Under the pieces are notes generated by a model. That model was not told the origin of the DNA and made no database searches. It saw nothing but the letters and a program-made list of their open reading frames with translations. From Methanolobus sediminis (GTDB lineage Archaea > Halobacteriota > Methanosarcinia > Methanosarcinales > Methanosarcinaceae): 64,000 nucleotides of DNA. Positions 1-64,000 of this stretch are shown here, one piece after another. How positions within the stretch are numbered: the stretch's first letter is position 1; the number at the start of each line of letters is the position of its first letter. The position numbers and the translations under genes were made by a program. Where the stretch lies: positions 2,170,001-2,234,000 of the forward strand of contig NZ_CP133592.1 of NCBI RefSeq assembly GCF_031312595.1. Reading direction: 5' to 3'.

Positions 1-420
1 ACAAGGGTAAAATCTCTCCTGCGTATAAAGCACCTTCAGGATAAGATTCTTGCAGAGAGGAACGAGGCAATGAATTATCTTGATATTGCAGGTTTTGTTG
101 TTTTTGTACTTGACAGTGATATGAAGATCAATCTTGTGAACCGTAAAGGTAACGAAGTATTGGGTTACAATGAGTTCGAACTTATTGGCCATGATTTCAT
201 TAAATTCCTTGTACCGGAAGGAAAAGGTTCCGAACTTCGGGATGAGTTTACTGAAATTATTTCCGGTGAATCCGAACCACAGGAATTTGCCGAGCACGTT
301 GTCCTTGCAAAAGATGGAAAAGAAATCCCTATGCGCTGGTATGATGTTGTCCTGATGGATAACGATGGTAAAATTACCGGTATCCTGCGTTCAGGGGAAG
401 ATCTGAGTAAATTTGAGTAA
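1..420 (+). CDS. Receiver-PAS signalling protein, C-terminal part only
   Basis: The reading frame is open to the first base of the window, so only the C-terminal about 139 residues are present. The first residues (TRVKSLLRIKHLQDKI) are the typical last helix of a response-regulator receiver domain and the linker after it. A PAS domain follows, from about the ILAERNEAMNYLD linker to the SGEDLSKFE end, with the usual N-R-K-G-N-E-V-L-G-Y and I-G-H-D-F signatures. There is no output domain after the PAS, so it probably acts by protein-protein contact in a phosphorelay, as in other methanogen REC-PAS proteins. An internal ATG at position 70 would give a PAS-only protein, but the upstream codons are clearly coding. 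It converges with the next gene. Confidence 0.8.
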   Translation, partial: TRVKSLLRIKHLQDKILAERNEAMNYLDIAGFVVFVLDSDMKINLVNRKGNEVLGYNEFELIGHDFIKFLVPEGKGSELRDEFTEIISGESEPQEFAEHVVLAKDGKEIPMRWYDVVLMDNDGKITGILRSGEDLSKFE

Positions 421-454
421 TTGAAATGAGTAATTAGAATCCTGAGCTTTTTAT

Positions 455-763
455 TTAAACGTTTATCATCTCGCACTCGGTGTTTTTCCGGTCTCCTTCT
501 CTTTTGAACAGGTTTCTTGTCATGCAGCACATCCATCTTTTGTGCAGGACGAAATGAAGACCAGTAAGTAATGTAAGCAGTATGGCTGATCTGTTGTGAA
601 TAAGTGTCCATGTTACTTTGGTAATGCCTATAAATTCCTGATATCTTCCCTGTCGTACTCCTGAAGGGATGACAAGGTATAATACAAAACCTGTAATGGC
701 AACTACAATGAATAATACAGCCAGCAAGATGTCGACATAGTAGTTCAGTTTTGATATGTTCAT
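455..763 (-). CDS. Small membrane protein, DUF4405/cytochrome b-like
   Basis: This 102-residue protein has about three hydrophobic helices: one after NISKLNYYVD, and two around TLIHNRSAILL and GLHFVLH. The spaced histidines (IHNRS, GLHFVLHKRW) match the DUF4405 pattern, a family resembling the heme-binding helices of cytochrome b. Heme binding is possible but unproven. I chose the ATG at 763 because AGAGG precedes it at a good distance; an in-frame start at 808 lacks such support. A TATA-like stretch (TTATATAAATT) lies upstream on the minus strand near 810-820. It stands alone between convergent and divergent neighbours, so context says little about its job. Confidence 0.65.
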   Translation of the reverse strand: MNISKLNYYVDILLAVLFIVVAITGFVLYLVIPSGVRQGRYQEFIGITKVTWTLIHNRSAILLTLLTGLHFVLHKRWMCCMTRNLFKREGDRKNTECEMINV

Positions 764-868
764 CTTTTTCCTCTGGGAATTGTCTTTACTAAAATACCAT
801 GTCAACATTATATAAATTTACATTTCTCTGCTGGTAATTTGCATTTTTATCTCTGAATTGTGCAAAGG

Positions 869-876
869 TTTAAATT
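869..876 (+). promoter_or_regulatory. Candidate TATA box of the exosome/ribosomal superoperon
   Basis: TTTAAATT preceded by an AAAGG purine stretch, a plausible BRE-TATA pair. It would start a transcript near 895-900, giving a leader of about 95 bases before the L15e gene. The leader contains a short perfect stem CGGGA-TTAG-TCCCG at 910-923. Assigned by position and sequence only. Confidence 0.35.
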
Positions 877-993
877 CAATTGGGTTAAGTAGTAGTCCTG
901 TTTCATTGTCGGGATTAGTCCCGTGGGAATGTAGCTTTTGTAATTTTCAAAAGTTGAACCGTGAAACTAGAAATGAAACTTAGGTGAACTAAT

Positions 994-1584
994 TTGTCAA
1001 AATCATTTTATTCATACGTAAGAGACGCATGGAAAGACCCGGACAACACATATGTCCGTGAGCTTAGATGGGAAAGACTTCAGGAATGGAGAAGAGAAGG
1101 ATCTGTAACAAAGATCAGGCGTCCAACTCGTATTGACCGTGCCCGCTCCCTTGGATACAAGGCAAAGCAGGGTATCGTTGTAGCTCGTGTAAAGGTACGC
1201 AGAGGAGGTCTTAGAAAGTCCAGATACATCCGTGGAAGACGTACACAGCGCATGGGTAAGAACAAGATCACTGGTGGAATGAGCATTCAGAGAATCGCTG
1301 AACAGCGTGCTGACAGGAAATTCCCTAACATGGAAGTTCTCAACTCATACTGGGTAGGCGACGACGGTAAATCCAAGTGGTACGAGGTTATCCTTGTAGA
1401 CCCAAGCCACCCTGTAATCAAGAGTGACAAGAACCTCAACTGGATCTGTGACAACACCCACAAGGGACGTGCACACCGCGGTAAGACCAGCGCAGGCCGC
1501 AAGGGCAGAGGTATGATGACCCGTGGAACCGGTACTGAAAAGACCAGGCCAAGCCTGAGATCCAACCTCAACAGGGGCAAGTGA
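994..1584 (+). CDS. rpl15e: Ribosomal protein L15e
   Basis: This is the 196-residue archaeal/eukaryotic large-subunit protein eL15, recognised from end to end: [11 protein letters not shown] at the start, basic [19 protein letters not shown], the DPSHPVIK segment, and the [16 protein letters not shown] basic tail. It binds 23S rRNA in the 50S subunit. The start is TTG at 994, preceded by a good AGGTGA site at about 983-988; there is no earlier in-frame ATG. It opens a long same-strand run of RNA-processing genes, and its stop overlaps the GTG start of the next gene by four bases, which implies translational coupling. Confidence 0.97.
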
Positions 1585-2036
1585 TCCACTATATTAACTT
1601 GCGCGTGATCGCGCACTCTACTGAGGATCTTTCCAGGGTACGTGGTGCCCTGGACTTCTTTTTACGGAATGCCACCGGCATGTCCGACGATGATGTTACC
1701 GATGAACTTGTAGACGTAACTGATATTGAAGGTCACTATGGTAATCCGTCTGTGATGCTCAGTTCGCAGATCTCACGCAAATCGGATTCTGTAAAACTTG
1801 CCAGGTTTATCAGGGAAAACATGAGCCCTGAAGATGTAGAAGACCTGCGCAGTGAAATGCCTGACAGGCTAGATGATGACCAGTTATTCCATATGAGGTT
1901 TGACAAACAGGCAGCTTTCCTAGGGAAACTGGTGCTTAGTTCGTCATCCGATGCCATTACTGTCAAAGTAAAAATAGCCACTTATCCGAAGAACCGTCTT
2001 CAGGCGGGGCTGATAGTGGAGGAATTGTTTGGCTAG
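1581..2036 (+). CDS. RNA-binding protein, COG1325 / DUF54 family (exosome-associated locus)
   Basis: A 151-residue protein of the small archaeal family once described as a predicted exosome subunit (RNA_binding, PF01877). It begins [16 protein letters not shown] and ends in the conserved [12 protein letters not shown]. The fold is thought to be L5-like, and it is always found beside L15e and RNase P genes; its exact role is not settled. The GTG start overlaps the L15e stop, and its own end overlaps the TTG start of rnp3. That tight packing argues for stoichiometric co-expression with RNA-processing factors. Confidence 0.85.
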
Positions 2037-2766
2037 ACCTGTTTTTTATGATCTGAACGTTTACTCTGCACCAGAAGGTAAGAACACGATCGAAGAAATG
2101 GCTGCTTTTTCTTCCAGACTGGAATTTTCTGGAATTGCCATTACCAATCCTTCCGGTAGCTCTCAACCTGTAAAGGCGAAGATAGTAAATGATCTTGAAG
2201 TTTTCAGTGGTGTTGAGATAAGGGTAGATAACCCTTCCCGCTTACATGGTATGGTGGGAAAATATCGTAAGAACACCGATGTTATTGTTGTACACGGTGG
2301 TAGTGAAAATATTAACCGTGCAGCTGTTGAGAACTCCAATGTGGACGTTCTTTGTGGTTTTGGATCAATGAAGGACAATGGTCTTAATCATGTTCTTGCA
2401 AAATCTGCAAGTGATAACAATGTTGCAATTTCATTTGATCTTGGTGAAGTTATCAGCCAGCGTGGAGGGAGAAGGGTCAGGACTTTGTCCAATTTCAGAA
2501 AAGATCTGGCAATTGTCCGTAAATACGATGTTCCGTTTATACTAACGTCCAATGCAAGATCCTGCTACGATTTGCGTGCACCAAGGGAATTAATAGCTCT
2601 TGCACAACTTTTTGGGATGACAAAGGAGGAAGCTGTCCGTGGACTGTCTGACACTCCGGAAAGCATTATCTCAAGGAATCGCCCCTCGTCCAATTATGTA
2701 TTTGAGGGTGTGGAAATTGTAGATGGTATGTCGGGAGATGCTATTGGTGAAGGTGATGGGCAATGA
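2029..2766 (+). CDS. rnp3: RNase P protein component 3 (Rpp30)
   Basis: The 245-residue protein has the PHP-like TIM-barrel fold family of Rpp30: FYDLNVYSAPEG at the N-terminus, VIVVHGG, and the late SNARSCYDLRAPRELIALAQLFGM block. With Pop5 (next gene) it activates the RNase P RNA for 5' maturation of tRNA. The start is TTG at 2029, inside the end of the preceding gene (overlap of eight bases). Its stop overlaps the Pop5 ATG by four bases, so the two partner subunits are translationally coupled. The length matches the family. Confidence 0.95.
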   Translation: MARPVFYDLNVYSAPEGKNTIEEMAAFSSRLEFSGIAITNPSGSSQPVKAKIVNDLEVFSGVEIRVDNPSRLHGMVGKYRKNTDVIVVHGGSENINRAAVENSNVDVLCGFGSMKDNGLNHVLAKSASDNNVAISFDLGEVISQRGGRRVRTLSNFRKDLAIVRKYDVPFILTSNARSCYDLRAPRELIALAQLFGMTKEEAVRGLSDTPESIISRNRPSSNYVFEGVEIVDGMSGDAIGEGDGQ

Positions 2767-3143
2767 AAATACTGCCTCCGACCATGCGGGAAAATAAGCG
2801 TTATCTCGCCTTTGAGCTTATAGCTGAAGGAGATTCAATGATAAGCAGGGATGAACTTATCCGTGAGATATTCTCAGCATCAGGAAGTCTTCTTGGTGAC
2901 CTTGGTTCAAGCGAGTGTAATATATGGCTTTTTGCCTTTGATGATAATAAAGGTGTAATAAGCTGTGAACGTGATCATGTATCACAGACAAGGGCTGTTA
3001 TGGCCACTATCACAAATGTAAAAGGAAAACGAGTTCTGCTCCATGTTCTTGGAGTATCAGGCACTGTTCTTGGTGCAACAAAAAAGTATTTAGAGGGTGT
3101 CGATGTATTAAACCCCGAAGAACAGTCACATATAAATGAGTAG
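2763..3143 (+). CDS. rnp2: RNase P protein component 2 (Pop5)
   Basis: A 126-residue Pop5 homologue (RRM-like fold): [16 protein letters not shown] near the N-terminus, then a helix with DELIREIF and a RAVMATIT strand. Pop5 pairs with Rpp30 to bind the catalytic domain of RNase P RNA. The ATG at 2763 overlaps the stop of rnp3. The gap to the proteasome gene holds a short AT-rich stretch with a possible internal promoter (TATTTATAAATAA at about 3179-3191). Confidence 0.93.
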
Positions 3144-3211
3144 AGAGCGTATTTCAGTTAGTTATCGTATATATTCTGTTATTTATAAATAAATCAGGAG
3201 ATGAAGTGAAG

Positions 3212-3994
3212 ATGCAAATGACGCCACAGATGGGGTATGATCGAGCCATCACAGTTTTTAGTCCTGACGGACGTCTCTTCCAGGTAGAATATGCAAGAGA
3301 AGCAGTTAAGAGAGGCACAACCGCAGCCGGTGTAAAAGCAAAGAATGGTGTGGTATTGCTTGTAGACAAAAGAATCACAAGCAGGTTGATAGAAGCAGAA
3401 TCTATTGAGAAGATCTTCCAGATAGATGACCACATAGGTGTTGCCACTTCAGGACTTGTAGCTGATGCCCGTGCTCTTGTTGACAGGGCAAGAGTCGAAG
3501 CTCAGGTAAACATGGTCTCATACGACGAACCAATAGGTGTCGAAGTTATTGCCAAGAAGATCTGCGATCACAAGCAGACGTACACACAGTATGGTGGTGT
3601 CCGTCCATACGGTACAGCTCTTCTTATTGCAGGTGTTGATGATTCACGCCCACGTCTCTTTGAGAGTGACCCAAGCGGTGCATTGCTTGAGTACAAGGCA
3701 ACTGCCATTGGTGCGGGAAGGAACGCTTTCATGGAGATCTTTGAGGCAGATTATCATGAAGATATGGACATTGATGCTGCAATTATGCTTGGTATGAAGG
3801 CCCTTTACACTTCTACAGAAGGAAAGGTTGATGCAGCTACCCTTGAGCTTGGTGTTGTAACACTTGATGACCGCCAGTTCAGAAAGCTTTCTGAAGAGGA
3901 GGTTGCTGGTTTTGTTTCCAGGGTTCGCGAAGAGCTTAAGGATAATGTGAAAGAAGAAAGTGCAGACTCTGAAAGCGAGGAGTCTGAGGAATAA
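3212..3994 (+). CDS. psmA: Proteasome alpha subunit
   Basis: The alpha-ring subunit of the archaeal 20S proteasome. The alpha signature ([24 protein letters not shown]) sits at the N-terminus, followed by [32 protein letters not shown] and the FESDPSG segment. Alpha subunits are not catalytic; they gate the chamber and dock the ATPase. I placed the start at ATG 3212 because related proteins begin [11 protein letters not shown]; an in-frame GTG at 3206 is closer to the AGGAG at 3196-3200 and would add two residues. The C-terminal end is strongly acidic ([12 protein letters not shown]). Its place between RNase P and exosome genes is the classical archaeal superoperon order. No beta subunit is in the window. 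Confidence 0.96.
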
Positions 3995-4021
3995 TTAAAG
4001 CAATTATTGGGGCGAACTAAC

Positions 4022-4714
4022 ATGGTATCTCTTGACGAGGCTGTTATTGCGAGGCTCAAGAAAGGTAAGCATCATTTCGAGGTTTTAGTTGATCCGGAAG
4101 GTGCATTTTCACTGAAAAGAGGCGAAGATGTCAATATGGAAGATGTCATTGCTGTAGAATCAGTATTTACTGATGCTGCGCAGGGAGACAATGCCGGGGA
4201 ATCTGAACTTCTAAATGCTTTTGAAACTAGTGATGTCATGGATGTTGCCAGGCAAATTATATTGCATGGTGAACTCCAGCTCACAAAAGAGCAGAGAAAA
4301 CAGATTCTTGAAGAGAAGACCAGACAGGTCATAACCATTATTGCACAAAATGCTATTAACCCCCAGACAAGGGCACCTCATCCACCTGCCAGAATTGAAA
4401 AGGCGATGGAAGAGGCAAAGATTCACATCGATCCTTTGAAAGGCGTAGATGAGCAGGTAAATATTGTAATGAAAGCTATTCGTCCGATAATTCCTATAAG
4501 GTTTGAAGAGGTCGATGTAGCTGTAAAGATTCCGGGTGAATATGCGGCAAAATCCTATGGAGAGATTGCCGGCTTTGCAACCCTTGTAAAGAATGAATGG
4601 CAGAGTGACGGCTCATGGGTAGCCGTGATTAAAATGCCTGCTGGCCTGCAGAATGATTTCTATGGCCTTGTGAATCATCTTACAAAAGGGGATGCTGAAA
4701 CTAAATTATTATGA
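4022..4714 (+). CDS. Ribosome maturation protein SBDS homologue
   Basis: The 230-residue archaeal SBDS protein: MVSLDEAVIARLKKG at the start, the FYSH-type N-terminal domain, the ILEEKTRQVITIIAQNAINPQT helical segment, PPARIEKAMEEAK, and a C-terminal ferredoxin-like domain (RPIIPIRFEEVDVAVKIP). SBDS helps release the anti-association factor aIF6 from new 50S subunits. I use ATG 4022 because it gives the conserved N-terminus; a TTG at 4007 would add five unsupported residues. It lies between psmA and rrp4 in the expected superoperon order. Confidence 0.95.
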   Translation: MVSLDEAVIARLKKGKHHFEVLVDPEGAFSLKRGEDVNMEDVIAVESVFTDAAQGDNAGESELLNAFETSDVMDVARQIILHGELQLTKEQRKQILEEKTRQVITIIAQNAINPQTRAPHPPARIEKAMEEAKIHIDPLKGVDEQVNIVMKAIRPIIPIRFEEVDVAVKIPGEYAAKSYGEIAGFATLVKNEWQSDGSWVAVIKMPAGLQNDFYGLVNHLTKGDAETKLL

Positions 4715-4723
4715 GGCCCCATA

Positions 4724-5509
4724 ATGGAACGTGAAATTGTAATTCCTGGACAACTTTTGTCTGAAAATAAGGCGGATTCAGGTCCTGGTACATATGTAAA
4801 GGACGGAAAAGTCTATTCTCTTTTATACGGAGTTAAGAATTCCAAGAAGAAGATGTCAGTCATTCCTTTTTCCGGAAAGTATATTCCTTCTTCCAGGGAT
4901 TACGTTATTGGTACGGTTATAGATGTAACCCCCTCTAACTGGATATTTGATATTGGATCGCCATATGACGGTTTATTGCACGTGTCTGAATATCCAAGAC
5001 GTGTTGAACAGGAAAAGATGGCGGAGTACATGGGCATAGGCACATCTGTCTTGCTTCGTGTAAAAGATGTAAGTTCATCCATGAAGGTCGAGTTGACCAT
5101 GAGAGAACGCGGTCTGAGAGCTCTTGGTACTGGCCGTGTTATTGAAGTAACTCCTACGAAGGTCCCCCGTATCATAGGACATGGTGGTTCTATGGTATCT
5201 ATGCTTAAGAAAGAGACAAATTGTGAGGTATTCGTAGGCCAGAACGGAAGAATATGGATAAATGGAAAAGATAGTGAAATGGACCTTCTCACAGAGGCTA
5301 TCGAGCTTATAATGAAACATTCTCACACATCAGGATTGACAGATAGGATATCTCTTTTTTTGAAAGGTGAGGAAGAACCTGTTTCTGAGAAGGATGAAGC
5401 TGTTTTAGAAGAAGATCTCACAGAAGATAAAAAAGACGCAGAGAACGAAAGTGAGATAAGGGAAGATACCTACCGAAAAGTGGATGCTCTTCTGGAAGAT
5501 GATGATTGA
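4724..5509 (+). CDS. rrp4: Exosome RNA-binding cap protein Rrp4
   Basis: A 261-residue Rrp4: N-terminal domain with VIPGQLL, an S1 domain (about residues 65-140, with IGTVIDVTPSNWIFDIG and GLLHVSE), and a KH domain (about 145-215, PRIIGHGGSMVSMLKKET). It forms part of the trimeric RNA-binding cap on the Rrp41-Rrp42 ring and feeds substrate into it. The last about 40 residues are an acidic, probably disordered tail (VLEEDLTEDKKDAENE). It follows SBDS by nine bases, with GAGG ahead of the ATG. Confidence 0.95.
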   Translation: MEREIVIPGQLLSENKADSGPGTYVKDGKVYSLLYGVKNSKKKMSVIPFSGKYIPSSRDYVIGTVIDVTPSNWIFDIGSPYDGLLHVSEYPRRVEQEKMAEYMGIGTSVLLRVKDVSSSMKVELTMRERGLRALGTGRVIEVTPTKVPRIIGHGGSMVSMLKKETNCEVFVGQNGRIWINGKDSEMDLLTEAIELIMKHSHTSGLTDRISLFLKGEEEPVSEKDEAVLEEDLTEDKKDAENESEIREDTYRKVDALLEDDD

Positions 5510-5561
5510 CCAGAGTAACTCTTTTTGATCAGGGAGAATGTGAGAATATTGGAGAATTAAT

Positions 5562-6620
5562 ATGAGTGATAAACCTGAAAAGTTCATTGATGAAAATGGA
5601 TTACGTCTGGACGGCAGACGTGTTGATGAGATCAGGCCAATGAAAATGGAGATAGGTGTACTCTCCAGGGCTGATGGTTCATGTTATTTAGAATGGGGTA
5701 AGAACAAGGTACTTGCGGCTGTTTATGGTCCAAGGGAACTTCACCCAAGAAGATTGCAGAAAGCTGATTCTGCACTGATAAGATACCGTTATAATATGGC
5801 AGCTTTTTCTGTAGAGGACCGTATAAGACCAGGTCCAAGCAGAAGAAGTATTGAGATATCAAAGGTAAGTCGTGAGGCATTTGAGCCTGTAGTGCTTACT
5901 CACCTTTATCCTGGTGCAGTGATCGATGTTTTTGCTGAGGTCCTCCAGGCTGATGCAGGTACAAGGACTGCAGCTATCAACGCAGCCTGTATGGCTCTTG
6001 CTGATGCAGGTATTCCTATGAAAGGGCTTGTCTCTGCATGTGCAGTAGGAAAGGTTGACGGACAGCTTGTACTTGATCTTAACAAGCCCGAAGACAACTA
6101 TGGTGATGCTGACATCCCAATGGCTATGACATCTGATGGCGAGATTACTCTTGTTCAGATGGACGGTGACGTTACTCCTGAAGAGTTCAAACAGGCAATT
6201 GAGATGTGCAAGGAAGGATGTCGCCAGATTATGGAGATACAGAAGGAGACTCTTAGAAACAAGTTCACAAAACTTGATGATGTAGAGATCTCTGATGATG
6301 ATGAAGACGTTGATGTTTCTGCCCTTGTGGAATCCACTCTTGAACCATCCGAGGATGATGTTGAAGATGAGGACGAAATTGAAGTTGAATCCGACGATGA
6401 TGCTGATCAGGAAGAAGAGATTGAAGATGCTGACGAGGATTCAGTTGATGAAGAAGAAGATGTACCTGAATCTGAGGACGATGAAGATGAAGACCTCGAT
6501 TCAGTAGAATCTCATTCTGATTTCGAAGCTGTCGAGCTGGTAGAGGATTTTGAAGAGTCTTTCACTGATGTGGATGAAGAGGATGCCACAGAGGATGAAG
6601 ATGATGAAGAGAAGGCCTGA
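5562..6620 (+). CDS. rrp41: Exosome catalytic subunit Rrp41 with long acidic tail
   Basis: The first about 240 residues are a complete RNase PH domain: GLRLDGRR, YGPRELHPRR, RPGPSRRS, the phosphate-site region, and DLNKPEDNYGDADIPMAM with the catalytic aspartate. This subunit performs the phosphorolytic 3'-5' degradation and tailing of RNA in the hexameric ring with Rrp42. Residues about 241-352 form an extra tail in which 65 of 112 residues are Asp or Glu, with one lysine and no arginine. The usual archaeal Rrp41 is about 245 residues; longer acidic versions occur in Methanosarcinaceae as far as I recall. There is no sign of a frameshift: the same frame runs to a normal stop just ahead of rrp42. 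Confidence 0.96.
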   Translation: MSDKPEKFIDENGLRLDGRRVDEIRPMKMEIGVLSRADGSCYLEWGKNKVLAAVYGPRELHPRRLQKADSALIRYRYNMAAFSVEDRIRPGPSRRSIEISKVSREAFEPVVLTHLYPGAVIDVFAEVLQADAGTRTAAINAACMALADAGIPMKGLVSACAVGKVDGQLVLDLNKPEDNYGDADIPMAMTSDGEITLVQMDGDVTPEEFKQAIEMCKEGCRQIMEIQKETLRNKFTKLDDVEISDDDEDVDVSALVESTLEPSEDDVEDEDEIEVESDDDADQEEEIEDADEDSVDEEEDVPESEDDEDEDLDSVESHSDFEAVELVEDFEESFTDVDEEDATEDEDDEEKA

Positions 6621-6629
6621 GGTGAGATC

Positions 6630-7412
6630 ATGGGCAACGAAGTAATGTCAGTACTTAAGAAAGATTACATTTACAACCTTATGCTCAAAGGTCAGCGTGC
6701 TGATGGACGTGCTTTTGATGAGATAAGGGATATTGAGATCAGAACCAATGTTATAGAAAAAGCTGAAGGTTCCGCCTGGATAAAGATGGGTGGTACCGAG
6801 ATCCTTGTAGGAGTAAAACTACAGGTAGGTACACCTTTCCCTGACTCTGCTGATCAGGGTGTCATTATTACAAGTATGGAACTAAATCCGATAGCTTCTC
6901 CTGATTTTGAGGCAGGTCCTCCAAAAGAGAATGCCATTGAAATGGCCCGTGTCACCGACAGGGGAATCCGTGAATCAGGCGCAATTGATTTAAACAAGTT
7001 GTGTATTACGGAGGGAGAAGAAGTCTGGATGGTATTCATAGATATCCATGTTCTCAACAATGAGGGTAATATTCAGGATGTGTCCTCTCTGGGCGCAATA
7101 GCTGCCCTTCTGACTGCCGTTGTTCCTGGTGAACGCGAAGGCCGTGGTGAGGACATGCCAATGCCTATAAGGGATATGCCTATTTCAGTTACGCTGGTAG
7201 ACATCGGCGGTGAGATGATGGTTGATCCTGACCTTGATGAAGAAACTGTTTGTGACACCCGCATAACCATTGTTTCAAATCAGGATGGCTCTATATCAGG
7301 AATGCAGAAGAGCGGCGATGGCGCACTTACCGAGGAAAAGCTGTTAAAGGCTGTGTCACTTGCCTGCCAGAAAGCATCTGAACTCAGGGAAGCTCACCTG
7401 TTGAATATCTGA
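6630..7412 (+). CDS. rrp42: Exosome core subunit Rrp42
   Basis: A 260-residue inactive RNase PH-fold partner of Rrp41: GQRADGRAFDEIRDIEI, GGTEILVGVKLQVGTPFPDS, ELNPIASPDFEAGPP, and RGIRESGAIDLNKLCI. It lacks the catalytic residues but is needed for RNA binding and ring assembly. The start is ATG 6630 with a perfect AGGTGAG site right after the rrp41 stop. Unlike Rrp41 and Rrp4 it has no acidic extension. Confidence 0.96.
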   Translation: MGNEVMSVLKKDYIYNLMLKGQRADGRAFDEIRDIEIRTNVIEKAEGSAWIKMGGTEILVGVKLQVGTPFPDSADQGVIITSMELNPIASPDFEAGPPKENAIEMARVTDRGIRESGAIDLNKLCITEGEEVWMVFIDIHVLNNEGNIQDVSSLGAIAALLTAVVPGEREGRGEDMPMPIRDMPISVTLVDIGGEMMVDPDLDEETVCDTRITIVSNQDGSISGMQKSGDGALTEEKLLKAVSLACQKASELREAHLLNI

Positions 7413-7464
7413 GCAGAAAATCAATATCATATAATATTTACACCATTTCAAGGAGATAAGATTC

Positions 7465-7752
7465 ATGGCAAAAAAATATACACGAAAAGGCCGAGTATCC
7501 AGGTCAGCCGGTAGATTTGGTACTCGCTATGGTAGAAGGGACCGTAAACTTGTGGCAGATCTTGAAGAAAAGATGCGTATGCCACACAAGTGCCCACGAT
7601 GTGCACGTCCTAACGTAAAGAGAGCAGGTACAGGTATCTGGAAATGTACCAAATGTGATTACACTTTTGCAGGTGGCACATTCCTGCCTCAGACCAACGT
7701 CGGAAAGACAGTTGCACGTACAGTAAAGAAGGCTACAGAAGCATTAGAGTAG
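7465..7752 (+). CDS. rpl37ae: Ribosomal protein L37Ae (zinc ribbon)
   Basis: A 95-residue eL43 protein. A basic N-terminus (ARKYTRKG-like, [18 protein letters not shown]) leads into a C4 zinc ribbon, [22 protein letters not shown], and the FAGGTFLP end. It is a structural component of the 50S subunit. The start is preceded by AGGAGAT. It is followed after six bases by the RNA polymerase subunit P gene, the standard archaeal order. Confidence 0.96.
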
Positions 7753-7758
7753 GTGAGT

Positions 7759-7896
7759 ATGGCCTATAAATGTACAAGATGCAAGAGAAACGTTGAGATC
7801 GATTACGAGTATACAGGTATTCGCTGTCCATACTGTGGACACCGTATCCTTGTGAAAGAGCGTCCAACAACTATCAAGCGCATCAAAGCAGAGTAA
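7759..7896 (+). CDS. rpoP: RNA polymerase subunit P (Rpb12-like)
   Basis: A short 45-residue gene: [14 protein letters not shown] at the N-terminus, then [17 protein letters not shown]. The CxxC...CxxC zinc ribbon and the RIL motif are those of archaeal RpoP / eukaryotic Rpb12, a small RNA polymerase subunit contacting RpoD and RpoB. AGGTGAG lies directly ahead of the ATG. It is easily missed because of its length, but its position right after L37Ae is conserved. Confidence 0.95.
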
Positions 7897-7902
7897 GAAG
7901 CG

Positions 7903-8373
7903 ATGTATATCACTTCTTCTCGCAAACCTTCTGCCGGAACGCGTACTTTATGTAAGCATTTGGCATCTTTTTTCGGTTTTGATTACTTTAACCGAGGTAA
8001 GATGGGCATGGGTGAGGTCTTAAACCTCTCTCATGATAATCCACTTCTTATTGTCGGTGAATATCATGGTAATCCAGGTAGTTTAGCTTTTTATGACGGA
8101 CAAGGGTTCTGTACTCTTTCAATTTACATTTCCGTACTGGAAGCTCCTTCTGATTATCCAAAGAGATCTCATTCATTTCCTTTAATTGAAGGTGACAATG
8201 AGCTGGTACCTTTACTCAATGATCTGATAAATCCTGAAAATTCAACATCTTCAACAGTGTTGTCTCTTGTAATTTCAGGAAATCAGCTGGATTTCAAAGA
8301 AGGTGAGAAAGAACTTTTCAGTCTCAGGATGAAAAGCTACAAGGTATTTGAGGTTGATGACGAGTGCTGTTAA
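7903..8373 (+). CDS. Brix-domain ribosome biogenesis protein
   Basis: A 156-residue archaeal Brix/Imp4-type protein: MYITSSRKPSAGTRTLCKHLASFF at the N-terminus is the diagnostic segment, followed by NRGKMGMGEV and a VGEYHGNPGSLAFYD strand. Brix proteins assist rRNA folding during subunit assembly. It starts six bases after rpoP; its stop overlaps the GTG of the next gene. Only moderate conservation is expected in the C-terminal half. Confidence 0.85.
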   Translation: MYITSSRKPSAGTRTLCKHLASFFGFDYFNRGKMGMGEVLNLSHDNPLLIVGEYHGNPGSLAFYDGQGFCTLSIYISVLEAPSDYPKRSHSFPLIEGDNELVPLLNDLINPENSTSSTVLSLVISGNQLDFKEGEKELFSLRMKSYKVFEVDDECC

Positions 8374-8600
8374 CTTCGCATTCTATTTTTGAAACCCCTG
8401 CAGCTTCACGTATTTACAGATCACTTAAACCAGAGCTTGAAAGTCAGGTGACAGATCGTTCTTCTGTTTACATAAAAGTTGAAAATTCAACCCTCTATCT
8501 GGAAATACGGTCTGATGACCTTGTTGCCATGCGCTCGACTCTTAATACATGGCTGCGCCTAATACAGGTTGCATCCGAGACTGCAGACTGTCTCGTTTAA
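8364..8600 (+). CDS. pcc1: KEOPS complex subunit Pcc1
   Basis: A 78-residue Pcc1-like protein: RIYRSLKPELES, then VKVEN-type strand (VYIKVENSTLYLEIRSDDLVAMRSTLNTWLRLI). This alpha/beta dimer scaffold binds tRNA and Kae1 in the KEOPS complex that makes t6A37 in ANN-decoding tRNAs. The start is GTG 8364, overlapping the Brix stop by ten bases. Location next to Brix and prefoldin beta is the normal archaeal arrangement. The region 8601-8729 between this gene and pfdB shows no convincing ORF. Confidence 0.85.
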   Translation: MLLTSHSIFETPAASRIYRSLKPELESQVTDRSSVYIKVENSTLYLEIRSDDLVAMRSTLNTWLRLIQVASETADCLV

Positions 8601-8729
8601 TACGGGATAATTTCTGCAATTGTAACAATTATTCTGCATCAGATTCTCTCTTTCATTCCTGTTTTTGTATTAATGCACATAGAAACATTAAAATCACTTC
8701 AGGTTTATTGGTATGCCAGGTGAAACCAA

Positions 8730-9083
8730 ATGAGTACGCAAATACCCCCACAGATACAGAACCAGCTTGCACAGTTGCAGCAGGTTCAGCAGCAGGCGCA
8801 GTCCCTTGCTATGCAGAAATCCCAGATCGAGTCCATGCAGAAAGAAGCTGAAATGGCACTTGAAGAGCTGGATAAACTGCCTGAAGATGTTGTAATTTTC
8901 CGCAGTGTAGGTGAACTGCAGATCAAATCAAGCAAGGAAGAATCTGTGTCCAAACTGAATGAAAAAGTAGAAACACTTTCACTCAGGTTACAATCCATTT
9001 CCAGACAGGAAGAAAGGATATCAAAACGTTTCACACAACTTCAGGAACAGATCGAACAGTCTATGGGGAACCAGGCACAGTAA
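8730..9083 (+). CDS. pfdB: Prefoldin beta subunit
   Basis: A 117-residue beta prefoldin with two long coiled-coil helices flanking a short hairpin (residues about 10-45 and 75-112) and the conserved LPEDVVIFRSVGELQIK turn. Together with prefoldin alpha it forms a hexameric jellyfish chaperone that passes unfolded proteins to the thermosome. The ATG is preceded by a good AGGTGA. It closes the exosome superoperon. Confidence 0.95.
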   Translation: MSTQIPPQIQNQLAQLQQVQQQAQSLAMQKSQIESMQKEAEMALEELDKLPEDVVIFRSVGELQIKSSKEESVSKLNEKVETLSLRLQSISRQEERISKRFTQLQEQIEQSMGNQAQ

Positions 9084-9143
9084 GCCTGTTCTCTACTACT
9101 GATGACATGCCGGTATAAGCGCCGGCTATGTTCAGAGGTTTCC

Positions 9144-10142
9144 ATGCGAGTTGAAGAAACGGAGTTTTACAATAAGCTTCTGGATTATAATAATATCCTT
9201 TATCTTTGCCATCGGAACGCCGATCCGGACGCTGTAAGCAGTGCATTTGCGCTATCTGAAGCCATCGGAGGTACAATAGGACTTGTTGATGGATGTAACC
9301 GGGTTGCTTCTCTTCTTATTGATAAACTTGACATAGACGTGGTCGAGAAACCTGATCCGTCAGAATATGATATTACTCTTGTAGTTGACACTTCAACCAG
9401 TTCTCAGCTTAATGACATTAAACTTGGCAAATACTGTGTGATTGATCATCACGCGACAACCGCTCTTATCGAAAATGCAGAGTTCTATTTGCATCGTCAT
9501 GCAACATCCACTGCCGAGATGGTCTTTGATATTCTTGTATCAATGGGTGCACCTGTAATGCGCCGTACTGCTATGGGTCTGCTCACTGGAATAATAACCG
9601 ATACCGGCCATTTTAAGCACGCTACACAGGAAACATTCAAGACTGTTTCTGAAATAATTGCCTGTAGTGGTGTTGAATATGCAGACGTATTGGAGATGAT
9701 GGCAGCAACCCCGCAGGATATATCCATGCGTATAGCCATGTTAAAATGTGCTACCCGTGCAAACATTGAAAGGGTTGATGACTGGTTACTGGTGGATTCT
9801 CATGTGAATTCATTCGGTGGTGCAGCATCATCCATGTTCCTCAACATTGGCGCTGATGTGGCTCTTATAGGAACTTCCCGTGATGCAAATATCAGGGTCA
9901 GTGGAAGGGCTAAACGTGAAGCTGTCGCTGCAGGTGTCAATCTTGGAAAGATAATGGAAGATATTAGCCATAATTATGATGGTACCGGAGGAGGTCATGC
10001 GGGAGCTGCCGGAATTGATGTAGTTGCCGACATGGATACTATTTTAGGTGAATGCAAAGACAGGATACGTGGTATTCTCAAAGGCAAACCCAATCCTTCT
10101 ATATGTGATTCACTGAATGATGAATGTCACGAATCTGAATAA
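9144..10142 (+). CDS. DHH/DHHA1 family phosphoesterase (nuclease-like)
   Basis: A 332-residue DHH protein: HRNADPDAVSSAFAL (motif I/II), VVDTS, VIDHHATT (motif III), and the C-terminal DHHA1 motif GTGGGHAGAAG. The family includes RecJ, oligoribonucleases and pApA/c-di-AMP phosphodiesterases; archaeal members of this size are generally 3'-5' or 5'-3' single-strand nucleases, and the exact substrate cannot be read here. I take ATG 9144, which has AGAGG upstream; a start at 9102 would add 14 residues of non-conserved sequence. It follows the exosome operon by about 60 bases, so a role in RNA turnover is a reasonable guess. Confidence 0.85.
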   Translation: MRVEETEFYNKLLDYNNILYLCHRNADPDAVSSAFALSEAIGGTIGLVDGCNRVASLLIDKLDIDVVEKPDPSEYDITLVVDTSTSSQLNDIKLGKYCVIDHHATTALIENAEFYLHRHATSTAEMVFDILVSMGAPVMRRTAMGLLTGIITDTGHFKHATQETFKTVSEIIACSGVEYADVLEMMAATPQDISMRIAMLKCATRANIERVDDWLLVDSHVNSFGGAASSMFLNIGADVALIGTSRDANIRVSGRAKREAVAAGVNLGKIMEDISHNYDGTGGGHAGAAGIDVVADMDTILGECKDRIRGILKGKPNPSICDSLNDECHESE

Positions 10143-10161
10143 TCGATAAAGGGGCAATTAG

Positions 10162-11466
10162 ATGATAGAATACTGGAACCCATTGATGGAAAGGATGCCA
10201 GTTGGTGAACTGGAGAAGATGCAGGAGAATAAACTCAGAAGTCTGGTTAACTATGTCTACCAGCACTCAGATTTCTACAAAAAGAGATTTGATGAAGCAG
10301 ATGTCAAACCTGAAGACATCCAGACGCTTGCTGACCTGAAGAAATTACCTTTTACATACAAATCCGATCTAAGAGATACATATCCAACAGGAATGTTCTG
10401 TGTTCCCAACGAACAGCTCACACGTTTCCACGTGTCCTCAGGAACCACCGGGAAGCCAACTGTTGTAGGTTACACAAAGAATGATATCCATGCATGGAAT
10501 ACATCTCTTGCAAGAGCTCTAACCTCAATTGGATTGGGTCGTGGGGATATTATTCAGGTGAGTTATGGATATGGTCTTTTCACCGGTGGTCTTGGACTGC
10601 ACTATGGTGCTGAAGAAGTGGGTGCCACTGTTCTTCCTACAAGTTCAGGTAACACTGAAAAACAGCTTGATCTTATGCAGGATCTGGGCAGCACAGCAAT
10701 TGCCTGTACTCCATCTTACTTCCTCTTCATGAGCGAGGTTGCAAACCAGAACGGAATCAGCATACAGAATGACACCAGGCTTAAGGCCGGAATCTTCGGT
10801 GCAGAGCCATGGTCTGAGGAAATGAGGACAAGGATTGAGGAAGCAACAGGTATCAAAGCCTACGACATCTACGGTACTTCAGAACTCAGTGGTCCTCTGT
10901 GTACTGAATGCCAGTTCCAGGACGGTATTCATATCTGGGCTGACATGTTCCTTCTCGAAGTAATTGACCCTGCAACAGGTGAACAGCTCGGCGATGGTGA
11001 GCGTGGGGAGCTTGTAATCACAACCCTTGCAAAGGAAGCACTTCCACTTATCAGGTATCGTATTGGTGATATTACTATCATTAACAAGGAGCCATGCAAG
11101 TGTGGTCGTACACACCCACGTATCATGAGGGTACTTGGCCGTGCAGATGACATGCTTATCGTTCGTGGAATCAACGTGTTCCCTGGTCAGGTAGAGTCTG
11201 TACTGATGACCCTCCCTGAAGTTGGCGAGCATTTTATGATTATCGTAGACAGGGTGAATGAACTTGATACTATGACCATCCAGATAGAGATGACAGATGA
11301 GGCATTCAGTGACAAGGTCACTGATATCATTGGTCTTGAAAAGAAGGTTCAGGCTGCTCTTAAGAACGTGCTTAATCTGGCAGTTAAGGTCGAGCTTGTT
11401 GAGAAGGGGACCATCCCACGTTCAATGGGTAAAGCCAAGAAAGTGATAGATAACAGAAAGCTATAA
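10162..11466 (+). CDS. PaaK-like aryl/acyl-CoA ligase
   Basis: A 434-residue adenylate-forming enzyme of the phenylacetate-CoA ligase family (COG1541). It has the P-loop SSGTTGKPT at residues 92-100, YGYGLFTGGLGLHYG, YDIYGTSELSGP, and the C-terminal GRADDMLIVRGINVFP hinge. It would activate an aromatic or branched acid to its CoA thioester with ATP. In methanogens such genes sit with indolepyruvate ferredoxin oxidoreductase-type genes and probably act on aryl acids for aromatic amino acid synthesis or salvage. The next gene is an ACT protein, a pairing often seen for this family. A TPP enzyme of the IorA family lies 2 kb downstream on the opposite strand. Confidence 0.9.
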   Translation: MIEYWNPLMERMPVGELEKMQENKLRSLVNYVYQHSDFYKKRFDEADVKPEDIQTLADLKKLPFTYKSDLRDTYPTGMFCVPNEQLTRFHVSSGTTGKPTVVGYTKNDIHAWNTSLARALTSIGLGRGDIIQVSYGYGLFTGGLGLHYGAEEVGATVLPTSSGNTEKQLDLMQDLGSTAIACTPSYFLFMSEVANQNGISIQNDTRLKAGIFGAEPWSEEMRTRIEEATGIKAYDIYGTSELSGPLCTECQFQDGIHIWADMFLLEVIDPATGEQLGDGERGELVITTLAKEALPLIRYRIGDITIINKEPCKCGRTHPRIMRVLGRADDMLIVRGINVFPGQVESVLMTLPEVGEHFMIIVDRVNELDTMTIQIEMTDEAFSDKVTDIIGLEKKVQAALKNVLNLAVKVELVEKGTIPRSMGKAKKVIDNRKL

Positions 11467-11509
11467 ACGCTTATGCAACATAACTTCTAATAAAAATGCA
11501 GGTGTTAAT

Positions 11510-11947
11510 ATGGAAGAAAAGATAATCAAGCAGATATCACTTTTCGCTGAGAACAAGCCAGGCCGCCTTGCTAATATTGCAACTAATTTCCGAAAGGCAG
11601 GTATCAACATAAGGGCTTTTACGATTGCTGAGGCAGGAGATTTCGGCATCATCCGGATGGTAGTTGACAAGCCTGACCTTGCACACGAAGTCCTTCATGA
11701 TGCAGGATTCACAGTTTCCGAAACCAGTGTTCTTGGCATCGAGATGGAGGATGTACCCGGAGGTCTTGGTAAGATAGCTGATGTGCTTGGTGGGCAGAAT
11801 ATCAATATTGACTATGCCTATGCTTTTGTCACAAAGACTGAGCAGGCACTTCTTATTCTCAGGGTAAGTGACATCGAGGGGGCTATCAAGGTCCTTGACG
11901 GTGCAGGTGTAAAGCTCATCGATATGGCAGATATTCAGGAAATCTGA
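11510..11947 (+). CDS. Tandem ACT-domain protein
   Basis: A 145-residue protein of two ACT domains (about 1-70 and 71-145): QISLFAENKPGRLANIATNFRKAGINIRA and then GIEMEDVPGGLGKIADVLGGQNINIDY, each with the D/N-x-P-G-x-L signature. ACT domains bind amino acids. It follows the PaaK-like ligase by 43 bases with an AGGTG site, so it probably senses an amino acid and tunes the ligase; the ligand is unknown. It has no catalytic or DNA-binding domain. Confidence 0.88.
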   Translation: MEEKIIKQISLFAENKPGRLANIATNFRKAGINIRAFTIAEAGDFGIIRMVVDKPDLAHEVLHDAGFTVSETSVLGIEMEDVPGGLGKIADVLGGQNINIDYAYAFVTKTEQALLILRVSDIEGAIKVLDGAGVKLIDMADIQEI

Positions 11948-12100
11948 TTTTCTGAATACTACTTATTTTATTTACCTATCTTGTTTTAAAACCATCACTC
12001 TTTTTTACTACACTTTTGTTTGCTACTTATTTCATATTCATGTTCTCTTCCGGTTTTCGCAGCCGTTGCAGGATCGGATCATTAAAACGAACCACTAATA

Positions 12101-12108
12101 TTTTATAT
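12101..12108 (+). promoter_or_regulatory. TATA box giving a leaderless transcript for the DUF2103/marker 12 pair
   Basis: TTTTATAT with its centre 27 bases upstream of the ATG at 12132. Archaeal transcription starts about 25 bases after the TATA centre, so the mRNA would begin at or next to the start codon. No ribosome binding site precedes the ATG, which agrees. The stretch 11948-12100 before it is T-rich with no gene and probably holds the terminator of the ACT gene. Confidence 0.5.
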
Positions 12109-12131
12109 GACCTGTTGTCATTCCAATTGAA

Positions 12132-12479
12132 ATGACGGATACTATCAATTCAAAAGGAGTTCACAAACCGGAGTGTAAACTCGGCGGTTCGCATACTACT
12201 ATTATTGGTGGACGTGCAGGTAAAAAGATAGTGTCCATGTTGAGTCAACATCCTTCTGTCAAAAAAGTAATTCCTTCTGTAATTGCTGTAAAAGGAAAAG
12301 GTAATTCCGGCGGAAAACTTACTGCCAAAATCCAAAGACCAGATGACAGGGGAAACCTGCGACTTCTTCTTTCACATGGTACATCTTTCCAGGAACTGCG
12401 TATTGTCACGAATGTAGGCAGTTTTGAGGAAGGTGAAGACATTATGAAAGAACTTAATTCATTATTATCTGATATCTAA
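12132..12479 (+). CDS. DUF2103 family predicted metal-binding protein
   Basis: A 115-residue protein with KPECKLGGSHTTIIGGRAGKKI at its N-terminus and SVKKVIPSVIAVKGKG, which resembles the DUF2103 family, described as predicted metal-binding. The single Cys and the GGSH histidine may be ligands. The function is unknown. It appears to be translated from a leaderless message and is followed ten bases later by methanogenesis marker 12, so the two are probably co-expressed. Confidence 0.6.
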   Translation: MTDTINSKGVHKPECKLGGSHTTIIGGRAGKKIVSMLSQHPSVKKVIPSVIAVKGKGNSGGKLTAKIQRPDDRGNLRLLLSHGTSFQELRIVTNVGSFEEGEDIMKELNSLLSDI

Positions 12480-12489
12480 GGTGAAATCT

Positions 12490-13473
12490 ATGTTCATTGG
12501 AATAGATCATGGTACAACTGCAATGCGCTTTGCTGCACTCTTTCCTGACGGAAATGTGCTGAAACTTGAGATTCCAAGAACTGAAGCTGCCGGGATGACA
12601 GAGTCCCAGCTTATATCCTCAATGGAAGATGCTTTTGGGATAAATTCTTCTGACATTTCTCTTATGGCTGTGACCTATTCCATGGGTGATGGTATAAAGG
12701 ATATAGAGGACATAACCACTGTTGAGAATCGCGGTGTCAAAAGCATAGAAGGTGCAGGAAAGAAGACAGGTGGTGGCGGACTTGTTTTTGATTCTATAAG
12801 ATCATCCGGCATTCCTGCAGTTGTAATTCCCGGTATCCATGAAAACAGTGATACAGACTCTCGTCTTAATATTTTCTCACATTCCACCAGTCCTGAAAAG
12901 ATAGGAATTGCCTATCATGCATTTGCACTTGGATTCCATGATTTTGTTCTTTCTGATATTAGCTCCAACACCGTTACTGTTGCAGTTGCAAATGGAAAAC
13001 TCATTGGTGCCATAGATGCCTGTATCTTTGCTCCGGGATTGCAACACGGTCCACTGGATGTGCAGGCTCTCAGGGATGTGGATGCAGGAAAAATAAGTGC
13101 AAATGAAGCATTTGTAAATTCAGGTGTTCTTAAACACACCTCTTTCTCAGATAGACATGAACTCATTAAAGCGGCAGCAGATGGGGATTCTCAGGCTGTG
13201 CTTGCCATGGATAGTGTGGCGCTCTTTGCTGCCATGGAAATTGCAGGAATGCAGCTTCTGATGAAGGACTATGGTTCAGTTGGTGAAGTTATCATCGAAG
13301 GTTCCGTAGGTGAAGTTCCTGATGTTGTAAAGAAGATAGAAGCTCATCTTGGAGTAAAGGCTCATGTTCTTGACAGGTGGAGTGCAGCCATTGGTTGTGC
13401 TGAGATTGCAAGAGATATTAATTCAGGTTCAAGTGAGATCCTGGGTCTTAAGGTCAATTTCAAAAATAAGTGA
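12490..13473 (+). CDS. Methanogenesis marker protein 12
   Basis: A 327-residue protein starting MFIGIDHGTTAMRFA, the signature of the methanogenesis marker 12 family (TIGR03281). The FIGIDHGTT phosphate loop and later VIIEGSVGE segment indicate an ASKHA (acetate/sugar kinase, Hsp70, actin) ATPase fold. Its exact role is unknown, but the family is confined to methanogens and relatives. The ATG at 12490 is chosen since AGGTGA lies five bases ahead; a GTG at 12481 overlaps that site. It terminates before an AT-rich stretch (13474-13566) between convergent genes. Confidence 0.85.
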   Translation: MFIGIDHGTTAMRFAALFPDGNVLKLEIPRTEAAGMTESQLISSMEDAFGINSSDISLMAVTYSMGDGIKDIEDITTVENRGVKSIEGAGKKTGGGGLVFDSIRSSGIPAVVIPGIHENSDTDSRLNIFSHSTSPEKIGIAYHAFALGFHDFVLSDISSNTVTVAVANGKLIGAIDACIFAPGLQHGPLDVQALRDVDAGKISANEAFVNSGVLKHTSFSDRHELIKAAADGDSQAVLAMDSVALFAAMEIAGMQLLMKDYGSVGEVIIEGSVGEVPDVVKKIEAHLGVKAHVLDRWSAAIGCAEIARDINSGSSEILGLKVNFKNK

Positions 13474-13566
13474 TAAATAGTTTCCGTTTGAAATTTTAAA
13501 TTATAAACTTAAAACTATAAATTATAAACTATTAGTTTTAAACAACAAATTTGAAACATCAAACGA

Positions 13567-15111
13567 TCAGTGTTTTGTACACTTGCCTTCAATGTAGATT
13601 ACAGAAACTCCTTTATTATCAAGTTTCTTTTGTATCATGTCCTGGATATTCTCTGAGCAAGCTTCTTTTCCTTCTAATTTCTGCAGCTCATCGATATTGA
13701 TGCAGGTTGTATCGGGTACAAGTGCCTTTACGACTTCTTTCAGGTCCGGTGCACTCTGTCCGCCTGTCATTGCAGCAACATCATTCTGAAGTATGATTGC
13801 TAGGATATCAAAACCACTGTCTACTGCATTTATAAGTCCAATGATGCCAGAATGCGCAAGTCCGAAATCTCCGATGACTGCTATGCCCTTTCCGGGAAAT
13901 CCGCAGGCTGTAGATATCGCACCACCAAGTGCAAATCCGGTGTCAACTGCGTTTAAAGGATCAGGTGCTGTACGTATGGAGCATCCCATATCTCCTGCAA
14001 CCGGCTGAATATTGTGCAGTACATTGTAGAGTGGCATGAACGGACAATCGCTGCAAATAGGTCTTGAACCTCTATTAAGGATAGTCTGGATATCGATGTA
14101 CTTTGAGAGTTCATCGTTATCGATGTTCTCGAAGGCAAATTCAACATGTTCTTTTTCTATTATCCCAAAAGGCAGATGTCCGGTTCTTTTTCCAAGAATC
14201 TTGCTGCAACATGTATTTATGTAAGATTCAATGAAAGGCTCGCTTTCTTCCACAACAAGTATGCGTTCATGTTGTTCTATGAAACGTTTTACAAGTTTCT
14301 CCGGCAACGGAGTCACCATTCCAAGACTCAGGTGTGAATAAGAAGAATAAACTAATTGTGTGGAAAGTATCTTGTCTACAATGAATGAAGAGTAGCCGGA
14401 TGAGATTATTCCAACATTTCCTTCTTTGATCAAACAATGATTGAACCGTGAGTTTTCAGCTTCATGGATGAGGAGAGTTTCTGATTCAATATGGAAGCGC
14501 TGATGCTTTCCATGCATGGTAAGTTTCCAGATATTCCTGTCTAAAACCTTTCCTTCCTGTTTTACCTTTGAATTGATTTGTGATCGACTGACTTCCTGCT
14601 CTTCGTTCTCCAGTCGGTCAGTTATTCTCATAATTACGGGAACCTTTGTTTCCTCTGAGAGTTCAAAAGCCCGGTTAAGTGAATCGTATGCGTCCTGCGG
14701 TGTTGCAGGGTCAAAAGTGGCGGTCTCTGAAATTGCTCCGTAGAATCTGGAATCCTGCTCGTTCTGTGATGCTTTTGCTGCCGGGTCATCACCTGCAAGT
14801 ATCACAAGTCCTGAGCCGATAGTGTGCATCATTGCTGTCATGAGCGGGTCGGAAAGCACATTCATTCCAACATGTTTTACCATTACCATTGAGCGGCGTC
14901 CGGTAACTGATGCACCCAATGCTGCTTCTAAGGCAGCTTTCTCATTGGTGAACCAGTGAATATCATAATTAGTAAACTCTTTCTTCTCAAAAAAGTAGTC
15001 TGCAACTGCAGTCATGGGATATCCGGCTACAGCAGTAATGAACCTTACATTGCTGTCAAGTGCTGCAAGGTAAATTGCTTCAAGGCCGGTTGTATCCTTT
15101 GTATTAGTCAT
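13567..15111 (-). CDS. IorA-family TPP enzyme lacking the ferredoxin domain
   Basis: A 514-residue homologue of the alpha subunit of indolepyruvate:ferredoxin oxidoreductase. N-terminal pyrimidine-binding domain: AVAGYPMTAVAD, GDDPAAKASQNEQDSRFYG. C-terminal TPP-binding domain: GDMGCSIR, GDFGLAHSGIIGLINAVDSG, then NDVAAMTGGQ. True IorA proteins run to about 600 residues and end in a two-cluster ferredoxin domain; here the chain stops at KCTKH with no such domain. Cysteines ICSDCPF near residue 355 resemble those of IorA. No IorB (gamma) gene is adjacent. It follows methanogenesis marker 11 by 15 bases and is surely co-transcribed. It might be a decarboxylase or use a separate electron carrier. 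Confidence 0.82.
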   Translation of the reverse strand: MTNTKDTTGLEAIYLAALDSNVRFITAVAGYPMTAVADYFFEKKEFTNYDIHWFTNEKAALEAALGASVTGRRSMVMVKHVGMNVLSDPLMTAMMHTIGSGLVILAGDDPAAKASQNEQDSRFYGAISETATFDPATPQDAYDSLNRAFELSEETKVPVIMRITDRLENEEQEVSRSQINSKVKQEGKVLDRNIWKLTMHGKHQRFHIESETLLIHEAENSRFNHCLIKEGNVGIISSGYSSFIVDKILSTQLVYSSYSHLSLGMVTPLPEKLVKRFIEQHERILVVEESEPFIESYINTCCSKILGKRTGHLPFGIIEKEHVEFAFENIDNDELSKYIDIQTILNRGSRPICSDCPFMPLYNVLHNIQPVAGDMGCSIRTAPDPLNAVDTGFALGGAISTACGFPGKGIAVIGDFGLAHSGIIGLINAVDSGFDILAIILQNDVAAMTGGQSAPDLKEVVKALVPDTTCINIDELQKLEGKEACSENIQDMIQKKLDNKGVSVIYIEGKCTKH

Positions 15112-15126
15112 AATTTGATTACTTGT

Positions 15127-16038
15127 TTATTCGATCTGGGCTTTCAGTTTAACTGAATCATCTGGTTGTGCGAACCATGCCAGCGCTGCAAGTGCACCAA
15201 TGACTCCATTGCCATCAAGCCAGATGTCAACACCATTATCTTTTGCATACTGGAGGGCATATTCCTTTGTAAGCTCTCCACTGCGGCATTTAGTGCTGTA
15301 CTCGTTGATCTTCTTTGCATCAAAGTCTGAGAGCACTACCATTCCCGTCTCATCTGAAACACTATATTTCAGGAGAGCTGCTTTCACGCTTTCAAGGAGT
15401 TCCTGTTTTGCATTCTCATCCACGCATCCGAATTCCAGTACTGTGGAAACACAGTTCTGGGTTCTTGCGGATACCGGGAACAATTGTACGAGTGAGTGTG
15501 ATAGGTAAATAGACTCATTACAATCAAGTGCATTTGCCATATTATGAGTTAATGTCCAGGTAGCGCCTTCTTCTTTGGTGTCGGTGTCATCGATTCCAAT
15601 GAGCACTCTTTCTCTTTTAGGAACTACGATAGTGCCTTTTGCAGCACGGCCACCGCCGGATTCGGTATAATTGCAGCGAAGTACGCCTTCAGCGAATGCC
15701 CTGCATTTTGTGGCACCCACTCCTCCTCCTCCAAGTCCTGCGTATGTAATATGGACTTCATCTCCTTCCACAATAACAGACTCAATTCCTGCTGCTGCAG
15801 TGGATGGTTTCAGTTCAAGGGTTGAAGTACCTGTCTTTACTTTGTATCTGATCATGTTCCCAATGGAACGTGTGTTCAGAATAAGCGGCGAGTGAGAATA
15901 ATGGAACTTAGACCATGCAGCACCGCCATAACAGTTCGAATGCTCGATGACCTCAGCGTATTCGTTTTTACTGTCGCATATTGCGTATATGCCCCTGTAT
16001 GGAGTGATATAGGGGTCACTAAGTTCAATCTCTTTCAT
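15127..16038 (-). CDS. Methanogenesis marker protein 11 (TiaS-like)
   Basis: A 303-residue protein that I recognise as methanogenesis marker 11 (TIGR03280): DPYITPYRGIYAICDS at the start, then AGLGGGGVGATKCRA and the GIDDTDTKEEGATW motif, which is the domain found in TiaS, the agmatinyl-cytidine synthetase of tRNA-Ile2. The GIDDTD motif binds nucleotide/metal in TiaS. The substrate of the marker protein is not known. It heads the two-gene minus-strand unit with the TPP enzyme. No strong ribosome binding site is seen at ATG 16038. Confidence 0.8.
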   Translation of the reverse strand: MKEIELSDPYITPYRGIYAICDSKNEYAEVIEHSNCYGGAAWSKFHYSHSPLILNTRSIGNMIRYKVKTGTSTLELKPSTAAAGIESVIVEGDEVHITYAGLGGGGVGATKCRAFAEGVLRCNYTESGGGRAAKGTIVVPKRERVLIGIDDTDTKEEGATWTLTHNMANALDCNESIYLSHSLVQLFPVSARTQNCVSTVLEFGCVDENAKQELLESVKAALLKYSVSDETGMVVLSDFDAKKINEYSTKCRSGELTKEYALQYAKDNGVDIWLDGNGVIGALAALAWFAQPDDSVKLKAQIE

Positions 16039-16087
16039 TTGGGACTTAAATGCAAGTCAATACTTTAAATGTTTTGTTTGTCATGTG

Positions 16088-16777
16088 TTATCTTACATAT
16101 CCTTCATCTTTCAGACTAACATATCTTCCATCACCGATAACCACATGATCCAACACATCGATACCAAGGAGCTTACCGCCTTCTACAAGTTTCTCAGTAA
16201 CTGCAATATCCTCCCTGCTTGGTGTGGGATCGCCTGAAGGGTGATTGTGTGAAAGAATCACTGAAGCGCATGACTCCATAAGTGCTGCCTTGAATACTTC
16301 TCTTGGATGAACGATATTTGCATTCAGGCTGCCGATGGAAATTAGTTCCTCACGTATGACCTGATTCTTTGTATCGAGCAGAAGGGCTACAAGTCTTTCG
16401 CGCTTGTGTTCTCTCATTCCCGGATAGAGAATTGAATAAACATCGGCAGGTGATCTTATCTTTCTTTTAGGCTCATCGCTGAATCCTTCCAGCTTGCGGG
16501 CAAGTTCAAAGATGGCAGCTATCTGTGCAGCCTTTGCAGTGCCGATGCCATGAATTTTAGTGAGATTTGCGATATTTGCCTGGCTGAGCTGTTTGATATT
16601 GTATTCTGAGAAAATACGGCTGCACATGTTGATAACGTTCTCTTTCTGCGACCCTGTTCTAAGGATTATCGCCAGCAGTTCCGCATTTGAGAGTGTCTCA
16701 GGACCGTATTTCAATAGTCTTTCTCTTGGCCTTTCATCCATTGGCATGTCATGGATACTAATCTTGTAATCACTCAT
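16088..16777 (-). CDS. radC: RadC family JAB/MPN protein
   Basis: A 229-residue protein: MPMDERPRERLLKYG and the N-terminal helix-hairpin-helix (NLTKIHGIGTAKAAQI), then the JAMM metal site SHNHPSGDPTPSRED. RadC proteins carry the signature of zinc metallo-isopeptidases; a DNA-repair role was once proposed but is poorly supported. It is mainly a bacterial family, sporadic in archaea. I place the start at ATG 16777 because a TATA box lies exactly 26 bases upstream (leaderless mRNA); a TTG at 16798 would lie upstream of the expected transcription start. Confidence 0.9.
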   Translation of the reverse strand: MSDYKISIHDMPMDERPRERLLKYGPETLSNAELLAIILRTGSQKENVINMCSRIFSEYNIKQLSQANIANLTKIHGIGTAKAAQIAAIFELARKLEGFSDEPKRKIRSPADVYSILYPGMREHKRERLVALLLDTKNQVIREELISIGSLNANIVHPREVFKAALMESCASVILSHNHPSGDPTPSREDIAVTEKLVEGGKLLGIDVLDHVVIGDGRYVSLKDEGYVR

Positions 16778-16799
16778 TGAAATGGCTACAAAATTCAAG

Positions 16800-16807
16800 A
16801 ATATAAA
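16800..16807 (-). promoter_or_regulatory. TATA box of radC (leaderless)
   Basis: TTTATATT on the minus strand with its centre 26 bases from the ATG at 16777. No ribosome binding site occurs between them. This geometry decides the radC start. Confidence 0.5.
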
Positions 16808-16892
16808 TTAATCGTAATTAATCTATTATAATTTACTCTTTATCTAAAAAATAGTTGCTATGAACGTGCAGGATACTGTTTGCGCTGTGTAC

Positions 16893-16898
16893 TTATAG
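16893..16898 (+). promoter_or_regulatory. TATA-like element of the mobB-moaE gene
   Basis: TTATAG about 26 bases upstream of ATG 16922, with no ribosome binding site between, suggesting another leaderless message. The element is a weaker match than that of radC, its divergent neighbour. Confidence 0.35.
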
Positions 16899-16921
16899 AA
16901 TGACTCTCCATAATTCCCTTT

Positions 16922-17752
16922 ATGAAAGTCATTTGTGTTGCAGGATATAAGAATTCAGGCAAAACAACTCTGGTTACCCGCCTTGTTGAAGCTCTTTCCG
17001 AACACGGGAAGGTTGGAACTGTAAAACAGATGCTTCATCACCGTTTCAATCCGCAGGACACTGATACGGGAAAACATTTCGATGCAGGTGCTGATCTGGT
17101 AGCGGCGATAACAGATACTGAGCTTGTAACCATTAAACGTGATCCTACTCTGGAGGATGCTCTGGACTCTCTTGCAGACAACGGAGCAGACTTTGCAATA
17201 GTTGAAGGTGCAAAAAGCAGTGATCTTCCAAAGATCTTCCTTGGTGAGCCGGAAGGCTCTGATGAGATCTCCAATATACTTGTCAAACTGCCTGTAAGAT
17301 CTGAATGGCATATGGCTCCTCTTGTTGAACTCATCCATGATCAACCTGAATGGGTAACACTTGACTCTCTTATCAGAAAGGTGCGAGCCAATCCAAACAT
17401 CCGTCTTTCAGGCGGTATCGCAACATTCACCGGAATAGTCCGCCGTATCAACAATAATGTGGAAACGACTGCCATAGATTTTGAAAAATATGACGGTGTT
17501 GCTGACAGAGCTATTGAAAAGATATGCATTGACATGAAACAAAAGGAAAACATAATTGATGTACTCATTCATCACAAAACAGGACTTATTAGATCGGGTG
17601 AGGATATCGTTTACATAGTTGTGGCTGCCGCTCACAGGCAGGAGCTTTTCCAGACACTTGTCGATTCACTTGAGCGTATAAAGGAAGATGTTCCTATCTG
17701 GAAAAAAGAGTACACCATTGAAGGTGATTTCTGGGTTCACGACAAGCTCTGA
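16922..17752 (+). CDS. MobB-MoaE fusion (molybdopterin synthesis)
   Basis: The N-terminal about 135 residues are MobB: Walker A AGYKNSGKTTLVTRL, TVKQMLHH, and an IVEGAKSSDLPKI strand. The C-terminal part (about 150-276) is MoaE, the large subunit of molybdopterin synthase: GGIATFTGIVR, AAAHRQELFQTLVDSLERIK, and the catalytic lysine motif PIWKKE...GDFWV. MoaE adds sulfur carried on MoaD to precursor Z; MobB assists guanylation to the dinucleotide cofactor. Such fusions occur in other methanogens. The cofactor made here is the one needed by the FmdB/FmdD enzyme encoded 20 kb away. There is no frameshift between the two parts. Confidence 0.92.
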   Translation: MKVICVAGYKNSGKTTLVTRLVEALSEHGKVGTVKQMLHHRFNPQDTDTGKHFDAGADLVAAITDTELVTIKRDPTLEDALDSLADNGADFAIVEGAKSSDLPKIFLGEPEGSDEISNILVKLPVRSEWHMAPLVELIHDQPEWVTLDSLIRKVRANPNIRLSGGIATFTGIVRRINNNVETTAIDFEKYDGVADRAIEKICIDMKQKENIIDVLIHHKTGLIRSGEDIVYIVVAAAHRQELFQTLVDSLERIKEDVPIWKKEYTIEGDFWVHDKL

Positions 17753-17796
17753 ATTAAAATGGAAAAAAGCATTACAATAAATGGGTTGAGGTAGTT

Positions 17797-18207
17797 TTAT
17801 CTGTTCTTCAGTCCCATCTGCTCATCTATTTCTTCGGCGATTTCTTCCAGTTCCTGGAATATGCGCTCGGAATCTTTTCTCATTTCCTGTACCGCAGCCT
17901 TAAGACTTCCTCCACGAATGTACAGTCCTCTTTTTTCTCTATAGATAAGTCCTGAATTGATAAGGTTCCTTATGTGGTGGTTCACTCTGGACTGGTTGAC
18001 CTCAATACTCCTGGCTATGATATCTGATGATATTTTATCCTGGTTTTCTGCCAGCTGCTGAAGTAGATCGAGGACTATCTGTGTAGCAAGGTTTTCCGTA
18101 TCACGGCCGGAAGATAATCCGAAACTGTCACAGAACCAGCGAATATCTTCTTCCAGTCTCTTTTCTCTGGGTTTTTCCAGATTTACGAGGATAATCTGCT
18201 GTGGCAT
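17797..18207 (-). CDS. Winged-helix regulator, likely heat-shock repressor
   Basis: A 136-residue protein with a central winged helix (about 40-100): QDKISSDIIARSIEVNQSRVNHHIRNLINSGLIYREKRGLYIRGG. The ends are charged helices suited to dimerisation. It is divergent from hsp20-clpB. In Archaeoglobus the regulator HSR1 is encoded next to hsp20 and represses heat-shock genes; this gene has the same kind of location, though I cannot show orthology. A TATA box (CTATATATAC, 18231-18240) lies about 29 bases ahead of the ATG, so its message has almost no leader. A perfect inverted repeat lies just upstream of that box, suggesting autoregulation. Confidence 0.72.
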   Translation of the reverse strand: MPQQIILVNLEKPREKRLEEDIRWFCDSFGLSSGRDTENLATQIVLDLLQQLAENQDKISSDIIARSIEVNQSRVNHHIRNLINSGLIYREKRGLYIRGGSLKAAVQEMRKDSERIFQELEEIAEEIDEQMGLKNR

Positions 18208-18230
18208 AGTATTACTCTATTGAATTGCCT

Positions 18231-18240
18231 GTATATATAG
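18231..18240 (-). promoter_or_regulatory. TATA box of the divergent regulator gene
   Basis: CTATATATAC on the minus strand about 29 bases before the ATG at 18207. It abuts the inverted repeat at 18251-18275, so a protein bound there would sit on the BRE region. Confidence 0.5.
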
Positions 18241-18250
18241 CTTACTTGTA

Positions 18251-18284
18251 TTTTATCGATATCATCTCGATAAAAACGATAAAA
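18251..18284. promoter_or_regulatory. Candidate heat-shock operator: inverted repeat plus third half-site
   Basis: TTTTATCGA (18251-18259), seven-base spacer, then its exact reverse complement TCGATAAAA (18267-18275), immediately followed by a third copy of the core, ACGATAAAA (18276-18284). It lies between the TATA boxes of the divergent regulator and of hsp20. A 9-base perfect repeat in this position is the expected form of an operator for the dimeric winged-helix protein next door. Confidence 0.6.
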
Positions 18285-18304
18285 TAGCTATTTTCTACAA
18301 AAGA

Positions 18305-18312
18305 TTTAAATA
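18305..18312 (+). promoter_or_regulatory. BRE-TATA promoter of hsp20
   Basis: TTTAAATA preceded by the purine-rich AAAAGA. The predicted start of transcription is near 18335, leaving a leader of about 115 bases before the hsp20 ATG at 18451, unusually long for this genome region. Confidence 0.5.
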
Positions 18313-18340
18313 GGAAATCCACAATATAATTGTTCAGTTA

Positions 18341-18356
18341 ACAGGAGTTATCCTGT
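18341..18356 (+). other. Leader hairpin ahead of hsp20
   Basis: ACAGGA-GTTA-TCCTGT, a perfect six-base stem with a four-base loop, at the predicted 5' end of the hsp20 message. It contains an AGGAG, but that lies too far from any start codon to be the main ribosome binding site. The same ACAGGAG word recurs at 18437-18443, in the real ribosome binding site, so the TCCTGT arm could also pair there. Confidence 0.35.
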
Positions 18357-18450
18357 TCCTATCATGAAACAACAATTACAAAACAGAAAACAAACGGAAC
18401 CGCCGGACGACCAAAAAAATCAGAATATCCATGAGAACAGGAGTGATAAT

Positions 18451-18912
18451 ATGAGATTTGGTTTAACAAAAGTAACGCCAGCAAGAAGTGGAGTATGGAA
18501 TCCAATGGAAGAAATAGTGCAGATGCAGGATATGTTAAACAACATGTTTAAAGAGAGAAGTTTCGGGGACAGATGGTCAGAACCTGGAATTCTTGCACCT
18601 CTTGTGGATGTTAAGGATGAAGGTTCCGAATTACTTGTCACAACCGACCTTCCGGGAGTGGAGAAAGATGATGTTGACCTTGATGTCAGCGATAACATGC
18701 TGACAATATCTGCAAAGCGCAGTTCAGACAAAGAAGAAAAGGACGAAGGATACCTGCGCAGGGAAAGGACTTACAGTTCATTCTCAAGAACTGTGACCTT
18801 ACCAAACACAGTCTCTGCAGAAGGTGCAAAGGCAAAACTCGAAAACGGTGTGCTTACTGTTACTTTGCCAAAGCTGCAGATAGAAGAAAACAAAAAGATA
18901 CCCATCGAATAG
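18451..18912 (+). CDS. hsp20: Small heat-shock protein Hsp20
   Basis: A 153-residue alpha-crystallin-domain protein: LAPLVDVKDEGSELLVTTDLPGVEKDDVDLDV, the LENGVLTVTLPK signature, and a C-terminal IPI motif (KKIPIE) used in oligomer contacts. It holds unfolding proteins and hands them on to ClpB/Hsp70 systems. I place the start at ATG 18451 because AGGAGTGAT lies at 18439-18447; the in-frame ATG at 18364 would add 29 low-complexity residues (many Gln, Asn, Lys) and has no close ribosome binding site. The next gene is clpB, 175 bases downstream. A run of T (18973-18978) after a weak stem may end part of the transcripts. Confidence 0.93.
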   Translation: MRFGLTKVTPARSGVWNPMEEIVQMQDMLNNMFKERSFGDRWSEPGILAPLVDVKDEGSELLVTTDLPGVEKDDVDLDVSDNMLTISAKRSSDKEEKDEGYLRRERTYSSFSRTVTLPNTVSAEGAKAKLENGVLTVTLPKLQIEENKKIPIE

Positions 18913-19087
18913 ATGGGTCCATACATGAGTAACATTCCTGCATAGCTGGGGCAATGGCCGCTTGCTATCAGGTTTTTTATTTACTCATTCCGGGTTCAGA
19001 CATGACCCCGAAAAACGTGTCAAAAAGGATTTAACTTAGAATCAAAAAATAATAAATGGGAAATGTCAATCCCGGGGAGTTTATAAT

Positions 19088-21703
19088 ATGGATCTTAATC
19101 GTTTCACACAAAAAGCCCAGGAAGCTATCCAGGGTTCAAGTACAATTGCTGCAAGATACAGAAACCAGCAGATAGACTGCGAACACATGCTTCTTGCATT
19201 GCTGGAACAGAGTGGGGGACTGGTAACAACCTTACTTCAGAATATGGAAGTTCCGGTGGACCGCGTAAAGGAGAAAGTTGAGTCTCAGCTTGCAGGTCTT
19301 CCTCAGGTGTCAGGGCCTGGCGGCGATCAGGTATACATGACTCAGACCATGAGGCGCGTCCTTGATGCTGCTTCACAGGAAGCCGGCAAGATGAAGGACG
19401 AATATGTAAGTGTCGAACACCTCCTGCTTGCAATGGTGGAAGAAAAGGACAACCAGTGCGGTAAAATACTTGCAAGTGAAGGCGTTACACGTGACAGACT
19501 TCTTGAAGCGATAAAGCAGGTAAGGGGGAATAGAAGAATAACTTCAGAGAATCCGGAAGACACAATGGAACCATTAAAGAAGTACGGTATAGACTTCACA
19601 GAACTTGCAGCTCAGGGTAAGCTTGATCCAGTTATCGGAAGGGATCAGGAGATAAGGCATTCAGTTGAGATACTTTCACGCCGCAGGAAGAACAACCCTG
19701 TACTTATCGGTGAAGCTGGTGTAGGTAAGACTGCAATTGTCGAGGGTCTTGCACAGCGTATTGCCAAGAAGGATGTTCCTGATGCCATGAAAGACAAGCG
19801 TATCATTGCCCTTGATATGGGTGCATTGATAGCCGGTGCCAAGTTCCGCGGTGAGTTCGAAGAGAGGCTCAAGGCTGTACTTAAGGAAGTTGCAGATTCC
19901 GAAGGTCAGATAATTCTCTTCATTGATGAGATCCACACAATCGTAGGTGCAGGTGCCACAGAAGGTGCAATGGATGCAGGAAACCTCCTCAAGCCAATGC
20001 TTGCACGTGGTGAGCTTCACTGTATCGGTGCTACAACTGTTGATGAATATCGTAAGTACATTGAAAAGGATGCTGCACTTGAACGCAGGTTCCTGCCGGT
20101 ATTCGTTGAGGAGCCAACAGTAGAGGACACAATTTCCATCCTCCGTGGACTGAAGGAGAAATATGAGGTACACCACGGTGTACGTCTTAAGGACTCTGCA
20201 CTTGTGGCTGCTGCGATCATGAGTCACCGCTACATTGCAGACAGGTTCCTTCCAGATAAGGCGATTGACCTTGTAGACGAGGCTGCTGCAAAGAAGAGAA
20301 CTGCAATTGACAGTAAGCCTGCAGAACTTGACGAGGCTGACCGTAAGATCATGCAGCTTGAGATCGAGCGCGAGGCATTGAAGAAGGAGAAGGATGCTGC
20401 TTCAAAGGATCGTCTGGAAATTCTTGAGAAGGAACTTGCTGATATCAGGGCTGAATCCGATGCAATGAGAGCAAGATGGGATCGTGAAAAGGAAGCGATT
20501 TCAAAGCTTGGTTCACTGAAGCAGGAGATAGAGGACACGAAGATCCAGCTTGAACTTGCTGAGAACGACAACAACCTTGAGCTTGCTTCCAGACTCAAGT
20601 ACGGAACTCTCATTCCACTGCAACACCAGTATGCTGAAGAGGAAAAACTGCTTCAGGATATGCAGGGTGAGATGCTTCTTAATGAGGAAGTCGGCGAAGA
20701 GGATATTGCCGATGTTGTCAGCCAGTGGACCCACATACCTGTAACAAGGCTTATGGAAGGGCAGCGTGAGAAGCTTGTGCACTTTGAAGACAACCTGCAC
20801 AACCGTATCATAGGTCAGAGTGAAGCTGTAAAGGCAGTTGCAGATGCGGTTATACGTAACTACGCAGGTATCAAGGACCCAAGGCGTCCGATTGGAAGTT
20901 TCATCTTCCTTGGTCCGACAGGTGTCGGTAAGACCGAGCTTGTAAAAGCCCTTGCAGCAGAGTTGTTCGATGATGAGAACAACATGGTGCGTATTGACAT
21001 GTCCGAGTACATGGAAAAGCACACCGTTGCAAGGATGATCGGAGCACCACCCGGTTATATCGGACATGATGAAGGTGGACAGCTCACAGAAGCAGTACGC
21101 AGAAGACCATATTCAGTTGTACTCTTCGATGAGATCGAAAAGGCGCATCCTGATGTGTTCAACGTCATGCTTCAGATACTTGATGACGGTCGCCTGACCG
21201 ATTCCAAGGGCAGGACCGTGGACTTCAAGAACACGCTGATAATCATGACATCCAACATCTTCGCAGGAGATCTTACAGAAGTCCTGAAGTCCGAGGAGGA
21301 TGCACAGGATGTGGATTACAACATACTGCAGATGCGTGCAATGACCGAGCTTGGAAAGTATTTCAGGCCGGAGTTCCTCAACCGTGTTGATGAGATTGCT
21401 CTCTTCCATGCACTCAAGCCTGAAGAACTTGTCAGGATCGTTGACATCAAGGCTGCCGATCTTGTAGAGAGGCTTAAGGACAAGCGTATCAGTCTTGAGC
21501 TTACAGATGCAGCAAAGGCATATCTGTCAAAGGCAGGATACAGTGAAACCTTTGGTGCAAGGCCACTTAAGAGAGTCATTCAGAACGAGGTCGAGACAAG
21601 GATTGCAAAACTCATTGTTGCAGGCGACGTGCCGGAAGGTTCAACAGTGGTCGTTGACAGCAATGGTGCAGAGCTTACTGTGGATGTTCGGTCTGCGGAA
21701 TAA
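19088..21703 (+). CDS. clpB: ClpB disaggregase
   Basis: An 871-residue full-length ClpB. N-domain (about 1-145: [25 protein letters not shown]), AAA1 with Walker [16 protein letters not shown], a coiled-coil middle domain (about 400-530, rich in E/K/L), AAA2 with [15 protein letters not shown], and the C-terminal small domain. It rescues aggregated proteins with DnaK and small heat-shock proteins. The family is bacterial in origin and present only in some archaea, mainly mesophilic methanogens and haloarchaea, so the gene was acquired by transfer at some time; its codon use is not visibly different. GGGGAG precedes the ATG. Confidence 0.97.
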
Positions 21704-21727
21704 AGACAAAAGTCACAAAAACAGTTT

Positions 21728-21763
21728 CCGGTTGCAATTAAGCAACCGGTAAATCACTTTTTT
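21728..21763 (+). terminator. Hairpin terminator after clpB
   Basis: CCGGTTGC-AATTAA-GCAACCGG, a perfect eight-base stem (21728-21735 with 21742-21749), followed by a T-rich tract at 21757-21763. It is placed between the convergent clpB and the 551-residue protein gene. Confidence 0.7.
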
Positions 21764-21779
21764 AATCTTATTTAATATC

Positions 21780-23435
21780 TTAAAATCCAAGTGCCATTCT
21801 AATGAGCACTATAAATCCAACAAACAGGTCAAGTACTATCAGTCCTCCAATAACCATTCCACCCAGTTTCAGGTATTTAGTGTCAAAGTCAAGTATTGAC
21901 AGTGCATTCTTCACTGAGTCCATGGTGTCATTGGCTTTCTCCACGGTTCCTTTAGCTTCCTCTATGGTCGCGTTGACATTATCAAGCAGCAGGTCGATGC
22001 GAGGCTGTTCCTCTGTCCTGACATTTTCCAGTACTCCGTGAAGTTCATCCAGTGTCTTTGGAATGATTCCCGGTTCCTCGACCCACTTGTTTGAAAGGAG
22101 TTCATATTTCTTCTCCATTTTGAGCGATTGTCTGAAATAGAACGCTTTCTGTGCCTTCATCAGGTCGTAATTGCGCTGGTATCCATCAAATTTTGTACTC
22201 AGTGATGCTGATATCTTTGCACCGTAAGGCTGTATCATGGACATTGAATTGCCGGGTGATTTCTTGATGGAGGTTGCAAGTCTGGCAACGTTTGCTGCAG
22301 ATATGCTTGCTGTTGCTTTCTTTGCCACAGCTGAACTTGCGGTTGTACTTGCAGTTTCGACATTGCTAGCTGCAGTTGCTCTTATTGTTGGTTGTGAACT
22401 TGAAAGGCTTCTTACAGTTCTTTCATTTATACTTGCGTCAACAGTTCTTATATTGTCTCTTGCAATCTCTGTTCTTCCGACACTTTCACTTACAGTTATG
22501 TCTTTATCAACAACATCTGCAACACTGATGTTGTCTTTTATTGAATCGGCAATGTTTATTGTATCAACAATGTTTGCAGCACTGATGACATCGTCAAGTA
22601 CGCTGCTTGCATAGATGTTATCTTTCGGAACGCTGATCTTGCCTGCAGCTATCTCAAACTTGTTTACCGGATGTACTTTTACGATTTCCCCCAGTTGTGC
22701 AGTTACCGTATCTTTCCTTGAGATGAGTCCCTGATAGTAGAGTTTGTCAATCTGGATCATATCCAGCTGGTCCCTGATTGATGGACTGAGTTCAGCTATT
22801 GAAACAGGAACTTTCTTCTTGGTGACAAAGAGTTTCTTAACTTCTTGAAGGACTTCTTCACTCACATCCAGATTGTCATCAAGAGATGCAAGTATGTCCT
22901 CGATCATTGGTTGTTCGATAGTGTTGAATCTTTCAAGAGTTTCCTTGGCGTTATAGATGCCTGTGGTAAGAACTCCTGGTTCCTGATAGAATATGTCGTG
23001 AATTTCCTGATTCACGCTGGCAAGCTTTGCCATAAGCTGGAATTTTTCCATTACATCACTGAGATTGGATATTATGTCCCAGAAATTAAAATCAAAGTTG
23101 CCTGTATTACTGACTCCTTTCTCTTTGAGCTTGTTCTCAAGACGTGTTTTTTCCTGTCTCAACGAATCAAGTCTTGCTTTTTCCTCGTCCCAGAGATCAG
23201 CTTCACTTCTTGGTGTCAGTCTCTGGATGGTAAGAAGCTCTTCTGCCTCTTTCAATGTTGAATTCAACTGCTCGCCTACAGCCTGTATGGTCGAACCGAT
23301 GACTGCAATCGCCATACCTGCTTCTTCAGCTGCTCCTCCAATATCATCCGCTGCGTTTCCTGCCTGGTAGATAGCCTTTCCAGCTGTGTATAATCCACCC
23401 GTTGCTACTCCTAATACCACGTCATACCATGCCAT
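21780..23435 (-). CDS. Unrecognised 551-residue helical membrane protein with internal repeat
   Basis: I do not recognise a family. The N-terminus (1-55) is small-residue-rich and amphipathic (GVATGGLYTAGKAIYQAGNAADDIGGAAEEAG). Residues about 60-110 and 130-200 are charged helices, probably coiled coil. Residues about 270-390 are a Ser/Thr/Ala/Val-rich linker with repeated NI-x-x-A/V-D units. A second helical block spans 415-515, and one hydrophobic helix (525-549) ends the chain. A motif is duplicated: EPG at 152-154 with EQP at 174-176, and EPG at 454-456 with EQP at 476-478, both 22 residues apart and in similar sequence. It may be a membrane-anchored structural or scaffold protein. It is alone on its strand, upstream of a TrmB regulator gene. 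Confidence 0.8.
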   Translation of the reverse strand: MAWYDVVLGVATGGLYTAGKAIYQAGNAADDIGGAAEEAGMAIAVIGSTIQAVGEQLNSTLKEAEELLTIQRLTPRSEADLWDEEKARLDSLRQEKTRLENKLKEKGVSNTGNFDFNFWDIISNLSDVMEKFQLMAKLASVNQEIHDIFYQEPGVLTTGIYNAKETLERFNTIEQPMIEDILASLDDNLDVSEEVLQEVKKLFVTKKKVPVSIAELSPSIRDQLDMIQIDKLYYQGLISRKDTVTAQLGEIVKVHPVNKFEIAAGKISVPKDNIYASSVLDDVISAANIVDTINIADSIKDNISVADVVDKDITVSESVGRTEIARDNIRTVDASINERTVRSLSSSQPTIRATAASNVETASTTASSAVAKKATASISAANVARLATSIKKSPGNSMSMIQPYGAKISASLSTKFDGYQRNYDLMKAQKAFYFRQSLKMEKKYELLSNKWVEEPGIIPKTLDELHGVLENVRTEEQPRIDLLLDNVNATIEEAKGTVEKANDTMDSVKNALSILDFDTKYLKLGGMVIGGLIVLDLFVGFIVLIRMALGF

Positions 23436-23641
23436 ATCTATTCCTCCTGTCCTCTCCCTGATATCCTTCCGAAGTGATGACTCAGTTTACATGCACCACT
23501 ATTTTACAAAGAGTAAACCCACAAATATCCTGTTTCCACTCCGAAAAATCAGGACTCTGTTAATTTTATGTATGGGATATAATATATGCTTTACCTATAT
23601 TGGATGGTATATTAATATGGCAGATATTTTTCAAAAAGTAT

Positions 23642-24493
23642 TCAGAAATTAAAACTCACTTTTTTTCCCTTTACCCAGAGTTCTTCAAATTTATCTTTCA
23701 GTTTTGCCGCATATTCTTTATCGTACACTTTTAGTTCGCCAAATATTTTATCAGGAATTAAGGGGTCAGGAATTGGTATGTGTGTTATATATTCATCAAT
23801 AAGTCTGAAATCATAATCACAATCTAAAGCCTTTGCATCGATGTTCTTTTTGATCATTTCTTTATCAAGTGGATCTTTGATATGTTCAAACCGGTTTTTT
23901 AATAAATATGTAAACATCTCTTCCGGGAAAATAATTTTAATCTTAATTCCTTTTTTTGCAGCTTTGACAAATTCGTCAACAACGGTAGGCATAAATGTGC
24001 TGGGTTCAATAGTTTTATCTTTACAAATTAACTTTGACATTTTTGCCGGTTTTACATGCAATATCTCGGTTTCAACTTCATCAAGCATATTCTTGATGTT
24101 TTTAATGATGTCCTCTTCACCAATGGAGGTGGCCCAGAACTGAAGTTCCGTATGTTCAGGTTGGGTCATATCGCAGAATTTGGATTCAAGTTCCGATACT
24201 TTCAGTTTGAAGTTCTCCAGTTCATTCTTTGTTTCCTCTTCTTTTTTGGTGTAAAGGTTGTTCAAGGCAATAGATGGTTTAACTGCTCTGTATTTACGGG
24301 GTCTTGACCTCTGGAATTCAACCAGTCCCATATTGTTCAGGTTTGAAAGAACTTCATAAATCTTTCCAACAGGTATGTCAGATTTTCGTGACAATTCCTG
24401 TGCTCCGGTAACTCCTTCTTTTAGCAATGTTGAGTATGCAGAGGCTTCGTATTTTGTAAGCCCAAGATCTCTTAATGATCCTTCATTGTCCAT
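23642..24493 (-). CDS. TrmB-family transcriptional regulator
   Basis: A 283-residue TrmB protein. The N-terminal winged helix (about 8-75) has LRDLGLTKYEASAYSTLLKEG and DIPVGKIYEVLSNLNNMGLVEF. A coiled-coil linker (KKEEETKNELENFKLKVSELE) joins it to a C-terminal effector domain of the phospholipase-D-like fold seen in TrmB/TrmBL proteins. Such regulators bind sugars or other ligands; the ligand here is unknown. It lies between the 551-residue protein gene and the export cluster, and may control either. It is distantly related to the second TrmB gene at 30027. Confidence 0.85.
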   Translation of the reverse strand: MDNEGSLRDLGLTKYEASAYSTLLKEGVTGAQELSRKSDIPVGKIYEVLSNLNNMGLVEFQRSRPRKYRAVKPSIALNNLYTKKEEETKNELENFKLKVSELESKFCDMTQPEHTELQFWATSIGEEDIIKNIKNMLDEVETEILHVKPAKMSKLICKDKTIEPSTFMPTVVDEFVKAAKKGIKIKIIFPEEMFTYLLKNRFEHIKDPLDKEMIKKNIDAKALDCDYDFRLIDEYITHIPIPDPLIPDKIFGELKVYDKEYAAKLKDKFEELWVKGKKVSFNF

Positions 24494-24665
24494 GTTATCA
24501 CGTTTTATTATTCTAGTTCAAAAGTTGTATATTACAGTTTCTTTATTAAAACAACTATAAAGATGTTTTTCCTGGTAAGATTTATATTCCATGCGCTCGT
24601 AGTCATACTCGACGATATATAGTCAGGTATTTGTAGCATTCAATTACTTTGCAAGGTGTTTCAAA

Positions 24666-24866
24666 ATGAAACAAAAATTAGATGTATTTCCTAAGATGTC
24701 TTCAGTTGATATATTAAAATCTCATATTGAAGAGATTTCTGTTAAATGTCTTGATAACAACTGGATTCATGAAAACAAGATTGATTTGAATTCATTAATG
24801 GAAGATAAGCATTATGAGTCGGATTTTAAAGTTTCTTCCAGGCATTTTTACAACAATCAGAGGTGA
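24666..24866 (+). CDS. Small hypothetical protein, 66 residues
   Basis: Begins MKQKLDVFPKMSSVDILKSHIEE and ends SRHFYNNQR; acidic middle, no membrane segment, no cysteine pattern apart from one Cys. I do not recognise it. It is likely real because AGGTG lies nine bases ahead of the ATG and a TATA-like GATATATAG occurs about 50 bases upstream (24614-24622). The next 500 bases hold no gene. Its codon composition is coding-like, but with so short a frame this is weak evidence. Confidence 0.5.
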   Translation: MKQKLDVFPKMSSVDILKSHIEEISVKCLDNNWIHENKIDLNSLMEDKHYESDFKVSSRHFYNNQR

Positions 24867-25390
24867 ATATTGTTTCAATATAACTTATTATATGTTTTTT
24901 CCAGAGTGAAAGTCTTATATATTGATCAGTATATACAAAGTTAAAATCATCCTAAAGTCTTTTTATCAAGCATTTGTATGTTTTATAAAACACTCTCCTG
25001 TATATGTTATAGTTATATTTCTATTATACAAGTATGTTTTTCTATGCTCTGAACTAGTATGTAAAAAATCTATTCTGTCTATTTATCGCAAGGTTTATTT
25101 ACTAATAATGCTGTACATATTTTTGTGTACCATCAACAACATGCAATGCGTGTATGTTAGTACCACCCTATCCAACCCCCAACGAGGCATCCTTTGCAGG
25201 ATGTCTCAACCCTGTTCTTTATTTGTTCTAAAAATAGGTCAATCAATATGCTGTTTCGGAAAATTGTTACTCAATACACTTTTCACTAGTTTATTACAGG
25301 GTAAAATCCTTATATAGTAAACTGGATATTTATCGTCATGTTAAAACAACTCGCGCAGAGTTTTTTTGTATTAATAATAAATCACAAGGA
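24867..25390. other. 524-base intergenic region with no convincing gene
   Basis: AT-rich DNA between the small ORF and the RND gene. The one long frame in it (24922-25317, plus) encodes a Cys- and aromatic-rich sequence without a ribosome binding site and is probably chance. It contains the stem-loop at 25184-25207 within a locally C-rich stretch, and a promoter for the RND operon must lie in its last 100 bases. Confidence 0.5.
25184..25207 (+). ncRNA. Strong stem-loop, possible small RNA or leader element
   Basis: GAGGCATCC-TTTGCA-GGATGTCTC: nine base pairs (one G-T) around a six-base loop. It is set in a C-rich island (ACCACCC, CCAACCCCC) within an otherwise AT-rich gap, which is unlike random intergenic DNA here. 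It lies 184 bases before the RND gene. Whether it is a small RNA, a riboswitch-like leader or a terminator of the upstream gene cannot be told. Confidence 0.3.
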
Positions 25391-27787
25391 GTGTTTATCA
25401 TAAAAAACATCTTTCAAAAACTGGGTGTTTTCATAGAAGACAATACAATTCCAATAATTATGATCGCACTGCTTCTGATAATCATCTCTTTTCAGGGTGC
25501 TCAGTTAATTGGTATGGCATCTGGTACGGATACGTTTGTTGATAAAAGCTCAAAACTGTATCAGAATTATGACCATCTATACCTGAATCTTTTTGGTACT
25601 GAGTCCATTGTGGTAATGGTTGAAGGTAGTGATGTTACGGACCCTGAGCTTTTAAAAGCTCTTGACAGGGCTTATCTTTCTGTTCAGAACATACCAGGTG
25701 TGGTGGAAGTAACTTCTCCCTCGACTGTTCTTAAAGAAGTAAATTATCAGATGACTGGCAGAAGTGTGATTCCGGATGACCCGGAAACGATCGATGGGAT
25801 AATTGCTTCATCAATGCCAAGTGCTCTTATGCCTGATGACACGCATGCTATAATGTCTGTTGTCATGGAAGGTACTGCATCGGATTCAACTCAGGAGGAC
25901 ATTCTCAGGGAAACTGAGACTTCAATTGAGCTTGCAAATTTCCCTGCTGATTATAATGTTATTGTCACAGGTGAGCCAGCATTCATGATTGCAATGAATG
26001 ATGAGATGAACTCAAGTATGGGACTATTGCTGGGATTGTCTGTTCTTCTGATGATAGTGGTACTATATCTGGTGTTCAAACATGTCAGATGGAGACTACT
26101 TCCACTTCCAATTGTATTGGTAGGTATAATATTCACCTTCGGTGCAATGGGTTTCCTTGATATCCCAATGTCAATGGTATCAATGTCTGCATTCCCTGTT
26201 CTTATCGGACTTGGTATTGATTATGCCATTCAGTTCCATAATAGGATAGAAGAAGAACTCGCACGTGGTGAATCTGATGAAGAGGCTGTTATTGATACTA
26301 TAAAGCACACCGGTCCGGCAGTATTGATCGCACTTATTATCACAGCTCTTGGATTCTTCTCATTGTTCACATCCACAGTTCCAATGATCCAGGATTTCGG
26401 GAAGCTTCTGATGATAGGTATTGTTATGTGCTTCATTGCATCCTTGTTCCTGGGTGTCACAGTGATCTATGGTTTCGACAAGCTTTCCAAGAAGAATATA
26501 CTTGCCAGACTTGGTCTGAAAAAGAAAACAGCACACCATGAAACTCATGCTCATGCCATTATTAATGAAGAACATGAGCCGGACTTCCTTGAAAAGGCTT
26601 TGAAGGGAATTTCTACATTTTCTATGAGAAACCCGGTCCTTATATTGTCAATTGCAGGTTTACTGTGTATTGGTGGTCTTTATGCAGATAATCTTGTAGG
26701 TATTCAAACAGATACTGAAACTTTTGTTCCACAGGATATGCCCGCTCTTCTTGATCTCGCACATATGGGTGAGATACTTGGAGGAGATGATCAGCTAAAT
26801 CTTATCATAAAGACGGATGATAATGCTGATCCGGAACTTCTGGAATGGATCGATGAATTCTCTGAACATGAAGTTGCTGGCAGAAGTCACATACAGGAAG
26901 CTTCGAGTATCGTAGATATTGTAAAAGCAGCAAATTCCGGTGAGATCCCGGATAGTTCTGAAGAAATACAGGCTATTTATGATCAGCTTTCTGACACTCA
27001 GAGAGATGCTTACCTAAATGGAAATTCAATAACCATGCTTAACTTTAACATTGGCAATGCAATGAGTGAGCTTGGTCTTGAAGGAGTCGAAGCTCTTTCA
27101 AATATTGTGGAAGAGGATCTTAAATGGATGGCTCCGCCACCCGGTGTACATGTAACAATAACCGGTCACTCTATGGTTTATGTTGCGGTAATATCTGCTC
27201 TGACCTCAGGCAGGGTCTTCATGACAATGCTTGGTATCGTGCTGGTATTTGGAGGTCTGCTGGTAATCTATAGAGATATGCTCAAAGCTCTCACACCTGT
27301 TCTGACCATGGTTGTGGTTGTGGGCTGGTCTGGCGGACTCATGTACTATACAGGAATGGAATATACTCCAATGACTGCAACACTGGGTGCATTGATCCTT
27401 GGTGTTGGTTCGGAATATGCGATCCTTATGATGGAGCGTTATTTTGAAGAAAGGGACAAAGGTGCAGATCCGGAAGCAGCAATGCAGGAAGCAAGTGTCA
27501 AGATTGGAAAAGCTATTGTAACATCCGGTGCAACCACTGTTTTTGGTTTCTGTGCGCTTATAGCTTCACCATTCTCAATTACCAGTAATTTCGGAGTAAT
27601 CACGGTAATGGATGTAATACTCGCACTACTTGCAACGTTTGTAATTTTCCCTCCTATCATAGTTTCACTGGATAAATACAGGGAAAAAAGGAGACACTTC
27701 CTAGAATCACACAATAAGTCCGGTTCAGGCGGAAGTAATATTTTAAAAAGCATTCAGGAGGCAATTACCAATGAATGTGAGATATAG
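25391..27787 (+). CDS. RND superfamily exporter (HAE3/MMPL type)
   Basis: A 798-residue membrane transporter of two similar halves. Each half has one N-terminal helix, a large extracytoplasmic loop, then about five helices (first bundle from about residue 205, second from about 610). Conserved polar residues in the bundles (FPVLIGLGIDYAIQFHNR and LGALILGVGSEYAILMMERY) are the RND proton-relay signature. It is of the archaeal COG1033 group and probably exports or flips a hydrophobic compound or lipid. The start is GTG 25391 with AGGA directly before it, an awkwardly close site; the true start could be a non-standard codon a few residues on. Its end overlaps the next gene by 17 bases. Confidence 0.9.
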   Translation: MFIIKNIFQKLGVFIEDNTIPIIMIALLLIIISFQGAQLIGMASGTDTFVDKSSKLYQNYDHLYLNLFGTESIVVMVEGSDVTDPELLKALDRAYLSVQNIPGVVEVTSPSTVLKEVNYQMTGRSVIPDDPETIDGIIASSMPSALMPDDTHAIMSVVMEGTASDSTQEDILRETETSIELANFPADYNVIVTGEPAFMIAMNDEMNSSMGLLLGLSVLLMIVVLYLVFKHVRWRLLPLPIVLVGIIFTFGAMGFLDIPMSMVSMSAFPVLIGLGIDYAIQFHNRIEEELARGESDEEAVIDTIKHTGPAVLIALIITALGFFSLFTSTVPMIQDFGKLLMIGIVMCFIASLFLGVTVIYGFDKLSKKNILARLGLKKKTAHHETHAHAIINEEHEPDFLEKALKGISTFSMRNPVLILSIAGLLCIGGLYADNLVGIQTDTETFVPQDMPALLDLAHMGEILGGDDQLNLIIKTDDNADPELLEWIDEFSEHEVAGRSHIQEASSIVDIVKAANSGEIPDSSEEIQAIYDQLSDTQRDAYLNGNSITMLNFNIGNAMSELGLEGVEALSNIVEEDLKWMAPPPGVHVTITGHSMVYVAVISALTSGRVFMTMLGIVLVFGGLLVIYRDMLKALTPVLTMVVVVGWSGGLMYYTGMEYTPMTATLGALILGVGSEYAILMMERYFEERDKGADPEAAMQEASVKIGKAIVTSGATTVFGFCALIASPFSITSNFGVITVMDVILALLATFVIFPPIIVSLDKYREKRRHFLESHNKSGSGGSNILKSIQEAITNECEI

Positions 27788-28877
27788 TAATATAAGTGGT
27801 TTTAAAAAATATACTAGTCTTATGGTGGTATGTATTCTGCTTTCTATTGCTTTTGTAGCTTCAGTACCTTCTGTGGCCGCAAAAGAATACTTGCCTCCTA
27901 CTTATGAATATACAAATAATTTCTACAACTCTTACGGTGAGCCTTCAATTTCGGCTTCCGTGCTTGGTGATACAGAATTCGATAGGGGAGAAACTGCAAC
28001 TATTGAAGTTGTCCTTGCAAATCGTGGTGTGATATATGGTTTCAAGGCAGACAAGAGTGTAGGTACTTCAGAAACAGAGCATCAGCTTTCACTTGATGAA
28101 TTGCAGTATGAAACCATGAGGACAACTGCATATGGTATCAAGGCAAGTCTTGTTTCTCCAACGGATATGATAGATATCGATCCTGAAACAAACAGTCACA
28201 CTCTGGATGAATTATATCCCGGGGTTTTACCTGATGATCCAATGGAATTCACTGTAACCCTGTCAGAGGATATTCCGGCAGGTGTGTATATACTGGAATT
28301 ACCTCTGAGCTATGAATATCAGAGTGAGGTAAGGATGACTGCAGGTGAATCTATAATCCTCGGTGAGCCGGATCTTGACCACACAAGTATTTACACGAAT
28401 GTGGAAACGACTCTTCAGATACCTATTATTGTTAAACCTGCAGCAAAGTTCGAAGTAACGAATATTACAGGTACTCTGGTATCAGGCGGTACAAGTGTTG
28501 TGAATGTAACATACACCAACACTGGTGAACTTACTGCTGAAGATGCTATTGCAAGGATAGTTGCAATGAAGCCTCTAAGTTCTGAACGTTCAACTCGTGC
28601 TCTTGGTACAATGGAGCCCGGTGAAAGCAGAACAGCTACTTTCACAATCACTTCTGATGTTGGTACACTCGCAAAGAGCTATGGTATTGACAGTGAGATC
28701 AAATACATCGATGAAGATGGTGACGATGCTTTCTCAACAAGTATGAAAGTAAGTCTGCCGCTTGAGGAACCTGAAAGAGAACTTAATGTAACAGGATTGG
28801 CCCTTGCTGGCATTTTTGTGATAATAATTGTATTGGTTGTTAAAAATAAAAGGAAAAACGCGTCTGATAACAATTAA
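27771..28877 (+). CDS. Secreted COG1361-type protein, membrane anchored (copy 1)
   Basis: A 368-residue protein: signal segment (residues about 12-37, ending SVAAKEY), an extracytoplasmic part of beta-sandwich repeats, and a C-terminal membrane helix (about 337-358) with a basic tail. CARDB-like segments are visible: GDTEFDRGETATIEVVLANRG and TGTLVSGGTSVVNVTYTNTGELTAEDA, then GTMEPGESRTATF. These COG1361 proteins go with RND exporters in methanogens and probably form the outer part of the transport complex or contact the S-layer. It overlaps the RND gene by 17 bases and precedes its paralogue by 11 bases, so all three are one operon. Confidence 0.82.
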   Translation: MNVRYSNISGFKKYTSLMVVCILLSIAFVASVPSVAAKEYLPPTYEYTNNFYNSYGEPSISASVLGDTEFDRGETATIEVVLANRGVIYGFKADKSVGTSETEHQLSLDELQYETMRTTAYGIKASLVSPTDMIDIDPETNSHTLDELYPGVLPDDPMEFTVTLSEDIPAGVYILELPLSYEYQSEVRMTAGESIILGEPDLDHTSIYTNVETTLQIPIIVKPAAKFEVTNITGTLVSGGTSVVNVTYTNTGELTAEDAIARIVAMKPLSSERSTRALGTMEPGESRTATFTITSDVGTLAKSYGIDSEIKYIDEDGDDAFSTSMKVSLPLEEPERELNVTGLALAGIFVIIIVLVVKNKRKNASDNN

Positions 28878-28888
28878 GAGGAATTCTT

Positions 28889-29992
28889 ATGATTAAAAAT
28901 ATTAACTTTAAAACGGTGGTTTCAGTATCATTGATCCTCAGCTTGCTCTTTATAATGCCTGCAAGTGCTGATACCATGTCCACAATGGATCTGGAACTTC
29001 CTGATTTCTTCAATTTTGATGAGAACTATTACACAGTTTATGGTGGTCCGGATGTATCTGCCACCCTGGTAGGAGATAATGAATATTCAAGAGGCGACGA
29101 TGTCACTCTTAAGGTCAACCTGATGAACAAAGGTGTCATTACAGGTTTTAAGTCCGAAGAGGATAATGACCCGTTATCAGAACTGGATCAGAAGATCCAG
29201 CAGACCGAAATGGGATATGAAGCACAGAGAACAACAGCAATCGGTATTGTTGCGATCCTTACTTCCGATGATCCTAATGTAAGGGTAAAGTCCGGTCCGC
29301 AGGAAGCAGGAACCCTTTCATCAGGTGAACAGACATCTGAGCCGCTTGAGTTCAATATTGAGATTTCAAAGAATGCACCAGCCGGTGAATATCCACTTAA
29401 CCTGACTCTCTACTACGGTTATCAGGAAAATGTCCAGATCAACGGTGACAATGAAACTGATCTTGGTATCACTAATATGGAAGTTGGTCTCTGGTATGCA
29501 GTAGGCCAGCAGATGGATCAGGTGAGTGTCATTGTTGATGAAGAGGCCGACTTTGAAATTACAAACGTCACTGGTGAACTTGTTCTTGGTGAAGAAGGCA
29601 TAATCCATGTGATCTACAAGAATGTTGGCGAAGAGGCTGTCAAGGACGCAACTGTAAGAATAAGTGCAGACGATCCTTTCAGCACAACCGATGACCAGTC
29701 ATTCATAGGTTCACTTGAACCTGGGGAGTCTGCAGAAGCTATCTTTAAGCTTAAGGTAGACGAGACCGGTGTTGCAAAGACATATGCGATCAACAGTGAA
29801 GTCAAATACGAAGATATGGATGGTCACAGCCAGACTTCTGATACTGTGAAGATCACAACAGAAGTTCTGCCAGTAGGATCATCAGGTTCTGGCTCAGGAG
29901 CGTATGTAGGTATTGTTGTAGTGCTTATCGTTGTAGTTGTGGCTGCAATTGGTGCTAAGAAATTCCTTGTGAAAAAAGAAGAAGATAACTGA
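28889..29992 (+). CDS. Secreted COG1361-type protein, membrane anchored (copy 2)
   Basis: A 367-residue paralogue of the preceding gene: signal segment ending PASAD, NFDENYYTVYGGPDVSATLVGDNEYSRGDDVTLKVNL, TGELVLGEEGIIHVIYKNVGEEAVKDATVRI, GSLEPGESAEAIFKL, and a C-terminal helix (VGIVVVLIVVVVAAIGA) followed by lysines. The order of features matches copy 1 throughout, so the pair came from tandem duplication and has diverged. Two such subunits suggest a heteromeric extracellular assembly with the RND protein. It is more acidic than copy 1. Confidence 0.82.
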   Translation: MIKNINFKTVVSVSLILSLLFIMPASADTMSTMDLELPDFFNFDENYYTVYGGPDVSATLVGDNEYSRGDDVTLKVNLMNKGVITGFKSEEDNDPLSELDQKIQQTEMGYEAQRTTAIGIVAILTSDDPNVRVKSGPQEAGTLSSGEQTSEPLEFNIEISKNAPAGEYPLNLTLYYGYQENVQINGDNETDLGITNMEVGLWYAVGQQMDQVSVIVDEEADFEITNVTGELVLGEEGIIHVIYKNVGEEAVKDATVRISADDPFSTTDDQSFIGSLEPGESAEAIFKLKVDETGVAKTYAINSEVKYEDMDGHSQTSDTVKITTEVLPVGSSGSGSGAYVGIVVVLIVVVVAAIGAKKFLVKKEEDN

Positions 29993-30026
29993 TCTTCTTC
30001 TCTTTTTATAATCGGGGGCAATATTT

Positions 30027-30824
30027 ATGATTTTCACATCTCTTCAGAATCTTGGTTTTACTTCTTATGAAGCAAAGGTTTACGTGGCTCTTGTCAGGAA
30101 TGAGAATGCAACAGTTTCAACGTTGCATGATGATTCCGGGGTTCCGAATTCAGCAATTTATGGTGCTTTGAAAAAACTGGAAAAACGAGGAATAATCGAA
30201 TTCCAGAATACAAAACCAATGCGTTACAGGTGTATTCCGCCCGAGGATGCCATGGCCAAGTTAAAGAACGATTATTCAGAGGAATGTGATATTGCCTTTG
30301 AAAAACTAAATGATATATATGGTGAATCTACAACAGAAACAACTGAAGAACTTATCTGGAACATCAATGGTGTTAGAAATGTTACTTCTAAAGTAATCCA
30401 GATGATGGAAGCTGCAAAAAAGGACATTCTTATATTGGCTTCATCAACACCTTTCAGGACAATTGCAGAAAACCATGCATCCCTCAAAAAAGATTATACT
30501 ACTATAATAGGTGTCATGAACAGGAAAGCCGGTGAAGAAGGCATTAGTGTAAGGGTCATAAGTTCCTGTGAGGATGAAGCAAAGAAGATCAAGAATCTGG
30601 TTCCCCTGGCAACTGTACGTGTAAACTCCATTGAAGAAGCCGATTCAAAAATGAAGAGTTTTGTTATTGTTGTTGATAATTCTGAAATGCTTGTTGATAT
30701 ACTGAAAGATGGAGATGGAGATGCCGATCTGTCTGCAGTATGGACTAATGGTGCAGAATTCTCTTCTGTAATTTCCCATCTTTTAAGCGCTAAATGGGAA
30801 ATCTCTGAAAAATATGTGATATGA
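30027..30824 (+). CDS. TrmB-family regulator of the export cluster
   Basis: A 265-residue TrmB protein: FTSLQNLGFTSYEAKVYVALVRNE and VPNSAIYGALKKLEKRGIIEFQ form the winged helix (about 1-70), followed by a short linker and an effector domain (WNINGVRNVTSKVIQMMEAAKKDILILAS). It lies 34 bases after the second secreted protein and ahead of the PGF-pre-PGF gene, so it is embedded in the operon and most likely controls it. It shares the domain plan, but little obvious sequence outside the winged helix, with the TrmB gene at 23642. Confidence 0.85.
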   Translation: MIFTSLQNLGFTSYEAKVYVALVRNENATVSTLHDDSGVPNSAIYGALKKLEKRGIIEFQNTKPMRYRCIPPEDAMAKLKNDYSEECDIAFEKLNDIYGESTTETTEELIWNINGVRNVTSKVIQMMEAAKKDILILASSTPFRTIAENHASLKKDYTTIIGVMNRKAGEEGISVRVISSCEDEAKKIKNLVPLATVRVNSIEEADSKMKSFVIVVDNSEMLVDILKDGDGDADLSAVWTNGAEFSSVISHLLSAKWEISEKYVI

Positions 30825-30834
30825 GGTTTTAATC

Positions 30835-32160
30835 TTGTTACTCACTAAACGCAATATTAAGGTTCAGCTTATAATTTCCGCTGTTTTTATGATATTGGCA
30901 ATTATTCCTGCATCTGCAGTTTATAGTGTTACATTTGATCCAGTTGCACAATCAAATTATGTATCAACTACTGGCTCACTTGAATTTTCAGTATCAACAG
31001 AGGATTCTTCCAATATTATGTGGTTACTGAATAATGTAATTGTAAAACAGAGTTTTTCATCCACTTCTTCATCCTATTCATTCTCTGAAGCAGAAGCTGG
31101 AACTTATAATTTAACAGCAGTTGTATCAGGTTCAACTGATGTATCGAGTAAAATATGGACTGTAACTGTCGCTCCTGCATTCAATATTTCATTTTCACCA
31201 GATGAAATGGTTATAAGTTCAAGACTTGACCGAGAACCTGTTTTCAGGGCAAATGTAAGTGAAGAATCTGATGTTGTCTGGTATGTCGATGATGATGAGG
31301 TAGCAAGTTATACTGGTATTTACAACAGCAGTTATATTCCTGATGTCTCAGGAACTGGAAATTATAGTATTGTTGCCTATATTTCAAATCCTAATGGGAG
31401 CATCGAAAACCAGTGGTATTGGGTAGCCACTCCAACCCCATCTCAGATTATCTCTGGTGGAAGCGGAGGTAGTAGTTCATCAGGTTCTGTTTCTTCCGGT
31501 GAGGATTACAAGAATATTCTTGTGAAAGAAGTAAGCATGCAGATACTCAATAAAAATGTACTTACTAAGTTTACATTCAATGAAGTGAGTAATCCTATAA
31601 GCTCTCTTGAGTTCACTTCATCTGTCAACGCAGGGTATGTACGTATGTCACTTGAGGTATTGAAGAATCATTCTTCATTTGTGTCAGAAGACCCGGATGA
31701 TGAGGTTTACTGTTATGTGAATATCAACCCTGACAGGACAGGTCTTGATAACAAGATAAGTAATACTCGTATTTTTTTTAACGTCAGTCAGCAGTGGCTT
31801 GATGATAACGATATTGATGCTGATTCTGTACGTCTGAATCTGTTTAGCAGCTACGGCTGGAAAACTTTCCCTGTAAAGATTCTGGAAGGCTCAAATTCAT
31901 CGGATAATTCTAATTCAAACATCACTTTTGTTTCAACAACTACTTGCTTTGGCAATTTTGCAATAACCGGAAAGGTGAACGGAAGTTCAGAGGATGATGT
32001 GGTAGTTATCGATATGGGCAGTGATTCTTCTAAGACTTCTTCAGGTGCTGATCCTGATCCCAAAAAAGAAGAGGATGCTTCTAATTCAGAAAATGCATTT
32101 GATTCCGTACTTAGATCCATGAAAGAATTATTTATAAAAAGAAATCCTGTAAATACTTAA
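30835..32160 (+). CDS. Secreted PGF-pre-PGF domain protein without PGF-CTERM tail
   Basis: A 441-residue exported protein. Signal segment to about residue 28 (IIPASAVYS), two Ig-like repeats of about 90 residues (each with a VxWxxD/NN-x-x-V core: SNIMWLLNNVIVKQ and SDVVWYVDDDEVAS), a Gly/Ser linker (SGGSGGSSSSGS), then the PGF-pre-PGF domain (about 225-385: ILVKEVSMQILNKN, FFNVSQQWLDDNDID, TTTCFGNFAITGKV). This domain normally precedes a C-terminal PGF-CTERM anchor removed by archaeosortase. Here the chain ends in an acidic linker and KELFIKRNPVNT with no membrane helix. The start is TTG 30835 with GAGG upstream. Confidence 0.8.
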   Translation: MLLTKRNIKVQLIISAVFMILAIIPASAVYSVTFDPVAQSNYVSTTGSLEFSVSTEDSSNIMWLLNNVIVKQSFSSTSSSYSFSEAEAGTYNLTAVVSGSTDVSSKIWTVTVAPAFNISFSPDEMVISSRLDREPVFRANVSEESDVVWYVDDDEVASYTGIYNSSYIPDVSGTGNYSIVAYISNPNGSIENQWYWVATPTPSQIISGGSGGSSSSGSVSSGEDYKNILVKEVSMQILNKNVLTKFTFNEVSNPISSLEFTSSVNAGYVRMSLEVLKNHSSFVSEDPDDEVYCYVNINPDRTGLDNKISNTRIFFNVSQQWLDDNDIDADSVRLNLFSSYGWKTFPVKILEGSNSSDNSNSNITFVSTTTCFGNFAITGKVNGSSEDDVVVIDMGSDSSKTSSGADPDPKKEEDASNSENAFDSVLRSMKELFIKRNPVNT

Positions 32161-32181
32161 CATTTTACAGGGAGAATAAAT

Positions 32182-33330
32182 GTGGCACTGACAACTAATT
32201 CTAAGGTATGGAGCATAATGCTCATAGTATCCTTATTCCTTACAATTTTCTTTGTTGTGCTGTTTCACTTTGAGGATATATTCATCGTTCTGATAATAGG
32301 AAGTATACTTGTACTCCTGACTGATAGTATTCTTATAGAGTTTAACCGGCATTTTGGTCATAAGTCTCTCTGGGCAAGGAGAATCTATGCTGTATCTCTT
32401 ATTGTAATTGGCGTATTGCTGGTATCTCTATTAATGATAGGGCAGTTGTCAGACATGAATTCTCTTGTAAATTCTCAGGAGGAGTATGAAACAGGTATTT
32501 CAAGTATCTTTTCTACTTATGGTTATCTCCTTTCTTCACAAAATAATGCTAATATGGGTCCAATAGTTGGCGAAGCTCCATCAGGTGCTCCTTCTGGGAA
32601 TGTGAGTGGAAACATGAGTGCAGCTGCCAATGGAAATATGGCTGCAGGTCCCCTGGTATCCAGTACGGACATGCAGTCAATTGGAGATTATATCTTCAGT
32701 TTCTTCTCTTCATTGATTTCAAGGTTATCGTATTTTGTATTCACCGGCCTGCTGATAATACCAATGATGTTCCGTCTCTATTTTTCAAAGAAGAACGTAA
32801 TAGCTTCTGAGATCGTTAGTTTTTTCCCGGTAAAATATCAGGATTGTGTATCCTCTTCAATGCTGGATATTGGAAAACGGCTCCGGGATTATTTCTCTGC
32901 AAAGATTCTTGAAAGTGTTATTGTAGGACTTATCTGCTGTGTCGGTTTTTATCTTGCCGGAATCAACGGATGGTTCTTTTTAGGTGTACTTGCAGGTTTG
33001 CTTAATATAGTACCTTACATTGGTCCTGTGATTGGTGCGATTCCTGCTATAATAATAGCTTTTATTGTAAGCCCGACAACTGCACTTTATGCGATAATAA
33101 CAGTTGTGATTGCCCAGCTTGTGGACAACCTCTATCTTATTCCGTATATGATCTCAGGTAAAGTGAATGTGAATCCGTTGTTAAGTATTCTGCTGACTCT
33201 CATATTCGCGGATATGCTTGGTGCTCTGGGTATGATACTTGCAATACCTGTGTATATTATTTATAAAGTGGTGTTGACTGAGTTTTACAATGAACTGAGA
33301 AAGATATATCCGGATGAGTATGATGCTTGA
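32182..33330 (+). CDS. AI-2E transporter (PerM/UPF0118) family permease
   Basis: A 382-residue membrane protein with about eight helices, a Ser/Gly/Ala/Asn-rich extracytoplasmic loop (about 118-165), and the family core: LESVIVGLICCVGFYLAGI, LAGLLNIVPYIGPVIGAIPA, and DNLYLIPYMISGKVNVNPLLSI. The family includes putative autoinducer exporters and Na+/H+ antiporters; the substrate cannot be predicted. The start is GTG 32182 with GGGAG upstream. It closes the export cluster, 21 bases after the PGF-pre-PGF gene. Confidence 0.88.
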   Translation: MALTTNSKVWSIMLIVSLFLTIFFVVLFHFEDIFIVLIIGSILVLLTDSILIEFNRHFGHKSLWARRIYAVSLIVIGVLLVSLLMIGQLSDMNSLVNSQEEYETGISSIFSTYGYLLSSQNNANMGPIVGEAPSGAPSGNVSGNMSAAANGNMAAGPLVSSTDMQSIGDYIFSFFSSLISRLSYFVFTGLLIIPMMFRLYFSKKNVIASEIVSFFPVKYQDCVSSSMLDIGKRLRDYFSAKILESVIVGLICCVGFYLAGINGWFFLGVLAGLLNIVPYIGPVIGAIPAIIIAFIVSPTTALYAIITVVIAQLVDNLYLIPYMISGKVNVNPLLSILLTLIFADMLGALGMILAIPVYIIYKVVLTEFYNELRKIYPDEYDA

Positions 33331-33504
33331 TTATGTTTTTTGTTAATACTAATGCATAATATTTTTTTGAAGATGTTCACGGGCGTTAAATATTCATGCC
33401 TCTGTCAAGCGATTTTTCGCTTCAAATGGTAAGCTTGATATACCAGTTGTGCGTAATAAGTGCACATCCGAAAAATAGATCTTTTTCTTTACAGGAGATT
33501 CCCT

Positions 33505-34200
33505 ATGAACAACGAAGATATCCAGAAATATGGTAACGAACTCAAAGAAGTACTTCAAATGACCACGTCTCCGGTTGCCGTGCATCTTGTAGGAACCGAT
33601 GAGGAGATCCCTGCTGACATTCCACATATCGGTGAGACAACCAGGCACTGTCAGATGGTCGACAACGTAAGAAGGCTTGGTACCCAGTTCTATTCAACAC
33701 TTGATGACCAGATGTGCAAGGGTGGCGCATCCGTAATGGGACTTACAGAGATGAGTCCAAAGCTCAAGTCCGGCGAGGTCTATTATAACCTCAATCACTT
33801 TGCATCTCTTGAAGCTGCAAAAGCAACTATGGACAGAGTTCCAATGGTGGAGGCAAATTCCATCAAGGCTGTACTCTATGCTCCTCTTGAGAAGGCAACT
33901 TTCATGCCTGATGTTATCCTTGTCATTGCAAAGCCAAGGATAGTTATGGAGCTTTCACAGGCCCTGCTCCAGAAGAATGGCGGACGTGTGAATGCAGGAT
34001 TTGCCGGTAAACAGAGTGTCTGTGCAGACGGTGTTTCATATCCATATCTTACAGGTGAGGCTGGTGTTACTATCGGTTGCAGTGGCAGCAGAAAGTACAC
34101 TGAGATCCAGGATGAGGAAATGATCATGAGCGTACCTGTAGACATGTTGCCTGCTCTTGTAGAATCTGCAAAGGCCATGTTTGGCACATACGCCTGTTAA
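33505..34200 (+). CDS. DUF169 family protein (copy 1)
   Basis: A 231-residue DUF169 protein: TTSPVAVHLVG at the N-terminus, TRHCQMVDNVRR, DQMCKGGASVMGL, then ARFAGKQSVCAD-like VCADGVSYPYLTGEAGVTIGCSGSRKYTEI. Four or more cysteines at conserved places suggest metal or cluster binding. The family occurs in anaerobic archaea and bacteria, and its function is not established. I use ATG 33505, which has AGGAG nine bases ahead; an earlier in-frame codon at 33460 lacks support. A second copy of the family lies at 35622. Confidence 0.82.
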   Translation: MNNEDIQKYGNELKEVLQMTTSPVAVHLVGTDEEIPADIPHIGETTRHCQMVDNVRRLGTQFYSTLDDQMCKGGASVMGLTEMSPKLKSGEVYYNLNHFASLEAAKATMDRVPMVEANSIKAVLYAPLEKATFMPDVILVIAKPRIVMELSQALLQKNGGRVNAGFAGKQSVCADGVSYPYLTGEAGVTIGCSGSRKYTEIQDEEMIMSVPVDMLPALVESAKAMFGTYAC

Positions 34201-34262
34201 TCAAAAACAAATGTTCAGTACTTTTGGGTACTGGATACTTTTTTACTTTTTCTTATTTAATT

Positions 34263-34934
34263 TCAAAGCTCGATTGAATATCCGGCAAATATTTTCCGGA
34301 ACTTTTCAGGATACATTTTTCTTATAACATCCTTATGGGATGTACAATGTCCTGCTCCGATAAGTTGCATATCTTTGAATGAGCCATATTCCTGACTATC
34401 ATGCAACCCTCCGATTATTCCGTCCATTTTACCAAAAGAAGATGCAGCTTCCAAAATTAAGAGCAGTCCAGGATGGGCACAACCTGTGAGGACGTAATTT
34501 CCGGAATCGCATTCCAGGATCAGGGAGTGTTCTTTTATGCCGGTGCCTTTTTTTTCTAATTCACCAGTTGTGTAAATTTTATCGCAGATTTCCTGTGGGG
34601 AAGCTACCCCGTACAGTTTCCTTTTTATCCGCGAGGTGATCTCCTTTTTAAGGCGTGGGGAAAATCCGGATGGGACATACACGTCAACATCCGGATTTAT
34701 GTTAAGGAAAGTTGTAACTCCTCCAATGTGGTCCCAATGTTGATGGGAGAGTACAAGTGTATCAATGTTCTGCGGGTCAATTGCTAATTTTTCCATGTTT
34801 TCAAGAAGCAGGTGTCCGTCCCAGCCGGTATCAAACAGTATATTGTTTGATTCGGTTTCTATCAGGCAGGCAAATCCCCAGCCACATTTCAGACCTTCTC
34901 CTGCATCATTATCATAGACAATTGTAAGTTTCAT
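34263..34934 (-). CDS. MBL-fold metallohydrolase, COG1237 (dihydropteroate synthase-like group)
   Basis: A 223-residue metallo-beta-lactamase-fold protein: the zinc motif SHQHWDHIGG, ILFDTGWDG, a later VLTGCAHPGL and HDSQEYG. This group (COG1237) includes the archaeal RFAP synthase-related and 7,8-dihydropterin enzymes, so a role in methanopterin or pterin chemistry is possible but unproven. It is ten bases downstream of the DUF1847 gene, forming an operon with it. The stretch 34201-34262 between convergent genes has a small inverted repeat (AGTAC...GTACT) and T runs, probably terminators. Confidence 0.82.
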   Translation of the reverse strand: MKLTIVYDNDAGEGLKCGWGFACLIETESNNILFDTGWDGHLLLENMEKLAIDPQNIDTLVLSHQHWDHIGGVTTFLNINPDVDVYVPSGFSPRLKKEITSRIKRKLYGVASPQEICDKIYTTGELEKKGTGIKEHSLILECDSGNYVLTGCAHPGLLLILEAASSFGKMDGIIGGLHDSQEYGSFKDMQLIGAGHCTSHKDVIRKMYPEKFRKIFAGYSIEL

Positions 34935-34943
34935 ACCGGAACC

Positions 34944-35516
34944 TCAGTCTGTAATTCCAAACACTTTCTTCAGGTAGTATCCTGAGTAAATGGCTCCTGC
35001 AGGATTATGTGCAAGCACACGATCCTTTACAATAAATGTGGTTACCGGCGCTGCTGAATGCTGTGTGAAAACTATGTCATGTCCTATGCAAAGGCCGATA
35101 ATGATATTGAGTTCTGTGGCTTTCTTTTCAAGTATCATTGCCTGGCCTATGGGGTTGCATGTCGGGTCAAAGGATTCAGGGTATAATTTTTCAAGTTCAT
35201 ACTCTTCTTTGCTGATTGCTGAAACTTTGCAGCATACGGAAAATACATCAAAATGCTTTTCCAGGATTTTTTCTATGATCTCTGCTTCCTTTTCCATGCC
35301 AACACAGAAAGCAAGCCCGAGTTTTTTGTAGCCCATCTCCTGCGCATACAGGATTATTTCTTCAAGCCTTGTTTTCTGCATATAGTATCGGGCTTCAATG
35401 GCAGCAGAAATTTTCATAGATTCAAGCTCGTTCCCTTCATAACTGATATCGTCGGTTATGCCTGCACAATCCTTGCCTTCCCGGCACATTTTATCATCGC
35501 AATACGCGCATTTCAT
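34944..35516 (-). CDS. DUF1847 metal-binding protein
   Basis: A 190-residue protein with an N-terminal cysteine cluster (MKCAYCDDKMCREGKDCAG: Cys 3, 6, 11, 17), then MGYKKLGLAFCVGMEKEA, CKVSAISKEEY, CNPIGQAMIL and GLCIGHDIVF. This is the DUF1847 family, whose cysteines are thought to bind metal; the activity is unknown. It lies between an MBL hydrolase and a DUF169 gene. No rRNA or tRNA binding hints are seen. Confidence 0.82.
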   Translation of the reverse strand: MKCAYCDDKMCREGKDCAGITDDISYEGNELESMKISAAIEARYYMQKTRLEEIILYAQEMGYKKLGLAFCVGMEKEAEIIEKILEKHFDVFSVCCKVSAISKEEYELEKLYPESFDPTCNPIGQAMILEKKATELNIIIGLCIGHDIVFTQHSAAPVTTFIVKDRVLAHNPAGAIYSGYYLKKVFGITD

Positions 35517-35621
35517 TCAGAGACCACCTGGTGACCTGAAATCAGGTCATGTATGAGGGTATATTCTCTCATATGAGTTAAAATATATGGTGGCATAAGC
35601 TTTTGTTCAGAACTTATTTTT

Positions 35622-36320
35622 TCACTTCTGTCTTGCCTTTTGCATTGGACCATCGCTTATTTTTTCGAGAGCTTCTATCATCTTTTCCAGATTCTTATAA
35701 GGAATTCCTGCTATCATTTCATCATTCTGGATGTCTGTTGATCGACGGCATCCATAGCAACCAAGGCTCATATTCATTTTACCACTGGTAATTGGTATTA
35801 TAGTGGAATCAACACATGTTGCCTGGAATGCTGCAGTACTGAATGCCTGCCTTCCACCTTCAAAAAATGTAGCTGCAGGGATAAGCCAGTATAGCGTTTC
35901 AGGAAGGTCAATTAGTAAAACTACATCTGGTTCTGTTTTGAAGTCCTTCAAAGGTCCGACTACTGTAGCAATGGTACTCTCTTCTTCAAATGCTGAGCGT
36001 TGACATATCATGTTCGCTGCAGCATCGGAACAATCAAACATTCCAAGATTCGCATGGAATTCCCCTTCCTTTACTTTAGGAGGCAGTGGCACAAGTCCAA
36101 GACTTGAGGCTCCAACCATACACGCATGTTTGTCTGCGGGAATTACAAAAGATTCTCCTTTCCTTGCCCTCATTATTGACTGGCAGTGTCGGATGTTTTT
36201 CTCAGGTTCACTGAATCCTTCCGGAATCTTTTCGCCTTTCCTTATTACTTTTACAGCAACCGGTTCATACCTGAGGCCAAGGAGCTTTACAAGTTTATCT
36301 GATATCTCGGCATTGTCCAT
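35622..36320 (-). CDS. DUF169 family protein (copy 2)
   Basis: A 232-residue DUF169 protein: LLGLRYEPVAVKVIRKGEKIP, IRHCQSIMRARKG, DKHACMVGASSLGL, and ATCVDSTIIPITSGKMNMSLGCYGCRRST. The cysteines at RHCQ, ACMVGA and GCYGCR align with those of the copy at 33505, although overall the two are diverged. It is upstream of the DUF1847-MBL pair on the same strand, with about 100 bases between. Possibly a redox or metal-handling protein. Confidence 0.82.
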   Translation of the reverse strand: MDNAEISDKLVKLLGLRYEPVAVKVIRKGEKIPEGFSEPEKNIRHCQSIMRARKGESFVIPADKHACMVGASSLGLVPLPPKVKEGEFHANLGMFDCSDAAANMICQRSAFEEESTIATVVGPLKDFKTEPDVVLLIDLPETLYWLIPAATFFEGGRQAFSTAAFQATCVDSTIIPITSGKMNMSLGCYGCRRSTDIQNDEMIAGIPYKNLEKMIEALEKISDGPMQKARQK

Positions 36321-36430
36321 GTTTCCAACTCCTCATAAACTCTTATTAATAATATTTTAGTAAGCTGGTTATTTACTGGTTTCGATTCCAGTTACAATAG
36401 GATTTGATAAGAAGCTGGAAATTGTATGAG

Positions 36431-36470
36431 TAAATAAAAAGAAAAAAAGGTGACTGTGTAATTGACACAG
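36431..36470 (-). terminator. Hairpin-T tract terminator after cfbA
   Basis: On the minus strand CTGTGT-CAATT-ACACAG (36465-36470 with 36454-36459) begins one base after the cfbA stop and is followed by a long T-rich run (36431-36450). A classic intrinsic-type terminator shape. Confidence 0.7.
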
Positions 36471-36471
36471 T

Positions 36472-36867
36472 TTAAAGGACTTCCTGTGCTCTCTTGAAGA
36501 TAAGTTCTGCGATGAGCTTGTCACTTCCAAGAGGCTTTGCGTAGACGATCTTTACCTTGTTTCCGTCAAGTTCAAGTTCACCTTCGTTAGTCTCAGGGTC
36601 CAGTTTAAGGATTGCAGGGATATCTTCTGTAATGTGGATGCCTGATGCAAGGAATACTGGTGCTGCAGCGATGGTTGTTACACCTGTACCTTCAAATGAC
36701 ATGAGTGCCTCTTCTACGGTAGGTTCGCTGTTCTCCATGAATCCTGCCTTTACGATGTACTCTGGGTGGTTCTCTGCAATCATATCTGCGATCTCGGTTA
36801 CTACCTGGTTGTTGTATGGTAATCTGCTGCCGTGTCCAATAGCCAAAATTCCTATTTTTTCGCTCAT
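36472..36867 (-). CDS. cfbA: Sirohydrochlorin nickel/cobalt chelatase CfbA (CbiX-S)
   Basis: A 131-residue single-domain chelatase: [12 protein letters not shown] with the metal-site His 12, [15 protein letters not shown], and [15 protein letters not shown] with the second His. In methanogens the small CbiX homologue inserts nickel into sirohydrochlorin as the first step toward coenzyme F430 of methyl-CoM reductase, and can insert cobalt for cobamides. It has its own TATA box (36884-36893 region, about 21 bases ahead of the ATG) and its own terminator, so it is a single-gene unit next to the fmd cluster. Confidence 0.9.
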
Positions 36868-36998
36868 AATGTAACCTTCTTTATTATATAAAGTAATATT
36901 CTCAACAGTATTTGTGTTACGTTGCAGGGGTAGTAGGGTGTTAATGAGATATAATGGTTTTTGTTTGCATTAGGATAGCAGTGTGAAGAAGCTAATTA

Positions 36999-37823
36999 TT
37001 ATATCCTGATTCTCTCTTCACCTGCATAAACATACAGATTCTTCCCTCTCACAAAAGCTACCAGCGTCATCCCTGCCTTATCAGCCAGTTCAACTGATTC
37101 TCGTACAGTGGCACCTTTACTTGAAATAAGAGGTATGCCTGCATTCATAGCCTTTGAAACCATGGTAGATGCCAGCCTGCCAGTAGTGGCAAGACCGCAT
37201 TCTGAAAGATCAGTTCCATTCATCAGAGCTTTACCCACAACCTTGTCCACTGAGCATGCTCTGCCAACGTCCTCGCAGAAATAGAGCACTTCTCCCTGGT
37301 TGTTGTAGATAATAGATGTGTGTGCACCGCCGGTACTGTGCCATGCTCTTCCAAGTTCTTTTAATTGGCTGACGGCATGAGCAATTGCTTCGGTGCTGAA
37401 TTTTGTATCTGACTTAATGTGTTTGATAACATCTTTGCGGTATGATGTTGTCCCGCATCTTTCAAGATGTGTTAGTTCCTCCAGCTCAGGAGTGTTAATT
37501 TCAATTTCACAGAAAATAGATTTTTCTTCAATCTTTATTGAATCAACCGGTGTATCAGGTTCAATGAACCCCTCGCAGACCAGAAATCCCAATGCCAGCT
37601 CCTCAAGTTCGCAGGGGCTTGCAAAAAAAGTAGTTATGTGAACGTTATTCACGAAAAGCTCAAACTTTTCCTCAACAATAACGTCCACAGTAATGTGTTG
37701 TTTACTGTTCTCAGTGATTTCCAGGCACTCTATTGGGACATAAAAGGGAGAGGAAATCGTTTCCTCGCCTTTGAAGAAGACTTCAGTCTTCCTGTTCCTT
37801 TCTGAGTACCAGTGCTCACTCAT
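36999..37823 (-). CDS. fdhD: FdhD-type cofactor sulfurtransferase
   Basis: A 274-residue FdhD: FFASPCELEELALGFLVCEGFI, ERCGTTSYRKD, HSTGGAHTSIIYN, CEDVGRACSVDKVVGKAL, TTGRLASTMVSKAMNAGIPL. FdhD moves sulfur from a cysteine desulfurase onto the molybdenum cofactor of formate dehydrogenase-like enzymes. In E. coli the sulfur-carrying site is a CxxC; here only Cys 123 is present at that place (CGTTS). Its ATG overlaps the fmdB stop by four bases (ATGA), so it is translationally coupled to the very subunit that holds the cofactor. No formate dehydrogenase gene is in the window, so its client is most likely FmdB. Confidence 0.92.
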   Translation of the reverse strand: MSEHWYSERNRKTEVFFKGEETISSPFYVPIECLEITENSKQHITVDVIVEEKFELFVNNVHITTFFASPCELEELALGFLVCEGFIEPDTPVDSIKIEEKSIFCEIEINTPELEELTHLERCGTTSYRKDVIKHIKSDTKFSTEAIAHAVSQLKELGRAWHSTGGAHTSIIYNNQGEVLYFCEDVGRACSVDKVVGKALMNGTDLSECGLATTGRLASTMVSKAMNAGIPLISSKGATVRESVELADKAGMTLVAFVRGKNLYVYAGEERIRI

Positions 37824-39133
37824 GCTTCCTTTTTAGCCTTTACCTTTGCAAAGAGCTGCTTAAGGGTGTCCTCATTGCTCTTTGTTTCAGAGAATGGGGA
37901 ATCTGTGAATGGCTCGAAGTATACAGGCACATTGTCCAGCCTGTAGAATGTACCATCACATTCCATAGCATCAATTACACCAGGCAGAACGACATCTGCT
38001 GCAGTGGTTGATGGACATGGTGCAATATCAAGGCAGATCATTGGGATATCTGCGAGATACTGTGCACTGTCTGCAGGAATATGGTCCATCAGGTCTGCAC
38101 ACATAACGAATGCAGCGTCAACGTCCTTTTCCCTGAGCAGGTCCACACAGGTTGTCTCTCCAGGGTTGTACCTTGGGTATCCCTTTGTGAAGTCAAGACC
38201 GAATGGGTAACCGTAGAGGTAGGATGCAAGCTGGTTGAATCCTGCTACGTTACAGTGACCTCTGAGAGCACCGATGTTACACTTGGTGTAGTTGTTCATT
38301 TCCTTGACGAAGTTCAGTGCGATCTCAATGTTCCTGTGCTTTCCGTATGAGGATGAAACACCAAGACCAACGTAGATAGCTACGAAGTTTGATTCCTTCA
38401 TCATCTCAACTGTCTGTTTCATCACTGAAATTGGGATTCCTGTGATCTCTTCAACAGATGGGTGTGGCTCTTTGCCATTCAGGATTGTGAACAGTGCGCT
38501 GAGAAGCTCGTAGTCGGAGTTAGGGTTAAGCTGAAGGTGCAGGTCTGATGCAGCGGCTGTAGGGGTTACCCTTGGGTCCACTGTGACCATTGTCCTGTCA
38601 AATCTTCCTCTCTTTGTCCAGTATCCTCTTGGGAATACACCGTACCTTGACATGTGTCTTGGCATGGATTCCAGTGCATTGACACCCCAGTACACGATCA
38701 TGTCGGCTCTGTTCTTTGCCTGACCGGCTGTAGCTCCGACCATACCGGATTCCTGGATACCCATAACTGTTGGTCCGTGGCAGATAGTTGCGTTAGAGTC
38801 TGCTATTCCACCAAGGTATTCAGCAATGTGAAGTCCTACTTCCTGTGCTTCACAGGATGTCTCACTTCCAAGGAAGAAGAATGGCTTCTTTGCATTTACA
38901 AGAATATCTGCTGCCATTTCAAGTGCTTCATCCCAGCTTACGTCCTTTACCTTACCATTTTCCCTGATGGTTGGTTTAAGGAGTCTGTGGTGGCTTACAA
39001 CTTCCTTGAACTTGGCAGAACCCATTTTACATGCATTCTGGACATCTATTGTGCCGTTCTCTTTATCGAGATTCACCTGAACGTCGTCACATGAACCTCC
39101 GCAAACAGGACAGATAATGTTCTTATAGACCAT
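37820..39133 (-). CDS. fmdB: Formylmethanofuran dehydrogenase subunit B (molybdenum type)
   Basis: A 437-residue catalytic subunit. N-terminal 4Fe-4S site Cys 8, 11, 15 and 35 (CPVCGGSC, ACKMG). Cys 118 in ATICHGPTVMG is the ligand of Mo or W (selenocysteine in some paralogues; plain cysteine here). It reduces CO2 to formate, or oxidises formate, with two bound pterin dinucleotides; formate then passes to FmdA. The order F-A-C-D-B matches the molybdenum fmd operon of Methanosarcina barkeri, hence the symbol, but whether Mo or W is used cannot be told from sequence alone. It follows fmdD directly. Confidence 0.93.
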   Translation of the reverse strand: MVYKNIICPVCGGSCDDVQVNLDKENGTIDVQNACKMGSAKFKEVVSHHRLLKPTIRENGKVKDVSWDEALEMAADILVNAKKPFFFLGSETSCEAQEVGLHIAEYLGGIADSNATICHGPTVMGIQESGMVGATAGQAKNRADMIVYWGVNALESMPRHMSRYGVFPRGYWTKRGRFDRTMVTVDPRVTPTAAASDLHLQLNPNSDYELLSALFTILNGKEPHPSVEEITGIPISVMKQTVEMMKESNFVAIYVGLGVSSSYGKHRNIEIALNFVKEMNNYTKCNIGALRGHCNVAGFNQLASYLYGYPFGLDFTKGYPRYNPGETTCVDLLREKDVDAAFVMCADLMDHIPADSAQYLADIPMICLDIAPCPSTTAADVVLPGVIDAMECDGTFYRLDNVPVYFEPFTDSPFSETKSNEDTLKQLFAKVKAKKEA

Positions 39134-39134
39134 T

Positions 39135-39524
39135 TTATTTTCCTCCCATGTACATTTTTATGACAAGTTCCTCTGCACTGAGGATTTCGTCGTCGGTAGG
39201 TTCAACAAAAACAGGAGCTCCCTTATAACGTGGTGAACCTGTTGAGAATGTGTCAGGTTCAACAACTACGTTTGCCCAGATGGACCTTGGTATGAATACC
39301 TGACCTGATCTCATTGCTTCAGTTACTTTAGTCTTAACTGCAACTGAGTATTTTCTATCTCTTGATATGACTGCCACTTTTTCAGGACAGCCGAGGGATG
39401 TAAAGTCTTCTGCACACATCCAGCAGACTGCACATTCCTTTGTGTAGTCATCGGTATACTTGCTTCCGCCTTTTGCAAGTCTTCCTTCATCGATGGTACT
39501 ACCTGTATTGAGTAATGCTTCCAT
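39135..39524 (-). CDS. fmdD: Formylmethanofuran dehydrogenase subunit D
   Basis: A 129-residue molybdopterin-dinucleotide-binding-domain protein: NTGSTIDEGRLAKGG, ECAVCWMCAEDFTSLGCPEKVAVIS, IPRSIWANVVVEPDTFSTGSPRYKG. It completes the cofactor site of FmdB. The ATG at 39524 has AGGTG nine bases upstream; an ATG at 39545 would add seven residues and overlap fmdC. One base separates it from fmdB. Confidence 0.92.
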   Translation of the reverse strand: MEALLNTGSTIDEGRLAKGGSKYTDDYTKECAVCWMCAEDFTSLGCPEKVAVISRDRKYSVAVKTKVTEAMRSGQVFIPRSIWANVVVEPDTFSTGSPRYKGAPVFVEPTDDEILSAEELVIKMYMGGK

Positions 39525-39535
39525 GATTAAACACC

Positions 39536-40345
39536 TCACAGACACTCGTTGTTGTCACAGGAAACGTATAATACGCCTTTTCCTTTCTGTGGAATTGCGT
39601 AGTCACCTGCAAACTTCTTGTATTCTCCAGGGCACTCGATGTCATCGAATTTAAGGTCTGATTCAACACCTTCCATTGTAAATCCTGGTGTGAATCTCTC
39701 AATGCAACCACCGATAACAATGGTACCACCGGTCATCTCTGCTCCAACGGTTCTGACAGCGTTTCCTTTTACGACAATAAGGCCGCCACTGATGCGTATT
39801 CCGCAGAAGTGTTTTACACTGCCGCCAATGACGATCTGTCCACCGGTAAGGCCACCGCCTACCTGGCTGACAGCATTTCCGTCAATTGTGATGCGTCCGC
39901 CGGACATTCCTTTCCAGCTACCACGGTATGCACAACCGACGTGGTCCTTTGTGTTTCCTTTAATGTGGATGGAACCGCCTTTCATTTCCATTCCTGCCCA
40001 TGAGTCCGCATCGCCTTCGACAACAATTTCGCCGCCCATCATTCCAGAGCCAACGTGCATTCCTGCACTGCCCTTCACGAGGATCTTGCCTGCTGTCATT
40101 TCCTGACCTATGCGTTTTACTCTTGAGACATCACCATCAAAGATGATAGTTGTATCTTCTGCTGAGCTTCCACCATTGCCTTCTACTGAAAAGAAGTCTG
40201 TAAGTGGGTACTCTGTTGGGCCCTGCCAGACGAGTAATTTTCCAATCTCATCGGCACTTTTACCAGCAAAGTTGTCAGGTGTGACAACCTCTGCCTCTAC
40301 GGTAAGGTCGAAATTTCCTGTTGGTTTAAGTATTACGTCTGCCAT
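39536..40345 (-). CDS. fmdC: Formylmethanofuran dehydrogenase subunit C
   Basis: A 269-residue beta-helix subunit, with at least six repeats of the GxxGGxIxxxG type (GSGMMGGEIVVEGDAD, GMEMKGGSIHIKGNT, GMSGGRITIDGNA, GGLTGGQIVIGG, RISGGLIVVKGN, EMTGGTIVIGG). These resemble the glutamate synthase C-terminal domain and bridge FmdA and FmdB. The ATG at 40345 is preceded by GGAGAAGTGAT, a strong site. It lies five bases after fmdA. Confidence 0.94.
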   Translation of the reverse strand: MADVILKPTGNFDLTVEAEVVTPDNFAGKSADEIGKLLVWQGPTEYPLTDFFSVEGNGGSSAEDTTIIFDGDVSRVKRIGQEMTAGKILVKGSAGMHVGSGMMGGEIVVEGDADSWAGMEMKGGSIHIKGNTKDHVGCAYRGSWKGMSGGRITIDGNAVSQVGGGLTGGQIVIGGSVKHFCGIRISGGLIVVKGNAVRTVGAEMTGGTIVIGGCIERFTPGFTMEGVESDLKFDDIECPGEYKKFAGDYAIPQKGKGVLYVSCDNNECL

Positions 40346-40350
40346 TAAAA

Positions 40351-42105
40351 TCACTTCTCCGCATTGACCTGGATAGGTGTTGGGTTTGCCAGGTACTTCT
40401 CAGGTGTTGGGTATCTGTCGAAACCAAGTGTGTAGTACTTGAACCACTTCTTGACATCCTGAAGCATGCTCTTCTCGTCATCTGCGTCGGTTGCAATGTC
40501 AGAGTAGAATGTGTTTTTCTCCGGGATTGCTACGATTTCACCCATCTGAGAGACAACTTCTCCAGCCTTGATGGTGTATGCAGTGTTCTCGAATCCTCTT
40601 ATGATGCTCTCATAGTCAGCAACTTCAAGCTTCTTTGGATCAATGTCATAAATTGCGACGTCACCGTCAGCACCGACACCAAGTGTACCCTTCCTGTATG
40701 ACATACCGATTGTTCTTGCAGGATTTGCACGGGTGATGGTTGCGATCTCAAAGAGATCCATTTCCCTTGTCTCTGCACCGAGGTCGGTTCTGTCCTGTGC
40801 CCACTTGTGACATTCTGCAAATGTATCCTGCCTTGCCTTGTTAGACATAAGCCATGCAATTACCAGTGGGTATTTAATGAATGGTCCACCGTTTGGACTG
40901 TCGGTTGTCATGATAGTCTTCCATGCGTCCTTGACGTATAGGAGAGTTTCAAGACCCATTGCCCACTGTACACTGTGTACAGGGTTACTCTTAAAGTATT
41001 CAAATGGAAGTACACCAGATCCACACTCACACTCCACATCTGTGTTAGACCATTTGTGGCCAGTGAGTACGTAAAGATCATGGATTGCAGGACCGTCACC
41101 GGTCATGACAGTTGCGTCACCAAATGGTACACATCCACTGTCAAACACAATATGGTCGTTGCTGTTGACGTAATCAGTAATTCCTTTTACACCAGATTCG
41201 AAGTCTCTCCATGAGGTACCGCCGAAAGCATTGAACTGGCAGTGTGTAAGGTAAACAGATTCGTGTCTCTTAGCATTCTTCTTTGTCTCTGCCCACTCAA
41301 CGTCCATGTTTGGCTTTGCCTTGACGTTCTTTGGTATCTTGAGTGAGTCTCTTGTGATCTCCCAGCATCCTGGGTGACCAAGGTTGTTTGCGTGAAGGTG
41401 AACAGGCATTGGGATTCCGAGCTTCTCATTGAGCTCTGTGAGTCCCTTGATAATCTCTTCAGGTGTGACCTCGAAGTGGATGTTAGCCTGGTCAAGAGCT
41501 CCAATGTTCTCTCCCCATCCCCAGTTCTCTACACCGGCAGGGTTGACACATTTTATACCATAGGTCTTGTGGGTTCTCATCATCCATGAGACGTATGCTG
41601 CTGCCTTGTCGATATCTCCTTCTTTGAGGTATCTCATAAGGAACCAGTTGTTACCCAGTACAAGGTATCCACCCATGTCGAGCATAGGGGTTGAGCGCAT
41701 TTCCTCATGTGTGTGGCGCGCTTCCATTGGTGGGACAGCTGCCTCAAAAACAGTTGTGTATCCCATCTTGGAGTACTCGTATCCACCAAGGTAAACGGAT
41801 GGTACACTGTATCCACAGCCAGAGTGGGTAAGCGGTGTTTTCTTCTGGTAGAATTTGTAGTGGTCCTCAGGCCTCATCATCCTACCTACGTTGACCTTTG
41901 CTCCTGCTACGTGGGAGTGGGAGTCAACACCACCAGGCATGACAGTCTTGCCCTTTGCATCAATTTCCTTTACATCTTTCATGTCAGCGCCGGAAAGTTC
42001 TGTGACAACCTTTCCGTCTTTGATGAAGATGTCCATCATTTCGCCGTTAATGTCGTTGAGCGGGTCATAAACGTAACCGTTCTTGATTGCAATAGTTCCT
42101 GCCAT
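40351..42105 (-). CDS. fmdA: Formylmethanofuran dehydrogenase subunit A
   Basis: A 584-residue amidohydrolase: GGVDSHSHVAGA with His 63 and His 65 of the dinuclear metal site, MPVHLHANNLGHPG, the lysine near residue 180 expected to be carboxylated (YGIKCVNPAG), and late TMTTDSPNGGPF. It condenses formate with methanofuran to formylmethanofuran. A long internal channel leads from the FmdB site. It starts two bases after the fmdF stop and is well conserved over its entire length. Confidence 0.95.
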   Translation of the reverse strand: MAGTIAIKNGYVYDPLNDINGEMMDIFIKDGKVVTELSGADMKDVKEIDAKGKTVMPGGVDSHSHVAGAKVNVGRMMRPEDHYKFYQKKTPLTHSGCGYSVPSVYLGGYEYSKMGYTTVFEAAVPPMEARHTHEEMRSTPMLDMGGYLVLGNNWFLMRYLKEGDIDKAAAYVSWMMRTHKTYGIKCVNPAGVENWGWGENIGALDQANIHFEVTPEEIIKGLTELNEKLGIPMPVHLHANNLGHPGCWEITRDSLKIPKNVKAKPNMDVEWAETKKNAKRHESVYLTHCQFNAFGGTSWRDFESGVKGITDYVNSNDHIVFDSGCVPFGDATVMTGDGPAIHDLYVLTGHKWSNTDVECECGSGVLPFEYFKSNPVHSVQWAMGLETLLYVKDAWKTIMTTDSPNGGPFIKYPLVIAWLMSNKARQDTFAECHKWAQDRTDLGAETREMDLFEIATITRANPARTIGMSYRKGTLGVGADGDVAIYDIDPKKLEVADYESIIRGFENTAYTIKAGEVVSQMGEIVAIPEKNTFYSDIATDADDEKSMLQDVKKWFKYYTLGFDRYPTPEKYLANPTPIQVNAEK

Positions 42106-42107
42106 TT

Positions 42108-43127
42108 TTAAACCTCCCTTTTCTCAAGTGTAATGGCACCTACCGGGCAGATCATAGCACATGCACCATCTGAACCACAGAGGTCCTGGTTTACGACCTT
42201 TGCCACACCGTTCCTGACTTCAAGAACCTTCTTGGCATCTACTTCGTTCAGGTAGCCTGCTCCGACTTCTTCATCAGTTGCGTTTACAGGACAGACAATT
42301 ACACAGTTTCCGCATCCAAGACATGAAGCTTCATCGATAATAAGAGTTGATGTAAGTGTAGGTCTCTTCATTTCAGCATTCAGCAGTTTCTTCTCAAGAA
42401 GTGTCTTCTTGTCTACTTCTGGAATGATTGCTGTCTTAGTAACAGTAATAGCGTCGACAGGACATGCCATGTCACATGCACCACAATAGATACATGCATC
42501 AGCACGCTGTGCAACTTTATCAACTCTTTCTCCAGATTCCCAGTCAGGGTTGAACAGTGCATTACATGGGCATGTGTCTACACAGCTGCGGCATGCGGTA
42601 CAGACATTCTCATCTCTGAACCATGTTCCTTCAAATGGTTTTTCAACACTGATTGCTTCAGCAGGACAAACAGATGCACACCATCCACAGTGTATGCAAC
42701 ATTCTGTGTCAATAGTAGTTTCACCGTCAACACTGGCAGTTCCATCGTTGGAAAGCCACTGTTTGACCTCAATGCAACCCTGAGGACAGATCTGTTCACA
42801 GAGTCCGCAGTGTACACAGTTGTCATTGACTGTTGTGTCCTTAAGTGCAACGCTTATGTAAGCATTATCATTTACAGACTCTCCGGCCTGTTTCAGTTCG
42901 AGTGCACCTGTAGGGCATGTCTTTGCACAGATTCCGCAAACAATGCAGAGCTCTGTCTGGTTCTCAAGGAAATCTTTGTCGATAAGTCCTCTGGCCACGG
43001 CTCCTACTGAACCGATAACTAATGAACCCTTAGGACATGCCATAACGCACGTTCCACAACCGATACACTTCTCAGGAGTGTATTCAAGTTGCTTGTCGTC
43101 TTTTACTCCAAACACTACTTCGTTCAT
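42108..43127 (-). CDS. fmdF: Polyferredoxin subunit F of formylmethanofuran dehydrogenase
   Basis: A 339-residue polyferredoxin. I count seven complete CxxCxxCxxxCP motifs (CIGCGTCVMACP, CIVCGICAKTCP, CVHCGLCEQICP, CIHCGWCASVCP, CTACRSCVDTCP, CIYCGACDMACP, CLGCGNCVIVCP) and one eighth site (CGSDGACAMICP) in which the second cysteine of the motif is missing. It carries electrons to FmdB. It is the first gene of the fmd operon, with a leader of about 285 bases from the predicted promoter. No fmdE gene precedes it. Confidence 0.94.
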   Translation of the reverse strand: MNEVVFGVKDDKQLEYTPEKCIGCGTCVMACPKGSLVIGSVGAVARGLIDKDFLENQTELCIVCGICAKTCPTGALELKQAGESVNDNAYISVALKDTTVNDNCVHCGLCEQICPQGCIEVKQWLSNDGTASVDGETTIDTECCIHCGWCASVCPAEAISVEKPFEGTWFRDENVCTACRSCVDTCPCNALFNPDWESGERVDKVAQRADACIYCGACDMACPVDAITVTKTAIIPEVDKKTLLEKKLLNAEMKRPTLTSTLIIDEASCLGCGNCVIVCPVNATDEEVGAGYLNEVDAKKVLEVRNGVAKVVNQDLCGSDGACAMICPVGAITLEKREV

Positions 43128-43433
43128 TTGATCTTCTCCGTAATCCTGCCTATAAGTACAAATGCTTCCAGGTCATGTCTTGTGAAAGATTGCAGCGGTT
43201 CTGCAGAAAAAAGAATGCAGATATCAGTATTACTGAGGCCACTAAAGAACATTTCTCAATCAAGCACTTTTTGTGTTTGCGGGCATGAATACGCCTTTTT
43301 CAACAAGCATTACATCGGGCAAAGAGCCTTCCGGAAATACTCGCTAACAATCTTGATTCTCAATGATCGTGTCACTTTACTTAAGTCTCAGCCCATTGGG
43401 TCGAGAATTGTAAAATATAGTGACGCGTATTTG

Positions 43434-43473
43434 TTATAAAAGTATCGTTTGTATCCGTTGTTATCGTTTGTAT
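43434..43473 (-). promoter_or_regulatory. fmd operon promoter with two 12-base direct repeats
   Basis: On the minus strand ATACAAACGATA occurs twice (43473-43462 and 43454-43443), repeated at a 19-base period, and the second copy runs directly into CTTTTATAA (TATA, 43442-43434). Transcription should start near 43412. Direct repeats just upstream of TATA are where archaeal activators bind. fmd operons respond to molybdate and growth substrate in other Methanosarcina; whether this is the basis here is unknown. Confidence 0.55.
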
Positions 43474-43563
43474 TTTTCGACTGTCCCTGCTATTGGCCAA
43501 CATTCATACTAAATATTTTAATAGAATCCATATTTCTCGTAGGTTTTATATACTACTAATTAT

Positions 43564-43578
43564 CCCATAGTATATGGG
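43564..43578. promoter_or_regulatory. Inverted repeat CCCATA-GTA-TATGGG
   Basis: Perfect six-base arms with a three-base spacer, about 20 bases after the TATA-like sequence at 43543-43553, thus near the predicted transcription start of the DUF1638 gene. Possible operator. Confidence 0.35.
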
Positions 43579-43660
43579 GTATAATATTTGATCTGCGAAA
43601 TTTTTTGCTTTTAGTTTACATGATCGATCATTGATCGTTTTTGCAATATTTTTGTGATAC

Positions 43661-43676
43661 CCTCATTTGTGAGGAG
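43661..43676 (+). promoter_or_regulatory. Hairpin overlapping the ribosome binding site of the DUF1638 gene
   Basis: CCTCA-TTTG-TGAGG (43661-43665 with 43670-43674) followed by AG, so the AGGAG site (43672-43676) is partly in the stem. It could limit translation from the GTG at 43685. Short stem, so only suggestive. Confidence 0.35.
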
Positions 43677-43684
43677 ATGGTAAT

Positions 43685-44260
43685 GTGCCTTTAATGAGTA
43701 TAATAGGTTGCATGGAATACGAAAAAGAAATTGCCAGAATACTGGCTGAGGATAAGACAATAGAGCACATCATTGTTGTAGATGATTCCAGCTCATCTGA
43801 GCTGGTGTCGGATCTTAAGCACATGGGTGTGAAACCAAGACTGCTGTATCCGGAGACAATCCCTCCAGGACTTAAGAAAAGTAAAGGTTTCAATGTGCTT
43901 GTCACACTTCAGGATGATAATGTTTACAAGTCCCCGCAACATCTCAAAAATGAGACGTGTGAAAAAATAAAGTTCTATGGACCGGTCTCTAATGGTGTAT
44001 TGATGTACTCTACTTCATGCGGGAGACTTCTACAGAAAGAAGGAATCGATTTCCACAACCGTAAATTCGCTCTGGAATTATTGTCAGAAGATGATACCAA
44101 TACTGCTTATTTGAAAGAGGAACTTGATGAAAGCCTTTCCAGTTCGGCAAAAAAAAGAGAATCTCGTATAGAAGCCGATTCTCAGAAACTGGAAGAAATG
44201 CATAAAGTATACTATAACAGATTGAAAGCTACGATCCTGTCACCAAAGGCAAATTCATAA
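43685..44260 (+). CDS. DUF1638 family protein
   Basis: A 191-residue protein: MPLMSIIGCMEYEKEIARILAED at the start, HIIVVDDSSSSELVSDL, FNVLVTLQDDNVYKSP, GVLMYSTSCGRLL. The pattern of an N-terminal Cys (IGC), IIVVD and a C-terminal glycine-rich strand with Cys fits DUF1638, a family found in methanogens and anaerobes near corrinoid methyltransferase genes. The function is unknown. The C-terminal about 45 residues are charged and probably helical (AKKRESRIEADSQKLEEMHK). Start GTG 43685, eight bases after AGGAG. It does not appear to be in an operon with the aro genes, from which it is 145 bases away. Confidence 0.65.
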   Translation: MPLMSIIGCMEYEKEIARILAEDKTIEHIIVVDDSSSSELVSDLKHMGVKPRLLYPETIPPGLKKSKGFNVLVTLQDDNVYKSPQHLKNETCEKIKFYGPVSNGVLMYSTSCGRLLQKEGIDFHNRKFALELLSEDDTNTAYLKEELDESLSSSAKKRESRIEADSQKLEEMHKVYYNRLKATILSPKANS

Positions 44261-44405
44261 GTCTAGTGTGGTATTTCTGTTTTCATTTCTGTAAACATTA
44301 TTCTTTAATAGTTTACAGTACTGGTATGGGTAAAATATAGGGTTTCGCAGAGTTGTAACATTCAATTCTGCATCCTGGATTTTAAAAGTTAACAGGGATC
44401 ACATA

Positions 44406-45287
44406 ATGGTAGCAAAAGGAAGTGCTTATGCACTCGGTGCAGGTACGGTAATCAACGCAATAGCCACATGGAAAGGTGCGGCTTTTGGTATCGATCTGAA
44501 AACATTTGCCGATGTGGAACTTACGGATGAGGCCGGTTCTGTTAGTGGTACTATTCATGGAATGCCTGATGCAGACACACAGCTTATTGAAAGATCGGTA
44601 TCCTATGTGCTTGAACATTTTGGAATTGAGATGGGTGGAACCGTTACAACGAGGTCAGAAGTTCCTCTTGCAAGCGGCCTGAAGAGTAGCAGTGCAGCAG
44701 CAAATGCTTCTATCCTTGCAACACTTGATGCTATTGGTGAAGAACTTGATCCTTTTGAAACTGTTAAAATGGGTGTAAGGGCTGCTCTTGACTCAAAAGT
44801 GACAATTACCGGTGCTCTTGACGATGCATGTGCTTCTTTTTACGGTGGTTTTGTAGTAACCGACAACAAGGCTATGGAGCTTTTGAAAAGGACAGAGCAC
44901 GAGTATGAGGTACTGATATTTGCACCTGACAGGAAATCATTCAGTTCAGGTACCAATGTAGACCGTTCAAGGATGATAGCTCCCTGGGTAGATATGGCAT
45001 TTGACCTTTCAATGGAAGGCAATTTTGAAAAGGCTATGACTCTTAATGGTTTTCTTTACTGCGGTGCCCTTGGTTTTGACACGGAATTCCTGATGCGTGC
45101 CCTTGAAATAGGCGTTGAAGGAGTAACACTTTCAGGAACCGGTCCTTCATTTGTTGCACTTGTAAACGATGAACAGGCAGGTATGCTTGAAGATGCCTGG
45201 AAAGATTACAATGTCAGCGGAAACGTGATAAGGACAAAAGTAAATAATAGTGGTGCTCATAAAGGAGCATGCCATGAAACAGCATAG
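44406..45287 (+). CDS. aroK: Archaeal shikimate kinase (GHMP type)
   Basis: A 293-residue GHMP kinase, the archaeal type of shikimate kinase unrelated to bacterial AroK: GSAYALGAGTVINAIA, the ATP loop PLASGLKSSSAAANA, ALDDACASFYGG, and the late GVEGVTLSGTGPSFVAL. It phosphorylates shikimate in aromatic amino acid synthesis. The next gene is chorismate mutase (102 bases on), which fits one pathway. A ribosome binding site (AGGGATCA) precedes the ATG. Confidence 0.94.
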   Translation: MVAKGSAYALGAGTVINAIATWKGAAFGIDLKTFADVELTDEAGSVSGTIHGMPDADTQLIERSVSYVLEHFGIEMGGTVTTRSEVPLASGLKSSSAAANASILATLDAIGEELDPFETVKMGVRAALDSKVTITGALDDACASFYGGFVVTDNKAMELLKRTEHEYEVLIFAPDRKSFSSGTNVDRSRMIAPWVDMAFDLSMEGNFEKAMTLNGFLYCGALGFDTEFLMRALEIGVEGVTLSGTGPSFVALVNDEQAGMLEDAWKDYNVSGNVIRTKVNNSGAHKGACHETA

Positions 45288-45389
45288 CTCAAATACGTAT
45301 CACTAAACAGCAATAAATAACAATATCAGATCAAAAATCACATTCTTAAATTGTAGTAATAAATAGATATTTTTACATGCGGGGTATAC

Positions 45390-45677
45390 ATGTCCACTAT
45401 CAAAGAAGTACGTACAGAAATAGAACAGATTGATAGCGAGATCATGCAGCTTATTCATAAGCGGGTAGGTATGGCTGCTAAGGTACTTGAGGCCAAGAAG
45501 CATGATAAGATCAATATTAACGATCCAACCCAGAACACAGTAGTTATGGATCGTGCAGCAGATGCTGCGATCGAATTGAATCTTGATGTTTCTGCTGTAA
45601 AAGAGATATTCGATATATTGATAAGGATGAACATAGAGCGCCAGCACGAGCTGAGAGGCGAAGGTAATCTTCCTTAG
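45390..45677 (+). CDS. Chorismate mutase (AroQ class)
   Basis: A 95-residue all-helical mutase: EVRTEIEQIDSEIMQLIHKRVGMAAKVLEAKK, with the conserved Arg and Lys at the ends of helix 1, then a helix containing VKEIFDILIRMNIERQHEL. It converts chorismate to prephenate for Phe and Tyr. It is a free-standing domain, not fused to prephenate dehydratase or dehydrogenase. purE begins nine bases later. Confidence 0.92.
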   Translation: MSTIKEVRTEIEQIDSEIMQLIHKRVGMAAKVLEAKKHDKININDPTQNTVVMDRAADAAIELNLDVSAVKEIFDILIRMNIERQHELRGEGNLP

Positions 45678-45686
45678 GAGAATACA

Positions 45687-46073
45687 ATGGTTGATATTGC
45701 AATAATAATGGGTTCTGAATCCGATCGTTCTGTGGCAAACAGAGTGACAGGAGTGCTTGACGGTACAGATTATTCATACGATGTTCAGGTAATTTCCGCT
45801 CACCGCAACCCGGACAAACTGGATGAGTACATTTCTCAATGCGATTCAAAAGTATACATAGCCATAGCAGGATTATCAGCAGCACTTCCAGGTGTCATTG
45901 CTTCAAAGACAAAGAAACCGGTTATTGGTGTTCCTGTGAGTTCAAAAATGATGGGTCTTGATGCCTTGCTTTCAACAGCGCAGATGCCGCCTGGCGTACC
46001 TGTGGCAAGTGTTGGTGTCGATAACGGTGCAAACGCCGCCCATCTGGCAATAAGAATATTGGATCTGATCTAA
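45687..46073 (+). CDS. purE: Phosphoribosylaminoimidazole carboxylase/mutase PurE
   Basis: A 128-residue Pur[51 protein letters not shown], and the [21 protein letters not shown] end. It carboxylates aminoimidazole ribonucleotide or rearranges its N5-carboxy form. Short archaeal PurE proteins act without PurK in many methanogens. The last bases overlap by four with the end of the convergent response regulator gene. The gene lies in the aro operon, not with purF at 62159. Confidence 0.94.
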
Positions 46074-46930
46074 TATTCTATTTTATTTAACTGGAATAAA
46101 CACTGTTCGTCTCCATTTCCCATGGTTTCGAGCACATCGACCTCAAGATCCTGTCCGTATATATCAATTATCCTTGAGAATATTCCTCTTGAAAGAGTAC
46201 ATAATATAGGGTTGAGTTGAGCTTCTTCTTTACCCCATGGGCACACGTGTCCTTTGATAAGGAATACTGTGTTTTCATTTTCTCCTGGCTCGTCATCAAA
46301 ATTAGCACCCAGCTGGTTGATGATATTGCAGCAGATCTCTCCTATTCCTTCATGTCTGTCCCCACGTTCTTCCGGGTCTGTATTCTCAAGAATGGCTTCC
46401 ACCACCATGTCGATCATCTGGTGTATGACAACACTTTTCTGCTCTGCAGGAAGTGTGCGAAGTAAGGTAGGGATTATCTGCGTAAGCACAGATCTGATCT
46501 TGTTCTGCAGATTGAGTTTATCTCTTTCTTCAAGCAGGTCATAATGCATCTTTTTCAATTTTAGTAATGAAGTGATACGTGTTAGAAGTTCCATCTTGTT
46601 CACTGGCTTTGTGAGGAACTCATCCGCACCTGCCTCAATGCCTGCTATCCAGTCATCTCTGCCGGAAAGTGCAGTTACCATTATCACAGGGATGAACTGG
46701 GTTTCAGGATCACTTTTCAATGCTTCACATACTTGATATCCGTTAAGGTCAGGCATCATGACATCAAGGAGGATGACATCGGGTTTTTCCGTTGGCACTA
46801 GGTCCAGTGCATCTCTGCCATTTGTGGCTGATATCACTGAGTAAGCATCATCAAGATATGCCTTGAGCAACTCTATGTTCATGATCTCATCGTCAACGAT
46901 GAGTATTTTTGGATTATCGGTAAGAGTAAT
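46070..46930 (-). CDS. Response regulator with methanogen output domain; probable ATT start
   Basis: A receiver domain with the phosphorylation site in [13 protein letters not shown] (Asp 56) is followed by a helical linker and a C-terminal domain ([31 protein letters not shown]) that resembles methanogen output domain MetOD1. The first ATG (46882) would cut off beta strand 1 and the acidic pair of the receiver. The same frame upstream encodes [12 protein letters not shown], which is the missing piece, but between 46885 and the upstream stop at 46994-46996 there is no ATG, GTG or TTG. AGGAG at 46939-46943 is eight bases from an ATT at 46928-46930, so I place the start there (286 residues). 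It is next to a RAD55/KaiC-like ATPase gene. Confidence 0.78.
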
Positions 46931-47087
46931 AGTAAGGTCTCCTGGTGCGTTTTCTCTGGTAGTATGAACTAGTTTATAGTTAAATTATATATTTAATTTT
47001 TTATTATAAATATCTAATGGGTTTTCAGGTATGGTTCCTGAAATATTTGCTGAAGATGCCATCGGCTATTTTCAAAAAGAGGTCATA

Positions 47088-47885
47088 TCAGAGCTCAACA
47101 AGTTTAGCCTTTGAGCCTTTCAGACTTATTCCGGCAGAAGTTATATCAAATATCGTAATATCCAGGGATATTTTTGTGCTCCGCATCTTTGGAATGCTCA
47201 GGAAACGTTCGTTATTACCTGTATATGGATTCTCTTTGACCATAAGTTTGACAGCACCGTAAGTAGAATAATCTGCTATCTTATGTGTCATCTCATATGC
47301 GGCTTCATCCATGATGTAGAGAGTTGTTGTCTTCTGCTTTGCAAGCATCCGGTTGACGGTATCAAACTTATCTCTGAATTCCTTTGGTTTAAAGCCAAAT
47401 GCAAGGACACCTATGTTGTCAATGACGGCCACATCTGTGCCTTCAGGTATCAACCTCACAAGGTCTATAAGGTCGATCTCTTCAATGTTGAAGTCTTCCC
47501 GGTCAGGCCTGATATGCCTGTCAAGATGCGTTTCTTCAATTATCTCGATCTCTGTATCGCTGAAATCATCAATAAGGTGAGCTTCCCTGGCAATAGATCT
47601 GGTTCGGAACTCAATGACCTGCTTAATAACAAGCTGCCCTTTCTCAATAAAAGATTCTAAACCAAGACCAAGTATTGCAGCCTGCTCCAGTATGTCTTCT
47701 GGAGTCTCTTCGGTTGCAATCATTATACACTTTTTACCGTCCATGCATGATTTATGCAGAAAATGTAGTCCAAATATGGTTTTCCCGGCACCAGGAACCC
47801 CTGTGATAAGAATTCCTTTACCTTTCGGATAACCGCCACTTATTTTTTTGTCAAGGTTTGCTATTCCCGTAGGCATTCTTTCCAT
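47088..47885 (-). CDS. RAD55/KaiC-like RecA-superfamily ATPase
   Basis: A 265-residue ATPase: PTGIANLDKKISGGYPKGKGILITGVPGAGKTIFG (Walker A GVPGAGKT), EETPEDILEQAA, and DVAVIDNIGVLAFG (Walker B). It belongs to the COG0467 group of single-domain KaiC-like proteins, which archaea often keep beside two-component genes; they likely serve as switches rather than recombinases. ATG 47885 has GGCGTGAT upstream; a GTG at 47894 would add three residues. The response regulator gene is 157 bases downstream, same strand. Confidence 0.85.
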   Translation of the reverse strand: MERMPTGIANLDKKISGGYPKGKGILITGVPGAGKTIFGLHFLHKSCMDGKKCIMIATEETPEDILEQAAILGLGLESFIEKGQLVIKQVIEFRTRSIAREAHLIDDFSDTEIEIIEETHLDRHIRPDREDFNIEEIDLIDLVRLIPEGTDVAVIDNIGVLAFGFKPKEFRDKFDTVNRMLAKQKTTTLYIMDEAAYEMTHKIADYSTYGAVKLMVKENPYTGNNERFLSIPKMRSTKISLDITIFDITSAGISLKGSKAKLVEL

Positions 47886-48256
47886 ATATATCACGCCAGA
47901 CTGTATGATTATCTACTTTCAACGAATTATATATTATAATGATAATATATTATATAAATATATTCTCGAAAGACTTCAGTAGCTATTTTTTTCTAACAAA
48001 CTGATGTCACATTGTAAATGTATAAATGGTGATTAACAAGCGAATTTCTGAATGGCTATATACAGTTTTTTGCGAATGCTTTTATATAGTAACCTCGAAA
48101 ATAAGATGGGATTGGATAGAACAAACTGTATAAATAAGCAGTTTTCCAATTAGTGTTTAGAACATATTTCGGTTGCAAGTGATACATAAAAATCTCTGGT
48201 GAAGGGATTTTCATTATCACTTCCAAATCTAATATAAATTGTAAAAGGGGATAATT
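47886..48256. other. 371-base divergent intergenic region, no gene
   Basis: Very AT-rich near the ATPase gene, including the nine-base perfect inverted repeat ATATATTAT-AATG-ATAATATAT at 47929-47950 (it may be only part of AT-rich promoter DNA). Several TATA-like sequences (48054-48062, 48079-48087, 48231-48238) face the oxidoreductase operon. It also contains the long hairpin at 48177-48222. Confidence 0.5.
48177..48222 (+). other. Long two-tier hairpin upstream of the oxidoreductase operon
   Basis: Outer stem AAGTGATA/TATCACTT (eight base pairs), small internal loop, then inner stem AAAATCTC/GGGATTTT (eight pairs, one G-T), closed by the seven-base loop TGGTGAA. This is too long to be chance in 370 bases. 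It lies 35 bases before the GTG of the next gene. It might be a leader regulatory element, a small RNA from the TATA at 48079-48087, or an operator. Confidence 0.5.
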
Positions 48257-49984
48257 GTGACCATAGATCTCAATATCAAAGTAGGGGGTGCAGCCGGACA
48301 GGGCCTTCAGACCACCGGCATAGCTCTTGCCAAGACACTAAAGAAAAGTGGATTCCATATTTTTGCAACGCAGTACTATTTTTCCAGGGTACGTGGCGGA
48401 CACAACACATTCAAAATACGCATTAGTGATTCTCCAATTGCTGCAATGAATGAGAATGTGGATCTACTTCTTGCGCTGGATTCCGAATCAATTGACAGGC
48501 ACCTCTCCGAACTAAGTGATGGTGTTGTGGTAGTTGATGCCGATGTCGTAAAGGTTAACAGTTCATCGGAATCTATATTCCATGTTCCCATGCTGGAGAT
48601 AGCAAAGGAAGTTTGCGGTGACAAGATATATTCCAATTCGGTTTCCATGGGCGCTGTGATCGGTCTTCTGTGTCTTGATATGTCTAATCTTGAGGGAATA
48701 CTGAAAGCTTCTTTTAAGAAAAAAGGTGAAGAGATCATACAGAAAAATATCAATGCTGCAAGGGCAGGTTATGATTATGTGAAGACGAATTATCCCGGTG
48801 GATGCAAGTTCAGTGTTAATGAATCCGGAGAAAAGGAAAAGCTGATGCTCATAAGTGGTAATGAAGCAGTGGGTCTTGGTGCCCTTGCCGCAGGAGTACA
48901 GTTCCTTGCTGCTTACCCTATGACTCCTTCAACAGGCGTGATGACTTATGTAGCAGCAAATGCTGATAAGTTCAATGTTGTTGTAGAGCAGGCAGAAGAT
49001 GAAATTGCTGCATTGAACATGGTACTTGGAGCTTCTTATGCAGGAGCTCGTTCCATGACCACCACTTCAGGAGGAGGATTTGCTCTTATGACCGAGGCTC
49101 TTGGACTTGCAGGCATGACCGAAACTCCGGCTGTTATTTTCCTGTGTCAGCGTCCGGGTCCCGCAACAGGTCTTCCAACTATGACAGAGCAGGGTGATCT
49201 CCAGTTCGTCCTGACCGCTGCCCAGGGTGAATTCCCAAGATGTATACTTGCACCCGGAACTCCTGAAGAGTGTTTCTATCTGACTGCAGAAGCCTTCAAT
49301 ATTGCTGACAAGTATCAGATTCCTGTTTTTGTGTTGAGTGACCAGTATCTTGCAGATTCGCTTTTCACCTGCAAAAGGTTCGATCCTTCTAAAATCACCG
49401 TAGAACGCCACCTTCTTTCAGATTCGGAATTGAGGACCAAAAAAGAAGACTACAAACGCTATAAAATAACACCTCTTGGAATCTCTCCGCGTGCTCTTCC
49501 GGGGCAGGAAGGTGTGCTTGTCCTGTCAGACAGTGACGAGCATGATGAGTTCGGACACATCTGCGAGGATGCTGAAAACCGCATAAAGATGAATGACAAG
49601 CGCATGAAGAAACTGGAACTCCTTCGTGATGAGATATCTGTTGCAAAGATATATGGTGATTTGGATGCTGCAATATCCCTCGTTGGCTGGGGTTCGACCT
49701 ATGGTCCACTTGCCGAGGTGGTAGATATTCTAAAAGCTCAGGGCAAGTCTGTAAATCTTGTTCATTTCACACATATTCATCCCCTGCCAGTGGAAGCAAC
49801 AAGGAAACTGTTCTCAAAGGCGAAAAAGACGGTATGTGTTGAAAATAATTCAACGGGCCAGTTCGCTCATCATCTCAAGCTGGAGACTGATGTGAAACTA
49901 ACTGAAACTATTCTTCGATATGATGGTAAACCTTTCAGTCCTGAGTTCATAATTGCTGCCCTTAAGGAAAAGGAGGTGATCTGA
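48257..49984 (+). CDS. korA: 2-oxoacid:ferredoxin oxidoreductase, gamma-alpha fused subunit
   Basis: A 575-residue protein. Residues about 1-190 form the gamma domain (VGGAAGQGLQTTGIALAKTL, SRVRGGHNTFKIRIS), and the rest the alpha domain (GNEAVGLGALAAGVQFLAAYPMTPSTGVMTY, VVEQAEDEIAALNMVLGASYAGARSMTTTSGGGF). This COG0674/COG1014 fusion pairs with the beta subunit next door. The best guess is 2-oxoglutarate (or a related 2-oxoacid) ferredoxin oxidoreductase making acyl-CoA; the substrate is not proven. No delta ferredoxin subunit is present. Start GTG with GGGG four bases ahead. Confidence 0.88.
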   Translation: MTIDLNIKVGGAAGQGLQTTGIALAKTLKKSGFHIFATQYYFSRVRGGHNTFKIRISDSPIAAMNENVDLLLALDSESIDRHLSELSDGVVVVDADVVKVNSSSESIFHVPMLEIAKEVCGDKIYSNSVSMGAVIGLLCLDMSNLEGILKASFKKKGEEIIQKNINAARAGYDYVKTNYPGGCKFSVNESGEKEKLMLISGNEAVGLGALAAGVQFLAAYPMTPSTGVMTYVAANADKFNVVVEQAEDEIAALNMVLGASYAGARSMTTTSGGGFALMTEALGLAGMTETPAVIFLCQRPGPATGLPTMTEQGDLQFVLTAAQGEFPRCILAPGTPEECFYLTAEAFNIADKYQIPVFVLSDQYLADSLFTCKRFDPSKITVERHLLSDSELRTKKEDYKRYKITPLGISPRALPGQEGVLVLSDSDEHDEFGHICEDAENRIKMNDKRMKKLELLRDEISVAKIYGDLDAAISLVGWGSTYGPLAEVVDILKAQGKSVNLVHFTHIHPLPVEATRKLFSKAKKTVCVENNSTGQFAHHLKLETDVKLTETILRYDGKPFSPEFIIAALKEKEVI

Positions 49985-50839
49985 ATGGTCAGCATAGAGG
50001 ATTACGGTAACTTTGAAACTGCGTGGTGCCCGAGCTGTGGTAATTTTGGAATCCTGAAAGCTATTAAGCAGGCACTTGTAAATCTGGGACGTTCGCCACA
50101 TGAAGTACTTGTGGCATCAGGAATCGGCCAGTCAAGCAAAACCCCTCATTACCTCAATTGTAATGGTTTCAACGGACTTCATGGCCGTTCACTGCCGCCT
50201 GCAACAGGTGCCAAGATAGCCAACCATGAGCTGACTGTCATTGCAGTGACAGGTGATGGTGATTGTTATGGTGAAGGCGGTAATCATTTCCTGCACACAG
50301 TCAGGAGAAATCCGGATATAACCATGATCGTTCATGACAATCAGATATATGGGTTGACAAAAGGTCAGGCATCACCAACAAGTGAGATCGGTATGAAGAC
50401 AAAAGTGCAGACTCATGGTGTATTCAATATGCCGTTGAATCCATTGTCAATGGCAATATCTCTGGATTGTTCTTTTGTGGCTCGTGGATATGCCGGAAAA
50501 GTCTCACATTTAACATCCCTGATCGAAAAAGCCATTTCACACAAAGGTCTTTCACTTGTTGATGTGCTTCAGCCATGCGTATCCTTCAATAAACTGAACA
50601 CTTTCAAGTGGTATTCTGAAAGGGTTTACGAAATGGATGATACTGGTTATGAACTGGATGACCGTGTGAAAGCATTCGAAAGGTCTATGGAATGGGGAGA
50701 AAAGATCCCTCTTGGTGTTTTCTATGTAAATGAAAAACCAAGTTTTGAGGACTATCTGGATGTCCTTAAATCAGGTCCGCTTTACAAAAACCCTCCAGCA
50801 ACAGAAAAAGTGAATGAGCTTATGGACGGCTTCATATGA
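49985..50839 (+). CDS. korB: 2-oxoacid:ferredoxin oxidoreductase, beta (TPP) subunit
   Basis: A 284-residue TPP-binding subunit: WCPSCGNFGILKAIKQAL (cluster cysteines C-x2-C), GRSLPPATGAKIANHELTVIAVTGDGDCYGEGGNHFLH with the TPP GDGD motif, NQIYGLTKGQASPTS. It starts immediately after the alpha stop. Together the two genes are the two-subunit type of 2-oxoacid oxidoreductase. The downstream histidine kinase gene is convergent, eight bases away. Confidence 0.9.
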   Translation: MVSIEDYGNFETAWCPSCGNFGILKAIKQALVNLGRSPHEVLVASGIGQSSKTPHYLNCNGFNGLHGRSLPPATGAKIANHELTVIAVTGDGDCYGEGGNHFLHTVRRNPDITMIVHDNQIYGLTKGQASPTSEIGMKTKVQTHGVFNMPLNPLSMAISLDCSFVARGYAGKVSHLTSLIEKAISHKGLSLVDVLQPCVSFNKLNTFKWYSERVYEMDDTGYELDDRVKAFERSMEWGEKIPLGVFYVNEKPSFEDYLDVLKSGPLYKNPPATEKVNELMDGFI

Positions 50840-50847
50840 GCCGTTCT

Positions 50848-53517
50848 TTATTCTTCTTTTTTTAGGGGTAATGTAAAGGTAAATGTGCTTCCATTTCCAG
50901 GTTCACTTTCCATGGAAATGGTACCTCCATGGAGTTCCACTATTTTTTTTACAATAGACAGACCAAGGCCGGTACCCTGATATTTTCTCGCTGTGGATGA
51001 ATCTGCCTGATAGAATGGTGTAAAGAGTTTTTTCTGCTCTTCCTGGGAAATTCCTATTCCATCATCACTGACTGATATTTTCAAAAAGTTTTCATTTGCA
51101 CTAATGTCTGCTGTAACATGCCCGCCGTTTGGTGTGAATTTGATTGCATTGCTCATAAGGTTGTAGAGTATCTGCTTAAACCTGATTTTATCAGCATATA
51201 TGGAGATGTCCTGGTTAATTTCAAAATTGAGCTCTATGTTTTTCTTTACAGCAAGAGGATCAATTATGTTGTAAACATTTTTGAGAACATCGTTCACGTC
51301 AAATGTTTCCATGTGAAGATCCATTTTTCCAGCTTCCACTTTTGAAAGGTCGAGAATATCATTAATGAGTTCTAGAAGATGCTTTCCGCTTGTAGATATG
51401 TGGTTTGCGAAACGTTGCTGTTTCTCGTTCATACTTCCGAAATCACTATCTTGAAGCATCTGGGAATAACCTATAATTGCATTGAGTGGTGTTCTGAGTT
51501 CATGACTCATTGTTGCCAGAAACTCACTTTTTGTACGGTTTGCCTGTTCTGCTTCTATTTTTGAACGTATGGTTTCTTCTTCTGCTTTTTTTCTCGTAGT
51601 TATGTCTTCCACACTGACAACTATTTTAGGTTCATCTGGCAGATCTATATACGCAGTTGAAATCAGTACATTAAGTTCAATGGCTTTCCCATTCGGGGTA
51701 AGGATGGTAGTTTTACCTTCTCTTTTATGTATATTTTTTTTAGTTAGGAATGTCTCAATGGCTGAATCCTTAAATATACATTTGATGCATTCTTTATTAG
51801 TTCCACAACCTTCTCCTTTTACTGAATTTATGCAGTTGAACACATATCCGGCTTTTAACCCGACCAGGTCTTTCTTTTTCCGCTGTAAAACTTCTACACA
51901 AGCATTATTCATATTCTCTACAACTGCTTCTTCATTAAGCAGTACCATGGGTATTGGAGCAAGATTGAAAATACTGTCAAGCATATTTTTTTGTTTTATA
52001 AGTTCCTGCTCATTTTTCCGACGTTCACTTATATCACGGGTAATTCCAAGGAAATATCTGAAATTGCCTTCACCATCAAGTATTGGATTGATGTGTATTT
52101 CAGTCCAGACTGTAGATCCATCTTTGCATGGCTGCTCAACTTCTACTATTCTGGGAGTATGTATGTTAGCTCCTTTTTTGAATTTCCGGGTAAAATTATT
52201 CCAGTTTTTCATTACCTGAACACCGGATTCATTTGCGACTCTTTTTTCAATAGGCAGTCTGGATATTTCTTCAGGTGTATAACCTCTTAGTTTCTCTACA
52301 GAAGGGCTGATGTACAGGAGCTCTCCATTAGTATTCATCATCCAGATTACGTCATTGGCATTCTCTGCTATGAGCCTGAACATTTCTTCGCTCTTTTTCA
52401 AAGCATTCTCTGTTTCTTTTCGTTCAGTAATATCGGAGCAGACGCCAATGGTTCTTAGGATTTTTCTGTTATCTCTGTCATAAACCGGAAGGCCATACTC
52501 GGTCCAGTATTTGGTCTGTCCATCTCTGGTTATCATCCTGTACTCTGTATCAAAGACATTCCCGTTTATGCGGTACTTATTAATTCTCTCCATTACTCTG
52601 GAGAGATCATCAGGGTGAACATGCTCAGACCATGAATCAAGTGTTTCTTTGATCTCTCCTGGCTCATAGCCGAGGTGTTCATCAATATCGCCAAACCATT
52701 CAACATGGTCAGTTTTCATATCCCACTCATATATCAGGTCACTAACACATTGTGCAGCTATTCTGAAGCGTTCTTCTGCTCTTTTTCTGGAATTGATGTC
52801 GCGGATAACTCCTATAAAATGCTTAAAATTCAGTTTATCATCGACTATAGGATTGACAGTAAGTTCTGCCCATATAATTTCAGAGTTTTTACAAATAATC
52901 TCTATTTCGAAAATAGGCGGCCCATTTACGATGCCTTTGCCCAATTCCGTGGCAAAATATGTGATCATGTCGACACAATAATCATATGATTCTTTTGTTA
53001 TCCATTCAGAAAGATTCTTCTTAAGGGCTTCTTCCTGTGTAAAGCCTGAGATCTTTTCGATGGAGGGGCTGAAATAGGAAAAGTTCCCTTTCATATCCAT
53101 TACAAAAATAGCATCATTTACATTTTCTGTGATTAAGCGGAACAGATCCTCTTTTTTTTCAATCAGGGAATCAAGATGGTCAAGTGCATGTTTGAGTTCG
53201 ACTTTTGAGTATGGTTCTTTAATATACCATACATTTTCTTTATCCTCAATAGTTTCAAAGAAGTGTTCATCAGGGTTTGATATTATGAAAAGAACAGGTG
53301 AATTGCTGGCAGATGCTATTTCTATTGCTTCTTTTGCATATTTTAGATCATTGTTCTCAACTCTGGTAATGAATACGAAGTCATTTCCCGATACAGGAAT
53401 TTCCGGCTTACCATTATTCATGTTACATATGGAAAACTCACAGGGTATTTCCTTTAGTTCTCCTTTAAGCCGACCATGACTTTTATCTGTAAAGTTGAGA
53501 ATTATCACTTTAATCAT
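50848..53517 (-). CDS. Hybrid sensor kinase: pseudo-receiver, four PAS domains, histidine kinase
   Basis: An 889-residue kinase without membrane helices. Residues 1-120 look like a receiver fold but lack the phospho-Asp pattern. Four PAS domains follow (about 122-245, 248-368, 375-500, 508-643). PAS4 contains a cysteine cluster (Cys 562, 571, 577, 580), possibly for a metal or heme. HisKA has FLATMSHELRTPLN with His 672, and the ATPase domain has DGIGIS and QGTGLGLSIVKKI. It is cytosolic and may sense redox or small ligands. It is not adjacent to a receiver gene, but the response regulator lies 4 kb away on the same strand. Confidence 0.93.
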   Translation of the reverse strand: MIKVIILNFTDKSHGRLKGELKEIPCEFSICNMNNGKPEIPVSGNDFVFITRVENNDLKYAKEAIEIASASNSPVLFIISNPDEHFFETIEDKENVWYIKEPYSKVELKHALDHLDSLIEKKEDLFRLITENVNDAIFVMDMKGNFSYFSPSIEKISGFTQEEALKKNLSEWITKESYDYCVDMITYFATELGKGIVNGPPIFEIEIICKNSEIIWAELTVNPIVDDKLNFKHFIGVIRDINSRKRAEERFRIAAQCVSDLIYEWDMKTDHVEWFGDIDEHLGYEPGEIKETLDSWSEHVHPDDLSRVMERINKYRINGNVFDTEYRMITRDGQTKYWTEYGLPVYDRDNRKILRTIGVCSDITERKETENALKKSEEMFRLIAENANDVIWMMNTNGELLYISPSVEKLRGYTPEEISRLPIEKRVANESGVQVMKNWNNFTRKFKKGANIHTPRIVEVEQPCKDGSTVWTEIHINPILDGEGNFRYFLGITRDISERRKNEQELIKQKNMLDSIFNLAPIPMVLLNEEAVVENMNNACVEVLQRKKKDLVGLKAGYVFNCINSVKGEGCGTNKECIKCIFKDSAIETFLTKKNIHKREGKTTILTPNGKAIELNVLISTAYIDLPDEPKIVVSVEDITTRKKAEEETIRSKIEAEQANRTKSEFLATMSHELRTPLNAIIGYSQMLQDSDFGSMNEKQQRFANHISTSGKHLLELINDILDLSKVEAGKMDLHMETFDVNDVLKNVYNIIDPLAVKKNIELNFEINQDISIYADKIRFKQILYNLMSNAIKFTPNGGHVTADISANENFLKISVSDDGIGISQEEQKKLFTPFYQADSSTARKYQGTGLGLSIVKKIVELHGGTISMESEPGNGSTFTFTLPLKKEE

Positions 53518-53625
53518 TTTTACCAGTTATTCCCTTGCTGTGGACAATTTCAAGAGAGAAATCATGATGGTATTTTATGTAAACATATTATATAATACTA
53601 AACGATACAAATATATGCTGATATT

Positions 53626-54225
53626 TTATTCGGCAGTAGCTGTAGTTGCCATGATAACTACCAGCTTTTCAAAAGAGCATTTTTCGCTGGAAATAACCTG
53701 TGCTTTGAATGAGTATTCTTCCATTTCTTCAATCACTTCATCTATGCCTGTAAGTGATGAGACCAGCATAAGAATGAATCCATAAGGTTTGAGGTAGTTG
53801 CTGACCTGCTGCATAAAAGGTTCTATATCATTGCGTCCGTCAACACCACCGTCAAAGGCATAGTTCAGCCATCCTGGTACTTTTTCATCTTCGGCCGTAG
53901 GAAGATAAGGGGGGTTGAATATCACAACGTCAAATTGTTTTTTCCCTTTCAGACCGGCAAACATGTCCGTTCTTATCACGTTTATTCCGTTAGACTTCGC
54001 ACATTTTGCTGCAATAGGACTTATCTCAGTGGCTGTAAGGATGATATTTCTATTGGCTTTCAGGACTGCAGATACAAAACCAGTTCCTGTTCCAATTTCC
54101 AGGACGTTCATTCCGTCTTTGACAAGTTCAAGAGCAGTATCTGCAAGTAAATATGAATCTTCGGCGGGTTCATAAACCTGCTCGGCTAACTTTACCTTTG
54201 CATTTCTGTGTTCAATCGTAACCAT
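53626..54225 (-). CDS. HemK2/Mtq2-like release-factor glutamine methyltransferase
   Basis: A 199-residue class I methyltransferase: QVYEPAEDSYLLAD, LEIGTGTGFVSAVL (AdoMet loop) and the glutamine/adenine methyltransferase motif NPPYLP. The order NPPY with the short length fits the Mtq2/HemK2 family, which modifies the GGQ glutamine of archaeal/eukaryotic release factor 1. It is the last gene of the RNA-related minus-strand run, ten bases after ksgA. Confidence 0.88.
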   Translation of the reverse strand: MVTIEHRNAKVKLAEQVYEPAEDSYLLADTALELVKDGMNVLEIGTGTGFVSAVLKANRNIILTATEISPIAAKCAKSNGINVIRTDMFAGLKGKKQFDVVIFNPPYLPTAEDEKVPGWLNYAFDGGVDGRNDIEPFMQQVSNYLKPYGFILMLVSSLTGIDEVIEEMEEYSFKAQVISSEKCSFEKLVVIMATTATAE

Positions 54226-54234
54226 GGATAAATG

Positions 54235-55044
54235 TTATTTCTGTTTATGTCTGAACATTATATTTGCAAGTTCTGCGAATTGTTCCGGTTCAAGATTTTC
54301 CGGTCTTTTGTCAAGCAATTCCTGTGGTAATTCATTAATGAATTCCTTCATATCGTCAATACCCAGAAGCTGCTTGTTTCTGAGAATGGAATTTCTCATC
54401 TTCTTTCGTCTCTGTCCGAAAACTGCAGTGACAAAATCAAGGAAATATTTCTCGTCCAGGACTTCAAAATGAGCAGGACGTGGTTTTATTTCCACAACAG
54501 CAGAGAGCACTTCAGGAGGGGGTGAGAATGCTCCTCTTGGTATCTTCATTATCATTGAAGTGTCTGCAAAATAGTGTGCATTGACCGACAGGCGGCTGTA
54601 ATCCTTTGAATTGGCATGGGATACCAGTCTCTGTGCAAATTCATATTGGTACATCAGGATTGCCAGTTTAAAATCGTATTTGAACAGCTTGAATGTTATT
54701 TCAGATGATATTGAGTAAGGAAGATTAGCAACAACTTTGTCAAAAGGCGGGAAATCAACGTCAAGCACATCTCCTTGTATGAGTGTGAAATTCTCAGGCT
54801 CGCCAAAACGGTCCTTTAGTACATAAACAAGCTCAGGGTCTCTTTCGATTGCAATGACATGCCCGGCTTTTGCCATAAGTCTTTCAGTGAGATTTCCGAT
54901 ACCTGCACCGATCTCCAGTATGGTCTCATGAGGTTGTATGTCTGCGGCATCGACAATCCTGTCAAGGATTCTTTCGTCGATCAAAAAATGCTGGTCATGG
55001 TATCCACCACGGATGCCATATTTTCTGAGTATCTCATAAACCAA
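54235..55044 (-). CDS. ksgA: rRNA adenine dimethyltransferase KsgA/Dim1
   Basis: A 269-residue KsgA: QHFLIDERILDRIVDAAD, LEIGAGIGNLTERL, VVANLPYSISSEITF (motif IV NLPY), and a C-terminal domain with GQRRKKMRNSIL. It makes the two dimethyladenosines near the 3' end of 16S rRNA, a late step of 30S assembly. It is preceded at 15 bases by a DUF655 gene and followed by the HemK2 gene, the usual archaeal order. Confidence 0.95.
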   Translation of the reverse strand: MVYEILRKYGIRGGYHDQHFLIDERILDRIVDAADIQPHETILEIGAGIGNLTERLMAKAGHVIAIERDPELVYVLKDRFGEPENFTLIQGDVLDVDFPPFDKVVANLPYSISSEITFKLFKYDFKLAILMYQYEFAQRLVSHANSKDYSRLSVNAHYFADTSMIMKIPRGAFSPPPEVLSAVVEIKPRPAHFEVLDEKYFLDFVTAVFGQRRKKMRNSILRNKQLLGIDDMKEFINELPQELLDKRPENLEPEQFAELANIMFRHKQK

Positions 55045-55058
55045 GGAACGAACACCTT

Positions 55059-55655
55059 TTAATGAGTGCGTGGACGGCGTGAAGGGGTTGTGAAAAGCCT
55101 GTATTTGATATTTTCATCTTTCAGCTCTTCTATTATCCTGTTCACAATGACCTTCTCAGGGGAATGAACTCCTCCCACTCTTTCATGCAGTTCAGCAAGG
55201 GTCTTAAAAGTTCCTTTCTTCCTTTCATCTATAATGGCCCACATAAGTTTCTTCCCTATTCCTGGAAGTAATTCAAGCATATGTAGCCTGTTTGTGATTG
55301 GATGTGCATCGTTAAAGAACTGTACAAACCTGTCCTCGTGGTGTTTAATGGTCATTTCCAGAATGTACGGCAACTCAAGCTGAGCTCCGTGGCTTAGATC
55401 TGTATATGTGATACGGTGCTTTACATGGTCAATAAGATCCCTGTCACCATCACCTATGTAAACTCTTGACTGTATGTCAGGTACTCTTCCTTCCTTTGGC
55501 ACAAGCTCCATCAGAACGAAATGGTTTTCTCCGACTGCCTGGACAAGAGGTTTCTTTTGATATGAAGGGCGTTTATCGTCGGCGCTTCCATATGGAAGAT
55601 AATCTAAAATCCATGCGTACTCTTCTTTCTCAGGTGGTTTTCCCCTTGCTTGCAT
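55059..55655 (-). CDS. DUF655 RNA-related protein
   Basis: A 198-residue DUF655 protein: EEYAWILDYLPYGSADDKRP, VYIGDGDRDLIDHVKHRI, and a helix-hairpin-helix LLPGIGKKLMWAIIDERKKG with GGVHSPEKVIVNRI. The C-terminal part is likely nucleic-acid binding. The family is always near L21e, RpoF and KsgA. Its function is unknown. 84 bases lie between it and rpoF. Confidence 0.88.
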   Translation of the reverse strand: MQARGKPPEKEEYAWILDYLPYGSADDKRPSYQKKPLVQAVGENHFVLMELVPKEGRVPDIQSRVYIGDGDRDLIDHVKHRITYTDLSHGAQLELPYILEMTIKHHEDRFVQFFNDAHPITNRLHMLELLPGIGKKLMWAIIDERKKGTFKTLAELHERVGGVHSPEKVIVNRIIEELKDENIKYRLFTTPSRRPRTH

Positions 55656-55738
55656 ATATTCATTCCCTCCTGTGGCATACCTGCTGCTACTGCTGCAACT
55701 TCTCTCGATGTAAAAAAAGGGGTGTATCGAATATAAAT

Positions 55739-56092
55739 CTAATCCATTGCTTCTTCAACAAGGTTTAGCATTTCATCGAGTTCTTCTTCTGTAAGTGTGA
55801 ATCTTTCCTTTGCGTAAAGTGATCTGAGCTCATCTCTTGACTGTGGCATGATATCTGCAATTCTGATTGCAATCTCAGGTTTCATTTTTTCCAGTTCAAG
55901 AAGTTTATTTACAAGATCCCTTGCTTTTTCCGGTGTTGTCTTTGAGAACATCTCTGCATGGTTGATAGCTTTGCGTAGTTCATAGCCCAACTCTTCCTCA
56001 TTGTTGAGGCGTTCTTCCATAATCTCGTGCAGCATACCCTTTACTTCAGACAGGGTCAACAACTCTTCACTAAGAACTTCTTTTACTATCAT
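55739..56092 (-). CDS. rpoF: RNA polymerase subunit F (Rpb4-like)
   Basis: A 117-residue all-helical Rpb4 homologue: EVLSEELLTLSEVKGMLHEIMEER, LGYELRKAINHAEMFSKT, and the HRDC-like tail LTEEELDEMLNLVEEA. With RpoE it forms the stalk of RNA polymerase. It is next to L21e in nearly all archaea, as here (164 bases). Confidence 0.93.
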   Translation of the reverse strand: MIVKEVLSEELLTLSEVKGMLHEIMEERLNNEEELGYELRKAINHAEMFSKTTPEKARDLVNKLLELEKMKPEIAIRIADIMPQSRDELRSLYAKERFTLTEEELDEMLNLVEEAMD

Positions 56093-56255
56093 TGATATAC
56101 ACTCTATGCATTAGTTAGATTAGGCCACATTGGAATGGCATATGATTACAAGATTAAATCCAGGGATAAAATATTATCGCTAAATATATGCAGTAAAGAT
56201 ACATCTAACGATAAATAAAGGTAATCCAGGTACAATGCCTGAATTTTCTATGAAT

Positions 56256-56549
56256 TTAGTATTTCTGTGGTTTAAGGTGCTGTGGAAGGGATATAAGTTC
56301 CTTCATTGCGTTTCCGTCCCTTATCTGCAGGATGTAGGCACGTCCGCGCTGTCCGAGAACTTTTCCTGTCTTTCCCTGGAACCTTGCATGTGGCATTCCC
56401 TTCTGTACGCTTGGGTCGATGTCGATGTGGACCATCTGACCGCAGTCGAATTCCTGAATTGCCTTGCTTACTGGTGAAAGTCCTCTTTCTCTTGAGGTCT
56501 TCTTTAACTTGTATCTTGTGCAGTGTTTTTCACCGTGTGATGTTGCCAT
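56256..56549 (-). CDS. rpl21e: Ribosomal protein L21e
   Basis: A 97-residue eL21: [66 protein letters not shown] use ATG 56549 with GGAGG nine bases ahead; the frame extends upstream to 56615, but those residues ([15 protein letters not shown]) are not part of the family. It opens the rpoF-DUF655-ksgA group, downstream of Pus10. Confidence 0.95.
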
Positions 56550-56615
56550 GATTATTTTCCTCCATTGAAAATATGATTTTAATATATGAATTGTATGTGA
56601 GTCCTTATGGCTCAT

Positions 56616-57908
56616 TTATATGTCTACTTTAATGACGTTGAGTTCATCAACCTTTGCCTGAATGCCCAGAAGTCCTGTAAGACTCGGTTCTGTTCTTCCA
56701 TCATCTCCTGATGTAAGTTCCTTGACATACAGACCGCCATCACAATGCACTTCAATGATAGCGAATTCCTCTGTTTTCTCAACGAGCTTCATGTTGTGAA
56801 CATATCGTTTCCTGACAAGATCCGCTCTTCTATGGGCCACTCTCTGCGGAGTCCTCTGATGTATCTGCACTCCGATAAGTGAATTTATAGCATCTTCCAG
56901 TTTGTCCGTGGAAACAGGCTCTTTGAATGTAACTTTAAGGTTATAAACTTTATCCGCCTTTGAGGATTTCAGGGTCTCAATTACTGCCTTCTCTACAATT
57001 TTAAGCCCTTCAACTTCAACTTTCCCATCTGCAAACTCGTTAATCCTCTTTTCAAGTTCCCAGACATCTATACTGCGTATTTTCGGACTAACGGCTTCTA
57101 CTACAAATGGTCTTCCGGTACCAAGCATAAGCGCATCGATATCTTCCCTGCCGGCACCATGGAACTTAGAATCCATTGCTTCTGTCATCTCAATAAGTTC
57201 CTTGCCTATGAGTTCATCCACTGATTCAGGATATTGTTTGCCGGTGTTGTCACATTGCTCGCATCCCCTGCCGCCACAGTTTCTGCATGGCCATCTTGTC
57301 TGTGGAATTCCTCTGACAAGTTTCCTGTATCTTCCCTGTATGTAGAGTGATTTAACCTGCACACTTGTCCTTTCTTCCGCGATATCAAGGGTTATAACAA
57401 GATCCGGCCTCTCAAATTCCACTTCTTTGCCGATGCGTGCGGAAATAAGCTTGCCGACCTCACGGTTCATTTCAGTCTTGAACTGCTCGGCCTGTGTAAC
57501 GCCGCATTCGCTCCAGAGTATTTCCTCGTTTTCCCCAATGAGCCCGCTGACCTTTGTACCAACCAGGATTGTTGAATACTCCCTGTCTCCGATGCTTTCC
57601 ACCGCTCTGTCTGCCCACAAGTCAAGGTTTTCGAAAATCCCCAGGCATACCCAGCATTTCTCATCCTCACCTTCTATCTTCAATGTTTTTCTGGCATATT
57701 TGCTGCTCTTTGCCAGTTCTTCAAGAAGGGAATCATCACCTGATTCCTTGAACATTGCATCGCCTTCCATAGCCAGGGCCAGCTTTATAGCCTGTCCTCT
57801 TTCAACATTGGTAAGGCCAGTGGATAATTTGGCGAACTGCCTGCCCATACAATGGTCGCAGATGGGGCCTTCTTCAATTATTTTCTTAGCGGTTTCAAGT
57901 ATGCTCAT
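56616..57908 (-). CDS. pus10: tRNA pseudouridine(54/55) synthase Pus10
   Basis: A 430-residue Pus10: N-terminal THUMP-like part with zinc cysteines (CDHCMGRQF, CWVCLGIF), the CRNCGGRGCEQCDNTGKQ insertion, catalytic Asp in GAGREDIDALMLGTGRPFV, HQRTPQRVAHRRADLVRKRYV, and a C-terminal TSGDDGRTEPSLTGLLG. It makes pseudouridine at tRNA position 55, and 54, in archaea. The gene for TrmY, which methylates pseudouridine 54, is the next gene upstream on the same strand, 81 bases away. Confidence 0.94.
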   Translation of the reverse strand: MSILETAKKIIEEGPICDHCMGRQFAKLSTGLTNVERGQAIKLALAMEGDAMFKESGDDSLLEELAKSSKYARKTLKIEGEDEKCWVCLGIFENLDLWADRAVESIGDREYSTILVGTKVSGLIGENEEILWSECGVTQAEQFKTEMNREVGKLISARIGKEVEFERPDLVITLDIAEERTSVQVKSLYIQGRYRKLVRGIPQTRWPCRNCGGRGCEQCDNTGKQYPESVDELIGKELIEMTEAMDSKFHGAGREDIDALMLGTGRPFVVEAVSPKIRSIDVWELEKRINEFADGKVEVEGLKIVEKAVIETLKSSKADKVYNLKVTFKEPVSTDKLEDAINSLIGVQIHQRTPQRVAHRRADLVRKRYVHNMKLVEKTEEFAIIEVHCDGGLYVKELTSGDDGRTEPSLTGLLGIQAKVDELNVIKVDI

Positions 57909-57989
57909 TGGATCACTTTGTAGTATATTATATGGAAGATTTAGGGTTTGATGAAATAGGTACTATGTAATATAACCTTTTTTGACTAT

Positions 57990-58586
57990 TTATGCTTCTT
58001 TCCTGTCAAGTTCATTGTGGATGATTATCATGCAATGGTCTGAGTGCAGGGAAATGGGTCCTATGTTAAGGGTGCATTTTGCAACCTTATCTATCATTTC
58101 CTCTTCCTCTTCGGTAACTCCCATGTGGTCACCAAGGACAAACACAGCATCAGCGTTAAGTTCGGAGTATTCCCTGATATCCTCGCCATCTTCTCTAAGG
58201 TAATAAATATCCCTGCCTGCCTCATTGAATTCTTTGAGCAGCTCTTCCAGTCCTGCACGACGTATAAATACTCCCGGAGTAGACTGTATCTCATACTCAA
58301 TTGCATCTTTTTCCAATGCTTTCTTGATAAGGGAGCCACTGCTTCTCTCATCAGGATTGAGGTATTTAAGTTTCTCACCATTGAACCTGACTATTTTAGC
58401 AGGGTCCGGTTCTCCCTGAAGCACAAGGTGGACATTCACATCACGCCTCATTCCGTGTGAAAGGAAAAGGGCTGAATTGACACATCTGCAGAGAATGTCC
58501 ATTCTTCCGGCAGAGCCTGGAAGGTCGTTTAAGGAGAAATCTCCGCTTGTCATTGCTTTATGTCCTATTATCACAAAATCTTTCAT
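57990..58586 (-). CDS. trmY: tRNA pseudouridine(54)-N1-methyltransferase TrmY
   Basis: A 198-residue SPOUT methyltransferase: FVIIGHKAMTSGDFSLNDLPGSAGRMDILCRCVNSALFLSHG, and the C-terminal knot segment DAVFVLGDHMGVTEEEE...LNIGPISLHSDHC. It turns pseudouridine 54 into N1-methylpseudouridine, the archaeal stand-in for ribothymidine. It works on the product of Pus10, encoded next door. Confidence 0.95.
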   Translation of the reverse strand: MKDFVIIGHKAMTSGDFSLNDLPGSAGRMDILCRCVNSALFLSHGMRRDVNVHLVLQGEPDPAKIVRFNGEKLKYLNPDERSSGSLIKKALEKDAIEYEIQSTPGVFIRRAGLEELLKEFNEAGRDIYYLREDGEDIREYSELNADAVFVLGDHMGVTEEEEEMIDKVAKCTLNIGPISLHSDHCMIIIHNELDRKEA

Positions 58587-58637
58587 TGAATTTCCTCAGT
58601 TATAATTGATTATTTGAATTCCTGTTTGTAGTATGGA

Positions 58638-59933
58638 TCAGTTCTCGCCTTTCAGCAGCATCTTTGCAAGGGCTGCTGCTATCTGGCGATAATCCATATC
58701 GTCGGATGCTATGCCAGCAACGAAATCATCATATTTATCAAGCTTACCACGCCTGATAAGCATTTTAATCTCATCTGCAACCCTGTTCTCTTTTATATCC
58801 TCTATGTCACGGTTGCTTGGAAGTTCCCTTTTATCAATGGCAGTATTAGTGGTCCCTTCTATGGTTTCCAGTTTTGCCTTTTCTTTTGTAGTTACAAAGC
58901 TATATGCAAGTCCGGGTCTGCCGGCACGTGCTGTCCTTCCTATCCGGTGTACGTATATTTCAGGGTCATGCGGCAGGTCATAATTAAAGACCACTTCAAT
59001 ATTATCGACATCGATGCCCCTTGCAGCAACATCAGTGGCAATAAGGATGCCTATGTCCTCATCCCTGAATTTGTTCATGCGCTGCTCTCTCTTATTTTGT
59101 TTGACATCTCCGTGGAGTGCATCTGCAGGATATCCTCTGGAGCGCAGCTTGATGACAAGTTTGTCAACTTCTTTCTTGGTATTACAAAAGACAAGCGCTG
59201 ATTTGATGTTCTCAGCTTCCAGAAGTCTTCTAAGGGATTCCGGTTTTGCGTTGTCCTTCACTTCAAAATAATATTGTTTCACCTGGGGAACTGTCATTTT
59301 TTCCTGTACAACTTTAATATGTACGGGATTATTCTGATACATCTCTGTCAGTTTTAGTATTGGTTCCGGCATTGTTGCTGAGAAAAGAAGTGTCTGCCTG
59401 TCTGTCGGTGTGCTGTTAAGTATTCTCTCTATATCGTCCCTGAAACCCATATTAAGCATTTCATCTGCTTCATCAAGCACGACAATTCCAATATCGTCTG
59501 TATGGAAGTTTTCTCTTTCCAGGTGGTCAATTATTCTTCCGGGTGTCCCCACAACAATCTGTGCACCATTTTTCAGGCCATTTGCCTGTGACTCCATTGC
59601 GGCTCCGCCGTAAACAGGCAAAATTTGCATTTCCTGGATGTATTTTGCAAGTTTCCCCAGTTCTTCAGCTACCTGTATCGCAAGTTCTCTTGTCGGACAA
59701 AGTACAAGTGCCTGAGTTTTTCTCTTGTCTGGCTCAAGCATTTCCATAAGAGGTATGCCAAAGGCTGCAGTCTTGCCGGTTCCTGTCTGTGCATGGCCAA
59801 TAACATCTTTACCATCCATTATTGCAGGGATACATTTCTCCTGGATCTCTGTTGCTTTCCTGAAACCCATTTCACGGATACTTTTCCTTATTTCCTTTGA
59901 CAGGTAAAGGCCTTTGAAAAATTCTGCTTCCAT
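58638..59933 (-). CDS. DEAD-box RNA helicase
   Basis: A 431-residue helicase with all motifs: Q motif (MGFRKATEIQEKCIP), AQTGTGKTAAFG, PTRELA, VLDEADEMLNMGF, FSATMP, VFCNTKKEVDKL, TDVAARGIDVDN, HRIGRTARAGRPG. The C-terminal extension is short (RGKLDKYDDFVAG), so it is the minimal type similar to cold-induced DeaD helicases of Methanosarcinaceae. It probably aids RNA unwinding at low temperature or RNA decay. It lies upstream of trmY on the same strand. Confidence 0.95.
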   Translation of the reverse strand: MEAEFFKGLYLSKEIRKSIREMGFRKATEIQEKCIPAIMDGKDVIGHAQTGTGKTAAFGIPLMEMLEPDKRKTQALVLCPTRELAIQVAEELGKLAKYIQEMQILPVYGGAAMESQANGLKNGAQIVVGTPGRIIDHLERENFHTDDIGIVVLDEADEMLNMGFRDDIERILNSTPTDRQTLLFSATMPEPILKLTEMYQNNPVHIKVVQEKMTVPQVKQYYFEVKDNAKPESLRRLLEAENIKSALVFCNTKKEVDKLVIKLRSRGYPADALHGDVKQNKREQRMNKFRDEDIGILIATDVAARGIDVDNIEVVFNYDLPHDPEIYVHRIGRTARAGRPGLAYSFVTTKEKAKLETIEGTTNTAIDKRELPSNRDIEDIKENRVADEIKMLIRRGKLDKYDDFVAGIASDDMDYRQIAAALAKMLLKGEN

Positions 59934-60011
59934 TTTATCTTCACTCTTGTAGATGCCTGTGAATTTACTTCTGTACAGTATGTTCCGGGCAAGTATAATT
60001 ATTATCTAGTA

Positions 60012-61346
60012 TCATGACTTCTGATACTGTTCAGCTATCTTTCTGGCAGTTTCGGCCACATCAACGGCATTTTGTCCCATAATTCTTATCATGGCTTCCT
60101 TTCCGACTCCGCCTTTGTCATATATTATGTCCGGTACGGATTTGAAAGTCTCAATGGCAAAAGATGTTCCCCAGTCCATTGTATGTGTATCAGAAGGTTC
60201 ATTTTCTCTTGAAAAGGATGAAATCGTAAGTCTCATGTCTCTGCAAATATCAAGGATAGTTTCTGAATATTTGATATTCATTGCCGCCCTGTAAGCCGGA
60301 TCAAATTTCATAGCTGACAGTATTATTCTGGCTACATGACTGCTTGCATCAAATTCAATATCGCCGACAACATGGGTACTATCTTTGAGTTTAACGATCC
60401 GGCCAGTTACGGCCACTACATCAGCCGGACTTTGCGCATCAGGGAGTGCCATTGCAATATTACATCCAACTTCAGGTATGAGCTTTGCAAAGGAATTTGC
60501 TTCCTTTAAAATTTGTACTCCTTCCCTTACATTATTGATCGTTGTGCATTGTTCTACATTGGTCAGGAGCCATGCAAGCTGGTTAACCGGTCCGACACCT
60601 TTGCCGACAGGTACGCTTCCTTTGATACCTTCAACAACAAAATCCTTTGCCATTCTTGCAGCTTCTTCGATGCTATATCCTTTAGCGAGGTAAGATGCAA
60701 GGGAAGATGAATAAGTACATCCTGAGCCGTGGGTGCCGCCTTTTACAAAAGTCCCCTTGATTGTAAAATACCTGTCATTACAGGAGTCATATATTACATC
60801 TGATGCGTCCAGGTGTCCTCCGGTGACAATGACAAATTTGACTCCGGTTTTACTGATCACTTTTGCGGCAAGTTTTGCATCTTCTACAGTCTCTATCTGC
60901 ATTTCTGCAAGTGTGTTTGCCTCGTTGATGTTCGGAGTTACAACCTCTGCAACAGGTAAGAGCTCATCTCTGAGGGTTTGCACGGCTTCTTTGCGCAGGA
61001 GGTCACCGCCGGCCTCTGCTGCCATTACAGGATCTACCACAATTTTCAGGTTGTGTTTTTTAACCATCTCTGCAACAGTTGATGTGATCTCTGATGAGGA
61101 AAGCATACCGGATTTTGCCCATGTAATATCCATGTCTTCGCAGACTGCATCGACCTGTTCTATAATTACATTGCAGGGGAGATCATAGGCACTTCTGACT
61201 CCCAGTGTGTTCTGGGCGGTAACTGATGTGATGGCACATGCCGGATGGAGTCCAAGTGAAGCTATTGTCTTGATGTCTGCTTCAATTCCTGCACCTCCGC
61301 CGGAATCCGAACCTGCTATGGAAAGTATGACTGGTATTTTGCTCAT
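60012..61346 (-). CDS. Bifunctional ThiD-ThiN (HMP-P kinase / thiamine phosphate synthase)
   Basis: A 444-residue fusion. ThiD (about 1-260): ILSIAGSDSGGGAGIEADIKTIASLG, TPNINEANTLAEM, and GTHGSGCTYSSSLASYLAKG. ThiN (about 270-444): SFAKLIPEVGCNIAMALPDAQSPADVVAVTGRIV, FDPAYRAAMNIKYSE, and DKGGVGKEAMIRIMG. The two activities phosphorylate HMP-P and join it to the thiazole phosphate. ThiN is the usual archaeal substitute for ThiE. TPP made here serves the TPP enzymes at 13567 and 49985. Next gene upstream is divergent. Confidence 0.94.
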   Translation of the reverse strand: MSKIPVILSIAGSDSGGGAGIEADIKTIASLGLHPACAITSVTAQNTLGVRSAYDLPCNVIIEQVDAVCEDMDITWAKSGMLSSSEITSTVAEMVKKHNLKIVVDPVMAAEAGGDLLRKEAVQTLRDELLPVAEVVTPNINEANTLAEMQIETVEDAKLAAKVISKTGVKFVIVTGGHLDASDVIYDSCNDRYFTIKGTFVKGGTHGSGCTYSSSLASYLAKGYSIEEAARMAKDFVVEGIKGSVPVGKGVGPVNQLAWLLTNVEQCTTINNVREGVQILKEANSFAKLIPEVGCNIAMALPDAQSPADVVAVTGRIVKLKDSTHVVGDIEFDASSHVARIILSAMKFDPAYRAAMNIKYSETILDICRDMRLTISSFSRENEPSDTHTMDWGTSFAIETFKSVPDIIYDKGGVGKEAMIRIMGQNAVDVAETARKIAEQYQKS

Positions 61347-61497
61347 TTAATCCCTCATCTCTTCTTTGACGTGTGACGGAGCTCTTAAATGCCTTGTCGC
61401 TTATATAACAGTTGGTCAATTGAACCTATATATCTTTGCGAATCATTTTCATAGTTCTGCAGTCTTCTGGATATCTGAAAACTGTTAATCTCGATAG

Positions 61498-61506
61498 TTT
61501 TATATA
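61498..61506 (+). promoter_or_regulatory. TATA box of the lsm-rpl37e-purF unit
   Basis: TTTTATATA, the best TATA match in the 281-base gap 61347-61627. It would give a leader of about 100 bases before lsm. No other feature is obvious in this gap. Confidence 0.4.
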
Positions 61507-61567
61507 CAGCATACGCAACATTGAGCATCGCAATATGTATATGTAAATAAACAAATTTACAAGCTAG

Positions 61568-61846
<279 letters not shown>

Positions 61847-61964
61847 AATGAACGTAACCTATAAGAACTACTAGCAATATCAAGGGTAACCTCCAAGCTG
61901 TAATTCATAGGCTTCAAAATTATTATTAATCAATTAAGGAATTTCATATCAAAGGTGATTATAA

Positions 61965-62135
61965 ATGTCAAAAGGTACTCCCTCAATGGGTAAAAGACAA
62001 AAGCGCACACACTTAAAATGCAGGCGCTGCGGTAGTGTTTCACTTAACATTCACACAAAACAGTGTACATCATGTGGCTTTGGAAAGAGCTCACGCATGA
62101 GAAGCTACAAGTGGCAGGCAAAGTGCAAGTATTGA
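61965..62135 (+). CDS. rpl37e: Ribosomal protein L37e
   Basis: A 56-residue eL37: [21 protein letters not shown], then [19 protein letters not shown] with the C4 zinc site (LKCRRC and CTSC) and a basic end [15 protein letters not shown]. It is a 50S subunit protein. A perfect AGGTGAT lies at 61953-61959. It is between lsm and purF. Confidence 0.95.
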
Positions 62136-62158
62136 GTCTTTTTAGACTAGGGATATAA

Positions 62159-63574
62159 ATGCGCGAAGAATGCGGTGTTGTCGGTATTGTACAGTTCGAT
62201 GAAGAACCACATCCAGTCCCCTCCGCGCTTCGTATCTATTATGCTCTATATGCTCTGCAGCATCGTGGTCAGGAGTCCGCAGGAGTAACTGTCCATGATG
62301 GCAAGGAGCCTCATACCTTAAAGGGTATGGGTCTTGTGCCTGAGGTTTTCAACAAGGATGAACTTGTTGGTCTTAAAGGCAATGTGGGCATCGGCCACGT
62401 TCGCTATTCTACATCCGGTGACTCACGTATAGAGAATTGCCAGCCTTTTATTGTAAAATATAAGAGTGGCAATGTAGCTCTTGCACACAATGGTAATCTT
62501 GTCAATAGTCGTGACCTGCGTGACCAGCTTGAGGCAGAAGGTCATGTATTCGTCGCTAGTTCTGACACTGAGGTACTGGCTCATCTTCTGGTAAAGGAAC
62601 TTTTGAAGCATGATCCTGTTGATGCTATACGTAATGTTATGAAGCAACTCAACGGGTCGTATTCACTTACCATATTGATAGATGACATGCTCATGGCTGT
62701 AAGGGATCCGATGGGATTCAAGCCTTTGTGTTTTGGTACTATTGATTCCGGTTATGTGGTTGCTTCAGAAAGTGTGGCTATTGATACGCTGAACGGTAAG
62801 CTTATCAGGGATGTGGAACCCGGAGAGCTTCTTATTTTCCGTGATGGTGAAGTTGAATCACATCGGCTCTTTGAAGAGAAATATTGTGCTCACTGTGTTT
62901 TTGAATATGTTTATTTTGCACGTCCTGATTCTATCATAGATGGGCAGCTTGTTTATAAGGTCCGTGAAAGAATAGGTGAAAAGCTTGCTCTTGAGCATCC
63001 TGTGGATGCAGATATGGTGTCTCCTGTTCCGGATTCAGGTATAACCTCCGCTATAGGTTATGCAAAAGGATCTAAGATCGATTATGAAGAAAGTTTGATG
63101 AAAAACCGCTATATTGGTCGAACTTTCATTCTTCCAGGCCAGGCAATGCGTGAAACTGCAGTACGCCTGAAAATGAATACTATCAATCAGAATATCAAAG
63201 GCAAAAAAGTGGTTCTTATTGATGATAGTGTAGTAAGAGGTACCACTTCACGCCGTATCATTGATATGGTGCGCAATGCCGGTGCTACAGAAGTTCACGC
63301 ACGTATAGGTAGTCCTCCGATCATTGCTCCATGTTATCTGGGAATAGACATGGCTTCCAGAGAAGAGCTGATAGCAGCTCACAAGACCATTCAGGGTGTT
63401 GAAGCAGTAATAAATGCTGATTCACTTGGTTATCTCAGTATTGATGGTCTGGTAGAATCTATAGGAATAGATCGGGATAATCTATGTATTGGTTGTCTTA
63501 CAGGTGCTTACCCAGTAGAGATTCCCGGTGAAAAAATGTGTCAAAGAAGGCAGTTAAAGCTGAATGAGTTTTAA
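62159..63574 (+). CDS. purF: Amidophosphoribosyltransferase PurF
   Basis: A 471-residue enzyme: Cys 5 in MREECGVVGIV is the N-terminal nucleophile after removal of the first residues; GHVRYSTSGDSRIENCQPF and HNGNLVN belong to the glutaminase domain; KVVLIDDSVVRGTTSRRI is the PRPP loop. It makes phosphoribosylamine, the first step of purine synthesis. The C-terminal CIGCLTGAYPVEIPGE includes a cysteine seen in the 4Fe-4S type of PurF, with others (HCVFEYVYFARPD) upstream. It ends the lsm unit. Confidence 0.95.
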   Translation: MREECGVVGIVQFDEEPHPVPSALRIYYALYALQHRGQESAGVTVHDGKEPHTLKGMGLVPEVFNKDELVGLKGNVGIGHVRYSTSGDSRIENCQPFIVKYKSGNVALAHNGNLVNSRDLRDQLEAEGHVFVASSDTEVLAHLLVKELLKHDPVDAIRNVMKQLNGSYSLTILIDDMLMAVRDPMGFKPLCFGTIDSGYVVASESVAIDTLNGKLIRDVEPGELLIFRDGEVESHRLFEEKYCAHCVFEYVYFARPDSIIDGQLVYKVRERIGEKLALEHPVDADMVSPVPDSGITSAIGYAKGSKIDYEESLMKNRYIGRTFILPGQAMRETAVRLKMNTINQNIKGKKVVLIDDSVVRGTTSRRIIDMVRNAGATEVHARIGSPPIIAPCYLGIDMASREELIAAHKTIQGVEAVINADSLGYLSIDGLVESIGIDRDNLCIGCLTGAYPVEIPGEKMCQRRQLKLNEF

Positions 63575-64000
63575 CTTTTATTTTTTGTATCTATCATTTT
63601 CATTTGATTATTTTTCTTTTATTTTTTGATTGAATTTCCGAAAAAATGATACATTTCAAATACCAAACTCCGGAACCATATATTTTTTAATACATTGTAT
63701 AATCGCAGTATTATAATAATATCTCCTGAAATATATACTATTATATAATATCAATACATAACGTAAAAGTGAGTCTGTCTTCTCAGATTCTACAAGGATG
63801 TACCACCCCTTGTAGCGGGATGGGGTTATCTTCTTATACAGTCATAATGGCGTGGTGGTAAATACGGCATTCTGTTCTATTTCGAAAAACGTAACTTCTT
63901 TTAGTTATCTATCTTTAATTCTTATAGTAATCATTGGTGCAAAAACAGAGATTTAAATCCTGGATAAAATCTATACTAAGATTAGATCAAAAACAATATG
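63575..64000. other. 426-base region with no gene, to the end of the window
   Basis: AT-rich after purF, including T runs that may terminate it. TATA-like DNA at about 63743-63752 would start a plus-strand transcript near 63775. The hairpin at 63790-63815 follows. The next gene is outside the window. Confidence 0.5.
63790..63815 (+). ncRNA. Strong stem-loop, candidate small RNA or leader
   Basis: CTACAAGG (63790-63797) and its exact complement CCTTGTAG (63808-63815) with a ten-base loop ATGTACCACC. The sequence after it is G-rich (GCGGGATGGGG), unlike the AT-rich surroundings. It shares the word TACCACCC with the flank of the 25184 stem-loop, but little else. Confidence 0.3.

Follow-up and report, generated by a model that had tools for sequence, protein, structure and literature searches.

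How do archaea control the GroES-GroEL chaperonin that they acquired from bacteria? No answer was found described in the literature searched. The question is raised by an intergenic region of Methanolobus sediminis, where a gene for a putative winged-helix regulator is divergent from an hsp20 gene and a palindrome lies between them. The region belongs to the window, which here means the whole stretch of 64,000 nucleotides that was analysed. A sequence-only reading had taken the palindrome for a heat-shock operator of a distinct sequence class, with an extra half-site that might make binding graded or cooperative. The features discussed below are collected in Table 1.

Table 1. Features of the regulator-chaperone region and related elements. 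Positions are those of the window unless a genome and contig are given.
Feature	Position	Strand	Remark
Winged-helix regulator, 136 aa, likely operator-binding protein	17797..18207	-	PF01022 (HTH_5); 89/111 family genomes
TATA box of regulator gene	18232..18239	-	11 bp from O1
O1, 25-bp palindromic operator (putative)	18251..18275	.	sole strong site in own genome
O2, degenerate second operator (putative), 20 bp downstream of O1	18271..18295	.	family-wide signal at shift 20
TATA box TTTAAATA of chaperone promoter	18305..18312	+	29 bp from O1
Inverted repeat AACAGGA-GTTA-TCCTGTT in expected 5' leader	18340..18357	+	window fold z -2.2 vs letter shuffles
hsp20 coding sequence, likely true start	18452..18912	+	PF00011; start by comparison with L003
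clpB coding sequence, next in operon	19088..21703	+	
TATAGAA-N3-CAAACAATCA element, grpE-dnaK (L237)	G000:C1:2047865-2047886		
TATAGAA-N3-CAAACAATCA element, thermosome (L238)	G000:C1:1849807-1849828		

The palindrome

The palindrome, O1, has the form TTTTATCGA-TATCATC-TCGATAAAA and is directly followed by ACGATAAAA at positions 18276-18284. The perfect inverted repeat and the adjoining third half-site (18251-18284) are therefore present as the sequence-only reading had described them, and so are the TATA-like boxes on both sides. O1 is the sole match in the window with three or fewer mismatches. In 100 dinucleotide shuffles of the window, the mean number of O1-like matches was 0.04, and four shuffles had one. 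Across the 2.8-Mb genome, the pattern with three mismatches fits one further place. In an operator model made from sequence (R1), O1 scores 24.6 bits on one strand and 21.6 on the other; the next-best site of the genome, with 16.6 bits, lies within a coding ORF.

When the best 25-mer ahead of the regulator gene is taken from each of 81 Methanosarcinaceae loci, the consensus is TTTTRTMGAtATSATwTCKAYWWWW, in which the near-invariant letters T6, A9, A11, T12, A14, T15, T17, C18 and A20 are each found in at least 75 of the 81 loci. The 7-bp “spacer” of O1 is itself kept across the family and near-symmetric (wATSATw), so that the operator is taken as a 25-bp dyad. The family operator matrix was trained on the same 81 loci. 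Two family operators are doubtful, those of L073 and of L072, the latter AT-rich; neither locus entered the symmetric matrix, the spacing classes or the O2 counts. Covariation across the dyad was tried as support and rejected: among 75 distinct sites, two of 12 mirrored pairs had p ~0.045, and three were less paired than expected.

The regulator protein

The regulator matches PF01022 (HTH_5) with 28.7 bits, against a cut-off of 22, as expected for a winged-helix protein of the ArsR/HTH_5 type. Its predicted model, with a mean pLDDT of 68.7, shows a wHTH; the best Foldseek match to this model in the PDB is MarR/MepR-like (E 2.3e-3), and no closer family emerged from that search. The nearest named record, from M. 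vulcani PL 12/M, is 98% identical. The recognition helix reads R(V/I)NHH in 31 of 33 compared rows. C26 is invariant in all 26 aligned family rows and missing from the distant regulators of L207, L209, L211, L212 and L213, so a universal cysteine switch is unlikely.

A gene at 16922-17752 of the window adjoins the regulator, as it does in L003, a close relative. From the appearance of its sequence, we take it to be a MobB-MoaE fusion.

Genes facing the regulator

The regulator was found in 89 of the 111 Methanosarcinaceae genomes searched. Loci were fetched from 85 of these (G009, G072, G089 and G094 were left out), and 81 were usable after setting aside L101, L102 and L103, where the regulator is truncated, and L105, which has a run of N. 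In all 81, the first gene on the divergent side encodes a chaperone: groES followed by groEL in 63, clpB in 15, and hsp20 followed by clpB in three. That the operator serves hsp20, as had been proposed, would hold for the window, but the usual target is groES-groEL.

The same arrangement is found further away. Of 392 genomes from the phylum, 85 have a match to the regulator profile, and 26 of the 85 lie outside the order. The gene context was retrieved for 20 of the 26 distant matches; G328 was added as a remnant. Among the 20, the regulator faces groES-groEL in 19 loci and hsp20 in one (L216), which gives a chaperone neighbour in all 20.

Within the family, groES was found in 68 of the 111 genomes. 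It is absent from all 18 in which the regulator faces clpB or hsp20, and in these genomes both the regulator and the operator persist. The close relative L003 (the same genome as G062) has the order groES-groEL-hsp20, with clpB beyond. This order indicates that the operon of the window is a shortened one, in which groESL is missing and hsp20-clpB stand behind the kept promoter. Comparison with L003 also makes ATG 18452 (MRFGLTKV, with AGGAGTG ahead) the more likely start of hsp20 than ATG 18364.

On a 99-row regulator tree (L099 and L100 left out), the groES label changes 11 times, and at least six of these changes are forced by well-supported branches; the tree is built on 135 columns only, with many forks unresolved. 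A mirror case is the Methanosarcina-type genus g13, where a ClpB match was found in one of 30 genomes, with 58% identity.

Promoter geometry and probable mode of action

On the regulator side, 66 of the 81 loci have the start of TATA 9-11 bp from O1. On the chaperone side, the distance from O1 to TATA is 29-30 bp in 64 family loci, 49-51 bp in 15 and unclear in two, with three TATA picks corrected by hand. Among the 20 distant loci it is exactly 9 bp in 14, 8-10 bp in three and 29 bp in two. Operators always lie upstream of TATA, and their distances make a helical ladder of 9, 29-30 and 49-51 bp. As with activators adjacent to the BRE, the palindrome stands upstream of BRE/TATA at a conserved distance. 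The length of the spacer stays at 29 in distant rows, where operator identity is 0.67 and spacer identity 0.43, against 0.32 expected from composition.

With a period of 10.5 bp, the spacing classes of the main locus fall in a single phase (R 0.96), with p 0.007 for a fixed period and 0.037 when the period is searched. This result comes from few independent events and is suggestive. The spacing class changes six times on the tree if L216 is taken as 9. When the distances at grpE promoters are included, p for the nine spacing classes is 2e-5 (fixed period) and 5e-4 (searched), with 29 counted three times and the grpE TATA distances (20, 30 and 41 in different loci) picked by eye.

Activation is favoured by the constant helical phase and by a position ahead of BRE/TATA, and the regulator probably activates the chaperone operon. 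A different reading, rather unlikely, is that it represses this operon and is released under stress, like Phr or bacterial HrcA/CIRCE. Phr and the general picture in part of a review are of repressors (PMC9133787), CopR represses its own divergent gene (PMC7830388, in part), and a lone operator 9 bp away from TATA, as in distant genomes, could hinder TFB. However, archaeal repressors as set out in part of PMC5937170 sit over the BRE, TATA or start site or further downstream, and in 79 of the 81 family loci 29-51 bp separate O1 from TATA on its downstream side, which is too far for O1 to cover any of the three. The nearer O2 is weak. CopR itself both activates its target and represses its own gene, so activation of the chaperones and control of its own gene would be compatible in one divergent regulator.

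Inverted repeats also occur in the leader, near the expected start of the chaperone transcript. Their sequence varies by genus, and complementarity is kept in many; that of the window is a possible hairpin. An RNA role was considered and not adopted: 43 of 79 leaders have z < -1.5 against letter shuffles, which is insufficient for such a claim.

The third half-site and a proposed second operator

The extra half-site beside O1 (GATAAAA) is evident only in close Methanolobus relatives. The most plausible reading makes it the left half of O2, a degenerate second operator lying two turns of the helix further down, and not a half-site of its own. Every offset was scored in the 64 loci with the 29-bp spacing (the 29-bp class); the best after O1 is exactly 9 bp from TATA, which is 20 bp downstream of O1; offsets of 8 and 10 bp score far lower. 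Over 79 loci, the near-invariant letters fill 0.67 of cells at shift 20, against 0.35 +- 0.11 at other shifts (z 2.8). The rival shifts 11, -11, 40 and 29 reach 0.57-0.61 (0.61 for 11) and partly overlap with O1. Weighted by genus, shift 20 reaches 0.72, against 0.37 +- 0.03 in 1000 shuffled spacers; it is the best shift overall and ranks first or second of 25 in eight of nine genera. The 49-51 class (15 loci) again has a second site 20 bp from O1, and possibly a weak third. An O2 at this shift would account for both the third half-site and the spacing steps of about 20 bp.

The half-site could instead be a separate direct repeat that receives an extra monomer, outside any second palindrome. 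Its restriction to close relatives would fit this, and so would the weakness of most individual O2 sites: that of the window has six of the nine near-invariant letters and a matrix score of -6.3, and a score above 0 is reached in only 15 of the 64 loci in the 29-bp class. Against it stand the rank of shift 20 across the genera and the position of O2, which is where distant genomes have their single operator; a lone half-site is improbable. The left half of O2 remains the preferred reading.

Pairing of regulator and operator

Evidence that the palindrome belongs to the divergent regulator can be provided by genomes that have the regulator and by those that have lost it. The sequence-only reading had itself held that a repeat not conserved in relatives with the same regulator would count against it; in these relatives the repeat is kept. 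Beyond the family, the family-only matrix detects the operator in 19 of the 20 distant loci, with scores higher than the 99th percentile of shuffles (6.5). In L216 the best operator score is 4.0, below this threshold, and the regulator has a differing recognition helix.

In the 392 genomes, regulator and Cpn10 (PF00166) are both present in 65, regulator only in 20, Cpn10 only in nine and neither in 298, a tally that takes in a few fragmentary regulator matches. The operator was not found upstream of groES in any of 11 regulator-free genomes, namely the nine with Cpn10 only plus G001 and G002, where scores run from -10.6 to 3.7. Likewise, clpB genes away from the regulator in G029 and G030 show no operator, with scores of -1.8 and 4.7; the latter is above the 95th percentile of shuffles (4.1) and below the 99th (10.3). 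Where the regulator is truncated and clpB kept (G017, G022, G023 and G024), no operator site scores above 0.

Operator and regulator are thus kept and missed together, which makes it very probable that they form a pair. That some other protein binds the palindrome while the divergent regulator acts elsewhere is highly improbable, since, although the pairing is drawn from sequence and palindromes between divergent genes can serve unlinked regulators, this joint presence and absence and the position of O1 as the sole clear site in its own genome argue against it. It is well supported that the palindrome is a conserved operator of the winged-helix regulator facing the chaperone operon, which the regulator would bind. 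The supposed heat-shock operator of a distinct class does behave as a chaperone operator with its own sequence class.

Other heat-shock promoters

The sequence-only reading had suggested looking for the repeat upstream of dnaK and the thermosome. A search of the whole genome places no copy of the palindrome at the thermosome promoter. At grpE-dnaK there is no more than a weaker site, and that in part of Methanolobus. Operator-like sites above the 99th percentile of letter shuffles were found in 17 of 30 grpE loci, nine of them above the highest of 1500. All 17 belong to the 27 loci of the genus Methanolobus (L128-L154); in other genera, two of 20 grpE loci exceed their 99th percentile. The Methanolobus sites are mostly 20 bp from TATA and strong only in G057 (26.2). 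The site of the window's own genome, TTTTGTACACTTCATTTCGCCAAAA (L133/L237), is weak (14.3), is without two of the near-invariant letters and is not listed by the R1 model up to E 10. On these data grpE-dnaK is only a possible second target.

Second sites were also fetched within the family. Thirteen of 20 lie within ORFs of at least 90 aa and were taken as chance. Seven lie outside such ORFs: one, in G057, is upstream of grpE-dnaK, and six have no obvious chaperone near (L108, L116, L117, L119, L124 and L127).

The grpE-dnaK and thermosome promoters of the window's genome have another element in common, TATAGAA-N3-CAAACAATCA, placed over TATA and beyond, with 0 and 2 mismatches. By eye, eight of the 11 regulator-free groES promoters carry it (L217-L222, L227 and L228), and three have a diverged form. 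It is a candidate for a general archaeal heat-shock element. Since this different element stands at grpE-dnaK, at the thermosome and at regulator-free groES, there appear to be two separate heat-shock circuits.

Comparison with known systems

The bacterial CIRCE repeat has the consensus TTAGCACTC-N9-GAGTGCTAA. A second groES in G066 (L226, G066:C30:29760-30400) lies behind a repeat that we presume, from this consensus, to be CIRCE-like; the contig is probably a bacterial contaminant. The pair described here resembles HrcA/CIRCE in being a dedicated palindrome and regulator for groESL. O1, as TTTTATCGA-N7-TCGATAAAA, differs from CIRCE in sequence and lies upstream of the promoter, and no HrcA family appears among the regulator's matches up to E 0.1, of which 21 are to Pfam and 11 to NCBIfam. 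The pair is therefore not HrcA/CIRCE, the bacterial chaperonin repressor and inverted repeat named in part of PMC5904260.

Phr of Pyrococcus and HSR1 of Archaeoglobus (arCOG01684) are self-controlling HTH regulators of hsp20 and other stress genes (PMC9133787, PMC5852551, both in part). They are the only regulators of the archaeal heat-shock response named in the portion of a 2022 review drawn on here (PMC9133787). The present regulator would likewise be an archaeal HTH regulator of chaperone and stress genes, and self-control is proposed for it too. Whereas Phr is a repressor seated on the transcription start, the present regulator has its putative operator O1 29 bp upstream of TATA, ahead of a start site placed by inference. 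No chain named Phr is among 31 PDB sequence matches up to E 1, and no Phr is among the 50 fold matches listed for the model. On these comparisons, which concern Phr, the regulator does not appear to be of the Phr/HSR1 kind.

TFB-RF1, EarA and CopR have palindromic or repeated sites directly upstream of the BRE (PMC5937170, PMC5512572, PMC7830388, each in part). The site of TFB-RF1 also keeps a conserved distance from the BRE, and CopR is divergent to its target. Their targets differ, being a transporter, the archaellum and copper, and a 20-bp ladder is not mentioned in those portions of the papers. For Methanolobus psychrophilus, start sites that depend on temperature are reported at two hsp20 genes (PMC5378194). 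The regulator and operator are not described in the portions covered of that paper or of PMC9133787, PMC5852551, PMC5937170, PMC7830388, PMC5904260, PMC5512572 and PMC9694453, and no description was found in the literature searched, which takes in few subscription papers.

A model for chaperone control

In the proposed model, the regulator binds O1, most likely as a dimer, and would bind O2 more weakly, on the same DNA face and two turns of the helix further downstream. The bound protein would sit upstream of its own promoter, with O1 11 bp from TATA, and upstream of the chaperone promoter, with O2 at 9 bp and O1 at 29 bp. It would thereby set transcription of both its own gene and the chaperone operon, the latter most likely being activated by recruitment of TFB/TBP or RNA polymerase. 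The inducing signal is probably protein-folding stress. The protein would then be, with somewhat better than even probability, a dedicated archaeal chaperone regulator, likely an activator, that also controls its own gene.

A wider proposal is more tentative, and slightly less than evenly probable. Several methanogen families may share one dedicated activator of the bacterial-type chaperonin, with tandem operators every 20 bp. The operator block would have grown in whole steps (9, 29 and 50 bp to TATA) with its phase kept, and the circuit would have outlived repeated losses of the chaperonin by way of ClpB or Hsp20.

The locus offers one protein, one 25-bp site, an exact spacing and natural losses of the regulator. 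Because orthologs occur in Methanosarcina, where genetic tools exist, the question of how the acquired chaperonin is controlled is directly testable. If the wider proposal is true, these archaea would have a stress activator opposite in sign to Phr.
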